This document shows, piece by piece, positions 1 through 64,000 of a stretch of 64,000 nt of DNA. Made by a program: the position numbers and the translations under genes. The stretch spans positions 96,346,988 to 96,410,987 of the forward strand of contig OY294045.1 in assembly GCA_958510825.1 (NCBI GenBank). Direction: 5' to 3'. Under the pieces are notes generated by a model. It worked only from the letters and a program-made list of their open reading frames with translations. It was not told the DNA's origin and searched no databases. The DNA is from Brachypterus glaber. Lineage: Eukaryota > Arthropoda > Insecta > Coleoptera > Kateretidae. Every line of letters starts with the position of its first letter. Positions within the stretch are counted from its first letter, which is position 1.

Positions 1-545
1 TATATGTTGGGGTAATGGGCGTGATAGGGAAAGGGTACTTATACTACAAAAAAGAATTCTTAGATTAATTTTTAATAAGTCATATGGAGAAACTTGTAAA
101 GAAATATTTAAGGATAACAAAATTTCAACATTTCCAGCTATTTATATTTTTAATTGTGTATTGTATGTGAAAAAAAATTAATATGTTTTGTGATGTTACT
201 AGCTACTCGCCTAGAAATGAGAATATTTTTTTAACGCCTGCACATAAAAGGACACTTTACGAAAATTCTCCCTTTTATAAGTGCATTAAATTTTATAATG
301 AGCTTCCGTTGAATTTTAAAATAATAGAAAACTTTAATAAATTTAAAAAAGAGGTTAAATACTATCTTATAGAAAAAGTAATATATTCAATTGCTGAACT
401 GTGATATTTTATTTATATTTTTTTATGTTTTGATGAGCTTTATTAATGGAATTATTTATTATTGTATTTGTTGATGTATTGTTTCGTTGTCAGATTTATT
501 TCACTGTATGTATATTCTCTTTGTATAAGTCCAATTATATTTTTG
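1..545 (+). pseudogene. 3' end of a degenerate Jockey-like non-LTR retrotransposon
   Basis: This is the C-terminal tail of a LINE reverse transcriptase protein. Bases 1-180 read in a decayed frame with the tail-type motif LQKRILRLIFN. After a stop/frameshift, 183-404 continues as 73 residues containing FYNELP and KFKKEVKYYLIEK. The same ordered motifs (FFNKLP, RFKKEVKSLLIQ) recur in the copy at 8197-8616, so they belong to one family. The RT core lies outside the window or is lost. Bases 405-545 are AT-rich 3' UTR. It lies upstream of the first visible trehalase exon, probably in its intron. Confidence 0.6.
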
Positions 546-560
546 TATGTGACGTACTAT

Positions 561-1732
561 ACACGGTGTATTTGAAATAGGGTCGGAAATTTTAACAGAT
601 GGTTTTACATCATAAAAAATGACAAAAAGTTCTTATAAACATATGTCTAAAAATGCGTCATAAGGGAGCTACGCCCCTTTGAAAGTGGCTAAAAAAATCG
701 GTTTTTATTTAATAACTCAGGAACCCTTTGAGATATATTAACGAGGTTTTGTACGTGAATTAATCCTAATAAGGCCCATCTTTGTATGTAATTTTCACGT
801 ACTTATTTAAACCAGGGGTGTGCGAAACGGGGGGGGCTTATCAGTTTTTTGTCCCAAACTTTTTTCTGTGTAACTTTTTTGCAATTTTATTTTCGAAATA
901 TGATTTCCCAGGTCAAAATACATAAAAAAGGTACTCTTGTTGTAATACTGTAGGATTAATCGTTTTCGAGAAAAATTCATTTGAAGGTGAAATTCCACGG
1001 TTCGAGGACGAAAAATTAAATACTTAAATGTTGAAAACCAAAATTTTAATGATGCAGGGCGAATGTACATTATAAACTAAGAAAAAAACCTCATATACAG
1101 GTACTTCCAAAAATGAATCCTAATGGAGCTATGGTCTCCTAAATATGCACCATTTTTAAAGGGCTATGGTAGCTTTAAAAGCGTTTTTTCGACCTATATG
1201 TATGGAAACTTTTTTTCTTAGCTTTTGATGTAGAATAACATTGCATCATTAAAATTTTGGGTTTCGACATTTTAGTATTTAATTTTTCGTCCTCGAACAG
1301 TGAAATTTCACCTTCAAATTAACTTTTCTCGAAAACGGTTAATCCTACAGTATTACAACAAGAGTACCTTTTTTATGTATTTTGACCTGAGGAATCATAT
1401 TTTAAAAATAAAATTGCAAAAAAGTTACACAGAAAAAAGTTTGGGACAAAAAACTGATAAGGACCCCCCTTTTCGCACACCCCTGGTTTAAATAAGTACG
1501 TGAAAATTACATACAAAGATGGGCCTTATTAGGATTAATTCACGTGCAAAACCTCATTAATATATCTCAAAGGGTTCCTGAGTTATTAAATAAAAACCGA
1601 TTTTTTTAGCCAATTTCAAAGGGGCGTAGCTCCCTTATGACGCATTTTTAGACATTTATAGGAACTTTTTGTCAAATTTTATCATGTAGAATCACCTGTT
1701 AAAATTTCCGACCCTATTTCAAATACACCCTG
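561..1732. mobile_element. Palindromic (foldback/MITE-like) element, family 1
   Basis: The left end ACACGGTGTATTTGAAATAG is the inverse of the right end, and the two arms match in inverted order for nearly the full length (arms about 500-580 bp, centre near 1150). Both arms carry the same stretch around gggagctacgcccc and the same short ORF in opposite orientation (807-1070 minus, 1300-1491 plus). That duplication follows from the palindrome and is not evidence of a protein. There is no transposase, so it is a non-autonomous element. Flanks are TA-rich and a TA or ATAT duplication is possible. It ends about 57 bp before a trehalase exon. Confidence 0.8.
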
Positions 1733-1789
1733 TATATACATTGTATCTGAAATGGTCAATAAATAAACTTAAAACAATATTTATTTCAG

Positions 1790-1979
1790 AAAAAATGTTT
1801 TTCGGAAATTAACTCGGCCACTGAAAGTGAATGGGGACTTTCATCAAGATACATATCACCAAAAGATTTAGCAGATTATAATACTGCATACATTAAAGTT
1901 GCAAAAATTATTCCTGTGGATTTAAACTCAATTTTATGCAGATCATTTTTGGAGTTATCTTTGTTTTTTGATAAAATAG
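1790..1979 (+). CDS. Trehalase-like (GH37) gene, internal exon A
   Basis: Trehalases hydrolyse the insect blood sugar trehalose to glucose. This exon follows a ttatttcag acceptor, is open throughout and ends at a gtaaaa donor in phase 1. It contains the family block SATESEWGLSSRYI, which aligns with the (A)AESGWDFSSRW block of trehalases, followed by IIPVDLNSIL, matching the conserved IPVDLNA stretch. The Asp of GWD, the general acid as I recall from E. coli and insect enzymes, is Gly here, and the final W is Y. Upstream exons are not in the window. The reading frame is intact, so this may be a divergent, possibly catalytically dead paralogue rather than a simple pseudogene. Confidence 0.85.
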
Positions 1980-2003
1980 GTAAAAAACTGATATTATATA
2001 TAA

Positions 2004-2075
2004 TAATGCGTTTAGACTCTTACCATACCGAGATTTTCTAGTGCTAGTGAAATGTTTGCTACGGCTCGTGTTTTT
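2004..2075 (+). repeat. LINE RT C-terminal fragment (72 bp)
   Basis: This short piece closely matches 53468-53545, part of the LINE family also at 43754-44009 (same AMINO motif SASEMFATAR). It starts about 25 bp after the donor of trehalase exon A. It is too short to code. Confidence 0.7.
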
Positions 2076-2697
2076 GTATTCACATGTCTTTAAATATTAG
2101 TTTTTCTTTCCCAGGTTAAGTCTTTTTTACAAAATATGCAGTATAAAATATTGCCGTCGAACTCTAGTTCTGGATAATCTTCAATCCACGACTTAACCGT
2201 AGTGAGTAATGGTTTTACGAACATTTTATTTTATTATTATTTAACTAATGAAATGAACGGTGACAAATGAATATTAGATTAGTCCCAATATGTATATTAA
2301 AAACGAAAATGCTAGAGCAAAAAAAAGAAATTAATTCACACTGTTAAGATAAGTCAAACGAAATGACTCAATTTACTTGCAATAAAAACCTTATTTCCGC
2401 ATGCGCGTGATTCTAACCAATAAAATAACGTACATGGTACACGCTTCATCTTACATCTCACTTATTTCGTCGCACGCATACGGAAACAAGTTTAAAGATT
2501 TTAAATCGATGCGGAAGTACATGTCTATAACGATTTCAAATAGATTTCACCTTCCAGTCAACTCTTCACAAATTGAATAAAACACAAAAAGATTTCGTCG
2601 GTAGTTTGTTTTTTCTACAAATACTATATGTTTTAGTTGTGTAATTTTGTATTTTATTTATAATAAAAAACAACAACAAAAGATTTGAGTAAAAATA
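2076..2697. other. Intronic spacer, no gene seen
   Basis: AT-rich intron sequence of the trehalase-like gene between a LINE fragment and a palindromic element. No coding, RNA or repeat signal was recognised. Confidence 0.5.
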
Positions 2698-3560
2698 ACA
2701 CCGGCACACAAAAAAAATTAAGTAGAATGTGCATTTGACCGGACCTACCTACGGGTACTTATTTTGGTCCGCTGAATCCGAATTCGAGGTCTGTTTTACC
2801 CCTACACCCTCGAAATTTCGAGAAAACTTCAAAAAACCGTAAAAATGATGAAAATTGGCAGTTTTAATGATAAAAAAATTTTGGAACTAAACTAAGCATG
2901 ATTTTCATGTATTTCGATCCGCTGAATATGAATCGAAACTTTATTGAGACCACGAGCCATTTTAAATGTGAAAAAATCACACAAAACTCTCGAAAATTCC
3001 GAAAAAATATAGTTTTCATGATAAAAAAACTTCTTCTGGTCCAATTCAGATAAAATTTTATATCTTTTGATGTCTTCAATTCGCATCTTAATTTTTTTAG
3101 TCGAATCACCTTCTAAAGCTGGAAAAATTCGAAAAAATTGTAAAAATTACCATTCATAACAGAAAAAAAATTGATTGAACATGATTTAATGCCTAAAATA
3201 AATACTCTATAACGTAGATATATCAAATAACTTGAAATCTGTGAAAAACACAAGACATAATTTTGGAGGGTTTGTGTGATTTTTTTACATTTAAAACGGC
3301 TCGTGGTATCAATAAAGTTTCGATTCATATTCAGCGGATCGAAATACATGAAAATCACGCTTAGTTTAGTTCCAAAAATTTTTTTTATCATTAAAACTTC
3401 CGATTTTCATCATTTTTACGGTTTTTCGAAGTTTTCTCGAAATTTCGAGGGTGTAGGGGTCAAACTGACCATGAATTCGGATTCAGCGGACCAAAATACG
3501 TACCCGTAGGTAGGTCCGGTCAAATGCACATTCTACTTAATTTTTTTTGTGTGCCGGTGT
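2698..3560. mobile_element. Palindromic element, family 2 (863 bp)
   Basis: Ends are perfect inverted repeats: ACACCGGCACACAAAAAAAA at the left and its complement at 3541-3560. The arms stay inverted-identical with few changes through the block around ccgctgaatccgaattc and cctcgaaatttcgag. No transposase ORF is present; the small ORFs inside are mirror images of one another. It lies in the trehalase intron. Confidence 0.85.
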
Positions 3561-3966
3561 AATCATTTCGAAGAAATTAAAAAAAAAAAATCACAATTAT
3601 AAACGTCACGTGAGTTTTTATTTCAAATAGAAAAGGATTGGCCAGGTAGATTTTTTTTAACTTGATAAAATTAATACCCAGCCACCATGTTACAATATTA
3701 TTAAATAAAATTTGGATTATTTAAAAGTCCAACTAAATCATCATTTTCGGATCTGTTATGTTTTTTTTTAAATTTTCTTTTACTTAAATAAAAACATTAG
3801 GGGATTTTCATAATATTTATATACTTTTCTTTGTAAATGTAGTAGTTTGATAGCTTTGTAAATGTAGTAGTTTGATAGCTTATAAAACATTTTTATAAAA
3901 TTATTATTAATTTGTTGTACCCGGCTATGGATTTTGACGTCACTACTCGGTAAAATCCTCTAGTTA
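3561..3966. other. Intronic spacer with a 24-bp tandem duplication
   Basis: AT-rich. The unit ctttgtaaatgtagtagtttgatag occurs twice in tandem at about 3830-3880. Nothing else was recognised. Confidence 0.5.
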
Positions 3967-4702
3967 TACAGCCTGTTCCAGAACTCGCTTACCGAAATTT
4001 AAGAGGTGATTCTACATCCAAAAATATGAAAAAAAGTTTCTATAAAGGTTGGTCCGGAAATGAGCCCTAAGGGAGCTACGGCCCTTCGAAGATGACGTAT
4101 TGAATGGGGAACAAAAAAAAGCACCAATAAAATTTTAATGCTGCAGGGTGAATCTTCATTTAAAACTGAGAAAAAAAGTATTATACACCAAAACACCTAA
4201 ATTTAATATTAAAGGAGTAATAGCCTTTTAAAAAGTAACGTTTTTGGTGGCACAAAATGTTACTTCCTCTTAATTGCATTTTTTTTTGATAACGGTTGCT
4301 CCTACAGTGTTACACTATATGATATTTTATATGTATTTTTACTCTAGAAATCTATATTTTTTACAACAAATCCAGAAACATACACATAGAAAAGTTTGGG
4401 GCAAAAATGTTTTAAGCCTCATATATTTTGTCCGTCTGGGCACGCCTCTGGATAAATTAAAAAAATAAATTAACATAAACTTATTGCCCTTATTAATACT
4501 AGTATACATGCAAAAGCTCGCCGCACTAGCTTAAACGGTACCCGAGTTATTAATTAAAAACCTTATTTTTATAACAATTTTAAAGGGCCCTAGATCCCTT
4601 AGGGCTCATTTCCGGACCAACCTTTATAGGAACTTTTTTTATATTTTTGGATCTAGAATCACCTCTTAAATTTTGGCATGCCAGTTATGGATCACCCTGT
4701 AT
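3967..4702. mobile_element. Palindromic element, family 3, copy 1
   Basis: The inverted arms share aaatttaagaggtgattcta, ggttggtccggaaatgagcc and gggagctacggccc. The right end is ggatcaccctgta; the left outer 35 bp have diverged. It is the same family as 11789-12525, and a related arm lies at 56098-56213. The right terminus is only about 17 bp from the acceptor-exon boundary of trehalase exon B, so any branch point for that intron must lie inside the transposon or in the short remainder. Confidence 0.8.
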
Positions 4703-4719
4703 AACTTTACAATTTTTAG

Positions 4720-4971
4720 GAGATACTCAAAAATCAAAACTATGGCATAAAATACATTTAGAATGGAAAGATACCATTCGCCAATTCTTATATGATTCTG
4801 ATGATAAAGCATGGTATGATTTTGATACTGAGCACAATAAAAAACGTAAAGTGTTTTACTTATCCAACTTGGTGCCCTTATGGACTGAGTGTTATGATTC
4901 TAAAAAATCTGTCGAATTTGGAGACCATTTCGCAGACTATTTGTGGCAAGAGGGCACCATGGATTACATAG
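4720..4971 (+). CDS. Trehalase-like gene, internal exon B
   Basis: The exon starts after acaatttttag and ends at an ATAG/gtaaga donor. The one base carried from exon A (G) plus GA here gives a Gly codon, so the frame joins exactly. It encodes the trehalase region with WYDFD and FYLSNLVPLW, followed by a Cys-Tyr-Asp and the block ending MDYIG. The open frame continues to 5021, but the phase and homology of exon C show that the donor at 4972 is the real one; the residues after DYIG are intron read-through. Confidence 0.88.
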
Positions 4972-5119
4972 GTAAGAGCAATGTCACTACTTTAGTAGTC
5001 CACTTCCCACCTCCTAGGTAAGAGGCTGTCATTCAATTCAGCTGGATTACATTGTAATTTAATTTCAAATTTTTGATTTACTACTTTAATACGCAAATTT
5101 TTAAAATAGTGAATTCAGA

Positions 5120-5638
5120 GGCAGACTAACATCTCTACTCTAAATTTCTCTACTCCCTAACATCTCTACTCCATAACATGCCTACTCCACAACAACTCTA
5201 CTCCTTAACATCTCTACTCTATAACATCTCTACTCCGTAACAACTCTACTCCACACTATAGACACTCGATTAGCCTCTTGTCTTAACTCAAAAGAATATT
5301 TGTCTATTAATTACTTACATATTAGTGCATGTTAAGAGTACGCGGTCATTGTTGCTTTTAGAATAATTCATTTATGATTGTTCTATATTTATATTTAAAG
5401 ATAAACGTTTTCTAGGAAAAAAATAAAATAATCTAGAAGAAGAAGATTCTTTATTCTTTGAACTGCTCATTTATTATTAAGTGGCTAATAAAGTGCATAT
5501 AGTGTGGAGTAGAGTTGTTACAGAGTAGAGATGTTATGGAGTAGAGATGTTACGGAGTAGAGTTGTTGTGGAGTAGGGATGTTATGGAGTAGGGATGTTA
5601 GGGAGTAGAGAAATTTAGAGTACAGATGTTAGTCTGCC
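5120..5638. mobile_element. hAT-like MITE with minisatellite terminal inverted repeats
   Basis: It is flanked by a perfect 8-bp duplication AATTCAGA (5112-5119 and 5639-5646), the size typical of hAT elements. The termini GGCAGACTAACATC and the complement are part of inverted arms of about 155-160 bp. Each arm is built from roughly ten tandem 14-16-bp units of the type taacatctctactcc. The central 200 bp is unique and AT-rich. There is no transposase. It sits in the intron between trehalase exons B and C. Confidence 0.88.
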
Positions 5639-5646
5639 AATTCAGA

Positions 5647-6279
5647 TTGATGTTTTGTGAGCCAAAATAATTAAATTAAAAAATGTAGCTATACCTAAGC
5701 AGTCTGGCTAAATTAGAATAATTTTTTCCCACTACTAGCTTTAGAAGATACCATTATTTATCATGTTTTCAGACTGTAAAATTAATTTTCTTCACCTACA
5801 GCAATAATAATTTTTTCTGTCCTAATAGGAGTAAATTTTATAAACATTGATATCTGCCACTTGAGTTTCCTTGAACTGCAAAGACATGTCATTGCTCATA
5901 ATTTTCAATGGACAAAATGCAACAATATTTTGCCATTGAATAAAAAATAAGCATGGAAAATTTTATAAATGAATTAATTATAATACTTATAATATATCTA
6001 CAACTTACCGATGTTTTCACACATTTTAAAAATATCAAAATGCCATTCACTAGAACTGTCAACTTTGTGAATAAATCAATTTATTGATTTGTTTTCAGAA
6101 ATGGCGTTTTCAAAGGCTACTTGTTTTTGCTCTGTTAATTAAGATCCAGCAAACATTTTAGTTTATTATTGATATAAAAATCTTAAATAATAAGAATAAA
6201 TGCGCTAGTAGTAAAAAAAATAAAATATAAACCAGGGTAGAGAAGACTATTATAGCCTTGCACTCTTAAATCCCTCGCT
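5647..6279. other. Intronic spacer, no gene seen
   Basis: AT-rich intron DNA between the hAT-like MITE and a LINE. No supported feature. Confidence 0.5.
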
Positions 6280-7630
6280 ATATTATATTTGTGGACAATA
6301 ATAAACAAAATATTGACTATAGTAATCTTAACTATGAACATGTACTTACTGATATTCAACTTTCGGAAGATGAAGTCTTATCTGGTTTAAATAAAATTGA
6401 CTCGAATAAAGGATCTGGGCCCGATAAAATACCAGCTCTTTTTATAAAAAATTGTGCGCGCTCAATATATAAACCCCTTACCCTCCTATTTAACCAGTCT
6501 TTAGCTACTGGTGAATTTCCTCCAAAATGGAAAACAGCTGCAGTTATACCAATCTATAAGAGCGGTGTAAAAAATCTTGCTAGCAATTATCGTCCTATAA
6601 GTAAGTTGTCTATTATACCCAAGTTCTTTGAATCTCTTATTTACAAATATATTTTTGATTTATTTAAAAGCTCCATAATACCAGAACAGCATGGTTTTTT
6701 TTAAGGGAAAAAGTATTGAGTCAAACATGATTGAGTTTTGCGAATACTTGCATGAAGGCTTGGACAATCAAATTCAAATTGATGCCATATACACTGACAT
6801 GAGCAAAGCATTTGACAAAATATGTCATTTTATATTACTCTTAAGACTTGCCGAAATTGGCATTAACGGCAATTTATTAAGATGGATCGAATCCTATATG
6901 AAAAGAAGGTCACAATTCGTGGACATTAACGGCTTTAGTTCTGAACCATATGAAATACCCTCAGGGGTCCTCAGGGGTCACACCTGGGCCCGTTGCTTTA
7001 TTTGATATATATAAATACAATCAAAAGTTGTTTTAAGTATGCTAGATTTTTATTGTATGCAGATGATCTAAAAATCTTCATGTTTATAAAGTCCCTTCAG
7101 GACTGCTTAGATCTGCAAAGCGACTTATTGAGTGTTTCTAAGTACTGTAAAGATAATCAACTATTTTTTAATTTAGCAAAATGCTATACCATTACCTTTA
7201 CTCGAAATTGTAACAAATTTCTATTTAATTATAATATAGAAAATATATCCCTAAAACGGGTGTGTGAAATTCGTGATTTGGGTATACTCCTAGACTCAAA
7301 GTTAATATTTAACACACATATAGAATCCGTAATTAACAGCTCTTTAAGAATGATTGGTTTTATCAAAAGGCAGTGTAAGGATTTCGCAAGACCTCGGTCA
7401 ATAATTTTAGTATACAATGCCCTAGTTCTCTCCAAGTTAAGTTTTGCTTCCACCATTTGGAACCCACAATATGCTATTTATTTTGAGCGTTTAGAAAGTG
7501 TCCAAAATAAATTTCTGAGATTTCTGGCTTTCAAAAGCAATATTGTTATAACCGAGAGTAATTATACTGAAATCTATCGCAGATCTAATATGATGTCATT
7601 AAGCAACCGTAGAACGTTGACCGACTAATA
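6280..7630 (+). pseudogene. Jockey-like LINE reverse transcriptase, frameshifted
   Basis: An RT open frame runs from at least 6291, with blocks in the order KGSGPDKIPALFIK, NYRPISKLSIIPK, TDMSKAFDK, IPSGV (damaged PQG block), LLYADDLKIF and the C-terminal RDLGILLDSKL. Frame breaks are at about 6700 (a run of T) and at 6961-6981, where cctcaggggtc is tandemly repeated in the PQG block. The copy lacks the endonuclease and most of the N-terminus (5' truncation) and stops at 7628, only about 60 bp before trehalase exon C. It is in sense orientation in the intron. It is dead as a mobile protein. Confidence 0.85.
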
Positions 7631-7691
7631 ATAAAATCTAACAATTCTGGTGCGCCAACGAGATGTGTAATAATTTTTATTAATTTTTTAG

Positions 7692-7893
7692 GTGGGCTGC
7701 CAGTTTCTTTTAAAAAACTAAAAGATTCTAATTGGGATTTTCCTGGCGTGTTTCCTCCAATGCAACATATTGTTATAGAAGCTTTGGAAAAAACTGGTTC
7801 TTATGATGCCAAAAAGTTGGCTAAAGTATTTGCTGTCAGGTTGATTAAGGCTATTATGACTGGATACGCAATGTACGGTCGGATTTTTGATAG
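7692..7893 (+). CDS. Trehalase-like gene, internal exon C
   Basis: The acceptor is attttttag and the donor is gtaaga at 7894. The base G left from exon B plus GT gives Gly, making the family's PGG(I/L)P-like junction DYIG/GLPVSF. SNWDFPGVFPPMQHIVIEAL corresponds to trehalase signature 2 (QWDxPxxWPP) with Q to N and the second W to F. The exon ends YGRIFDR in phase 2. The next expected exon, carrying the GGGGEY/GFGWTNG region with the catalytic Glu, was not found in the window. The gene either runs past long repeats or is truncated. Confidence 0.87.
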
Positions 7894-7928
7894 GTAAGAC
7901 TTCATCAAAAATAGTTATTTATAATATA

Positions 7929-8040
7929 AGGGCGAAAAGTTAAGTTTTTCGATTGAGTAGGTTTTTAGAAGCCGAGGGCCGGCCGATAGGGCCAGCCCGA
8001 GGGTAACAAACCTACGATATCGAAATTTTACTTTTTGCCC
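7929..8040. mobile_element. 112-bp hairpin MITE
   Basis: GGGCGAAAAGTTAAGTTTTT at one end and its near-complement ending ACTTTTTGCCC at the other form one inverted repeat, with gtaggttt/aaacctac inside. A related end (caacttttcgcccgt) occurs at 9292-9306. Confidence 0.7.
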
Positions 8041-8129
8041 GTGTATTATACAATATTTTTTATTCGATTGTTACTAATTATAATAAATTATTAAAATATA
8101 CTTAATTTTAAAGTGCAAAGAATATATCT

Positions 8130-8806
8130 TTTTACTGTCTTATTACTTAGCCTACTATGCACTTTTTGAATCGCACTGTAGATACGCAATCCTTGTTTGG
8201 GGTTACACTACTCATTTAGACATACTTTTCTACAAAGAAAATGTATACGTATACTGGCTAAAAAAGGCTATAGAGACGACGTCTCAAACACATTTCCAGC
8301 ACTAAATATAATCACACTACCTTGCTTGTATATATTAGAATGTGTTTGTTATGTAAAAAGGAATGAATCGGAATATATTTTACAGGAAAGTATTCATCAG
8401 TATAGTACACGCAATAGGTCCAATATAAGAATAAATTTTCACAGAATTAACACATCTAGGGACTCTTTGAGTTATTATGCACCTTTATTTTTTAACAAAC
8501 TACCATCTAGTATCCAAATTTTAAAATTCTCTCGCTTTAAAAAAGAAGTAAAATCTTTGTTAATTCAAAATGCCTTTTATTCTTTTGATAAATTTCTAGA
8601 ACACAATTTTATTTAAAAATGTATTTATTTTTTGTATTGTATGTAAAATGTCTTAAATTATTGTTAAAATACTATTTTATACCTATCTATTTTAAGCATT
8701 ATTGTATTATCTATTTTTGTGACGAATGTAAATACGTATTGTATATTAACATGAAATATATATTACTATTACTATTACTATTACTATTACTATTACTATT
8801 ACTTAT
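8130..8806 (+). pseudogene. 5'-truncated Jockey-like LINE, RT tail and 3' UTR
   Basis: It begins inside the last part of the RT protein (ALFESHCRYAILVWGYTTHL, then a frameshift) and continues at 8197-8616 with the tail block containing FFNKLPSS and RFKKEVKSLLI. The 3' UTR ends in a microsatellite of attact units at 8763-8803, a common way for insect LINEs to end. Same family as 1-545. Confidence 0.75.
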
Positions 8807-9394
8807 CTAGTTATCCATGACAAATTTCTGTCCAATCAAATCGCTACAAAAACAATTGAATCGTTTCTTTGATTACGGTTTCATTTTCAAATTAAAAAAG
8901 CTATAGCTTGATGAGTAATTCCTGTTAAAATGTGTCTGTTGTGAAAATAATACTTGTGAAACCGTTCTATGAATATTATAAATATTGAAAGTGATTTTAC
9001 AATTTAAATTTTGTGTTTTTAATTTATTTTAGTGGGTGAATACAGATTAATCAGTTGACATATATTTTGAGGTTATGTTATGGAATTTTTTTATTTTGTA
9101 TGAAAAAATGATTATAATAACTGAATCTGGTCAAAAAGAACGGTTAGTTCAAGACCAAAAGTGACCAAGAGGTCATATTTCTTTATAAATATGACAGTAC
9201 AGGCAAAGCATCTTCTTTTAAAAAGCTTAAAATAACAAGTTTTAGTTAGCGGACGAAAAAACCTTTTTGGCCCTAGGGCCACAAAGTTCAACTTTTCGCC
9301 CGTAAAACATGAACAAAAAGTGTCTCTTTTAGAATCAATCGAATAAAAAAGTTATTAGGCTGTTTAGCTACTCACCTAAGTGCTAAAAATAGGG
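8807..9394. other. Spacer with a fragment of a gcgaaaagt-type MITE
   Basis: No gene seen. Bases 9240-9310 resemble the hairpin MITE at 7929-8040. Confidence 0.4.
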
Positions 9395-9449
9395 TTTTAC
9401 TTTGAGATTAAGATATTTTAATTATAAAGAACTTTCACTTTCGGGTTTA

Positions 9450-9511
9450 GACCGTGTTAATGGATTTTCACTTTCCACGTTTCGTCTCTCACTACTAGAG
9501 ACACCTTCAGG
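9450..9511 (-). ncRNA. Hammerhead-ribozyme-like motif in the Penelope repeat (degenerate)
   Basis: On the minus strand the order is CTGAAGG, then a 6-bp stem GTCTCT/AGAGAC with a 7-nt loop, then GAAAC, a short stem CGTG/CACG, and a GTC triplet. This is the core order of a hammerhead (CTGANGA, stem II, GAAA, stem III, cleavage triplet), which is known in Penelope-like elements. The A9 position is G and one G is inserted before the triplet; no clear stem I is seen. It is probably inactive. Confidence 0.45.
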
Positions 9512-9553
9512 GATTAATCTGAAACTAAGTTTCGAATCAACTTGTGTCACTAT

Positions 9554-10645
9554 TTATGACGAGTTGTGGCTATTCACCCGTGACGAGGTTTTTCCTATCA
9601 AAGACTTCCATATTGCAGGTAAGTGGTAACCAGTGTCCCGATTGATATTGTTAGGATGCTTGATGATTTCTATCGATTCCCGTATCTTCCTTGGCATTTT
9701 TATGTTTTCTGTTAATATTTGTTTTGTTTCAGACAAATTGATTTTATGACCTGTTTCATGTACATGTTCGGCTACTGCCGATAAGGAAATTTGTTTCTTT
9801 CTTATATTGCGCTCGTGCTCTTGAAGTCTTGTAGAAATTTTTCTCTTAGTTTCACCTATGTAAACCGTACCACAGGAGCAGGGTATTTTATATACGCCTT
9901 CTGAACTCAGGGGTATTTTGTCTTTTGTTGAAGTCAAACATTGACCTAATTTTTGGTTGGACCGAAATATAGGCTTAATATTTGACTTCTTCAAAAGTTT
10001 ACCTATTTTATCCGTGATACCGCTTACATAGGGAAGTATAACTTGTGTCTGTCTGTCATTGTCACTATTGTCCTGTTGTTTGGGTCTGGGATTTCTGTAT
10101 TTGTATATGGTCTTATTAATGTCTTTTTTGGTATAACCGTTCATGGTCAAGGCTTTGGTTAGTTTAAGGAGTTCTGTGTCTAGGGAATTCTTGTCTGAAA
10201 TCATGAAAGCCCTATGAACAAGTGAATTAACTACCGAGCGTTTTTGAGAGGGATGGTGATGTGAAAATGCGTTTAGGTATCTGTCAGTGTGGGTTTTCTT
10301 CCTGTATACCGAGTGTCCTATTGAGCCATTTTCCGTTTTGTAAACCAAAACGTCCAAAAAGGGAAGTGATCCGTTGTTCTCAATTTCCATCGTAAACCGT
10401 ATAGATTTATGTTGGGAATTGAGGTGATTTAGAAAACCTTGAAGGCTTTCCATGCCATGGGGCCAAATAGCATAGACATCGTCTACGTATCTGCGCCAAA
10501 TTTTAGGTTTTAATGTAAATGACTCAATAGCTTTTTTCTCGAAGTATTCCATGAAAGCATTAGCCGCAGGGGGTGATAATGGGGATCCCATTGCGGCGCC
10601 TGACACTTGTTCATAGAACTCTCCTCTAGTAGTAAGAGACGAAAC
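9554..10645 (-). CDS. Penelope-like RT C-terminus plus GIY-YIG endonuclease
   Basis: The frame opens at about 10645 with EFYEQVSGAAMGSPLSPP (RT motif 4 region) and carries YVDDVYAIW (RT catalytic DD). After a linker it has the GIY-YIG-type block VYKIPCSCGTVYIGETKR followed by RLQEHERNIR and HETGHKI, the zinc/GIY-YIG nuclease signature of Penelope-like elements. It runs to a stop at 9554. The N-terminal RT palm and fingers are missing; upstream it passes straight into the inverted terminal repeat. The 363 or so codons have no internal stop, so the copy is fairly young but cannot encode a complete RT. Confidence 0.87.
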   Translation of the reverse strand, partial: VSSLTTRGEFYEQVSGAAMGSPLSPPAANAFMEYFEKKAIESFTLKPKIWRRYVDDVYAIWPHGMESLQGFLNHLNSQHKSIRFTMEIENNGSLPFLDVLVYKTENGSIGHSVYRKKTHTDRYLNAFSHHHPSQKRSVVNSLVHRAFMISDKNSLDTELLKLTKALTMNGYTKKDINKTIYKYRNPRPKQQDNSDNDRQTQVILPYVSGITDKIGKLLKKSNIKPIFRSNQKLGQCLTSTKDKIPLSSEGVYKIPCSCGTVYIGETKRKISTRLQEHERNIRKKQISLSAVAEHVHETGHKINLSETKQILTENIKMPRKIRESIEIIKHPNNINRDTGYHLPAIWKSLIGKTSSRVNSHNSS

Positions 10646-10770
10646 GTGGAAAGTGAAAATCCATTAACACGTCTAAACCCGAAAGTGAAAGTTCTTTATA
10701 TCTTAATGGCCGTGAAAGCTTAAAATCTAAAATATTTTAATTAATTTGAATGACAAAAAATAGTACGTTT

Positions 10771-11745
10771 AATATGGAGTGACACTACCCAATTATCGGA
10801 CACTTTTTCACGTGTTTATAAAAAACAATTATGAACATATTTGAATCACAGCATAAGTATCATTTGACACTTATATCGTATTTTTTAAGCGCTAATAACT
10901 AATAAACAGTTATGTGTCAGCAGCCACGAAATATATAGCCTTTTTCTAAGCAAAGTAAGTAAGAAAAAGTTTATCTGTAAAATGATTTTTTTACTATTAG
11001 TTATTGTTAAAATGTCTCTTAAACTCTTTCTAATTCATAATATTGTAGGTTTTTACCAATTTAAACCACTTTTGATGTTATTTTAAAGATATTTTTATAT
11101 TAATACGGTGTCCGATAAATTTGACAATAAAATATAGACAGTTCCATATATCGGACGGCCGTCCGATATATAGTACAATCTATTTTTAACTTCCAATATA
11201 AAATAAAGGAAATATTTTTTTAAAACAAACGTTATATATAATGATTCTAACGAGTATAAAGCTTTTTCTACCCATTTATCGGACTAGCACTTTCTTTCAA
11301 ATAAGCCGTTTATTAGGCATTTTTAATAACTGTCCTATATTTGGGTCTACCCTATAATTTTGGAAGACCCAAATATCGGACACCATAAATTAATGAAGTC
11401 CATAGACTTGCAATATTATCTGGATGATTATTTGAGTATATCGCCAATTTCTTTTGTAGATCTCACCTATAGTTAATTATAATCATGCAATTAAGCATTT
11501 CTGTTTATAGAATCGTTATTTTAATTTTCTCATTAATTTAGTCAAGTAAAAACCTATGGGTGGTATAGGTATAATAATAATAGAAATTTTTATAAGGTTT
11601 TGTCATAAAACCTGCAGTAAGTTTATAAAAAATAATATATACCAACATTTGCATTATATTAATAAATTCTTTTTTTTTATTTATTCATTATACATAGTCC
11701 GATATTTAGGTCATTGTGTCCGATATTTGGGACATTCGTGCTTTT
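10771..11745. repeat. Non-autonomous element with many TATCGGACA motifs
   Basis: The motif tatcggac / gtccgata occurs at about 10795, 11106, 11146, 11157, 11277, 11375, 11696 and 11718 in both orientations. The outermost copies (tgacactacccaattatcggacac; gtgtccgatatttgggacattc) are imperfect inverted repeats. No ORF of note. The clustering suggests a transposase-binding subterminal array. Confidence 0.5.
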
Positions 11746-11788
11746 TTTCTTATTTTACTTAAAATTAAAAAACTATCAAAAATTAATA

Positions 11789-12525
11789 TACAGGGTGATC
11801 CATAACTGGCATGCCAAAATTTAAGAGGTGATTCTAGATCCAAAAATATAAAAAAAGTTCCTATAAAGGTTGGTCCGGAAATGAGCCCTAAGGGATCTAG
11901 GGCCCTTTAAAATTGTAATAAAAATAAGGTTTTTAATTAATAACTCGGGTACCGTTTAAGCTAGAGCGGCGAGCTTTTGCATGTATACTAGTATTAATAA
12001 GGGCAATAAGTTTATGTTAATTTATTTTTTTAATTTATCCAGAGGCGTGCCCAGACGGACAAAATATATGAGGCTTAAAAAATTTTTGCCCCAAACTTTT
12101 CTATGTGTATGTTTTTTGGATTTGTTGTAAAAAAATGTAGATTTCTAGAGTAAAAATACATATAAAATATCATATAGTGTAACACTGTAGGAGCAACCGT
12201 TATCAAAAAAAAATGGAATTAAGAGGAAGTAACATTTTGTGCCACCAAAAACGTTACTTTTTAAAAGGCTATTACTCCTTTAATATTAAATTTAGGTGTT
12301 TTGGTGTATAATACTTTTTTGCTCAGTTTTAAATGAAGAATCACCCTGCAGCATTAAAATGTTATTGGTGCTTTTTTTTGTTCCCCATTCAATACGTCAT
12401 CTTCGAAGGGCCGTAGCTCCCTTAGGGCTCATTTCCGGACCAACCTTTATAGGAACTTTTTTTATATTTTTGGATCTAGAATCACCTCTTAAATTTTGGC
12501 ATGCCAGTTATGGATCATCCTGTAT
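11789..12525. mobile_element. Palindromic element, family 3, copy 2
   Basis: TACAGGGTGATCCATAACTG at the left mirrors ttatggatcatcctgta at the right, and the arms are inverted-identical through most of the length. Flanks are TATA-like on both sides. It matches copy 1 at 3967-4702 closely, including the mirror-image internal ORF. Confidence 0.85.
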
Positions 12526-12578
12526 ATATAACTAAAATAAAAATAAAAATGACTAAATATCTTCCCCTTTCTAGTACC

Positions 12579-13262
12579 CTAAACACTGACCGCATTACCT
12601 CTTTGTATTGCTACACTCAACCTTACCCTAAAATACATGCCCTCATAAGGATTATGTGAAGTCTGATCCAGTTTATGGCAAACTTCGTTCAAAAGTTTTT
12701 TAGTGATAGGTCCAAAAGTACCAAATGTTTCGATTGCGATAGGGTAGAAAAGATAGTTTGAAGAAATTAAAATGAATTTATTAATTTTGCGACGCTCAGC
12801 CTTTTCAGCGGCCGCACCGGGACGATTGGCGCTCTCAGGTATGTTGGAAAATGCCAATGTGTCCGTGCAAGTAAAGTCCCAGACCAAACACTTTCCCCTG
12901 GAGTAGGGTACTAGAGACATACCATCTGGACGCTTTCCATCTATCCTTGCTAAAAGGTCTTCAGGTTCAAGAACAGGATGCAAGTTAATGGTTGTTAACG
13001 CTTTTTTTATGATTTCATTGGCCTCCAAATGTCTGCTATAGCGACCACTACTCCTAGAGCATGTTAGGCCATGCGTACCAGATTGGTCGACTTTACTCCC
13101 ACAGACACAGTCATGCACTTCAACAATATTGGAGCCCAGTCTCAAGCCAACACAAACCCGTAAAAGATCCTTATTTAAAAGTAAACCTAAATTTGAAATA
13201 GGAAGAGCGTTAAGCCAAAGACCAGATTCCTTTTGCTGGACAGCCTTAATTCGGGCCTTATC
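12579..13262 (-). pseudogene. Retroelement C-terminal domain (restriction-like nuclease type), copy 1
   Basis: The minus-strand frame reads from about 13262 (LWLNALPISNLGLLLNKDL, RVCVGLRLG) to a stop at 12579. It holds a Cys/His block (CVCGSKVDQSGTHGLTC), then GRYSRH, KRPDGMSLVPYSRGK with LVWDFTCTDT, and a terminal FYPIAIETFG ... RLSVAIQRGNA block. Proteins ending this way are commonly annotated as RT-related mobile element proteins in many invertebrates. The PD ... D-x-T spacing resembles a PD-(D/E)XK nuclease, which is inference. The 5' part is cut off by an ATT microsatellite at 13263. A second, more damaged copy is at 51871-52502. Confidence 0.65.
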
Positions 13263-13263
13263 C

Positions 13264-13321
13264 TTATTAGGTATTATTATTATTATTAATAATAATATTA
13301 GGTATTATTATTAATAATAAT
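13264..13321. repeat. ATT/AAT microsatellite
   Basis: Alternating runs of ATT and AAT units form a self-complementary stretch at the 5' break of the retroelement fragment. Confidence 0.8.
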
Positions 13322-13440
13322 AGCACAAATTGTACCTGATATTTTACAGTCAATGCAAAAATTTTCAATTAACTTTAAATGTTCATTTAACCTTTACAAG
13401 CATGGTGGGAAGTACCACCTACACTCTAATAGTATAATAA

Positions 13441-14355
13441 AGTAGAGGAAATGCGCCTAATTTCGGATGGTTTCCAAATTTCGGATAGTACTGTATTTAA
13501 GATACTGTCTGCAAAGGTAAACAGAAACCAATTTTTATGTGAAGCCAAAAGTCAAACTAAATCCGTCCTGTAATATGATAACGGTAGAGCTTCTCCTCTT
13601 TAAATGGCAGCACAAATCGTTTATATTGCAAATGGCAGTTTTGTGCTCAGTTGCATTATTATGCTTGTTTATTTTATAAATAATCGTTATAAAAGTTCGT
13701 GATTCTGTCTTGGGTAAGTTATGATGTTAGTTAAGTTGATCCACTATTCATAATTAAGCAATTTGAAAACGTAAACATTCTACAAATTTCTAATCTAAAA
13801 AGCAGAAAGTTGCCTAATTTCGGATAGACCATTTTTGTGCATTTGATTCCCAATTTCGGATATCCGCAAGGTAATTATTATTCAGGATAACCAACCATTA
13901 ATTATTATTTTTATAATGATACAACAAACTAAGATAAACAATTTTGAAAAAACGAAAATGACCTAAGATAGATACTAAGATATTCGAAATTGAGAATCTA
14001 AAATTATAGTTCCTATAGTATTTAGTAGAAAATCGCTTAATGATTAAATTACGTCTTAAATGTGAAGGAATAACAAGAAACATAAGCAATGGGATGCAGA
14101 TCTACTCTTGAAAAAAATTTTTCGGATATGTCCGAAATTAGGAGCCCTTTTTCAAATGCACAAAAATGCGCTGATTTTTTTTAACCGTGTTTTTTGGAAA
14201 AAATAAACTGTAATAAAATTGCTTTTATAATAAATCATGGTTCGCTATAATAAGTTGTATCTGGTTATATAAAAAAAATATCAAAAAGTAATACCGAGTA
14301 TTAAATATTGAATACATTGTAAATGGTATCCGAAATTAGGCGATTTTCCTCTACT
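13441..14355. mobile_element. Non-autonomous TIR element with AATTTCGGATA repeats
   Basis: The ends AGTAGAGGAAATGCGCCTAA and its near-complement at 14334-14355 are inverted. The motif cctaatttcggat is repeated internally near 13455, 13484, 13813, 13852, 14119 (both orientations). No transposase. The architecture resembles 10771-11745. Confidence 0.7.
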
Positions 14356-15439
14356 AGTTTCATAACGAGTGTTTTATACAATTTTTTCTATTTTGCTCTA
14401 AAATTAACAAAAACTTACATTTAAATTGATGACTGATTTAGGGATTTTTGTTTTGGTTTGACATTAACACCATGTTTAAAATTCTAAGAACAAATGATAT
14501 GTTGATATATTTTATGGTCATCTCTTCTCTTTTTTACTGCAATTAACCAAGCCACAATTTTAACATGGTAAAAATAACCTAAACACAAAATATTGTAGAA
14601 AATTCAACTTTAAAGCGACCATTTGCGACCATTTACCATTTGCACGGAAAACGTCAAGCGATAGGCCAGGTCTGTTGTCAACCCAAAAGAACAAAAAGTA
14701 CAGACCTCTTATGGGCCTATAAGAACACGCAAAATGCGTGTGATTATGAGCTTATAAGAGTCGCAAAATAGAAAAAAATTGTTTTGTGAAATTACTAACA
14801 ATATCGTAGGATATTTAATGCCACCGATTTTGCTAGTAATATTACATATCAACTTTGTAATTTAACTAAACTTTGTTGTAATCTTGTAAATTCATAAAAA
14901 TTTTTTTTTTTGTAATTTCACAACATTTACCTTTGATATTACTTAATAATTTGTGAAATTATTTCGCATTTTTACAATATTACATTATATCCTTGTAATT
15001 TTAAATGTTTTTTTTTTTGTGAAAAGCTAAAATGTTTGTATTTTTTTGTAAAATATTCAAGTATTTTCGCAAAATTTAGTAAATCCACAATAATATAGCG
15101 TTTTTATAACATAAAAATATAAAATCGCTGCAATAATGTTAGTATTTTTTTTTTTTAAATACAAACGTTTTTTTCAGCGTAGGTCATTATCATTTTTTTC
15201 ATTTTTTAATTAATATTTGTGTTTTTTTTTTGTAAATTTACAATAATATGTTAGAGAATCAAAAAAAAATATTAATCACGTTAAGGTTGATAAAACTAAA
15301 TACAGAAACTTTGCATCAAAGACCGCTTCTTCATGCAAAGTTTGCTAAAATTTTATATGCACATGTAGCATCTTTCGAGAGACTTTAAATTTGCTAATTT
15401 AGTAAATGGGACCCTCTATGCCTGCCATTGGGAATACAC
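14356..15439. other. AT-rich spacer, no gene seen
   Basis: Very AT-rich with many poly-T and poly-A runs. Only short tracks such as ttgtaa/ttacaa recur. No supported feature. Confidence 0.5.
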
Positions 15440-15453
15440 TATGTAGTCTACAG

Positions 15454-15744
15454 TTTAGTTTAGTTTAGTTTAGTTCAGTGCGGGGTTCACAGCCCTAAAC
15501 ACCTGGTCCCTAGGGACCTTTGTGTTAACCGCACAGATCTTCTCATATCATTCCTGTTTCTTTTATAAAGTCCAGGTACGGTTTCAGGGGAGTGTTCATG
15601 ATCTCGTTTGGTTCCAGCGAGTCGTTCCCAAAGTACCTCCATCTTAGCCCTATTAGAGATGGACATTCACATATGAGGTGATAGGGCTTCTCGTCCCCTT
15701 CCCCACATCTCCTGCACACGGGGCTCTTAGTCTGTCCTATTTTG
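15454..15744 (-). mobile_element. 291-bp 5'-truncated LINE with a 14-bp target-site duplication
   Basis: The minus strand encodes the C-terminal zinc-knuckle end of a non-LTR polyprotein (VCRRCGEGDEKPYHLICECP, then LRWRYFG), a stop, and a short UTR ending in tandem AAACT units (15454-15475 on +). It is flanked by a perfect direct repeat TATGTAGTCTACAG at 15440-15453 and 15745-15758. This is a textbook truncated LINE insertion. Confidence 0.9.
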
Positions 15745-15758
15745 TATGTAGTCTACAG

Positions 15759-16498
15759 CTTTCCCCTTTAACTCTTGTTAAAGGGGAAAAAACTTACAAG
15801 TTGCAAAGTTTATTAGAAGTACATAAAAATAAATAAATGTATATAAAAAAGGAATGTCATTACTATGTATAGAATCCCTATAGTAAAAAAGAACGTGTAG
15901 TTTGAGAGGTATGAAAGAAGTATGTTTTGCTTCATTTTTTACAGTGTATCTGTTTTTTTATCTTTACAGTGTACTTTTTTGTAGAATTTTAAGTTAAAAT
16001 TCCAAGTTAAATTATTTAGAGGCATGTTTCAAGTAATTTATTCATTTTCTGCAAATGGCAATTCAAAGAACTCAGCTTCAATTAGACGTAACGAGAAAAG
16101 CTACATCTATATTGAATCATTCTAGGTTTCTAAAATCGATCGAACAGTGGGCTATTCATGGAAATTTAAGCTTTTGTGGAAACCTAACCCGCAATGGACC
16201 AAAAGTGGCGTAACAAAAAAGGGACAAAACCCGTGATAAATTTGAAATAATAACACCAGCCCACAAAAAAATAATATCAATTACTCTAAATCAGACTATA
16301 TTTTTCTTACGTATTATTATAAAATTCAATTCAAGTACCCATAGTTAACCCTAGAACAACAAATCTTGCTTTTCGCACAAGTTCATGACCAGACAAACAT
16401 TTTGAGTACTTTTACGTTACATTTTATCAGTTCTAATCAAAGTAACAGATGTTTGAAAATGAGGCTAATTTTGCGGTCACTTTGTTTTCAGCGCTAAA
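15759..16498. other. Spacer, no recognised gene
   Basis: A 53-codon open frame starts at about 16063 but resembles nothing I know and lacks splice context, so it is not called as a gene. The rest is AT-rich. Confidence 0.4.
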
Positions 16499-17842
16499 CT
16501 AGATGAAACGTTGCAAGCACCCTGTCAAAACACCGGCACTATTGTACACTAGAGCCATCTAGTTTGCAAATTTCAAACTAGGTGTTTTGTTTGATTTTAA
16601 ATTCTGTATCTTTAAAACATTATATTCTAGCAAAATACTGTATATAACATTTTTTATAGGGCTTAAAAAGAGCTTTTATTTAAAATATAATTTTTTGAAG
16701 TCAGGTTATAAATATGTGAGATAAAAAAACTTTTACTACTTTAAACGCCAATATCTCGAAAACAATGCGTTTTAGGAAAACGTTGTTTATAACATTTTTT
16801 GACCAATTTAAAATTATCTTTTATATAAGTGCTAAATTAACCAAATACAATAATAATTGCCTTATTTATAAACAAAAAACGCCAAAAATAGGAGTTTTAC
16901 CCTATTTTTACCCCCTTACCCCCAATCGTTTACCCCCAAAATCTAGTCAGCTCTTCGGAATACGATAAGAAACAATATGCAGAAAACCGCAAGTCGATAT
17001 CTCATGTAGAAATGGAGTTAGAAAGTTTACACCCAGACAGACAGACAGACAGACGGACGCAAAATTTTTTTTTACTGATTTCGACGAATAGTCTAAAACG
17101 TCGAGAAATGTGAAAAAAACGTGGTCACAGATTTTGACTTTTCGGCGAAGATTTCAATACATCGGCACTCTTAGTAGCACTAAGTGCCGATGTAATTATA
17201 GTTATAGTGGTATGTGCTATACTCTTACAACGGAGCTAAAAACGACCATTCCGAGTCGAAACCAGTAAAAAAAATTTTTGCGCCCGTCTGTCTGTCTGTC
17301 TGTCTTTCTGGGTGTAAACTCTCTAAGTCCATTTCTACATGAGATATCGACTTTTTTGCATATTGTTTCTTATCGTATTCCGAGCTGATTAGATTTTGGG
17401 GGTAAACGATTGGGGGTAAGGGGGTAAAAATAGGGTAAAACTCCTATTTTTAGCGTTTTTTGTTTATAATTAAGGAAATTATTGTTGTATTTGGTTAATT
17501 TAGCACGTATATAAAATATAATTTTAAATTGGTCAAAAAATGTTATAAACAACGTTTTCCTAAAACGCATTGTTTTTGAGATATTGGCGTTTAAAGCAGG
17601 AAAAGGTTTTTTTAGCATATTTCACATATTTATAACCCGATTTCAAAAAATTATATTTTAAATAAAAGCTCTTTTTAAGCCCTATAAAAAATGTTATATA
17701 CAGTTTTTTGCTAGAATATAATGTTTTAAAGATACAGAATTTAAAATCAAACAAAACACCTAGTTTGAAATTTGCAAACTAGATGGCTCTAGTGTACAAT
17801 AGTGCCGATGTTTTGACAGGGAGCTTGCAACGTTTCATCTAG
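16499..17842. mobile_element. Palindromic element, family 4, full copy
   Basis: The termini CTAGATGAAACGTTGCAAGC are inverted at both ends. The arms (about 590 bp each) flank a 150-bp centre that holds a hairpin atcggcac/gtgccgat with ttagt/actaa. A short CAGA microsatellite sits in each arm. Half copies are at 18082-18803 and 56412-57119. Confidence 0.85.
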
Positions 17843-18081
17843 TTATGTTTTATATTACAGAAAAATATTAAAAAAACACATTTTTCTGTAATAATAAAAA
17901 AATTAGACCTTATTTTTTTTTACTCCAACTATAGGCAAAAAAACGAGCTGATCGAGATAAACGGAAAAAGGTTCCGAAATTAGCACATCAAATATAGTCG
18001 CAACTAAAATCTCCCCGGCAAATAATTTTTTTTTTGTAGAGCAGTGTTATTTTAACATGGCTATACTTCACAAACCAATAA

Positions 18082-18803
18082 CTAGATGAAACGTTGCAAG
18101 CACCCTGGCAAAACATAGACACTATTGTACACTAGCAATCTAGTTTGCAAATTTAAAACTAGGTGTTTTGTTTGATTTTAAATTCTGTATCTTTAAAACA
18201 TTATATTTAGCAAAAAACTGTATATAACATTTTTTATAGGGCTTAAAAAGAGCTTTTATTTAAAATATAATTTTTTGAAATCGGGTTATAAATATGTGAG
18301 ATATGCTAAAAAAACCTTTTACTGCTTTAAACGCCAATATCTAGAAAACAATGCGTTTTAGGAAAACGTTGTTTATAACATTTTTTGACCAATTTAAAAT
18401 TATCTTTTATATAAGTGCTAAATTAACCAAATACAATAATAATTGCCTTAATTATAAACAAAAAACGCTAAAAATAGGAGTTTTACCCCATTTTTACCCC
18501 CAAAATCTAATCAGCTCTTCGGAATACGATAAGAAACAATATGCAAAAAACCGCAAGTCGATATCTCATGTAGAAATGGAGTTAGAGAGTTTACACCCAG
18601 ACAGACAGACGGACGCAATTTTTTTTTACTGTTTTCGACTCAGAATGGTCTAAAACGTCGAGAAATGTGAAAAAAACGTGATCAAAGATTTTTCTTTTCG
18701 GCGAAGATTTCAATACATCGGCACTCTTAGTAGCACTAAGTGCCGATGTAATTATAGCTATAGTGGTATGTGCTATACTCTGACAACGGAGCTAAAATCG
18801 ACG
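18082..18803 (+). mobile_element. Family 4 element, half copy
   Basis: It matches the left arm plus centre of 16499-17842, starting at the same ctagatgaaacg end and ending after acggagctaaaa. The inverted second arm is absent. Confidence 0.8.
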
Positions 18804-19047
18804 CTAGGTAGAGTGACTCTAGAATTTAGTGTTCAAACATTCTTAACACAGTTGATATTTCTTCTATTCAGCGTTTTCTATGATTGCCTCCTTTGTGAAA
18901 TTTAAGTTGCCTAATATAAAAGACAAGGGAATATCCATTTCGTAGAATACGGAGTTTCATGATGAAATAACAGGAAGAGGGCAGTGTCGTTACGTGAAAA
19001 TTAATTTAATAAAGGAATAATATGAAAACTTAGTGCTGCCAATATAT
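18804..19047. other. Spacer, nothing recognised
   Basis: AT-rich sequence between two repeats. No ORF, TIR or RNA signal. Confidence 0.4.
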
Positions 19048-19652
19048 TTTTTGCACGACCAAGACTAAAACCTAATTTTACGCTTTCGTTTTCGGGACTA
19101 AACTTGCCATTTTTCTCCCTAGGGAATTAAAAATTACGGCAACCTTGATAATATTAAATTATTATACTCACTATGTGCTTTGCTGGTTCAAAAATTAGGT
19201 TTGGTGGTGTTTTGTAATAAATTAGCGATTCAAACGAATTTATTTAATTTTAACAAAGAAAACCTTTAAAAATAACATTTTTATAACAATTTATACATAA
19301 CTTAAAATTTATCATCTTCGTCCATTTTTTTGACGTTTGTGTCAACCATATTAAAAAACAATTGAAATCGCGATAGCCATGAAACTGACTGTTCGCAATT
19401 TACAGGCATCTTGATTAAATTACGAAAATAAAACAACCGATTTTAGATGCATGTTTTTTAATTTTAATTTTATCTACCTACCTAAATTATGTTTGGTCCT
19501 GCAAAAAATAGTGTATATACCTCAGGACTGAAACTTGGCTGTTTTAGTCCCTTGCATTTCTGTTTCCCTCGCTCGCTACTCTCGCTCAGGAAACACTAAT
19601 GCAGCGGGATTAAAACAGCCAGTTTAGTCCCTTGGTATATAAATAACTATTA
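19048..19652 (+). repeat. Dispersed 600-bp repeat, copy 1
   Basis: Starts at ttgcacgaccaagactaaaa and ends at tttagtcccttggtatata. The ends are weakly inverted (accaagactaaa / tttagtcccttggt). A hairpin tgtttccctcgctcg ... gctcaggaaaca lies near the 3' end. A second copy in the same orientation is at 54601-55204, with high identity by eye. Confidence 0.8.
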
Positions 19653-20004
19653 TAACTCAAGTGGTGATTCTTTTCATTATAAAGATGTTATGTGCATCAA
19701 TTTTTAACAGACTTTCAAAAAGAAGGAGGTTATCAATTCGACGTGTGTTTTTTTTTGTTTGTTCTCGTATAACTTTGGATCGAATGAACGGAATTTGATG
19801 AAACTTTTTGCAACTTAAAGAGGGCATTCATGACGTGGTCCCGTTTCAATTTGACGCTCGGATAACGCTGGATAAGCCGGATAATTAAGATAAATCTAAT
19901 CACTTAAAAACGGCTTAATTTGCTTCTACTACCAACAAAATTTTTAGAGAAATATATGATAACTCGGATAAGCCGGATAACTTGATTAAGGGGTCACTCA
20001 AATA
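19653..20004. other. Spacer, nothing recognised
   Basis: AT-rich. Two lines share the phrase gataagccggataa (19871 and 19965), a short direct repeat. No gene. Confidence 0.4.
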
Positions 20005-20865
20005 TTACGGTACACTGAAAATCTTTTAAATGCCGCTAAACTTGATTCTCTGGACCTGTAAAATTAAAATACCCAGAGAAAATGATACATTTTTTGCTTT
20101 TACCATAAGGCTGTCTTCCTCTATTCGCATCCGAAAGGTCTAAAAATTATGTCTAAAGCGGTTGCGAAATATATGGGCAACTCGAGGACATTCGTCAACA
20201 AGTTAGTGAAACGATACTCAAAAACGAAAAATGTTGACGACTTACCAGATCATGGCTCAGCAGGAAAAGTGTTGGCTAAGCACGAAAAGATTATTTTAAA
20301 CCTGTCCTCAATTAAGCCTGATGATGATTAAAACTGATGTAGAAAGGTTTAGATATATCGCGTGAAACAATCCGTGATTGAGAAGCTGGAGCTGCTAAAT
20401 TATATGTATAACTTAACACTCTGTGGTGTAAAATACCTTAAAAAAGGTCCCTAAACGAGTATAAATAAATACTACTAAATACTACTCATCTCCGGGCTCA
20501 CGACTTGAAGTGGCGAAGTTCCATAAAGAAACTTTCGTTAAGTGAAAAACGGAGAAAAACGACTTACTTGGGCCAAGGAAAACATAGATCAAGATTGGCC
20601 GTTCCAGTTGCCCGACGCGAACCCCATTGAGAATGTGTGGTAATTCATCAAGCACAAGCTTCGCGGAAAAAAGATATACACACAAAAGCAACTTTTACGG
20701 GACATTTGGAGGTGCTTTCCGTAGGAATATGCGGAAAATATCGTTCACAGTATGCCTTGACTGTGCCGGATGACAGGAACGATTTACTAAGTTATTTGCA
20801 TTGATCTGTCATTCATTGACGTAAAAAAAATTAGTTTAAATAAATTTCTAAATAAACAGTGCATG
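20005..20865 (+). pseudogene. Decayed Tc1-like transposase
   Basis: At 20149-20331 a helix-turn-helix-like segment (SKAVAKYMGNSRTFVNKLVKRY, then a basic linker) matches the N-terminal domain of Tc1 transposases. At 20585-20640 the C-terminal block reads WPFQLPDANPIENVW, equivalent to the family's WP-x-SPDLNPIENLW, followed by a degraded SMP block at 20750. The catalytic DDE core between is broken by stops. The ends may be near tacggtacactg (20004) and aacagtgcatgac (20855). Confidence 0.75.
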
Positions 20866-20893
20866 ACACGCTGTTACTTGACAGACTGTATTA

Positions 20894-20944
20894 ACGCCTT
20901 CGCCAAAATTGCAAATAATTTTAATTTGCAATTATGGCGAAGGC
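20894..20944. repeat. 51-bp hairpin (cgccttcgcca / tggcgaaggcg)
   Basis: CGCCTTCGCCAAAATTGCAA and its complement face each other across a short spacer. The same arm recurs inverted at 21742-21767, so the hairpin may mark the end of an 850-bp element from about 20920 to 21767. Confidence 0.6.
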
Positions 20945-21741
20945 GAGGGACAAGCCCTAATGGTTGGTTTATTTTAAAAGTTCGAAGTGGATATTTCAAC
21001 GTCGCGACGTCGCATGACCTAATTCTTTGGTTTGTTTTGGTTTTTCGTTTGTTTGGTACTTTTGTTTTTTTGGGGGGAGCGTAGCCCCCCATTTAAACGA
21101 GGGAATACAATTCTGACGAAAAATATACCTTAAAAGCTTTAAAAACCCTAAAAATCGGCCAAAAAAATACTGGACGTGGAAAAAGTCCAAATAGGTTGAC
21201 GGCTGACTATTACTTTAAAGTCTTGGGTGACGCCGACATTATTTTTTAGCTATTTAAGTTCGGTTTTGATCAATATGAAGGAAACCAATAAAAACATGTG
21301 TTAAAACAATCCTTTTTCTGTGATGCCGCAAAACAACTAACAGAAAACGCCGATAAAATACTAAAGAAAGAAGTTGTAATATATTAATAATATATATTCA
21401 TTACTCTGAACAGAGTGGGGCGGCGTCAGAAAAGGAAACCAATGCACCCCGATCGGAGTCAACCTGTTAAACTCTAAAAAGTTAAAAATATAAGTTACTT
21501 GTTTTTACTTGCCCCTACTGTCCCCCATTAGATGTTATTAGTTAAAACTATTGACAAGTTAATAACTTAAATCTATAATTATAATGATCAATTACATGTT
21601 TTATATTACATGTTTGTTTAACCTCGTATTATTCTACTTAATTAAGCAGTCCAAGGACTTGTGTGGGCTAGTAGTAGAGGAAACCACCAGCTTATACTGA
21701 CTTTCGAATCAGTTTTTATAGGGAGTGTCCGCTTCACTTAC
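20945..21741. other. Candidate body of a TIR element, no ORF recognised
   Basis: Lies between the inverted cgccttcgcca arms. Short ORFs on both strands overlap each other and show no known domain. Confidence 0.35.
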
Positions 21742-21789
21742 GCCTTCGCCAAATTGCAATTATTAATTAACTGAAAAATTCGGCAATTC

Positions 21790-21873
21790 GGCGCCAGTGA
21801 GAATCGAACTCAAACTAGTTTGCTAGTAGATTTATCATGTACAGACGCGGCAGACCACTACACCAATTCTCCC
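21790..21873 (-). ncRNA. tRNA-like sequence, probably the head of a tRNA-derived SINE
   Basis: On the minus strand an A-box-like TTGGTGTAGTGGTCTGC and a B-box-like AGTTCGATTCT lie about 40 nt apart, as in the internal Pol III promoter. The TGAG/CTCA T-stem forms, but the 5' GGGAGAA does not pair with the 3' TGGCGCC, so an intact functional tRNA is unlikely. Confidence 0.5.
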
Positions 21874-21940
21874 ATCAATTATAAGTTTTCATTAATAACA
21901 TATTCATATACGTAATAAAAATTAATGCATTCAAACTACA

Positions 21941-22341
21941 CTCTAAATTTGTCCGTCAATCTTAGTATTTTTAACTGTAATAATTAAAGCAAATTTACAA
22001 TGTCAAAATGTGAATTTACAATATTAATTAAATTAACGTCAATATTACTGGGTTTAGTAAAATCTCAGCTCTTTTCCTGTCGGTGCAATAATTTTGCATT
22101 AAAATTCATGCATGTGGTCAAAAAAGCCGGCACTTTTTCCCGAAAATTACAAGATCCCTTAATACTGCTTGAAATACACATTAAATTCGATGCTTAAATT
22201 ACTGTGAAATCACAGGTAAAAATTCAAATTTTTACAGAAAACAGTGAATTTACAGTACTGATTTAAATTTACCACTTTCTTTGCTGGCAACATATGACCT
22301 ACTTTATTTGCTGTAAAATTACCATATTTTTGTTTACAGTC
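21941..22341. mobile_element. TA-inserted MITE, single-unit copy
   Basis: The ends CACTCTAAATTTG and ...TTTACAGT are inverted (CACTSTAAAT) and next to TA. It is the inverse of the element at 44236-45160, whose internal unit is expanded there. No coding. Confidence 0.7.
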
Positions 22342-22422
22342 TAGGGACACTAGATCTAGGTCTTAAGTCAGCAAGGTCATAGACTTGCCTTGCTAACCTA
22401 AGACCTAGATCTAGTGTCCCTA
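22342..22422. repeat. 81-bp near-perfect palindrome
   Basis: TAGGGACACTAGATCTAGGT with its complement at the other end, a single hairpin with a loop of about 10 nt. It lies about 150 bp upstream of the adenylate-kinase-like ATG. Confidence 0.85.
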
Positions 22423-22574
22423 ATCCAAACATCCAACATAACTACCTAGAAATACTTCATCCAGCGGCCTCCAAAAACTAAGCTAGATGTCAAGGTGTCA
22501 GTTCGACTTTTAATTTGATACACATCATTAAAAAAATCTAATGTTTACAAAATTTTAAATAATGTTTTTAGAAA

Positions 22575-22740
22575 ATGGGTAACACTCCTCCAGTTTATAG
22601 ACCCAAATACTACGACACCAGTTTAGTAAACGAAAAAAATATTCCAATTGTTTTTATATTGGGCGCTTATGGCACAGGAAAAAAGACCCAAGCCAGAATT
22701 CTTTGTGCCAATAATTCCTGGACTTTTATCAACTTTCCAG
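22575..22740 (+). CDS. Adenylate-kinase-like gene, exon 1
   Basis: It starts MGNTPPVYRPKYYD and holds IPIVFILGAYGTGKKTQA, a P-loop (GxxGxGK) in the position and context of adenylate/UMP-CMP kinases (GGPGSGKGTQ type), then FINFPG at a gtaagc donor in phase 1. A tttttag acceptor lies 3 nt before the ATG, so a 5' UTR intron is likely. The start was chosen because it is the first ATG and gives the usual short lead before the P-loop. Substrate cannot be assigned from this fragment. Confidence 0.8.
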
Positions 22741-23040
22741 GTAAGCTACATACTGACTCACGTAGAACAGAATCTTAGATAAAATATCTTTATTTCCTTG
22801 GATGGCCGCCAATATCAATTTATTTGATATCACATATTTTCTTTAACTTATTGATCAGACGTATTCAGGAAATTATTTATTTATTTGGGAGAAATGGCAC
22901 AAAAATGTTTGTGCTACTGCTTCTAAATAAATATATGTAAAACAGAAAAGATATTAAAAAGCACCTATTTCTAGATCATCTATAATAGATAGGTAATAGT
23001 CTAGATCATCTTTAGATATAATAGGTATACATCATCTATA
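22741..23040. other. Start of kinase intron 1, AT-rich
   Basis: It contains short repeats of atagat/atcatcta around 22970-23040 next to the palindromic element. No gene. Confidence 0.5.
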
Positions 23041-24748
23041 GCACGGTGCGGTGGTGCGACAGTTTAAATCAACTTCAAATTACCCCATTTATGTTTCTAT
23101 ACGTCGATTCTATGATACTTTAGGATGATTTTAACCAAAAATAAAAAAAAATCTATCGAGCACAAAACCCCGTATGTTGGACACTTACCTTGTATATTAT
23201 TATCAAATTATTATTATTTTTTTGTTTCGTTTTGTTTAATATACGTGAACTGCAAAATATTCGTCATAAAAAAATTAAATTTATAATAAAAAACCCCTTA
23301 CTGGGTGACACAAGAAGTATTGCCTACGAATTATCTCCGTAACTATAAAAGATAACTTTTTGAAATTTACAGAACTTGTATGAACCGTAAATACCCCCAT
23401 TTTAGCATGGTCATTATAAAAATATCACTTCCGGTCTAAGCGGAAGTGATACCAACTTTGATTTTTAAATGGAACCCTTTACATTTACTTACATATTTAG
23501 ATTCGTATTTAAATTCTATTTTCATTCTCAATATTGGTGTTAAATATGGCGCCACAGGAGACATTTTACATAAAAACAACATGGCGGTCCTATGACTTCC
23601 ATATTGGAATATTTCTGAAACTTTTCATTTCAAATCTTTTAATAGTAGGCTAAAAATTTACTGTTTATCTGAAACTGATTGTCTTATGTTTTTTTTTTTT
23701 TGAAAATGGCGTTATGTTAATTTTTTTTAATCATCAACTTTAGCGCCATTTTGTGCTAATTTTTTAAATGAATCGACCTATTATTGATTTCACTAGATCA
23801 AAAACTCAGGTATACTCAAGAAAAACGTAGAAATACTCTAATAGCGTTGGCCCTTTTCGGGGAAAATGTCCATATTCCCTTGGGATTTAATAAGCTCCTA
23901 ACGGAATATGGCCATTTTCCCAAACAATTTCCAACCCTATTAGGGTGTTTGTACTTTTTTCTTGTAGAGTATACTTGAGTTTTTAATTTAGCGAAATCAA
24001 AAAAAAGTCGTTTCCTTTAAAAAATTTAGCACAAAATGGCGTTTAAGTTGATGATTTGAAAAAAAAAACTTCAAAATAGCGCCATATCCATAAAAACAAA
24101 AGGAAATCAGTTTCAGATCAACAGTAAATTTTTAGCCTACTATTAAAAGATTTAAAATGTTAAGTTTCAGAAATATTCCAATATGGACGTCATCGGACCG
24201 CCATGTTGTGTTTATGAAAAATGGATCCTGTGGCGCCATCTTTAATGCAAATATCGACTTGTGATATGTTAATAAAAAGATAATTTAAATACGCATCTAT
24301 AAATGTAAGCAAATATATAGGGTTCCATTTAAAAATCAAAAGTTCACTTCCGCTAAGACAGGAAATGATTTTTTTATAATGACCATGATAAAATGGGGGT
24401 ATTTACGGTTCATACAAGCTCTGTAAATTTCAAAAAGTTATCTGTTATCTTTTTTAGTTACGGAGATAATTCGTAGGCAATACTTCTTGTATCATCCGTT
24501 ATAAGGGGTTTATATTATTAATTATTTTTTTTATGAAAATAAATATAGTTTGAGTAAATATTAAGTGAATAGTCAAATACAAGGTAAGTGTCCAACATAC
24601 GGGGGTTTTGCTTAATAAAAAAAAATGTGCTCGATAGATTTTTTTTTATTTTTGGTTAAAATCATACTAACGTCTCATAGAATCGTCGTATAGAAACAAA
24701 AATGGGGTAATTTGAAGTTGATTTAAACCGTCGCACCACCGCACCGTG
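23041..24748. mobile_element. 1.7-kb palindromic element, family 5
   Basis: The ends GCACGGTGCGGTGGTGCGAC are inverted at 24728-24748. The arms of about 750-800 bp stay complementary (caaattaccccattt, tggcgccat, acttccgctta). No transposase. It lies in intron 1 of the kinase-like gene. Confidence 0.88.
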
Positions 24749-24825
24749 ATAGATATAATAGATGCAGAAGTAACAATATATTTTTTTTTAAACGCCCTAT
24801 ACCTCTTCTAATAATAATTATTATT

Positions 24826-25583
24826 ATTTACAGCATTATTAATTTGAGCAATTTCGCCTCAATGATTATTTATATCGATGAAAAAATCTAAAACAGAAAA
24901 TAAAATTAAAATGTTCTTATAAGGCGCACCTATTTCTAGATGCGCTGGTAAGGTATTGCGTTTAAAATAATACGTTATAATCTGCTATATCTTCTTTACC
25001 TAAAAAATATTATTATTAATACCTTACCAAAGTTTAAAAAGTTTAAAAAAGTTTTTTCCAAATTAACTTCTTTACACGTTTTCAACAAAAACGCCTTTTT
25101 CCAAATTAATTTCTCTACACCTTTTTATTGTTACAGGTGTCTTTGTTTCAATTACCTCGAAATGACATATTTTGACATTTGTCATATTTTGATTGATAAA
25201 GCCAAATATTGCACAAATTCTTTCAAAAACTAATAATTTTCTTTGAAAACGGGATCAGATTAGATCCCGAAACGTTAGAAGTTAACTTTTATTCAGTTTT
25301 TCGTTCTTTTTTAATTATTTTAACGATTTATCATGAATTTTATTAAAAATTCTTTATTTAGGCAAAATTTTTAAACTTTGGTAAGGTATTAATAATAATA
25401 TTTTTTAGGTAAAGAAGATATAGCAGATTATAACGTATTATTTTAAACTCAATACCTTACCAGCGCATCTACAAATAGGTGCGCCTGATAAGAACATTTT
25501 AATTTTATTTTCTGTTTTAGATTTTTTATCGATATAAATAATCATTAAGGCGAAATGGCTCAAATTAATAATACTGTAAATAT
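24826..25583. mobile_element. Palindromic element, family 6
   Basis: The ends tatttacagcattattaatt are inverted at 25561-25583. The arms include aaggcgcacctatttctaga and ggtaaagaagatatagca. The centre carries cgggatcagattagatcccg, itself a small inverted repeat. Non-autonomous. Confidence 0.82.
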
Positions 25584-25695
25584 ATATACGCCTCAAATAA
25601 ATTATAGATTCTATTTAAATAATTATTATTATTAAAAGTTGGCTTTATAATTTTGAGTTTTTTCACTGTGTTTTTAAAAGCAAGATTAAAATCAA

Positions 25696-26278
<583 letters not shown>

Positions 26279-27012
26279 TTAATGTATTATAATTAATTAA
26301 TTATTATAATAATAATTTTAATAAGGTTTTTTTTTTTAATATTAGACGAATTTTTTACTTAAACAAAATTCATTAAGATACAAAATAACAATTTTTTGTT
26401 TCGGGATTAGCAGATAATACTGCAATAACTTGCACATCTAGAATTCTATTTATTCCATTCTATTCCTATTCCTATCCTATTCCTATTCTATTTTTAGAAA
26501 TGGGTGCGCCTAATTAGAAATATTTATTTTTTGTTTTAGACCTTCTTGTATATTGTGGTTAAAATATAGCTACTAAAACAATAATACACATCCATATGTT
26601 CATTAAAAAAAATCTTTTATCAAAACAAGAAAAATAAAATAAATAAATAAAAAAACACTTTGACTCCCTTGTCCTAAACATAATTTAACCAAAAATGATC
26701 CCAGTCCAAAATCTATGTTGCAAATTTAATATCTTTAGCTCAGAGCATTCTCGAATTATTGCGGTCACAAATTTTCCCAAACCTACCTACAGACCGAACG
26801 AACGTTTAGCAACGTAAGAAAGTAATATATTTTTAACCTAACACAACAAATTTATTGGACCAATATTTGGTCATAAAATTTATTCACCTTCATAGTATTT
26901 CTTGTAGCAACAAAATAAAGGATCGAAATAATAATCTTGTTTAAAACCTTTATTTTGAGCTTAACTTCTTTAAAAGTTTATAAAGTAAAATTAAAAATTT
27001 TATTATTTATAG
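26279..27012. other. End of kinase intron 1, no gene seen
   Basis: AT-rich. A short tattcctatt repeat sits at 26452-26493. The intron ends at attatttatag. Confidence 0.5.
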
Positions 27013-27539
27013 TTTTAATTGAAGATGCTCAAATGGAATTTTCGTCAAGATCTAAATATATAGATTTTTTCATACAAAATCACAGGAAAATACCAGACTT
27101 CTTGCACATCGAGTTACTCAAAGAAGAAATCCACCGAACCATGGACTACTCCAATGGTTACGCAATCGTTGGATTTCCAAAAAATCGAAGCCAAGCGAGG
27201 ATGTTTCTTAGAGATATTTCTGAAGTAACGACAGTTTTTTATTTAAAGGCTGGCTTGGACGTTATTTGCAATAGGGCAAGAGCAAAGAGAATGCAGTATT
27301 TTGAAAAATTAAGTAAACTGGACATAATAAAATCCATGAGTGTAGCTGAAGACGGTATTCAGTTGTTTGGAAAAGATGTTAAAAAAATTAGAACTGATAA
27401 AATGAATATTCAAACCGCACATGCGGCAATTGTGTCAGTTTTAAATAATAAAGGACTGAAATTAATTTATTATGTATTTTTTTATTTCACATCCAGGTGT
27501 CATGATCCGAATATTTTATATGGTGTTAAAATTTTTTAA
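27013..27539 (+). CDS. Adenylate-kinase-like gene, exon 2
   Basis: It starts after attatttatag. G from exon 1 plus TT gives Val and the frame continues. It contains YAIVGFPKNRSQARMF, matching the kinase DGFPRxxxQA block but with the Asp before GFP replaced by Val, and VFYLKAGLDVICNRARAKR, matching the strand-plus-LID-type VxYxxxxxxVxxxRxxxR region, followed by KIRTDKMN. It runs to a stop at 27537-27539; whether the last 30 codons are exon or read-through is unclear. It is a divergent, small member; activity is uncertain given the missing Asp. The sequence from 27193 on is the founder unit of a tandem triplication. Confidence 0.8.
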
Positions 27540-27992
27540 ATAATATTTCTTTAATCATAGCGCAAATATATTCTGCCTAGGTTTGTTTCGGCAAAGTCCG
27601 GTTTGTTCTACATTAGATCGGACCCCTTTTCGGTAATTCTTGTCGGTATAACTTAAAAGTTGTCTCATAATTTTAATTGTTTATACAAATTTAATTTATG
27701 GTTAAAATGATCATTTCAGAAGTCAGAAATAGCAATTAGCTTGCAAATTGATGAGACTGGAACTCTTTTGTCGGGCTAATTAAATGTAATCGGTGTCTTT
27801 AGAAATATTTTGCGCTAAAAGCCTTGTCAAATAAATTTAACTATTGACCTACTTATTGTATATATAAACTCATGAAAAAATTCATATTTATTCAGTTTTA
27901 CTTAGAGCATGTCAATTTCAAAAGTAAAAATGTGGTTTCTGTGAGAAATAATTTTGAGAATTATTCTTGAATTAAAAATAGTTTTTAAACTA

Positions 27993-28342
27993 AAGCGAGG
28001 ATGTTTCTAAGAGATATTTCCGAAGTAACGACAGTTTTTTATTTAAAGGCTGGCTTGGACGTTATTTGTAACAGGGCAAGAGCAAAGAGAATGCAGTATT
28101 TTGAAAAATTAAGTAAACTGGACATAATAAAATCCATGAGTGTAGCTGAAGACGGTATTCAGTTGTTCGGAAAAGATGTTAAAAAAATTAGAACTGATAA
28201 GATGAATATTCAAACCGCACATGCGGCAATTGTATCAGTTTTAAATAATAAAGGACTGACATTAATTTATTATGTAATTTTTTATTTCACATCCAGGTGT
28301 CATGATCCGAATATTTTATATAGTGTTAAAAAAAATTAAATA
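27993..28342 (+). CDS. Duplicate of kinase exon 2 (unit 2), truncated
   Basis: It repeats the exon from GCG AGG ATG on, without the upstream 180 bp. The frame is open to a stop at 28337-28339. Compared with unit 1 the first 86 codons from the ATG differ at seven third positions, all synonymous. The tail then differs (KGLT, VIFYF). There is no normal acceptor, but actaaag just before CG AGG could serve and would be in phase 1, matching exon 1. Expressed exon or recent pseudo-exon: undecided. Confidence 0.6.
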
Positions 28343-28798
28343 ATATTTCTTCAGTCATAGCGCAAATACATTCTGCCTAGGTTTGCTTCGGCAAAGTCCG
28401 GTTTGTTCTACATTAGATCGGACCCCTTTTCGGTAATTCTTGTCGGTATAACTTAAAAGTTGTCTCATAATTTTAATTGTTTATACAAATTTAATTTATG
28501 GTTAAAATGATCATTTTAGAAGTCAGAAATAGCAATTAGCTTGCAAATTGATAAGACTGGAACTCTTTTGTTGGGCTAATTAAATATAATCGGTGTCTTT
28601 AGAAATATTTTGCGCTAAAAGCCTTGTCAAATAAATTTAACTATTGACCTACTTATTGTATATATAAACTCATGAAAAAATTCATATTTATTCAGTTTTA
28701 CTTAGAGTGTCTCCATGTCAATTTCAAAAGTAAAAATGTGGTTTCTGTGAGAAATAATTTTGAGAATTATTCTTGAATTAAAAATAATTTTTAAACTA

Positions 28799-29136
28799 AA
28801 GCGAGGATGTTTCTAAGAGATATTTCCGAAGTAACGACAGTTTTTTATTTAAAGGCTGGCTTGGACGTTATTTGTAACAGGGCAAGAGCAAAGAGAATGC
28901 AGTATTTTGAAAAATTAAGTAAACTGGACATAATAAAATCCATGAGTGTAGCTGAAGACGGTATTCAGTTGTTCGGAAAAGATGTTAAAAAAATTAGAAC
29001 TGATAAGATGAATATTCAAACCGCACATGCGGCAATTGTATCAGTTTTAAATAATAAAGGACTGAAATTAATTTATTATGTATTTTTTTATTTCACATTC
29101 AGGTCTTATGATCCGAATATTTTATATTTTATATAA
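28799..29136 (+). CDS. Duplicate of kinase exon 2 (unit 3), truncated
   Basis: The protein is identical to unit 2 up to NNKGL, then KLIYYVFFYF as in unit 1 and an altered tail with a stop at 29134-29136. It has the same possible cryptic acceptor in phase 1. Units 2 and 3 have no difference in the first 86 codons seen by eye. Confidence 0.6.
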
Positions 29137-29443
29137 TATTTCTTTAATCATAGCGCAAATACATTCTGCCTAGGTTGGCTTCGGCAAAGTCCGGTTTGTT
29201 CTACATTAGATCGGTAATTCTTGTCGGTATAACTTAAAAGTTGTCTCATAATCTTAATTGATTATAAAAATTTAATTTATGGTTAAAATGATCGTTTCAG
29301 ATGTCAGAAATAGCAAATAGCTTGCAAATTGATGAGACTGGAACTCTTTTGTCGGGCTAATTAAATATAATCGTTGTCTTTAAAAATATTTTGCGCTAAA
29401 AGCCTTGTCAAATAAATTGTACTATTGACCTACTTATTGTATA

Positions 29444-30163
29444 CCGGGTGCCACAAAATAATGGTACACCCCTATAACTTTTTTGTTTATTAACTTATCA
29501 AAATGAAATTTAGAGCATAAAAATAATTGAATAAACTGCATTTTTTGACATTGCAAAAATATTCTGTCACTTCCGGTTTCGCCGGAAATGACCTCAACTT
29601 TTGATTTTTAAATAGAACACCCTGTATATTTTTACATATTTTGATTAAAAATTAAATTCCGAGTACAACCAGGTAAAATTTGTCAATTTCTGATAGAACA
29701 TGTAATTTTTTAATTAAATTTTAATTTTAAATCTAGTTAGCTTTGAAATATGCAAACTTATTCTTGACTTTTTTAAAATGGTAAGGTACTGGTACCGTAG
29801 TACCATTAAATCACATATTTTTTTGTTAAAAGATTGATACCCATATCATTGTATTTACATCAAAATTTTTTGATAAATTTTACTACTAAAAATAAATAAA
29901 TAAGAAAAATCAACAATAAAACAACATTTTTAGTCAGTTATTGTTTTTGTTCTAAGTTAAATTTCAAAAATATATATATATATAGGGTGTTCTATTTAAA
30001 AATCAAAAGTTGAGGTAATTTCCGGCGAAACCAAAAGTGACAGAATAGTTTTTACAATGTCAAAAGATGCAGTTTATTCAATTATATCCATTCTCTAAAT
30101 TTCATTCTGATAAGTTAATAAACAAAAAAGTTATAGGGTGTACCATTATTTTGTGGCACCCGG
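29444..30163. mobile_element. 720-bp TIR MITE inside duplication unit 3
   Basis: CCGGGTGCCACAAAATAATG and its complement form the ends, flanked by TATA on both sides (29439-29443 region and 30164 on). Inner arms include atttttaaatagaacaccctgt and its inverse. Units 1 and 2 show the empty site gtatatataaactc. Confidence 0.88.
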
Positions 30164-30371
30164 TATATGAACTCATGAAAAAATTCATATTTATTCAGTT
30201 TTACTTAGAGTGTCTCCATGTCAATTTCAAAAGTGAAAATGTAGTTTCTGTGAGAAATAATTTTGAGAATTATTCTTGAATTAAAAATAGTTTTTAAACT
30301 TTTACCCCAATGAACAAGTTTAAGGGGTGAGACCTCCAAATTTTTCAATTTCAAAATTTGGTTGCTCACCC

Positions 30372-30606
30372 TAAGGAAACGTTCAAGTATCACGTAACGC
30401 AAATTGTACCAAAATTCATACACTTCATACCCCGTTATTATAGATTATAGACATTTCATATTTTGGCTACCCCCCCTAATAGGGGGTGTGTTGGGGGGGT
30501 AGCCAAAATATGAAATCTTTACAGCCTTGAATAACGCGAGAACCGAGGTATGAAGTGTATGAAGTTTGGTACATTCTGCGTTACGTAAAACTTGAACGTT
30601 CCTTAA
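30372..30606. repeat. Inverted repeat with a gctacccccc / ggggggtagc centre
   Basis: Two arms of about 105 bp (aaggaaacgttcaagtatca and complement) face each other around a G/C-run centre. Confidence 0.75.
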
Positions 30607-30985
30607 GGGGCTGTCCATATATTACGTAACGCAATTTTTCAAAAAAATTGACCCCCCCCCCCCCTGTCACATTTACCAACAATAGATGGTTCATCGGCAA
30701 GATTACGCAAGCACAGGGCCGTAAGATTTTTTTTTAATATCAATGTCAACAGTTTTTTTACTGATTACAATATTATTTAAATATGCATAGTTTCGTCAAT
30801 TTTTGTGTGAAAAAGGGAATTATGGGCCACTAATACATCTGCCAAGCTTGGGAAATAAACATTAAATTTATTAAATTCCGTTACGTAACGTTTACCTAGA
30901 CCCCCCTCCCCCCTGTCACAAACTGTAACAATTTCTCTGACCCCCCCATCCCCTAGGCGCGTTACGTAATATATGGAAAGCCCCT
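30606..30985. mobile_element. 380-bp MITE with acgtaacgc subterminal repeats
   Basis: The ends AGGGGCTGTCCATATATTAC and the complement of gtaatatatggaaagcccct are inverted. Two runs of poly-C followed by cctgtcac lie inside. This terminus type is widespread in arthropods as I recall. Confidence 0.75.
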
Positions 30986-31159
30986 AATGTGTATAGGATC
31001 ATAACTTCCTATCCATTTTAAATGAACCATGTAACTGAATATTTAGTTCTGACACACATCTATTAATAACCTATATTTTACAGGTCAGTGTAATTATTGT
31101 ATAAATTATACGGGTATCAGTTGTTAAACTTCTCATAAACATGAATATTTTAATAGCCT

Positions 31160-31644
31160 TTTCATAAGGTATAGAAACTATTAAAGCCCCTGCTGGATGC
31201 TTTCTTGGTGGCCTAAAAGTCAACTGCATCAGCTACGCCGATGATATGGTCCTTCTTTGCCCCTCACTTCAAGGTCTACGTATGCTTATAAAAATATGTG
31301 AAGACTTTGCCAAATCACGTTCTCTTAAATACAATAGTAATAAGAGTAAAGTTTTAGTGTTCAAGTCCACAAATTATAGAGACCTCTGTGTTCCTCCTGT
31401 TTATTTAAATAACTCTGTTGTTGAACGCGTGTTCGAAATCAAATACCTAGGTCACGTTATCAATGATATGCTAAGTGACAACTCTGACATTCAGCGTCAC
31501 AAGAAAAACCTTTGTGCCCGCGCAAACATGTTAGCTAGAAAATTCTCTAAGTGCTCTGCCGAGGTTAAGAACTCTCTTTTCAGGACATTTTGTTCTAACG
31601 CATACTGTGGTGAAATTTGGCTTGATCATACGGTGGCCTCGTGG
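31160..31644 (+). pseudogene. LINE RT fragment, 5' half (interrupted by the LTR element)
   Basis: The frame reads GCFLGGLKVNCISYADDMVLLCPS (RT YADD motif), then KYNSNKSKVLVF, EIKYLGHVI and a tail YCGEIWL before breaking at 31644. It continues after the LTR retrotransposon at 43754 (LRVCYNDAYRI, SASEMFASAR). 5'-truncated, family shared with 2004 and 53045-53826. Confidence 0.85.
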
Positions 31645-32283
31645 TGTAATGAGTGGAATTAAATTCATTTGTTAAAAAAAAAAGTAATAACTAAAAAATC
31701 CTAAATGCCGAAAATATTGTTTTTCAAAAGAGTAACATAATTTTAAAGAATAGATTTTATTTTACAAGTATTAAAAGGGCTTATTCTTATTGGCTAAGGT
31801 GTATCTTGGTGTCGCCTAGTTTTTAAGCACAAATTATATTTGGCCAATAGCTATGAAGTTAAATTTACGAGCTGGTTGGTACTTTTGTGATTGGTGTTTG
31901 AAAGCAGGTGGTTTTGTTAGCCATGATGGCTGACATTGTAAAAATTGTCTGCTGTCTAAAAGATAACATAGGGATGTTAATTTATGTGACATCGTTAATT
32001 TTATGTGTTTTTGTAAAAAGGGAATAGTACTTGATTGAATCATAAATTGTCTATATGATGACATTAATGATTCAGTTTTGGTACCATGTTTATTTCAGAC
32101 AATAGGTATTAAAATACTAAGTCGTAACTTGTGTGATATTTTACATTAGTTATTGCTAGAAATAAAAATAGGCGCCTTAAAGTCCAGATAATATTTATGT
32201 TTTTTTGACATTTATAGTTTTTAATTAATTGTTAGATTTTAAGATTTATAGTTTTTTTATTAATGGCTGCATTACAAACTTCC

Positions 32284-32318
32284 TATAAATACAGCTGCAT
32301 TTTATTTTGATAATCAGA
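32284..32318 (+). promoter_or_regulatory. LTR core promoter: TATA box and initiator
   Basis: TATAAAT at 32284-32290 and TCAGA at 32314-32318. With +1 at A32316 the TATA starts at -32, the canonical arthropod spacing. The same pair recurs in the 3' LTR (42996 and 43026). Confidence 0.75.
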
Positions 32319-32402
32319 TAGATTCATATAGAGTAAGAGTCAGATAGAGGTTAGATTGAAATCCGAAATATTGTGTTATGAAAATAACACGGGTTAAAAG
32401 AA

Positions 32403-32408
32403 AATAAA
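32403..32408 (+). terminator. LTR polyadenylation signal AATAAA
   Basis: It lies about 90 bp downstream of the predicted start site, so R would be about 110 bp. The copy in the 3' LTR (43115-43120) would terminate the genomic RNA. Confidence 0.6.
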
Positions 32409-32447
32409 GAAATAATTTAAATTGAAAGTAGTGACGGTCAAAACAAA

Positions 32448-32484
32448 ATGCAGGCTGAAATTCCAAGAAGTTTTATTCGTAAGT
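32448..32484 (+). CDS. Leader exon: ATG, 10 codons and a consensus splice donor
   Basis: ATG at 32448-32450 is followed by nine more full codons and one extra base (C32478), then GTAAGT at 32479-32484. In unspliced RNA the frame ends after 25 codons. Phase 1 matches the acceptor at 38666-38667 (env) and one at 41590-41591 (ORF4). One short uORF starts upstream at 32378. Confidence 0.65.
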
Positions 32485-33039
32485 ACCCTAGCTTAAATTG
32501 TTTTGGAAATAATGTACTTAACGAATAAGTAATGGTGTTAAAAATGATACCTGCTAAGATAAACCCTTGTCTATTGTTAAAAAGAAAGTCTTATTTTTAC
32601 ATTGTAAAATCTAAGTGTTAGAACCGTTGATATTGTAAGAATTGTGACGCCGGTAAAATAAATCCTATTATGTTTTTAAATGTTAGTTTCACTTAATTTT
32701 CACCCCTGCTGTTAAGAAAGATTAAAGAATTAAATATTTACTAAACAACCTGTAAATATTTTAGAGTTATAGTTTCTAGGTAAAAGATTATATCTAGCCG
32801 TAACAAGGTTTATTAAGGTAAACTAACCCTATGTCTCAAAGAGTATATTTATTGACCAGAACCAATAATACTAAGAATCAATTTAAGAACTTTAAAATGC
32901 TTTCTCCCAAAAGATTTTAAATTAACATTATCCTATCAAAACTGATCACAGAACCGACGAACCTGAATATTTATAATGTATGTAATAACGCAGAGCTTAA
33001 TTAAAATAGTGATTTATTAATAAAGCACGGCGGTACATA

Positions 33040-33056
33040 TGGTGTCAGAATTGTGG
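33040..33056 (+). other. Putative primer-binding site
   Basis: TGGTGTCAGAATTGTGG starts 2 nt after the 5' LTR. The leading TGG fits a tRNA CCA end. The primer tRNA could not be identified. Confidence 0.55.
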
Positions 33057-33227
33057 AAATTCGGTTTTGTGTAAAACTTATAGGCTACTATACCCTGTAA
33101 ACCATTGGTTATGATAGAGTAATATTTTGGGACAAAGTTGATTTTTTTTTTTTTTGTTTTTTTTTTTGTTTTGTTTTGCAATTGTCGCTATTTTATTTTG
33201 TTTTTATTATGTTAAAATGTTAAGGTT

Positions 33228-34256
33228 ATGAGTAATAGAGAACCTGAAATTACAAATGATAGCGATTCTTCAACAGATTTAAGTGATTTATATGTTGATT
33301 CTTTCGGAGATAACGATCAAAATATTTTAAATATATTAATGCCAGACCCAGCTGATATTCCGCAGGGTGATAATCTCACAGAAAATCAGGCTAATATAGA
33401 ACCGAACGAAACCCCGTTAGTAAATATGGCTAATGCAAATCCAGTGGCGTCAATTAATACAAATATTGACGATGTGCCAAGCTTTGATGGAACCGGTAAT
33501 GTTAAAGAATTTCTAAATTATGTAAATGAGATCGGTATATTGGGTGGTTGGACGGACGAACAAAAAATTGCTATTTCCAAGTTAAAATTAAAGGGGCAAG
33601 CTAAACAATTAGTAACGGTAGACGAAAAATTAAAAAACGAAAAAATATGGAATAATTTTAGTAAGTTATTAATTCAGCATTACTCAATTGAAAGATCGGT
33701 AGCTGAATTAATTCATAATTTTGCTACCTGTAAACAGCGCTTTGGTGAGAGTTGCCGTGATTATTTAGTACGTTTAAGGTTGGTCGCTGGCGAAACGGTA
33801 GCATATGGCGCCGATGCTGGTAAAAATGAAGTTCTTAAAGAAAAATTAGAGTCCGACATATTAGCTACATTTTTGTCCGGACTTTTGATGCCAATTAAAC
33901 AAAGGGTAATGTCCGCTGATCCTAAGACAATTAATGAGGCAATTTTATTCGCTAATAGGGAAGAAACAATAGAGCGATTAACTAAAGGTAAAGAATGCCG
34001 TGCAATCGAAGAACAGCCAAGAAAAGAGATAAAATGTTTTAAATGTAATAAACCTGGCCATTTTGCAAGATACTGTAGGTACAGAGTTTATTGCTATTAT
34101 TGTAAAAAGAATGACCATCATACAAAAGATTGTAGTCGTAGTAAAATACAATGTTATAAATGTAAGAAAAACGGTCATATTGCAAGGTACTGTAGGGTGC
34201 AGTTAAACGGTCAAGCAGCTGCCGCGGCGCCCCCGCGTCCAGCTGCAGAGATGTAA
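33228..34256 (+). CDS. gag: Gag polyprotein of the gypsy-type element
   Basis: 342 residues. An acidic N-terminus (to about residue 85) is followed by a retrotransposon-gag-type capsid region beginning PSFDGTGNVKEFL. Three CCHC zinc knuckles lie near residues 270-323 (CFKCNKPGHFARYC, CYYCKKNDHHTKDC, CYKCKKNGHIARYC), all with perfect C-x2-C-x4-H-x4-C spacing. Three knuckles is more than the one or two usual in this group. The protein packages the RNA genome. The stop TAA at 34254 overlaps the open pol frame by 61 nt, with a frameshift signal in the overlap. Confidence 0.95.
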   Translation: MSNREPEITNDSDSSTDLSDLYVDSFGDNDQNILNILMPDPADIPQGDNLTENQANIEPNETPLVNMANANPVASINTNIDDVPSFDGTGNVKEFLNYVNEIGILGGWTDEQKIAISKLKLKGQAKQLVTVDEKLKNEKIWNNFSKLLIQHYSIERSVAELIHNFATCKQRFGESCRDYLVRLRLVAGETVAYGADAGKNEVLKEKLESDILATFLSGLLMPIKQRVMSADPKTINEAILFANREETIERLTKGKECRAIEEQPRKEIKCFKCNKPGHFARYCRYRVYCYYCKKNDHHTKDCSRSKIQCYKCKKNGHIARYCRVQLNGQAAAAAPPRPAAEM

Positions 34257-37200
34257 AAACAGATTGGGCTAGTGTATATAATTGTTCTCAGGTAAAGGAA
34301 CCCCGCACGGTAGTTAGTATTAGTATAGGAGGGCAGTATATGTCGTCATTATTAGATTCGGGATCAATTGTTACACTAATTAAGCCTGAGATTGCGAGGG
34401 GCTTTGAGTTAAGAAATATAGATATTAATTTAAGGGATGTGCAGGGAAATTATATACCTTGTTTAGGTAGTGTAATTTTACCTATTTTAATTAATAAAAA
34501 GGTATTTTTCCACGAATTTATAGTAGCATATGTAAAGTTAAATACAGATGTTATATTAGGGGCAGATTTTATGCAAAAACATAAAGTAATTATGAATTGG
34601 GAAAATGACACGCTTATTATTGAAAATGAATGTATTAAAATGTACGAAGAAAGAAGAAAAATGGGAAACACGGGAATTATTAATAGAAACAAAGAGGTTA
34701 TTATGAGTACTATTGAAGGTGAAAAAATTGATTTTTTCAAAAATAATATGTTACAATTAGAGCAAGAGGACGAGTTAGAGGTAATAAGAAAGCAAATTTT
34801 AGTGCTCGAAGAGAATATTAAAAAATTAAGCGACAAATTTGATAATTTTAAAGCTGAAAGCACAGTAACCCCGCAAGGTTGTTGTCAAGGAATCAAGGAT
34901 CCAGATTCCGAGTTAGTAAGTGAAATTATTATTAAAAATAATTCGGATAGTAGTCCGGACCTTAATTTAAATAATAAAATCTTCGAAAATACTAAAAAAT
35001 GCGAGGATAAGGGGAAAGTAAAAGAAGTGGTTAGTAAAAAGTCGAAGAAAAAGAAAAAGAAAGGAAAAGTTGATGTGATTAATAGGCCTATTGAGGAAAA
35101 AGTGGAAAAGTCGGTGGAAAGTAATGAAAATGTAGTTTTAGAAGAACGCGTTCAAGAGAGAAGTGAAAGTCAAAGTCAAAATAAAAGTCAAAGTCAAAAT
35201 AAAAGTCAAAGTCAAAATAAAAGTCAAAGTCAAAATAAAAGCCAAAGTCAAAATAAAAGTCAAGGTCAAAGTAATAAGAAGAAAAACGTGATTCGAGTTA
35301 TTGGTGATGTAGAGATTCCGGCAAGGAGCGAAATTGTAATTTACGCTATTAATAAAGGCTATGAAAATATTAAAAGTAAAAGTATAGTCGTTGAAGGAAA
35401 TGATTCAATAACATACGGTGTTTTTGTAGCTAGAAGTATTTGTCATAATAATCAAATAATTCCCGTACGAATAATGAATATAAATAGTAAACCGAAATTT
35501 ATTTTTAACAAATCGGTATTAGGTAGTATCTTCGAGGCAGATGAGGAGGAGGAGTGTCCAGACCTGGAGTTAGGAGTCGGAGCAATTACTAAGGAGGATG
35601 AAAATTTAATTTTAGAACAACTTAAATTAAATAATCCGCGAAATGAGCATGAGCATATGTTAAAAAATTTAATTTTGAAATATATTGACGTTTTTAAAGC
35701 ACCTAGTGAAAAACTAACATGTACAAATCTAGTTAAGCATCGGATTATAACTGAAAATGTCCATCCAATTGCAAAGCGACCATATCGTGTTCCGTATCAA
35801 AGGAAACATATTTTAGAACAACAAATTGACGAATTAGTAAAAAATGGTATTGTGCAAGAATCTAATAGCCCATGGTCATTTCCGGTTATTTTAGTTGAAA
35901 AAAAATTACATCCGGGGGAAAAACCTGAATTTAGATTGTGTATAGATTACCGTGATTTGAATAAAATTACAAAATCTGATTATTTTCCTTTGCCAAATTT
36001 GCAAGAGACAATAGATCAACTGTCAGGCTCAAAACTCTTTTCCACTATGGATTTAGTTCATGGTTATTACCAAGTTCAACTGGATGAAAGAGATAGGGAG
36101 AAAAGTGCATTTTCTACTCCTACTAGGCATTTAGAATTTTTGCGTATGCCCATGGGATTTAAGAACAGTGGCGCTACATACCAGCGGTTAATGAATCGTG
36201 TATTTTATGGAATGAATGGTACTGAGTGTCTAGTTTATTTAGACGATTTAATTGTATTTTCTAGTGATGACGTTAATGAACATCTTAAGCGGCTAGAAAA
36301 AGTTTTTATTAAAATGCGGGAAAGCAATTTAAAATTTAAGCCAACAAAATGTAATTTTTTACAACCTGAAGCTAAATATTTAGGGCATGTAATTAGTAAA
36401 AATGGCGTTGAACCTGACAGCGAAAAAATTGACATAATTAAGCGTTACCCTAGACCTAATACAATAAAAGAAATACGTGCATTTTTAGGGCTGTGTGGAT
36501 TTTATAGAAAATTTGTACCTAAATTTGCACAAATTATACAACCGCTTTTATTACTTACAAAGAAAGAACAACCTTTTATTTGGACATCAAAACAGGACGA
36601 ATCATTTTTGTCATTAAAATATGCGCTAATGACACCGCCAATCTTAAAATATCCTGATTTTAATAGGCAATTTATACTAATTACCGATGCCTCTCTGGTC
36701 TCTATTAGCGGCATTTTATGTCAGTCTTATAACGGTGTTGAACACCCTGTATTTTACGCAAGTAGAACACTAAGCCCTGTAGAACAAAGATACTCTACAA
36801 TTGAACGCGAGGCTTTAGCAATTTATACATTTGTAAAAAAATTCAGAATATATATTACAGCTAGTTTTTTCCGTGTGTATGTTGATCATCAGCCATTAAA
36901 ATATTTATTTAATTTAAAGGAACCCACCTCTAGATTATCTAAATGGGCTATGTGTTTAATGGAATATGATTTTGAGATAATATATAGGCCGGGAAAAATC
37001 AATATGGCAGACAGTTTAACCAGATTAAGAGAAACTGATACATATGATGATTTACCGCCTAATCAAGTTTTAGTTATTAATAAATCAAAGGAAAATGAAA
37101 TTTTACCGTTAAATTTATGGACAAAAGAAGAATTAAAAGCAGCACAGCAGGAAGACCCTAATATAAATAAAATAAAAGAAAATCTTAACGAATATCCAGA

Positions 37201-38644
37201 ATTTTATTTAAATGAGGGAATTTTATATAAGATCAGAGATAATAATGATAGGCAAGATAAAGTTTATGTACCTTTAAAGTTAAGATATGATTTGTTACGG
37301 CTTTATCATTCAAGTTTAATTTATTGCCATGCAGGTCAAAAAGGTACATTAGCTCTTTTAAAAAGGGAGTATTTTTGGGACACAATGCATAAAGATGTTA
37401 AAAAATATGTCGAAACATGTGTATCATGTAGCGTTCACAAGACAAATTATATTCCGCCTGCGGCGCTCGTAAGAGTTGAAGCGCCTCCTAAGGTTTTTGG
37501 GCGAATATCTCTCGACTGTGTAGGACCACTTAATAGAACATCCGAGGGTTCCAAATATTTATTAACGTGTATAGACCATTTAACAAGATATCCAGAAGCG
37601 ATTCCTTTAAAAGATATTACTGCAAAAACTGTAGCAGAAGCTTTTGTCAATCATATTATTACAAGACATGGTGTACCGGACGAAATTTTGACAGACAGAG
37701 GCTCTAATTTTATGTCAAATTTATTTGTAGAAATTAGCAATATATTAAAAATTAAAAAATTACATACTACTGCTTTCCATCCTTCTTCAAATGGCGTGAT
37801 TGAACGTTTCCACAAAACATTTAAAACAATGATCTCCCATTTTATATCTGAACAAGAAAGGGATTGGGACAAAATGGTGCCTTTTGCTTTGATGGCTTAC
37901 CGTAATCAAATTCATAGTTCAACACAAGAAACTCCGTTTTTCTTGATGTATGGGCGTGATATGTGTTTACCTCAACATTGTGCAACTAAACCAAATAGAG
38001 TAAGATATGACTTGGATGATAATTATTGCCAAGAAATGTTAATGAGAATGAAAATTGCACATACAAAAGCAGCTAAATGTTTAAAACAAAGTGTAGAAAC
38101 GCAACATAATTTTGCTAATAAAGGCGCTAAAACCAGAGTTTTTAAGTTAGGCGACAAAGTTTATTTGGATGTACCTGCTATAAAACGTAATAAAATAGCA
38201 CGTAAATTTTACCCTAAATGGCGTGGTCCCTATCGAATTATTGAAAAATTAGGGGACGTAAATTACAAAATAAAACCGGTAAACGGTAAAAAAGAACAAA
38301 TTGTCCACGTTAATCGGTTAAAAGTTTATAGAGGAGATAATAGGGTATTGGAGAATTTGGATGAAAGTGAAGACAAAGAGGTAGAAATGGATAAGCAGGA
38401 TATGGAAAGTAAAAAGGAAAAACTTTTACCGGAAAATCGTGAAAATAAAAAGTTAACAAAAGGAATCAAGTTAAATATTCCAATAAATATAAATCCTGTG
38501 AATGAACTCCCTCAAATACGGGAACAGGTAATTCCAAATATACCGCCGCCTATTATTGAACCGCAAATTAGGGAGAACAATTATAATTTAAGATCCCGCG
38601 GACCGGTTCGCGACGAACCGTGGATTTTACCAAATAGAATTTAA
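34196..38644 (+). CDS. pol: Pol polyprotein: protease, RT, RNase H, integrase
   Basis: Frame -1 to gag, open from 34196 (first internal ATG 34340; numbering below from that). The protease has LLDSGS (D6) and GADFMQKH near 95. A long charged linker (about 120-325) includes five repeats of SQSQNK and a KKSKKKKKKGK stretch. RT has LFSTMDL, MPMGF and YLDD at residues 633-636. RNase H has ITDAS and REALAIYTF. Integrase has an H-H-C-C finger (YHSS...CHAG...CVSC), the triad D (ISLDCVG), D (LTDRGSN) and E (VIERFH) with exactly 35 residues between the last two, and a GPY-type KWRGPYRI block. The gene order is Ty3/gypsy. All catalytic residues are present. Confidence 0.97.
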   Translation, partial: GAVKRSSSCRGAPASSCRDVKTDWASVYNCSQVKEPRTVVSISIGGQYMSSLLDSGSIVTLIKPEIARGFELRNIDINLRDVQGNYIPCLGSVILPILINKKVFFHEFIVAYVKLNTDVILGADFMQKHKVIMNWENDTLIIENECIKMYEERRKMGNTGIINRNKEVIMSTIEGEKIDFFKNNMLQLEQEDELEVIRKQILVLEENIKKLSDKFDNFKAESTVTPQGCCQGIKDPDSELVSEIIIKNNSDSSPDLNLNNKIFENTKKCEDKGKVKEVVSKKSKKKKKKGKVDVINRPIEEKVEKSVESNENVVLEERVQERSESQSQNKSQSQNKSQSQNKSQSQNKSQSQNKSQGQSNKKKNVIRVIGDVEIPARSEIVIYAINKGYENIKSKSIVVEGNDSITYGVFVARSICHNNQIIPVRIMNINSKPKFIFNKSVLGSIFEADEEEECPDLELGVGAITKEDENLILEQLKLNNPRNEHEHMLKNLILKYIDVFKAPSEKLTCTNLVKHRIITENVHPIAKRPYRVPYQRKHILEQQIDELVKNGIVQESNSPWSFPVILVEKKLHPGEKPEFRLCIDYRDLNKITKSDYFPLPNLQETIDQLSGSKLFSTMDLVHGYYQVQLDERDREKSAFSTPTRHLEFLRMPMGFKNSGATYQRLMNRVFYGMNGTECLVYLDDLIVFSSDDVNEHLKRLEKVFIKMRESNLKFKPTKCNFLQPEAKYLGHVISKNGVEPDSEKIDIIKRYPRPNTIKEIRAFLGLCGFYRKFVPKFAQIIQPLLLLTKKEQPFIWTSKQDESFLSLKYALMTPPILKYPDFNRQFILITDASLVSISGILCQSYNGVEHPVFYASRTLSPVEQRYSTIEREALAIYTFVKKFRIYITASFFRVYVDHQPLKYLFNLKEPTSRLSKWAMCLMEYDFEIIYRPGKINMADSLTRLRETDTYDDLPPNQVLVINKSKENEILPLNLWTKEELKAAQQEDPNINKIKENLNEYPEFYLNEGILYKIRDNNDRQDKVYVPLKLRYDLLRLYHSSLIYCHAGQKGTLALLKREYFWDTMHKDVKKYVETCVSCSVHKTNYIPPAALVRVEAPPKVFGRISLDCVGPLNRTSEGSKYLLTCIDHLTRYPEAIPLKDITAKTVAEAFVNHIITRHGVPDEILTDRGSNFMSNLFVEISNILKIKKLHTTAFHPSSNGVIERFHKTFKTMISHFISEQERDWDKMVPFALMAYRNQIHSSTQETPFFLMYGRDMCLPQHCATKPNRVRYDLDDNYCQEMLMRMKIAHTKAAKCLKQSVETQHNFANKGAKTRVFKLGDKVYLDVPAIKRNKIARKFYPKWRGPYRIIEKLGDVNYKIKPVNGKKEQIVHVNRLKVYRGDNRVLENLDESEDKEVEMDKQDMESKKEKLLPENRENKKLTKGIKLNIPININPVNELPQIREQVIPNIPPPIIEPQIRENNYNLRSRGPVRDEPWILPNRI
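34202..34246 (+). promoter_or_regulatory. Predicted -1 programmed ribosomal frameshift signal (gag-pol)
   Basis: Heptamer G TTA AAC at 34202-34208 is in the gag zero frame. A 6-nt spacer follows, then a hairpin: GCAGCTG (34215-34221) pairs with CAGCTGC (34240-34246), and CGCGG (34223-34227) pairs with CCGCG (34233-34237) around a 5-nt loop. The -1 frame is open from 34196 through pol. GUUAAAC is a known functional slip heptamer in equine arteritis virus, as I recall. The hairpin is unusually GC-rich for this AT-rich element. Confidence 0.75.
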
Positions 38645-38672
38645 TTATAGCTACTGTTTTGTTGCAGGGCTT

Positions 38673-40784
38673 ATGTTTTTATGGATATGGTTATCCGAAA
38701 AATTACATACGAACGCTTTAATTGCATATGATTGCAAAAATGAAGTAACCAACATAACCGCAATTTCTTTGCGAAGTGTTGCACCATGCCCTGACATCGA
38801 TACTGGCTATAAAAGTGACATAAAGGATGTCGTAATTTTAGAAAAAGCTCGATTTGAAAAAGTTTTAGTAAAAACATGTTTAGTCGAGATTCACAGACAA
38901 ATTTTTTATTGTGGAATGCATTCACATATTAGTGCTGTAGAAGGAGGTACTCTGGCGTATGTTGATCAAACCGGCGAAAGTAATTGTCGTATGATGCACC
39001 GATTTAAGGAATACCGTGGTATTCGTGATCAAATTATTTCACGTTTAAAAATTAATTCGACAATTTCAACTTCTTTGGAGCTAGCGGGAAGTTTAGATGA
39101 TAAAGGTAATTGTCAAGGAGCTAATTTTAATGAAAATGGAAAGTCATGGAAAAATGTTGTAGTCACAGCGTCCGTAAAAATAACGTTACAAGAGTACACA
39201 GCGATAGCTAAATTAGAGTCTAATGAAATATCTTTACAAAATGGACTCGTTTGTACTTACAATGAACATTATTGTATGGATAGTCAATTTGGTGAATCTT
39301 TTTGGGAATTTACTGCAAAAGATACTTGTGAATATTATAAATTTTTATATTCGGGTAAGGGTGAGATTGTCCAAGAAAAATTTGGGGGCGGACTGGTTAA
39401 TAAATACGTAGTCGTAGAACAAAATGAGCGGATTTTTGCCATCAAGTTATTGGGAAATGAAACAAATTGTGGTTTTGACTATTTTACGACAGAGCATCCC
39501 CGTCTAATTATGGTGGCTGATAAACTTAAGGAAGATTTTTATCGTTATAGTTATTATGACTCTACGGAAGTAGATCTTACACGCTATATTAACACAAAAT
39601 TTTTATATGTTGAACAAAGTTTTAAACGAAATTTAAAAACATTTTATGCTGATTCTGTGTATCGCAGGTGTCTTTTACACAGAGAAATTTTAAAAAATAG
39701 GTTAACAATGGCTATTTCATCTCCAAATTCAGTAGCTACGTTATTAAAAGATAATTTAGGTTTATTGGGCCGTGTAAGCGGTGAAGCACTTTTTATTATG
39801 CGTTGTTCACCTGTCGTAGTTGAAATTAGGAGAGAAAAACATTGCTATGTAGAATTGCCTGTAAACTATAATAATATTTCAATGTTTATGACACCTGTGA
39901 CTAGAATTTTGCAAAGTAAAGCTGTACAAATTGAATGCAATATGTTAGTTCCGTCACTTTATTATATAAATAACAAATGGACTGGATTCGATCCATATCC
40001 TAATATAAATATAGTTCCGGTTGAATTAAAACCGGATAATGAACCAGCACTATCTTTCCGGCATATTCAAAATTTAGGTGTTGGTGGGCTTTATACACAA
40101 AAAGAGATAAAACAAGCACAAGATGCTATGATATTTAGCAATGAAAGAAATGCAATAAATAATATTCTAGTTCGTAAAATAGCTGGAAAACAAGTAGAAA
40201 CTCAAGGTTTTAATACTTTTAATTTGCTTAATCCAACAGATATTAAAAATATTACAAGTAATACAATGAAAAAAATGTATGGTTATTTTTTGTTTATAGG
40301 CGAATTTGTAAGCGGATTTATTGGAGTATATTTTATTTATAGAGCAATTAAGTTATTAGTCGATATAATTTTGAACGCTTTGTCAATACACAAAGTTAAA
40401 GGAAATTCATTCTATTTATTAGCCGCTATATGGGACAATTTAACAAACTATTTATTAAATCAACACAATAATAAACCAGATAAAAATACAGATGAAAAGG
40501 TACAGCTTAAAAATTCACAAGAAATAGACAAATCAATTTTACAAGATACCCATACATTAGATGGAGTAGGTGTACCTAGAATAAATTTTGACAGCCCGAT
40601 AACTAAAAATTGTCAAAATATAGAAGGTGATCCGTTATATGATGAAATTGATAAATCAAGGTCAACTAAAAAGTTGTCAACAAATGATAATACCACTATT
40701 GTGCATATTATTGATGAAAAATGCATTAAAAAAGATAAGAATATATCGTGTGAATCAAGCTGGACCAAAATTTCTGATGTATAA
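38673..40784 (+). CDS. env: Env-like membrane glycoprotein
   Basis: 703 residues, intact. The N-terminus is hydrophobic (MFLWIWL) and could be a signal peptide. A Cys-rich ectodomain follows with YDCKN, the motif CGMHSH and a later tract of paired cysteines plus several N-x-S/T sites. A hydrophobic segment near residues 532-572 (FLFIGEFVSGFIGVYFIYRA) looks like the membrane anchor, leaving a cytoplasmic tail of about 125 residues. The ectodomain layout resembles glycoproteins of chuvirus-type negative-strand RNA viruses more than the baculovirus-F-like Env of Drosophila errantiviruses; this is from memory of the families. A splice acceptor (ttttgttgcag) ends 5 nt before the ATG. Confidence 0.85.
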   Translation: MFLWIWLSEKLHTNALIAYDCKNEVTNITAISLRSVAPCPDIDTGYKSDIKDVVILEKARFEKVLVKTCLVEIHRQIFYCGMHSHISAVEGGTLAYVDQTGESNCRMMHRFKEYRGIRDQIISRLKINSTISTSLELAGSLDDKGNCQGANFNENGKSWKNVVVTASVKITLQEYTAIAKLESNEISLQNGLVCTYNEHYCMDSQFGESFWEFTAKDTCEYYKFLYSGKGEIVQEKFGGGLVNKYVVVEQNERIFAIKLLGNETNCGFDYFTTEHPRLIMVADKLKEDFYRYSYYDSTEVDLTRYINTKFLYVEQSFKRNLKTFYADSVYRRCLLHREILKNRLTMAISSPNSVATLLKDNLGLLGRVSGEALFIMRCSPVVVEIRREKHCYVELPVNYNNISMFMTPVTRILQSKAVQIECNMLVPSLYYINNKWTGFDPYPNINIVPVELKPDNEPALSFRHIQNLGVGGLYTQKEIKQAQDAMIFSNERNAINNILVRKIAGKQVETQGFNTFNLLNPTDIKNITSNTMKKMYGYFLFIGEFVSGFIGVYFIYRAIKLLVDIILNALSIHKVKGNSFYLLAAIWDNLTNYLLNQHNNKPDKNTDEKVQLKNSQEIDKSILQDTHTLDGVGVPRINFDSPITKNCQNIEGDPLYDEIDKSRSTKKLSTNDNTTIVHIIDEKCIKKDKNISCESSWTKISDV

Positions 40785-41545
40785 AAACGTGCGACTTACC
40801 AATTTGTTGTGTATGATGTGTAGAACTTAAATCACTATAACAAACACTAAACACGAATTCGAAGCACAATTTTCACATATTTTTTTTTGCACGTAACATG
40901 AAACAAAGAAAAGTATAATTAGATAATTATAAAAAATTAGATAAATTAGTTATATATGTGTATATATGAGTGTATATACATGTATATAATTGTTGGAAAC
41001 TTACCATAAAATGTAAAAGTTGGATAGAAGTATCTGAAAAAAATAAAATAGCGATTAGATTTTTTTTTTAAAAAGAAAAGGAAATTATAATTAAGTTAAA
41101 TTCATGAATAAAAATACTAGTATAAGTTAAAATTATTGGTGATGGTTAAGTGTAATATAAAAATATAAAAAAAAATAAACTTACGGTCGGAGATGGTCAC
41201 TTAAACGAAGTCATAACTCAACTAATTTTAAAATCAGACAGGTAGGATTGATTTTCAAGGTAATTAGGAAAGGATTAAATTTATGGCTATCCCTTAAAAT
41301 TAGGTAAACTGTATCCGATAAATTACAGTGTTGTCAATTGTCACGTATTTTTAAATTTATGTTATTTTTTATTTTTGTTTTTTATGGTTTTCTTATTTTT
41401 TTGTTTTGAAAGTAATTACAAAGAAATTTAAGACTTTTTAGACAATGGGGTAGTATTTTAGTGGGGTAGAATCGTTTTTTTTTTTGGTATAAAAGCTAGG
41501 GTCTTGATGTAAAAAGGACATTCTGAATTTAGAAGTAAATAAAAA
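40785..41545 (+). other. Env-ORF4 intergenic region of the element
   Basis: AT-rich noncoding. It holds alternating TATATG runs near 40955-40990 and the TATA-like box at its end. No structural ORF. Confidence 0.6.
41488..41522 (+). promoter_or_regulatory. TATA-like box upstream of ORF4
   Basis: TATAAAAG at 41488-41495 is followed about 31 bp later by gacattc, a weak initiator, and the ORF4 ATG lies at 41546. It could be a second promoter, or coincidence in AT-rich DNA. Confidence 0.4.
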
Positions 41546-42181
41546 ATGTATTGCGTATTTACAATTTTACATATGCTATGCATGTTGCCAGAGGACAAAA
41601 AAGAGGATTACCTCTTTGCCTATATGGCACACTTGCTACAAAAAAAACAAGAGTTAATGGATGTGGGGATCCAAATTTCAAATCCATATTTATTGGATTT
41701 GGAGGTGTTGTTGCATTCAATAGAGTTGGAATTGTTGCAAATACAACAGCAACAACAGCAGCGATTTCAACAGCAGCAACAACAACAACAACTAATCCAG
41801 CAGCAACAACAACAACAACAACTACTTCAGCAGCAACAACAACAACAACTACTCCAGCAGCAACAACAGCAACAACTTGAGCAGTGGTTGCAGGAGGAGG
41901 AACTATTTCATCAGCAACAACAGCAACAGAGGTTGCAGGAAGAGCAGGATATAGAGCAGATGCTGGAAGCTAATCAACCGAGTGAGTGGGATAGGTACTA
42001 TGAATCAATCAAAGATCTTCCCATTCCTCGGGCGATTAGGGAGCATTTGCCTATAGTTCTAGCTAGGGAGGCTGCTGGTTCCCGGAAAAAAATTTATTAC
42101 CCCCCAATGGTACCTCGTATCAGGACGCCGTCCATAGAGGAGAATGATGGGGATAATGAATCCAGCGGCAACGAAAACTAA
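41546..42181 (+). CDS. ORF4, polyglutamine protein of unknown function
   Basis: 211 codons. The N-terminal 45 residues are mixed (EDKKEDYLFAYMAHLLQKK); residues about 65-130 are glutamine runs broken by Leu; the C-terminal 70 are coding-like and acidic (WDRYYESIKDLPIPRAIREHLP, ending in an acidic stretch). No known domain was recognised. An acceptor-like tgttgccag at 41583-41591 is in frame with the LTR leader exon. A shorter frame at 41551-41880 (poly-Thr/Ala) is a shadow. The position, after env and before the 3' LTR, is where accessory genes of retroviruses lie. Real gene: plausible. Confidence 0.55.
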   Translation: MYCVFTILHMLCMLPEDKKEDYLFAYMAHLLQKKQELMDVGIQISNPYLLDLEVLLHSIELELLQIQQQQQQRFQQQQQQQQLIQQQQQQQQLLQQQQQQQLLQQQQQQQLEQWLQEEELFHQQQQQQRLQEEQDIEQMLEANQPSEWDRYYESIKDLPIPRAIREHLPIVLAREAAGSRKKIYYPPMVPRIRTPSIEENDGDNESSGNEN

Positions 42182-42356
42182 TTAATTTTTATTTTGTATT
42201 TGTATTTTTTTTTTTTGTCTTTTAATAATAATTTGTTTTTTTTTAATAATAGTTATATATATATATATATATATATATATTTTTTGTATTTCGTTTTTTT
42301 GTTTTTATTAATTAAATATATATAAGGATATATATTTATTTCTTGGGGATAAGACT
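42182..42356. repeat. 3' untranslated region with (AT)n tract
   Basis: An (AT)n run at about 42253-42282. The polypurine tract is weak (ggggataaga, 42345-42354) just before the 3' LTR. Confidence 0.6.
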
Positions 42357-43749
42357 TGTAATGAGTGGAATTAAATTCATTTGTTAAAAAAAAAAGTAAT
42401 AACTAAAAAATCCTAAATGCCGAAAATATTGTTTTTCAAAAGAGTAACATAATTTTAAAGAATAGATTTTATTTTACAAGTATTAAAAGGGCTTATTCTT
42501 ATTGGCTAAGGTGTATCTTGGTGTCGCCTAGTTTTTAAGCACAAATTATATTTGGCCAATAGCTATGAAGTTAAATTTACGAGCTGGTTGGTACTTTTGT
42601 GATTGGTGTTTGAAAGCAGGTGGTTTTGTTAGCCATGATGGCTGACATTGTAAAAATTGTCTGCTGTCTAAAAGATAACATAGGGATGTTAATTTATGTG
42701 ACATCGTTAATTTTATGTGTTTTTGTAAAAAGGGAATAGTACTTGATTGAATCATAAATTGTCTATATGATGACATTAATGATTCAGTTTTGGTACCATG
42801 TTTATTTCAGACAATAGGTATTAAAATACTAAGTCGTAACTTGTGTGATATTTTACATTAGTTATTGCTAGAAATAAAAATAGGCGCCTTAAAGTCCAGA
42901 TAATATTTATGTTTTTTTGACATTTATAGTTTTTAATTAATTGTTAGATTTTAAGATTTATAGTTTTTTTATTAATGGCTGCATTACAAACTTCCTATAA
43001 ATACAGCTGCATTTTATTTTGATAATCAGATAGATTCATATAGAGTAAGAGTCAGATAGAGGTTAGATTGAAATCCGAAATATTGTGTTATGAAAATAAC
43101 ACGGGTTAAAAGAAAATAAAGAAATAATTTAAATTGAAAGTAGTGACGGTCAAAAAAAAATGCAGGCTGAAATTCCAAGAAGTTTTATTCGTAAGTACCC
43201 TAGCTTAAATTGTTTTGGAAATAATGTACTTAACGAATAAGTAATGGTGTTAAAAATGATACCTGCTAAGATAAACCCTTGTCTATTGTTAAAAAGAAAG
43301 TCTTATTTTTACATTGTAAAATCTAAGTGTTAGAACCGTTGATATTGTAAGAATTGTGACGCCGGTAAAATAAATCCTATTATGTTTTTAAATGTTAGTT
43401 TCACTTAATTTTCACCCCTGCTGTTAAGAAAGATTAAAGAATTAAATATTTACTAAACAACCTGTAAATATTTTAGAGTTATAGTTTCTAGGTAAAAGAT
43501 TATATCTAGCCGTAACAAGGTTTATTAAGGTAAACTAACCCTATGTCTCAAAGAGTATATTTATTGACCAGAACCAATAATACTAAGAATCAATTTAAGA
43601 ACTTTAAAATGCTTTCTCCCAAAAGATTTTAAATTAACATTATCCTATCAAAACTGATCACAGAACCGACGAACCTGAATATTTATAATGTATGTAATAA
43701 CGCAGAGCTTAATTAAAATAGTGATTTATTAATAAAGCACGGCGGTACA
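42357..43749 (+). repeat. 3' LTR
   Basis: 1393 bp, same sequence as the 5' LTR except one A/C difference noted by eye. The U5 leader ATG and donor are present, but in this copy they lie beyond the polyadenylation site. Confidence 0.95.
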
Positions 43750-44140
43750 GTGGCGAACTCTTCGCGTATGCTATAATGATGCATATCGCATTATCCATAG
43801 ACTACCGCGCTATAGTAGTGCCTCGGAAATGTTTGCCTCTGCCCGAATAGATACCCTGGATGCTCTGAGACGCAAGTTGCTCGCCTCTTTTGTGAATCGG
43901 CTACTCTCCAGTCCTAATGTTTTCCTAAAAGCGTTTGTATCTTCGGACTGCTTTTGGGTTTCTGCACAAATCGCCACTTGGCGACGCCTTTGTTTCTTAC
44001 AAGTGACCTAATCATTTTATTTATTTATAAATTATAATTATTTTGTTTTGCTTTATTTTATTTTTAATCATTTTATTATTTTGTAGTATATGGCCATTGT
44101 GCTGTAATAAAAATTATTATTATTATTATTATTATGGTTT
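43750..44140 (+). pseudogene. LINE RT fragment, 3' half
   Basis: It continues the fragment at 31160-31644 across the GTGG duplication. The protein tail (LRVCYNDAYRI, SASEMFASAR, IATWRRLCFL) ends in a stop at 44009-44011, with a UTR and an ATT microsatellite tail at 44113-44134. Confidence 0.85.
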
Positions 44141-44235
44141 TTAACTAGTAGGTAACTTATTGATTGGGTAAAATTATAGCTTAATGTGACACTATGGGAA
44201 CATATAGAACAGATTTGTTAGGGTTTCTACCTACA

Positions 44236-45160
44236 CTGTAAATGAAAATATGGTAATTTCACAGCAAATAAAGTAGGTCATATGTTACCAGCAAAGAAAG
44301 TGGTAAATTTAAATGAGTACTGCAAATTCATTGTTATCTGTAAAAATGTGAATTTTTACCTACGATTTCACAGTAATTTAAGCAGCGAATTTAATGAGTA
44401 TTTCAAGCAGTTTTACGGGCTCCTGTAATTTTCGGGACTGTCTGTAAAAGTGCCGGATTTTTGGACTACATGCATGAGTTTTAATGCAAAATTATTGTAC
44501 CGCACTGTAAATGAAAATATGGTAATTTCACAGCAAATAAAGTAGGTCATATGTTACCAGCAAAGAAAGTGGTAAATTTAAATGAGTACAGCAAATTCAT
44601 TATCTGTAAAAATGTGAATTTTTACCTACGATTTCACAGTAATTTAAGCAGCGAATTTAATGAGTATTTCAAGCAGTTTTACGGGCTCCTGTAATTTTCG
44701 GGACTGTCTGTAAAAGTGCCGGATTTTTGGACTACATGCATGAGTTTTAATGCAAAATTATTGTACCGCACTGTAAATGAAAATATGGTAATTTCACAGC
44801 AAATAAAGTAGGTCATATGTTACCAGCAAAGAAAGTGGTAAATTTAAATCAGTCCTGTAAATTCTGTTATCTGTAAAAATGTGAATTTTTATTTTAGTTA
44901 TTTTGCTGCTATCTTTTGTAGAATGTACGCTATAATTATGGTAATTTTCAACCAATATTGTAAAAGTGCCGGGTTTTTGGAGCACATGTATAAATTTTAA
45001 TGCAAAATTATTGTACCGACAGGAAAAGAGCTGAGAGTTTACTAAATCGTGTAATATTGAGGTTAATTTAATAAATATTGTAAATTCACATTCTGAAGTG
45101 GTGAATTAGCTTTAATTATTACAGTTAATACTACTGAAAGATTGACGGAAAAATTTAGAG
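44236..45160. mobile_element. TA-inserted MITE with an internal 267-bp tandem triplication
   Basis: The ends CACTGTAAATGAAAATATGG and the complement of ...tttagagtg are flanked by TA. The unit cactgtaaatg...attgtaccg occurs at 44236, 44503 and 44769. Units 1 and 2 are nearly identical and unit 3 is diverged. The single-unit relative is at 21941-22341 in inverse orientation. Confidence 0.88.
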
Positions 45161-46193
45161 TGTACCAAAGGAAAATATTGCAGAGTTATCCTCCAAAAAA
45201 TTAAGTATTAATGTCAGGGATGACGTGAGGGATTTTTATTGGGGGGGGGGGGGCAAGCCGAAAATTTCCAACTAAATATTAGTAAATTACCCAACTTTTT
45301 TACCCTGAGAAAAAAGCTTTACCCCTGACGGAAAATTTAATGACTAAAAAAAAAAAGTCCTCACCTCTACAAAATTCCCAAACTGTACCGCCAATTCGCC
45401 AATTTTCCCAACTTCTTTTTACCCTGAGAAAAAAAGCTTTACCCTTGATAAAAAATTTGTACAATTTTTCCAACTCTACCACTCAATTTTCCCAACTATA
45501 GTGCCAATTTCCGAACTTTGCCACCAACTGGACAGTGGATTCTCCCAACTCGAGCGTGGTTGGGGGTTGTTTGTCAGAAAAATAAATTTTCATACTAAAT
45601 GCGTTTGTCCTATCTGAGAAAGTTAGGACAAAATGATCTGAAAACTCCAATCAAATTATTAAGATCTGTAAACTTAGTCCTAGTCCTGACTTATTCGTCT
45701 AGTAAAGACTAGTTAGGACAATTTTATTTGGAAAACATTGGATATTTTCCACATAGGACCAACATCTTAGGCTAATTTTCAGGATTTGGGTTTTAGATAG
45801 GACATTTATTTTTAGTAGGCACATGGGCTAGTGTAATGCAATACAATGTTGTGCTTATATCAAAACGTGAATTTTTATAGATAGGACAACTTGTCTTAGC
45901 AGGACAGACATATACCTTCATTGTTTACCAAGATGGATTTTTTTGAGAATTTGAAGGCGATCTGATAAATTTTTCGGTTACCCAAATACCTAAAAAATAC
46001 GGATCGTGGGCGCATTGGCCTATGACCCCGCCTGTTGGCAATATTTCGCCAAAAATATTGTCGTATTATTAATAGTGTCATTAAAGTTATCATTAAAGTT
46101 AGTTGGATATTTTCAAACGCTTATATCTTCTTATAGTTAAAAGTTTTTAAATAATACCAGTTTTTAAAGAGACCCTTGAGGCATCCAGCAGTA
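45161..46193. other. Spacer with an imperfect 120-bp tandem repeat
   Basis: A G-run at 45241-45254, then two copies of the phrase ttttaccctgagaaaaa ... gctttaccc (45298, 45418). No gene. Confidence 0.5.
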
Positions 46194-46996
46194 TAGTCCA
46201 GTCAAATAACGAAAAGTTCCTATGTTAAATTGCAATAAATGTACACGGGCTGATATTTTAAAGGGTAGTAGTGGATAGTAACAGAACACTCCTGTTAGTT
46301 TTTCACCTGGTGGTTTGCGTAAGGGGTGTCCGCTATCTTGAATTTTAGGGGTGAGTGCGTTTATCTCGCTAAATATGCATCTTACGATAAAAATGTATAT
46401 AACCTATTTTGTTACGAAAAAAATATTCAAGAACTTTTGTTTGAATCATTTTTTTAATATATTAATAACAATCGAGTTATAAATATTCAAACATGGCCAT
46501 ATTATTCGTTTTTATTAGTATTTTGTTACGGTTACAGTGGGCGGTGAAAATCGAGTTGCGCCCTTTGTAACCGTACCATAGTACCAAATGAAAATTTATA
46601 ATATGTATATGAAACTTATAGAGAATTTCAAGAGCTAAAAGTTTGCTCATAACCACTTTTATCCTCCGATAAATAATTTAGCTGAAAAATGGAAAAACCC
46701 AATTTCACCTTCAACATGGCTATTTTTGAATTAACTTGATTGTCATTAATATATTAAAAAAATAACCCAAATAAAAAATGTTGGAAATTTCCTCCTTAAC
46801 AAAATTGGTTATATGTATTTTATCGTAAGATGCATATTAAGCAACTCACGCCTAAAATCCAAGATAGCGGACACCCCTTACGCAAATCACCCGGTCAAAA
46901 ACTAAAGGGAGTGTTCTATTACCATCCACGAATACCCTTTAAAATATCAGCCCGTGTACATTTATTGAAATTTACATTTATTATTTGAGTGGACTA
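46194..46996. mobile_element. Palindromic element, family 7
   Basis: The ends TAGTCCAGTCAAATAA and ttatttgagtggacta are inverted. The arms share cacgggctgatattttaaa and ggggtgtccgctatcttg. No ORF. Confidence 0.85.
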
Positions 46997-47246
46997 CTAA
47001 AAAGTTTTGACAATTTATAACAATACCCTAATTAAATAATTGCTTTGCGGACTTTGTTTTCAAACATTTCGTGTTAAATTGCAATTTCGTCAGACAGTTA
47101 AAACTGCTCAACATAAAATCGTTCAAGAGTAGCAAACTTTGCAATAAACTTTAATTGTAAATTACAATTTGTAAACTACAATTTTTAATGTAATTATTAG
47201 AATTACAAAATTGAAAAATTATATTATCTCACACACAGAATAATAT

Positions 47247-49818
47247 TTTTTCTACGACTGCTTTAGAATGTAAGCAAGTACACACACTTTTCAAACAGAA
47301 TGAATTCATCCTAGCTCTAGATACGGTATGAATATTCCGTATCAAGTGTTAGAATGAGCACATGTAGTGCCATCTCTTGTTAATAAAAGTAAAGAAAACT
47401 GTAGGAAAATTAGCAAAAATAAATAAATTTTACCATGAAATATTTAGTAATTTAATGCAATTTAAAGTTTTGCGTTAAAATTATTAGTTTTTCTTAATAT
47501 TTTACCAGTTTTTTTATCAATTTAGTTGAAAAAAATTAAAACTGCTCCATCTATTGTTAAATATTTAAACCTGATATCTGTCATAACAATCTGACATAAC
47601 CTTCAATGTTTGCATTATAATTTGTAAATATGTGCTAAAATTAAATAACAATCTTTTTTAAGTACTGATTTGATAAAATTATTAAATAACATTAATTGCT
47701 TTATTTAAAAATATGTGTTTTGTTGCATTTAAAATGTCGAGTCACAAAAAACATTGTTTTTAACCTTGTCCGCAGTTTAAAGCCATACAGTATTTCATAT
47801 TTGCAGTAGAAGAAAAAGTATAGTCTACAACACGTATGGAACAGACAATATTCCGCGCGAGCGGAAAGTTTGTCATACGAGCCGGCAGGCGAGTATGACG
47901 TTCCCGCGAGAGGAACTATTCCATACGTGTTGTAGACTATACTTTTTCTTCTACTGCAAATATGAAACACTGTATGGCTTTAAACTGCGGACAAGGTTAA
48001 AAACAATGTTTTTTTTGTGACTCGACATTTTAAATTCAACAAAACACCTATTTTTAAACCTAGTTATAGAATTTACTATTCTTAAATCAAGACTTATATG
48101 ATTTATATATAACAAAAAGATTATACAGGGTGTCCTATTAACTTTCCTACAGTCATTATCTTAAAAACTGAAAGATATATAAAAAATCTAAAAAGTAGGT
48201 GAATTAAATATTTTTAGTAAGATTTCTATTTATGTAATCAGTAAGGTTCTAAAACTCACCCCCTAACCCCCAGCAACCCCAACTTTAAAATCTCAAAGAG
48301 CAATATGGGTCACGTGATGCATTATTCGAAAGATATTTTTATTTTGATTAAATTTATTTTTAATTTTTAAAATCGGATAAGCCATTCGGCAGATAAAATA
48401 ATTTCAAAAAAATTAAAAAAAGTAATATTAAAAAAATCTTATATTTGATAAATAAAGATATCTCAATTGTGATATTGGCCAAATTCTAACATTCACTACA
48501 TCCATATGACATAAAATGCTCGAAATGACCACCATTTTCAACTATGCACTGTTCAAATCTTGACATTAAATTACTTCTGCAAGCTGCAATGACATTAATA
48601 GTCTCACAAGCATCAGTAATAGTGGAATACTATTGCTCCCTCATAAAAAAATCTAGTGACGTTAGGTCAGGAGAGCTTGATGGCCAAGAACTTATTCCCC
48701 ATTTTTTTGGAAAATTATTATTTAAATGTTGAGTGACGGAATTAAAACCATGAGGGGAAGCGTCGTCTTGCTGCCATCACGTTTTTTCCTCATGGTATTA
48801 ATTCCCGCATGTTTCCAGGGAAATAATTCTTTGGCCACCAAGCTCTCCTGACCTAACGCCACATAAATGTTTATCAAAAAGAAATAAATAAATGTTGTAA
48901 AAAAAAGTATACCCAAGCGAGAACTGTAGTTCAAAGTTGAAGTATCTAGCTCAAAGCGTTCTCTAGTTCACAAATTTTCCCGGACAAATAGACAAACTGG
49001 GGAAATCCGCTTTTTTTACATGGACATAAAATGTCAAGAAACGTGAAAAAATCTTAAAAAACTTGAAAGGTTTTTTAATAACGCAAGACTTTTCTCAGGG
49101 AAAGTAAAAGAATAGTATATTCTATAACTAGTATGGAATAGACAATATTCCGTGCGAGCGGAAAGTTTGTCATACGAGCCGGCAGGCGAGTATGACGGCC
49201 CCGCTAGAGCGGAATGACTATTCCATACGTGTTATAGACTATACTTTTTCTTCGACTGCACATATGAAACACTGTATGGCTTTAAACTGTGGACAAGGTT
49301 AAAAACAATGTTTTTTTGTGATTCCAAATTGTAAATGCAACAAAACACATATTTTAAAAAAAAGCAATTAATGTTAATTAATAATTTTATCAAATTAGTA
49401 CTTAAAAAAGATTTTTATTTAATTTTAGCACATATTTACAAATTATAATGAAGGTTTGGACTTTTTGGTTGATTGAAGGTTATGTCAGATTTTTGTGATA
49501 TATATCAGGTTTAAATATTTAACAATAGATGGAGCAGTTTTAATTTTTTGAACTAAATTGATAAAAACTGGTCATATATTAAGAGAAACTAATAAACTTT
49601 ATGTAATATTAACGCAAAACTTTAAATTGCATTAAATTATTCAATATTTCATGGTAAAATATGTATATATTTTTGCTAATTTTGCTACAGTTTTCTTTAC
49701 TTTTATAAACAAGACACTACATGTGCTCATTCTAACACTTGATACGGAATATTCATACTCATTCTGTGTTTGAAAATTGTGTGTATTTGCTTACATTCTA
49801 AAGCAGTCATAAAAAAAC
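47247..49818. mobile_element. Composite inverted element with a hairpin core
   Basis: The left arm (about 47247-47960) and right arm (about 49120-49818) are inverted and share long AT-rich blocks (aacaatagatggagcagt and complement). The left arm includes a complete 157-bp hairpin at 47797-47953 (tgcagtagaagaaaaagtata and complement). About 1.1 kb of other DNA, including a mariner-type remnant, lies between. Confidence 0.75.
48124..49100 (-). pseudogene. Mariner-type transposase remnants in inverted arrangement
   Basis: Minus-strand translation around 48497-48690 gives WPSSSPDLTSLDFF and, after a stop, FEQCIVENGGHFEHF, the C-terminal block of mariner-like transposases. A plus-strand copy (WPPSSPDLTPHKC) lies at 48830-48872. 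The start cagggtgtcctattaac at 48126 resembles a terminal repeat. Inactive. Confidence 0.65.
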
Positions 49819-50047
49819 TAAATTCCATAATTAAGTATAAAAATCTAACGTTAGCTTTTGGTTTGGACTTTTAGATTAGATTAGATTAACGTTTGTCACT
49901 AACAGTAGATTGTAATATTAAAAAGCGGGAAATTTGTAAATTTTAGGTACTTTTATATATTTTTGCTGCGTTAGAAAAACGTTGCTCTAACGTTAAATTT
50001 CTACTAGGGTAACTTTTAATAAAATTTATCTCATCTTGCAAGTGCAT

Positions 50048-50915
50048 TTGTGGGTCGCAACCACATATCTATAACTCTATATTGGCCTTTCAACGTTTTC
50101 GTAGGTAGAATAACTGGGAAAGTAACAAAAGACAGAAGATATGACGAGTAAGTCAAAATGGCGTAAGCCACGTTGTCAGTTTACACAATTTTACTATAAA
50201 ATAATAAAATAAAATTAATTTAAACATTTAAGTTGTATTTCACATTTGAAATAAAGAAAAAATATTCAAAACGAATTACAATAAACTAATTATTATTTTG
50301 AAATTAGTTAATAACATAAAGAAATTAGTTACTTTAAGTTTAATAAGCATACTATTAAAGATTTCTAAAATAAGATCCGGCAACATTGCACTTGGACAGA
50401 TTTTTCTTGCCTTTGAGGTTAGTTTCGTTTGTTTCTATATCTTGCTGTTTCTATATATTGCTGTTTTTAACTTTTATCTTGTTTCTTTGAGTACTTTTTT
50501 TTATTCTTTTGAGCTTGTGATTGTGGATAGTGACATTTTTCTATAAAAGATGACTTGCTTTGTGAAAGACTGTAAGAACGTAAGAAGGCTTTTAGTCCCT
50601 AATAGCAATGTTACTTTTCACAGGTAAGCAATAAAACAATAAGCTTAATTGTAGCATTTACATGGTTAAATACAGGTTGTACTTTTTCTAAAAGGCTTTT
50701 CGTGATACTCTGGTTACAGATTATTATATGTTTACACTGTATACAATTCCAAATATTGGGCCTTTGTTAAATGCAATAAATTGACAGTTTTTTTTTAAAA
50801 ACTACAATCATTTGATGACGTGTAAGTCAAAATGGCAGTGAGACTTTACGCTGTGTCTTCCCAGTTAGTCTCTTTCTAATGACCGATATAGAGTGTATAG
50901 ATATGTGGTCGCAAC
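50048..50915. mobile_element. TIR element containing a THAP-type exon
   Basis: The ends TCGCAACCACATATCTATAA and the complement of ctatagatatgtggtcgcaa are inverted with two mismatches. The arms extend about 100 bp (gactggg, tgacgtg/agtaagtcaaaatggc). No 8-bp duplication was found. It encloses the short exon below. Confidence 0.6.
50550..50623 (+). CDS. N-terminal THAP-domain exon fragment
   Basis: MTCFVKDCKNVRRLLVPNSN then VTFHR and a gtaagc donor at 50624 in phase 2. C-x4-C after Met and a final FHR are the start of a THAP zinc-binding DNA-binding domain. TATAAAA sits a few bp upstream. THAP domains begin P-element-type transposases, so this is most likely a first exon in an internally deleted element. 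A host gene's first exon is the alternative. Confidence 0.55.
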
Positions 50916-50923
50916 TTGCTATA

Positions 50924-51870
50924 AAAACAGCTGTTGTATTTGTTTCAATTTTTATTTGCTCTTTATTACTTCTAAGAAATAACTATTAAAAAAAATGAAA
51001 AAAGCCTAAAATAAATTGTTACGTCGCTAAAAATAGATTTTGTTCGTGAACGTAAATTATCATTTTAAATTGAAATCATGTTTTCTATATCGAATTTTTA
51101 TCACAGCAAAATTTCTACATGACGTGTCTTTCTTTTATGGACTTTGTAAGAGCTTAATATATCTTGAAAAGCGATAGCGGCGACGCTCTTTTTTTGTGTC
51201 AGAAAAGTAGGTCGAAAAAAGACAAATTTAACACAACTACACGGTGACCCATAAGCAGTTTTCGGCGTAAACTCAGTTATGACTCATCAACGTTGAAAAT
51301 AAACACAAAAACATAGGCTTACGGAATAATTTTGCCGAATTATGAGGGAAATTTTTATAAATCGAAACATTTGACAACTAAATTGTTACCCACAAAAATA
51401 TTAACTATACATATTAACTATACATACGTATATATATATATCGGTGTTTTTCAAAGAAAAAAACGACATGTTTTAACCAATTAAACCACGCGCCAGATGC
51501 CGCGTGCGCGATTCTTTTATTTACTTCTACTTTATATTGAAGTTGAATATACTATAGTGTAAATAAATATGATGAATCTTTTGTTTTGAGTTTTCATTTA
51601 TCATAGTTATGGACAAGGACACTTCTTTTAATTGTAAATTTAAATTATTTCTGATGAGCTGGAAAACTTTGCGGTTTCTCTGCGCAAGCAATTAAACACT
51701 TTTATTGAACTTGTTAACATTATTTGAACTTTCGGAAACTTATGAATGTTAAAACTTAGATGTTACTGAATTTTCTCGGAATCTTAACTAGCACAAGAAG
51801 TTTTGTCATTTCAATTAAATTTAATTACGTAAAAGGCAGATAGTTTCCAAGTTATCTCTAGGGAATTTTT
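50924..51870. other. Spacer, no gene seen
   Basis: AT-rich sequence without recognised coding or repeat structure. Confidence 0.4.
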
Positions 51871-52502
51871 TAGATAATTCCACTTTCCGCATTTCTCTTG
51901 CCTTGAGAGTTGGTCTTCCTGTTTGTCAACAGCACACCTGCACTTGCGGCGAAACAGTTGATACCTATGGCCTTCACGGGCTAAGCTGCGTAAAAAGTGC
52001 TGGTCGGCTGTCTAGACACAGGATGATCAACGATATTGTTAAGCGGTCTCTAATCACAGCGGAATTTCCCGCTGTATTAGAACCGCCTGGCTTATGTCGT
52101 GGTGATGGAAAGCGTGTAGATGCAATGTCTATGATTCCCTGGAAATATGGAAAGGCATTGCTTTGGCATGCTACGTGCAGGCACACCATAGCTGATTCCT
52201 ACGTCAAACAAATGTCCGAAAAAGCGGGTGAGGCTGCACGTTTAGCAGAAAACGATAAAAATCGTCTGTATGAGGAGCTAAGGGACCGGTTTTTGTTTGT
52301 ACCCTTTGCGGTGGAAACGTTTGGTCCTTGGGGTGATGAAGCCAAAAAGCTTGTGTCTGAAATAAGTAAGAATATTTCATGCAAAAACGCAAAAAGCTAC
52401 ATCACTCAGAGGATAAGCGTGGCCATCCAAAGGGGGAATGCGGCCTCAGTATTGGGCACTTTAAAGGATGAGGCAGGCTTGAATGAAATTTTTTATATTT
52501 AG
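51871..52502 (+). pseudogene. Retroelement C-terminal domain, copy 2
   Basis: The frame from about 51871 (LDNSTFRISLALRVGLPVC) through the Cys/His block CTCGETVDTYGLHGLSC, GRLSRH and a terminal RFLFVPFAVETFG ... RISVAIQRGNAASV. Compared with copy 1 the block KRPDG is KRVDA and LVWDFTC is LLWHATC, so the two candidate nuclease acids are lost. Intact to a stop at 52500-52502, with a tail of atagttttt units. Confidence 0.65.
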
Positions 52503-52691
52503 TTTTTATAGTTTTTATAGTTTTTATAGTTTTTATAGTTTTTATATTTAGTTTTATAATCAATTAAAATAAAAAAAATAGTTATAAAGTTATAATATAA
52601 ACCAAATTTTATAATATAAACCAAATTTATTGTTGCTCATTCTAAGATTTTACTCACATTTGTAAAAACGCTCAAGTATGCACTTATGTAT

Positions 52692-52905
52692 CTATGGTCC
52701 GTTTTTTCAAGCAAGATAGTAAATTAAAAATCGCACAGTGAATATTTTCAAAACAGATTTGAATATTGGGTGTGCAAATATACTGTGTAGTTTATTTTAT
52801 AAAACATAACTATATTCTATACACATACATATACTATTCAAACCTGTAAAAATATTCACTGTGCGATTTTTAATTTACTCTCTTGCTTAAAAAAACAGAC
52901 CATAG
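52692..52905. mobile_element. 214-bp palindromic MITE
   Basis: CTATGGTCCGTTTTTTCAAG and its near-complement at the right end; arms about 60 bp, including aaaaatcgcacagtgaatat. Confidence 0.85.
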
Positions 52906-53044
52906 GTGCAGTTATATCGGAAAAAAGTGAAACAAAAAGAAACATGGAAGCCACTTTACAATTTTTTCTGTGGTGTAAATTAGCTTTTTATAAAACAGGG
53001 TGTTCCATGACATGATTTCCATAGTTAAAGGATATGTTGTCAAT

Positions 53045-53826
53045 AGTACAAAGCCCTCTGCGTCCGTGCTAATATGTTAACCAACTAATAACTCTTCTCT
53101 CTAGAACAGGCATGTCATTTGTAAAAACTGAAAAAAACGTAGCCAACATATACATTTGTCTGTCTTACTCGCACAGCTTTGTTCTAACAGAGACAACAAT
53201 AACAGTTACTGGTAACTGTTATTGTTCAGGCCTGAATATACCTACTATTTGTTTACAAACAAACCGAGATGTTGGCGATACTTTATATTAACGGTATGCG
53301 TATTCTAGAGAGAAGAGTTGTTAGTTCGTTGATGTTAACTCGTCGTTTCTCCAAGTGTAACTCTGACATTAAAAAACTGTTATTTCAAACATATTTCTCA
53401 GGGATCTACATGTCCGAACTTTGGTGTAAGTATACACTGGGATAGTGGAATAATCTGCGCGTGTGCTATAATAATGCGTTTAGACTCTTAAATAACATAC
53501 CAAGATTTTCTAGTGCTAGTGAAATGTTTGCTACGGCTCGTGTTAAGTACTTCCTAGCTATTCGTAGATTTAGGGCTTTTGGGTTCCGCGATCGGCTGTA
53601 TAAATCTTCCAACCACTTTATTGTGGATCTGCTCAGAAGTGACATTCTATGGCGTTCCAATCTATGGCAAACCTGGAGTAGAGTTTTAATGGGGGGACGG
53701 TAGCTCTTTTGAACTTTTGTATACTGGCTAATTATTAATTTTCTTGTAGATATTTTTTATGTTTTGTATTTTTTGTATATAGCCCTCTGGGCTGGAATAA
53801 AGGAATAACGGATTATTATAATATGT
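53045..53826 (+). pseudogene. 5'-truncated LINE RT fragment
   Basis: LCVRANMLT, then a 250-bp insertion, then MLTRRFSKC and YMSELWC; one stop precedes 53461-53703 (LRVCYNNAFRLLNN, SASEMFATAR, terminal WSRVLMGGR). UTR to about 53826. Same family as 31160 and 43750. Confidence 0.82.
53082..53331. mobile_element. 250-bp hAT-like MITE inside the LINE
   Basis: A perfect 8-bp duplication ATGTTAAC (53074-53081, 53332-53339) flanks termini CAACTAATAACTCTTCTCTC and the inverse (caacgaactaacaactcttc). The LINE codons resume exactly after the duplicate. Confidence 0.9.
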
Positions 53827-54600
53827 TATCCCTTACCCTCCCGAGACTAAACTAATGATAATTTTTCAATTTAATTGTTTTTTTATATTTGCTATGCCTA
53901 AAAAAAAGATTAAAAATAATAAAAAATAAACCAACTTTTTTTTTTAATTTTGCTCGAGTTTTTGTTTCCTTAGAGTTTCAGGATAGCTGTATTATACTGA
54001 ATTAAATTTGCATATTTGTTTGTATACATAGAAAGCCTATAAAAGTATTTTGGATTAATATTGCCTTAAAGAAAAAATAAAGAAGTAAAGTCACAATTGT
54101 GATACCCTGGAAGGTAAGGGTTATATTATTTTTTGTAACTATGGTAATCATGTCACAGGACACCCTGTATAGCTTAAAACAAAAACGAAATATTTAAATT
54201 AATGGACAATAACGATATCGGTTAACCTCATGTTATGCAGATATATTTAGAATTCTATCAGACGTATTTAATAAAGGCAGAAGTTCTTTTAATAAACTTT
54301 TATTTATACGTTGAATCTGCCAACTCGCCTGAATATTCTTGGTGGGCAATATTTTAGGATCTCAGGTTAAACCCGCTCATAAATTTTACCGTTTTTATTC
54401 TGTAAAGAGGGTTGGAATTAAACTTAAGCCAATACCAACTTCAACATTTAATTTAAATTATACTATAATTAATTGTACCTATACCGGGTGAGTTTCAGTC
54501 CATGGACACCCCCTAAAATTAAGTTGTTTTCAATCCGATGAAAGCAATTTTTTATAGCTTATATTCCTCAACATTGGCTACAAAATGACACACAAAATTA

Positions 54601-55204
54601 TTTTTTTGCACGACCAAGACTAAAACCTAATTTTACGCTTTTATTTTCGGGACTAAACTTGCCGTTTTTCTTTCAAGGGAATAAAAATCACGGCAACCTT
54701 GATAATATTAAAATATTATACTTACTATATGCTTTGCTGGTTCAAAAATTAGGTTTGGTGGTGTTTTGTAATAACTTAGCGATTCAAACCAATTTATTTG
54801 ATTTTAACAAAGAAAACCTTTAAAAATAACATTGTTATAACAATTTATACATAACTTAAAATGTATCATCTTCGTCCATTTTTTTGACGTTTGTGTCAAC
54901 CATATTAAAAAACAATTGAAATCGCGATAGCCGTGAAACTGACTTTTCGCAATTTACAGGCATCTATTAAATTACGAAAATAAAACACCGATTTTAGACG
55001 CGTGGTTTTTAATTTTAATTTTATCTACCTACATAAATTATGTTTGGTCCTGCAAAAAATAGTGTATATACCTCAGGACTAAACTTGGCTGTTTTAGTCC
55101 CTTGCATTTCTGTTTCCCTCGCTCGCTACGCTCGCTCAGGAAACACTAATGCAGCGGGACTTAAAAAGCCAGTTTAGTCCCTTGGTATATAAATAACTAT
55201 TGAA
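54601..55204 (+). repeat. Dispersed 600-bp repeat, copy 2
   Basis: Same start and end as 19048-19652, including the gctcgctacgctcgctcagg hairpin. Same orientation. Confidence 0.8.
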
Positions 55205-56213
55205 TAAGGGAATATTCAAAAAAAAAATACTCTTTTGCATGAAAAAATGACTTCTGGGCACCAAAAATAGGAACTAAAAAATGCACCAATTAAAATTTCA
55301 ATACTGCAGGGTACATTAAAAACTACGAAAAAAACTTCCAATACACAGATATCCAAAAATCGATTTTAAGGGAGCTACGGTCCCTTGAAAGTATATTAAA
55401 ATTTTTATTGGTGCATTTTTTAGTTCCTATTTTTGATGCTCAGAACGTGAAATTGATTTTTTAATTGCAATTTTCTCGAATACCGTTGGCTCTACGGTGT
55501 TTCATAAAGAGTACCTTTTTATGTATTTTTAATCAGATTAATATTTTATTGAGAAAATATCAAAAAATCTACGGATAAAAAAGTTTGGGGCAAAAAAGTG
55601 ACATCGTCCCCCCATTTTGCACGTACCTGGTCAATATTACTAAATAAAAATTACATGAAATGATAGCCTTTATCAATGCTAAGGCATGTGCAAAAATTCG
55701 TTACTGTGGCTTATAGGGTTCTAGAAATATTAAATTAAAAGTTATTTATGGTACTAGTGGGTAAAGTAAGATATTGCCCATGAGAAAATTAACCTGCGAG
55801 GCGTCAGCCAAGCAGGTTAATTTTCGAGAGGGCAATATCGGTTTACCCATGAGTGCCATACAAGGTTTTATCCAATAAATAGCTTAGGAATTCATATTTT
55901 TATTAAAAATTTTAATGACATTTACAAGAAAATAATTTGACAACTGACAGTTGAGTGGGTAAAATAAATAATTACCCACTCAATAAACTAAAAGCCATGC
56001 CGGGGTTATTATTGAGTTTATCTATTTAAAATAAAGCTGGTAATTGTCTTATTATCTGTATGTATTGGATAAAATTACTTTTTAGATGGACACTTAGTAG
56101 GGTCGTAGCTCCCTTAGGGCTCATTTCCGGACCAACATTTATAGGAACTTTTTTTCATATTTTTTAACGTAGAATTAATTTTCTCGAACTTATTCCTGAA
56201 TAACCCTGTATTG
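55205..56213. mobile_element. Divergent family 3/1 palindromic relict with an inserted hairpin
   Basis: It contains gggagctacggtcccttgaa, an aaaagtttggggcaaaaaa stretch and a right arm (ggctcatttccggaccaaca, ending ataaccctgta) of families 1 and 3. A hairpin tagtgggtaaagtaagatat ... tttacccatgagtgccata lies at 55745-55862. Confidence 0.6.
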
Positions 56214-56411
56214 ATATCAGTTTGTTTCTTGTTTGACCTAAATCCGTAAAAGAATCAGACTAGATTTTCAGTGAAAAATTTATGACATTTCTATAAACCA
56301 AACACAACATACATATTTTATTAAAAAGGTTTCATATTTTATGTAGTCGAATCCTTATAAAATTTGTTCAACTTTAAACAAGATTATAGAGTTTCATATT
56401 TTTATCATAAG

Positions 56412-57119
56412 CTAGATGAAACGTTGCAAGCACCCTGTCAAAATATCGGCACTATTGTATACTAGAGCCATCTAGTTTGTAAATTTCAAACTAGGTGTTT
56501 TGTTTGATTTTAAATTCTGTATCTTTAAAACATTATATTCTAGCAAAAAACTGTATATAACATTTTTTATAGGGCTTAAAAAGAGCTTTTATTTAAAATA
56601 TAATTTTTTGAAATTGGGTTATAAATATATGAGATATGCTAAAAAAACCTTTTATTGCTTTCAACGACAATATCTCGAGAACAATGCGTTTTAGGAAAAC
56701 GTTGTTTATAACATTTTTTGACCAATTTAAAATTATCTTTTATATAAGTGCTAAATTAACCAAATACAATAATAATTGCCTTAATTATAAACAAAAAACG
56801 CTAAAAATAGGAGTTTTAACCTATTTTTACCCCCTTACCCCCAATCGTTTACCCCCAAAATCTAATCAGCTCTTCGGAATACGATAAGAAACAATATCCA
56901 AAAAAAACCACAAGTCGAAATCTCATGTAGAAATGGTGTTAGAGAGTTTACACCCAGACAGAGACAGACAGAGGGACGCAATTTTTTTTTTACTGATTTC
57001 GACTCAGAATGGTCTAAAACGTCGAGAAATGTGAAAAAAACGTGGTCAAAGATTTTGACTTTTTGGCGAAGATTTCAATACATGGGCACTCTTAGTAGCA
57101 CTAAGTGCCGATGTAATTT
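56412..57119 (+). mobile_element. Family 4 element, second half copy
   Basis: Starts ctagatgaaacgttgcaagc and ends after the gcactaagtgccgatgtaatt hairpin. The inverted second arm is absent. Confidence 0.8.
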
Positions 57120-57127
57120 GGTTTTAT

Positions 57128-59042
57128 GGTGTAACGATATAAATCGTCACTTTGTAATATAGCAAGGGTTAATTAAACTATTCGTTTACTTACGTTATAA
57201 TTTATGTTTATTTTGTATATAAATAGTTACGTACGTACAGAACTATTTTGTATCTGGGACTGTTTTGTAGCAGGAACTGAATTCTAACCATATGAGTCTC
57301 TATTTCATAGTTCTACCTGAAAATAACATAAAGAAAACATAATTAGAATATGATTTTTAATAATAAAGAATCATATGACTTATTTCTCTATAATACATTT
57401 GTCTATGGACTTACCTGGTTTTTATATGTTTCAGAGTCTATTGAGGGTTGGATTTCACTGGCTTTCACCTGTAGCTTGTCTCTCCTGGAAAGTTTCGTAT
57501 GCTTATTCCTTCGGGATAATCTAGAATTTGTTGAAAATAGTTTGCTGGAACTGCTCACTTAGATTCAGTATTTTGTTTATACTTAGTTCACAGGACACTT
57601 AGTATTCTGTTCGTATTTTTATTAGTTTTGCTGATAAACAATAAGTATTGTTTATATTTGTTTCTTAGAGTAATATTTTGAGGTTAGATATCACTAATAC
57701 GGATTTATTAGGAAATATTCTTTTTAGTTATTATTTTTGGTGTAGTTTTCGTTACCTTTATTAGGAATCCTATACGGTAAAACTGTAGTTGATAATGACT
57801 TGCATAGATGTCGCTAATAGTTCAGAAATAGGATTTTATTTACCTGAACTAGTGAATAAGGTCGATTTTCCTCCTTCTTGAAGCAACTCTGTTACAATGG
57901 TGGTGTCATTTTGACGAGTGTTTATTTTCTGTAATCATCGAAGTAATCCTTCATGTATTTTTATTTAAAGTTAGTGAAAATGAATATTTAAACAATGCGG
58001 AAGATATTGTAACTGTTATTTTCTACAATTACGCATTTATAACGTTTTGATGGACATCGAAGACTTAGTATGACACCACCATTATTACTACATTACTAGA
58101 CCATTAATTAATTACCATTTCTATACCATTAATATGGAATTACATTAATTTAAGTTGAAGTTTATTTTGGTATATTTGATATACAAGTTCTCCGCATGGA
58201 GTGATGTTCTGTTGGAACATGGTTCTGTAATTTTCGGCATAGATAAATTCTAGATGACCGTCTAGCAGACAATTTTACATTGGACATAATTTTCAAAAGT
58301 ATATTTTATCCCGGACAACATTTTCAATAATACATTTTATCCTGGAAGATGATTTTTCCAAAGTAGATGGGACAGCCTATATTTTTTTTCTTTCATTTGA
58401 GAAATGAATTCATCAGCATAGGGGAGACTTGTACAGATGGAGACGATGGAATTCATACCTCATGGATTTTGCAGAAACCAGCTAAGTACTCATTCTGAAA
58501 ACTTTTGAAAGCAATATTTCATATTTAAAATTCTTTTATTTCAATATTCTTATAACTGTAAACTTTATCAGATCTGATATAGTATTGTTTAATACTATAT
58601 GCCCTTCTGGCTTTTGTTCATTTTTAGGTACTTATTTTTTTTAAAACATTTAATCTCATTTATTAATTATTAAATATCATACTTTTGATTAAATGATTTC
58701 TAATTTAAGCATGACTTTTATACACTGCAAGAAATGATTGCTGTTTACATACATTTCTTGGTGCTTGATGAACTTCATGTTTTCTTTATACATTTAAGTC
58801 GAATGATTTCTGAATTTAGTAATTTTTATTAAGATTTCTTTAATTATATCTTAATATAATTACACATATTTTTTTAGATATATTAATACATTACTCGATG
58901 TGCTTTCATTAAGTTTATTTATAATAAATTTCTCAAATGAATTATCTTATTTTATTTAGGGGTTATATTTTCTCAAACTGAAAAGCTTAAGTATTTACAC
59001 TAGGTTGTTACTTACCTAAAGGAGTAAAAGCTAAAGTAACTG
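57128..59042 (+). repeat. Possible LTR with PBS-like site
   Basis: It begins tgtaacgatataaat and has TATAAATAG at about 57220. At the 3' end TGGCGCCCCTAACAAC (59040 on) resembles a primer-binding site. No second copy, no TG...CA ends and no coding sequence. It could equally be unique noncoding DNA. A short inverted repeat (ggtggtgtcat / atgacaccacc) lies at 57900 and 58069. Confidence 0.25.
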
Positions 59043-59199
59043 GCGCCCCTAACAACATTAATCAATTCTTTCTATTTTTCCCTTGCCCATACCCATTGCT
59101 CCGCTGTCAAAACTAGCCGTTGGCAGTGAACGTATTAATTACGGTACAATGGGAAACTATTTAAGATTTGCACAAGAAGCAGATATTTTATGGCAATTT

Positions 59200-59400
59200 T
59201 ATTCCAAGTTTTATTAACTCGAGCTTTCTAGTTCAAGCTAACTCAAAAAGTATTGATCAAAGCGCCAAAACTAAATTTCTTGGAGTGTGGATTGATAGAC
59301 ATATGTCTTGGGATAAGAAATTAAAAATGAATTAATATATTAATTAATTAATAATTACTTATCCCAAGATTTATGGTTATCAATCCATACTCCAAGAAAT
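59200..59400 (+). pseudogene. LINE RT fragment folded back on itself
   Basis: Plus strand 59260-59330 encodes TKFLGVWIDRHMSWDKK, an RT palm/thumb block. The same 35 bp recur inverted at 59358-59395 around an AT-rich loop. Adjacent to the LINE at 59400-60805. Confidence 0.75.
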
Positions 59401-60805
59401 TTATTTATTTTTTTATTTATTTATTTAATTAACACCCAACAGTAAAACCAATTACAGGGTATCTTATAAAAAACCTTATATAAATACAAAGTACAAGTCT
59501 ACAAGAAAAGAAAAACTTAAAACTAAATATTGTACACCGTCCTTAAGTGGTTATTGACAAATTCTTTAAATTTGGAGGATTTTAATAATGTATAGTCACA
59601 TATAGCATGTATTTTATTAAATGAATTACAAATTTTATAAATTGGCGATGTATATTTAACATTTGTTCGTGCAGTTGGCAGATAAAATAAATTCGTACCT
59701 CTAGCAGAGATTCTAGGTATACAAAATGGTAGTTCGCCAAGAATATAGCTACAATCTATTTCATTGCGAAGTATTTTAAATAAGAAAATGCAAGAGGTAC
59801 TAAATCTTCTAGATTCTAAGCCTAAAACGTCAAACCTTGACCACAAATAACTATTTCCAGTACCCTGGGCGGGATACACACCATCCAACCTAAAGCATAC
59901 GAATTTAAGAAATTTACGCTGCACCCGCTCAATATCATTGATATATCTGTCATAGTATGGTTTCCATATAATGCTAGCATACTCAAGTTTACTTCTTACT
60001 AACGCAAAGTATAATGTTTTTAAACATTGAATATTTGTAAATTGCTTACAGTTTCTCATCAAAAAACCCAACATGCGCGTTGACTCAGATTTTATTTTAA
60101 GAATGTGTTCCTTAAAAGTAAGCTTGCTATGAATAATTAGGCCTAAGTCCCTTATTGTGTCACATCTAGATAAAACCGCTCCGTTTATGTTATAAAAAAA
60201 ATCTAAAGTGCTAATTTTACGAGTCACTGAAAGTACTTTACATTTTGAAATATTTAAGTGCAAGTCATTTATTCCACACCACTCCTAAACTTTATCAATA
60301 TTATCCTGCAAACGAATAGAGTCATAAAAATTGTTTATAGTGGTATAGAATTTCATGTCGTCGGCAAACAAAAGGCAATTTACATCCATTGCATCACATA
60401 TGTCGTTAATGAACAAAAGAAAAAAATAAGGCCCGAGATTTGTGCCCTGTGGCACGCCAGATGTTACATCAAAGCCCAAAGACCTAAATCCATTACATTC
60501 AACATACTGAAATCGACTAGACAGGTATGAACGAAAAAAACTTATTAAATTATCACTAAAACCATACCAAGACATTTTGCGTAAAATTAGGGAATGATTA
60601 ATTTTGTCGAAAGCTTTCGAGAAGTCTGTGAAAATAATATCGATCTGAGATTTTGGACATTTTAGTTTTTTTGACAAGTATTCGATAAAACAGCTTAAAT
60701 TGGTAGTGGTGGATCTCCCTTTCATAAACCCGTGTTGCGCATCTGATAGCAAGTTTTTAGTTAATGGATATAGATAATTATGCAGCAACATTTCCATTAA
60801 TTTAG
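59400..60805 (-). pseudogene. Jockey-like LINE RT, one stop codon
   Basis: The minus strand runs 60797-60285 (LSDAQHGFMKGRSTTTNL, TDFSKAFDK, TSGVPQGTNLGP, LLFADDMKFY), a stop, and then 60263-59523 (LNISKCKVLSV, RDLGLIIHSKL, terminal NHLRTVYNI). All RT blocks are in order, with FADD as catalytic motif. 5'-truncated before the fingers; a 3' AAAT microsatellite tail lies at 59400-59428. One nonsense change separates two long frames, so it is comparatively young. Confidence 0.88.
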
Positions 60806-61407
60806 TTTTTTATACAAACACATGCTTTTTTCTTTTATATTATAGATTAATTTGAATTTAAATTAAACAAATATCTTTAAAAGATAAAAGGACAAGTTTT
60901 AATATTTATTTTAATAATGTTTTTTTTTTAATTTAAAATGTAGTATATTTAATACATCTGAATTATTGATTGTATTAAAATATTTAATTAATATTAATTA
61001 TAATTATTGTATAAATTTAATGTTTATAAAAGACAATTTAATAATAAATAACATTTTTTTCTTCAGATAATTTTATTCGAAATTTAATTTGGTGACCTCG
61101 ATTGTGGCCCTTATCAATAGAGCTCGGATTGAGGTATTCATTTAGGGTGGCGCTTAAAAATTAAGATTTAAAAACTATTTTTTTAAGTAAATGGACACTA
61201 TATATCACTAAATAGACTGTCATGTCGATGCTGTTATTGCATGGCTCAGTAAGAATAAGAAAAAAATTTTTTTTTCGAAAAATTTTTTTTGAAAACACAA
61301 AAAATTTATTAAAAAAAATATTTTTATTTTTAAATTGATTTCTAATGTTCCAATAGACTTACATTTTACCAGCAGCGTCAAAATGACAGACCGGTTAGTG
61401 AAATATA
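60806..61407. other. AT-rich spacer, no gene seen
   Basis: Long A and T runs; no recognised feature. Confidence 0.45.
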
Positions 61408-62111
61408 CAGGATGGACCAAAAATAATGTGACTGGGTAAAATCGATTTTTTTCGAAATCTGTAGGTCAAATTTAGGGGGCATAGTCGACATTCTAGGGAG
61501 CACCTACATACCGATTTTGGCCTATATAAATAAATAAAAAAAAATATTTTTTTTTTCGTGCCATTTTTCGAGTATTTGGCACTCGTATCAACGTTGGGGT
61601 TTGAAATTTTAAGGTAAATATTTTTTTTTCTTTCTGCGCAGACACCATCCTTGGCCTCCTCTGAAAGTAACCCGAGCTGATCCGGTAGCCAGTCCGAACT
61701 AGTCGCCACCCCCAGATTTAAACTTGGAGGGCTCTCCTAAAGTTTGGCGTTGGCATAGGGCTCGGACAAGTATAGCGGCTTTTTTCATTTATTTCCTTCT
61801 TCCTCTTTTCTCTTTGTTGGTGCTAATCTTGAACTTATCTCTCTCTCTCGTAATAACTCAAATTCTTTCCCGTCAATTTAAACCAGGACAGCAATAAAAA
61901 GTGCAATGGATTCACCAACATTAAGCGAACCCACAGAATATGTAAAAAATCCGAAAAATAAACTTCGATTTTGAGAAGCTCTGCCGCCAAAATGGCGGTA
62001 GTTATCAACTTCCGGCTTTGGTTCTGAGAATAGGTGGTGAAAATTTCATCAAGAAACGAGTTGTAAAAGAGAAGTTATTGATAAAACACTCAGTCACATT
62101 CTTTTTGGGCC
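61408..62111. mobile_element. 700-bp TIR MITE
   Basis: The ends acaggatggaccaaaaataa and the complement of tttgggccacactgta are inverted, with tgtgactg subterminal. Only the outer 35 bp are inverted; the centre is unique. Confidence 0.65.
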
Positions 62112-62582
62112 ACACTGTACTTTCAAGTGTTTATTTGCTTTAAAAAATATTTTTTTTAAATTCTAATTTTTGCATGCCCCCGGTAAATGAATACTTCGAT
62201 CCGGCCAATATTTATCAATGATAATGTCATACATGTATATATATACTAAAAATCTCTAGAGTATAATTTTTTATTATATATAATAAAAAACTATACTCTA
62301 GAGATGTTTAGTTTAAACAACAATAACATTTGTGGCCACGTAACACCAAATTGGAATTTTCAATCTATCTCATGTAAATACGTTTGTTCTTTTACGCATA
62401 TTACACTGGGAGGTTTAGAAAGTGTTTCGTTCAACTTTGGTATTTTCCAATAAACCTAGCAAACAATTTTACAAATAAAAAAGCCGAGAAAGTATCTCGT
62501 TCTATGAAGTAAGGAATTTTAGTGAGAAAATTTGCATTTTTTACAATACGTTAGATGGGATTGGTAAAGTAGCCCCAACATT
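62112..62582. other. Spacer with an atactctagagat palindrome
   Basis: At 62245-62305 the phrase aaaatctctagagtata faces its complement across an AT loop. Otherwise nothing recognised. Confidence 0.4.
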
Positions 62583-63343
62583 ACCCAGGTAGCAAGGGAT
62601 GTTATATTACAAGAAATTAACATCACTTTTGGGTGTATTTTTAAACTAAATCATAACACATCACATAATATTGAAAAATAACATATATTTAACATCACAT
62701 TTGCAAAGTAACCCGTGAGTCGTAACAATCATGTTATTCAATAAAAAATATTTAGCAACGCTGTGAATATATCGCATGTCACATATTAACGTGGTTTTCA
62801 AGTGAATGTCATGTTATTTTGCTTCTCACCGACGTTCAAAGCAAAAAAATCGATATAAGATGATGTTGATAGAGTAAATTATTATAAGGAAATTGTATAC
62901 ACATTATACGATTTCCAGTTGATAGGGGGCTCTACCGGGCTTCTCAAGCCCACGGACACGGATTAAAGGAATATATTCTCCGCTTAATCTGCAATTTCGT
63001 ATTTAGAATCTATCTGTTTCAATCTGTGATTGTTTCAATTACTGATTGATTTTAAATCCGATTTTTTTTATAGGGTTATAGCGTTTTTAATGGTTTTATT
63101 TAGAAAAAGCTAATATCCTAGGATATTATTTAAATATTAAAGTACCAGTAACGGCATCCATAAGATATTAGATATAACAGCACAGGAATGTGGATTTATG
63201 ATGTCTCAAACACGTTATTTTCGGGATGTCATTGTGTGAAGTTATTAGGGGCGGACTTAGGATATCCCCACCATGCTACATTCTTGTTAAATGAGACTAC
63301 AATCTTAACATCACATGTCACATATTAACGTTGCTACCTGGGT
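62583..63343. mobile_element. 760-bp TIR MITE with ACCCAGGTAGCAA ends
   Basis: ACCCAGGTAGCAAGGGATGT at the left and gttgctacctgggt at the right are inverted. Interior phrases of the type aacatcacat/catgttatt are repeated. No ORF. Confidence 0.75.
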
Positions 63344-63400
63344 ATAAGGTATAGGTATAGGTATAGGTATACCTATACTATACTACTATTCCTATACATA
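63344..63400. repeat. ATAGGT microsatellite
   Basis: About five tandem ataggt units followed by an imperfect mirror cctata run. Confidence 0.8.
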
Positions 63401-63429
63401 TAACGTATTATATAAACTTCTTAACCATT

Positions 63430-64000
63430 ATACAGAGCGTGTTAAAAGTCCGGCCCCCTTTAACTTTTGAGCGACTTAAGTTACATCATTTTAAAGCTCA
63501 TGAAATATATTTTTTATTTTTTAAACATTATTTTTTTAGGTTTTCATTTTTCATTTTTTTTTTGCTAAAAAATGCGATATTTTAAATTTTGACATAATGG
63601 AGACAGGGGACAGGGGGGAACATTTTTTTTAATTGAAAGGGGGGTCGTGTGATACATCATATTAAAGCTTATCAAATTCTCTATTCGACCATGAATTTTT
63701 AAAAATTAAAAAAAAAATTAAGTTTTTCATTTTTAATTTTTTTTTGCTAAAAATGCGGGTTTTTAAGATTTTTGTTTGTAAAATTTTATTTATATCATTC
63801 AAAATTAGTTTAAAAGTATAATTGACGTATTTGCATCATGAAATTAACCATTTTCAGAAATTGTTTGATTTTCTTTAAGAAATTTTGATGATAATACCCA
63901 TTTTTAACCCTATTTTATACCCCCAAATATTGTTCCAAAAAAAAATGAAAAAAATGTGGCGAAATAGAGCATGTTATAAGCTTTAAAATGGTGTACCACA
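63430..64000. repeat. Partial repeat running off the window, with internal direct repeats
   Basis: A phrase of about 90 bp (catcattttaaagct...tttttgctaaaaaatgcg) is repeated at about 63485 and 63656. The end of the window carries a related phrase, agctttaaaatggtgtacca. Probably part of another TIR element. Confidence 0.4.

What the first reader, a model, noticed from the sequence alone, without database searches (positions are those of the whole stretch)
34196..34256. Textbook -1 frameshift cassette between gag and pol
Seen directly: gag and pol frames overlap by 61 nt. Inside lies GTTAAAC, in gag phase (TTA AAC), then exactly 6 nt, then a hairpin of 7 + 5 bp that is almost all G-C in an AT-rich element. 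Known: -1 frameshifting needs exactly this layout, and GUUAAAC is a proven heptamer in an arterivirus. Inference: this sets the Gag to Gag-Pol ratio. Most insect gypsy elements use other slip sites, so the choice of heptamer is unusual.
Basis: partly seen in the sequence, partly recalled or inferred. Interest (0 to 1): 0.82.

Follow-up and report, generated by a model that had tools for sequence, protein, structure and literature searches.

The report
Ribosome-slip signal in insect retrovirus-like element
A recently active virus-like mobile element carries a conserved signal that probably makes some ribosomes slip back one letter between two of its genes; the mechanism is known, but the slip letters differ by one base from those of the related families compared.

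Summary
Gag (33216-34256) and pol (34196-38644, -1 frame) overlap by 61 nt. GTTAAAC (34202-34208) lies in gag phase, followed by a 6-nt spacer and a 7+5 bp hairpin (34215-34246). Single-sequence folding is modest: z -2.37 for the core, -0.36 for a wider window. Comparison is stronger.

In the same genome 20 copies of this family keep GTTAAAC. Nine related families carry TTTAAAC at the same junction. In 7 of the 10 families a stem starts exactly 6 nt after the heptamer, kept by compensatory changes at 3 of 5 pairs counted; three families lack it.

So this is most likely a selected -1 frameshift signal, an expected device in Ty3/Gypsy elements. The G at heptamer position 1 is derived in one lineage, which also has the most stable hairpin of the ten representatives (-20.9 against 0 to -15.5 kcal/mol); compensation is a testable idea. 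The element spans 12.1 kb with near-identical LTRs, and its env is a chuvirus-type (PF24664) glycoprotein. No frameshifting was measured.

The parts
31645..33037 (+). 5' LTR, 1393 bp, TGTA...TACA
   Evidence: direct repeat with 42357-43749, one mismatch in 1393
33216..34256 (+). gag open frame (first ATG 33228), capsid-like region and zinc knuckles, stop TAA 34254-34256
   Evidence: zf-CCHC E 6.5e-10, Ty3_capsid E 1.8e-6 (just below its curated cut-off)
34202..34208 (+). slip heptamer G_TTA_AAC in gag phase
   Evidence: the 20 family copies found; T in place of G in related families
34209..34214 (+). 6-nt spacer GGTCAA
   Evidence: same spacing in 7 of 10 families
34215..34246 (+). proposed stimulatory hairpin: outer stem 34215-34221/34240-34246, inner stem 34223-34227/34233-34237
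   Evidence: fold -20.9 kcal/mol; compensatory changes between families
34196..38644 (+). pol open frame (-1 to gag): protease, RT, RNase H, integrase; first ATG only at 34340
   Evidence: (scanned in three pieces)
38592..40784 (+). env open frame, chuvirus-type fusion glycoprotein (Monjiviricetes_fusion)
   Evidence: PF24664 E 1.7e-184
42357..43749 (+). 3' LTR; 4-bp target-site duplication GTGG flanks the element

Best explanation
It is a -1 programmed ribosomal frameshift signal of an env-carrying Ty3/Gypsy element. Shown: the anatomy (slip heptamer in gag phase, 6-nt spacer, hairpin, -1 overlap), and its conservation with compensatory stem changes across related families in the same genome. 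Inferred: a ribosome reaching the hairpin pauses with tRNA-Leu and tRNA-Asn on UUA AAC, both slip one base back onto GUU AAA, and translation goes on in pol, so that a minority of ribosomes make Gag-Pol while the rest stop at 34254. The G at position 1 is a derived, single-lineage replacement of U. It should weaken re-pairing of the P-site tRNA, and the extra G-C inner stem may offset that.
For: Geometry exact. Pol has no ATG until 34340, 84 nt past the gag stop, so it probably needs gag's start. Of 113 protease-match loci, 88 have a gag-pol overlap in -1 by a rule that ignores the heptamer; 83 of the 88 hold NTTAAAC in gag phase inside it (17 G, 66 T). Over all 113, 107 carry NTTAAAC within -320 to +10 nt of the protease match: 20 G, 87 T, none A or C. 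The codon before TTA is AAT, TAT, GAT, CAT or TGT in the 87 T loci: five amino acids, always ending in T, so letters and not residues are kept. A stem of 5 bp or more anchored exactly at +6 occurs in 7 of 10 families (at most 6 in 5000 joint shuffles, mean 1.0); 6 bp or more in 6 of 10 (at most 4, mean 0.3). On a MAFFT alignment of those 7 families not fitted to the structure, 35 of 35 cells of the five lowest pairs are standard and 3 of 5 pairs have both-sided changes; sliding the partner by 1-3 columns gives 5-86% paired and at most one such pair. The element looks recently active: LTRs 99.9% alike, 10 of 20 copies with the protease frame open for at least 1470 codons.
Against: No frameshifting was measured. 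The 79-nt fold is no better than shuffles (z -0.36). Three of the ten families (H, I, J) have no stem at +6, and I and J no convincing hairpin, so the stem is not universal. Family G's stem is weak (5 bp, p 0.15) and its fold no better than shuffles. Of the five pair-count measures, the number of pair types does not exceed shuffles (127 of 500). All comparators come from one genome, and the 7 families in the pair count were chosen because they have the stem. The protease search scored only 150 of 626 candidates, so further families may exist.
Confidence: 0.93

Rival explanations
1. Gag-Pol, or Pol alone, is made another way: reinitiation after the gag stop, an internal start, or splicing that joins the frames; the heptamer is incidental.
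For: An ATG directly precedes the gag stop (ATG TAA at 34251-34256), as in some reinitiation signals (recalled); gypsy makes env from a spliced RNA (PMC4276936 passage).
Against: That ATG is in the gag frame, and the first pol-frame ATG is at 34340. NTTAAAC in gag phase recurs at 83 of 88 overlaps. A fixed -1 frame and a covarying stem at fixed spacing would have no reason. Splicing was not tested.
Confidence: 0.03
2. The hairpin is only a by-product of an Ala/Pro-rich linker coded by G+C-rich codons; the slip site works alone.
For: The fold over 79 nt is not better than shuffles; families H, I and J lack the stem at +6.
Against: Stem pairs change on both sides between families while the encoded residues differ; 7 of 10 families place a stem at exactly +6.
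Confidence: 0.05
3. The G in the heptamer is a loss: the family relies on Gag-Pol of relatives in trans, and its own site is decaying.
For: G_UUA_AAC departs from X_XXY_YYZ and should re-pair less well (inference).
Against: The site is identical, with its hairpin, in 17 of 20 copies, and the more diverged copies (90-98% over the junction) keep GTTAAAC too. Ten of 20 copies have the protease frame open over at least 1470 codons, and copies with near-identical LTRs are many.
Confidence: 0.04

Closest known systems
gag-pol -1 frameshifting of animal LTR retrotransposons, including Drosophila gypsy
   Same: pol in the -1 frame with a positioned tandem-slip heptamer; PMC5009743 reports 28 of 51 surveyed animal retroelements with pol in -1, many with classical heptamers (passage); gypsy pro-pol read by a frameshift (PMC4276936 passage)
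   Different: heptamer GUUAAAC; a covarying stem at +6 shown across families. The 2003 survey behind that figure (Gao et al., recalled) is not held, so its list of heptamers was not checked.
Equine arteritis virus ORF1a/1b frameshift site
   Same: G_UUA_AAC heptamer; spacer of 5 nt there, 6 here; structured RNA 3' of it (PMC3835772 table and passage)
   Different: EAV is listed with a pseudoknot; here a simple two-part hairpin is predicted, and the only loop-to-downstream pairing found was 4 bp (GCCC/GGGC)
Classical U_UUA_AAC sites (coronaviruses, other arteriviruses, the sister families here)
   Same: same last six letters, same codons UUA AAC; U_UUA_AAC is named among the shiftiest heptamers on mammalian ribosomes (PMC5009743 passage)
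   Different: first letter G instead of U
BEL/Pao elements of mosquitoes with chuvirus glycoproteins (Anakin)
   Same: chuvirus-type glycoprotein as env of an LTR element (described in PMC10084718 passages)
   Different: this one is Ty3/Gypsy by gag and pol; that 2023 paper saw glycoprotein copies flanked by Gypsy fragments but no clear Gypsy capture. A 2026 paper mentions gypsy elements with type III fusion glycoproteins (PMC13172572 passages)

Membership tests
-1 programmed frameshift signal | downstream frame is -1 and overlaps the upstream frame | tested here: met
   61-nt overlap; -1 overlaps at 88 of 113 related loci
-1 programmed frameshift signal | strict heptamer X_XXY_YYZ in the upstream frame's phase | tested here: not met
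   G_UUA_AAC: phase right, position 1 differs; met in the nine sister families as U_UUA_AAC. Filed only under the wider definition that includes EAV's GUUAAAC
-1 programmed frameshift signal | RNA structure a few nt (about 5-9, recalled) 3' of the heptamer | tested here: met
   6-nt spacer, hairpin -20.9 kcal/mol, covariation
-1 programmed frameshift signal | heptamer- and structure-dependent frameshift product | not testable with these tools
   needs a reporter, profiling or peptides
Ty3/Gypsy LTR element (Metaviridae) | LTRs, short target-site duplication, gag, pol in the order PR-RT-RNase H-IN | tested here: met
Classical insect errantivirus | env of the baculovirus F type | tested here: not met
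   PF24664 (chuvirus-type) is the only Pfam family that the env frame matches at E 0.01 or better; hence not filed as a classical errantivirus

The most novel reading that the evidence does not exclude
One lineage replaced the classical U_UUA_AAC by the weaker G_UUA_AAC and in step gained an extra all-G-C inner stem, so that the Gag to Gag-Pol ratio was held by compensation between slip site and stimulator: a natural experiment inside one genome, with sister families as controls.
Probability: 0.35. Interest if true: 0.55.

Novelty: new member of a known kind. Interest (0 to 1): 0.4.

Why it matters
It shows that a recoding signal can be supported from a single genome by comparing families of one element lineage: letters of the slip site kept under different amino acids, and a stem kept by paired changes. 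The one-base switch in the window's family, next to the stablest hairpin of the set, makes it possible to ask how slip site and stimulator co-evolve while an element stays active.

Tried and rejected
Other slip sites: the codon list of the overlap showed none of the usual kind in gag phase besides GTTAAAC (by eye). Pseudoknot: the loop can pair with a downstream GGGC over only 4 bp; not claimed. Rfam: no match at E 1 for 34050-34450. Relatives in other species: a pattern scan of viral contigs gave 69 stretches, which I did not read and take as chance; a protease-alignment scan gave 63 pattern-matching stretches, none encoding a relative by tblastn. Gag relatives: 2 proteins, both with Leu-Asn after the last zinc knuckle (my reading), but no DNA to check codons. 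Two genome matches with A or C in position 1 lie in no gag or pol frame and were dropped as chance. PDB search with env: none at E 1. A PADLOC scan of gag, of no bearing, found nothing.

Rows dropped or odd: of 113 protease loci, 25 had no gag-pol overlap under my rule; 21 of these 25 still hold NTTAAAC upstream (23 of the 25 were printed). Six of 113 have none: L076, L077, L081, L094, L114, L118. L076 and L077, a more distant group, have A_AAA_AAC in gag phase instead (read). Of the 88 with an overlap, five have no NTTAAAC in phase inside it: L076, L077, L086, L110 (overlap not at the homologous junction) and L120 (its heptamer lies at the edge of the overlap as I cut it). Two of the 115 protease matches were second pieces of places already counted and were not fetched.

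Literature: Gao et al. 2003 and Chary and Hayashi 2025 (eLife) are not held. So I cannot say whether GUUAAAC has been reported in a retroelement; a full-text search for GUUAAAC with frameshift found two papers, one on animal-virus pseudoknots (passages then seen) and one on a coronavirus (listing only). A search for errantivirus with ribosomal frameshift found three papers, none opened.

Full report
Observation. The gag frame runs 33216-34256 and the pol frame 34196-38644, in the -1 frame, overlapping by 61 nt. GTTAAAC (34202-34208) is read CAG TTA AAC in gag. Six bases later a hairpin starts (34215-34246), with a 7-bp outer and a 5-bp inner stem; it is both the minimum-energy and the centroid structure of 34209-34256 at -20.9 kcal/mol. 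Statistics on this one sequence are modest: z -2.37 for the core, -0.36 over 79 nt, and a stem of at least 7 bp anchored exactly at +6 arises in 1.3% of shuffles. GTTAAAC is rarer in the window than shuffles give (6 against 19.5).

The element. LTRs 31645-33037 and 42357-43749 differ at 1 of 1393 positions, begin TG, end CA, and are flanked by GTGG on both sides. An earlier repeat search showed only 300 bp of them, apparently a limit of that tool. Gag, protease, RT, RNase H and integrase match Pfam models (the capsid and gag models just below their curated cut-offs), and the env frame matches Monjiviricetes_fusion (E 1.7e-184). Twenty copies with this cassette were found; 17 share the same 55 letters from the heptamer on, two have one change in the inner stem, and one has an insertion in the stem region. 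Ten of 20 have a protease frame open over at least 1470 codons.

Comparison inside the genome. A protease piece found 115 matches, 150 of 626 candidates having been scored. I had 113 distinct loci from them in hand (L009-L121; the other two matches were second pieces of places already counted). By a rule that ignores the heptamer, 88 of 113 have a gag-pol overlap with pol in -1, and 83 of the 88 hold NTTAAAC in gag phase inside it: 17 G, 66 T. Over all 113, NTTAAAC lies within -320 to +10 nt of the protease match in 107: 20 with G, all from this family, and 87 with T. By cassette I sort them into ten families, A (the window) to J. The codon ahead of TTA varies among the 87 T loci (CAT, GAT, TAT, AAT, TGT) but always ends in T. 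Amino-acid constraint does not explain that. Genome-wide, the extended pattern NTTAAACGGWCARGCA, which fits only some of the families, occurs with G 20 times, T 43 times, A or C twice; the latter two lie in no gag or pol frame.

The stem. In families A to G a stem starts exactly 6 nt after the heptamer (A 7, B 9, C 9, D 6, E 7, F 7, G 5 bp): 7 of 10 families with 5 bp or more, against a mean of 1.0 in shuffles and a maximum of 6 in 5000. G alone is not significant (p 0.15); H reaches 3 bp there, I and J none. H has 5 bp at +7, in a fold that shuffles match easily. On a MAFFT alignment not fitted to the structure, the five lowest pairs are standard in 35 of 35 cells, and three of the five changed on both sides (A-U to G-C, G-C to A-U, C-G to U-A). 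Four of 500 column shuffles reach the observed value on four measures; on the fifth, pair types, 127 of 500 do. Every slid register is worse. Pairs 6 and 7 fall in the alignment gap and were left out of that count; read by hand, pair 6 is U-A in A, B, C and A-U in D, E, F, and pair 7 is G-C in A, B, C and C-G in E, F, with mismatches in D (pair 7) and G (6 and 7). The seven sequences were chosen because they have the stem, which favours the result.

Direction of the change. On a protease tree of 22 rows the three G rows form one clade (99/99). Families A, B+C and D-G come out as three unresolved branches of one group, with H, I, J and L076 outside it; the split between the two sides is weak (85/88) and L076 and L088 are long branches. 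T stands in each other row that has a site (L076 has A_AAA_AAC), so T is most simply ancestral and G derived. By identity B and C are nearest to A (60-61%, against 38-39% for D and E). B and C have one codon more there (CAA AAT TTA and AGA AAT TTA, against CAG TTA), so the change may have come with a lost codon.

Mechanism. From established knowledge of tandem slippage, the P-site tRNA-Leu would move from UUA to GUU and the A-site tRNA-Asn from AAC to AAA. With G in position 1 the P-site tRNA loses its first pair, so the site should be less slippery than U_UUA_AAC (inference). The window's family has the most stable fold of the ten family representatives (-20.9; others 0 to -15.5 kcal/mol). 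That is one lineage, so compensation is a hypothesis.

Known or new. Frameshifting between gag and pol is standard for animal LTR elements (PMC5009743 passage; PMC4276936 passage). I therefore file this as a new member of a known kind, with a one-base variant of the slip site.

The envelope. Chuvirus-type env matches lie next to loci of families A, C, E (one copy), G and I by position. A 2023 paper found Gypsy fragments beside such glycoproteins but no clear Gypsy capture (PMC10084718 passages); a 2026 paper mentions gypsy elements with type III fusion glycoproteins (PMC13172572 passages). Five of the 30 protein relatives of env bear an organism name, all beetles (that these genera are beetles is recalled), so the host may be a beetle; this was not tested.

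Noticed in passing
window 38592-40784: Env is a chuvirus-type (Monjiviricetes) fusion glycoprotein in a Ty3/Gypsy element; 54 matches genome-wide, next to loci of five of the ten families by position.
   Followed up: partly
window 41543-42181: A 212-codon glutamine-rich frame lies between env and the 3' LTR, in a stretch richer in G+C than its surroundings; only weak Pfam matches below cut-off, probably low complexity. Possible accessory gene.
   Followed up: partly
L076 and L077: A more distant group of elements has a 226-232 nt gag-pol overlap with A_AAA_AAC in gag phase instead of NTTAAAC.
   Followed up: no
L035, L069 (families D and F): The hairpin loop GAACC could pair with a downstream GGTTT, a possible pseudoknot; not seen in family E, by eye only.
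   Followed up: no
window 31168-31659 (+) and 9554-10663 (-): Fragments of other reverse transcriptases (RVT_1 E 2.3e-8; E 2.7e-4, below cut-off), the first just upstream of the element.
   Followed up: no
L045 (C393) against the other family E loci: Of the family E copies only the one on C393 has a chuvirus-type env match downstream by position; the others may have lost it or never had it.
   Followed up: no
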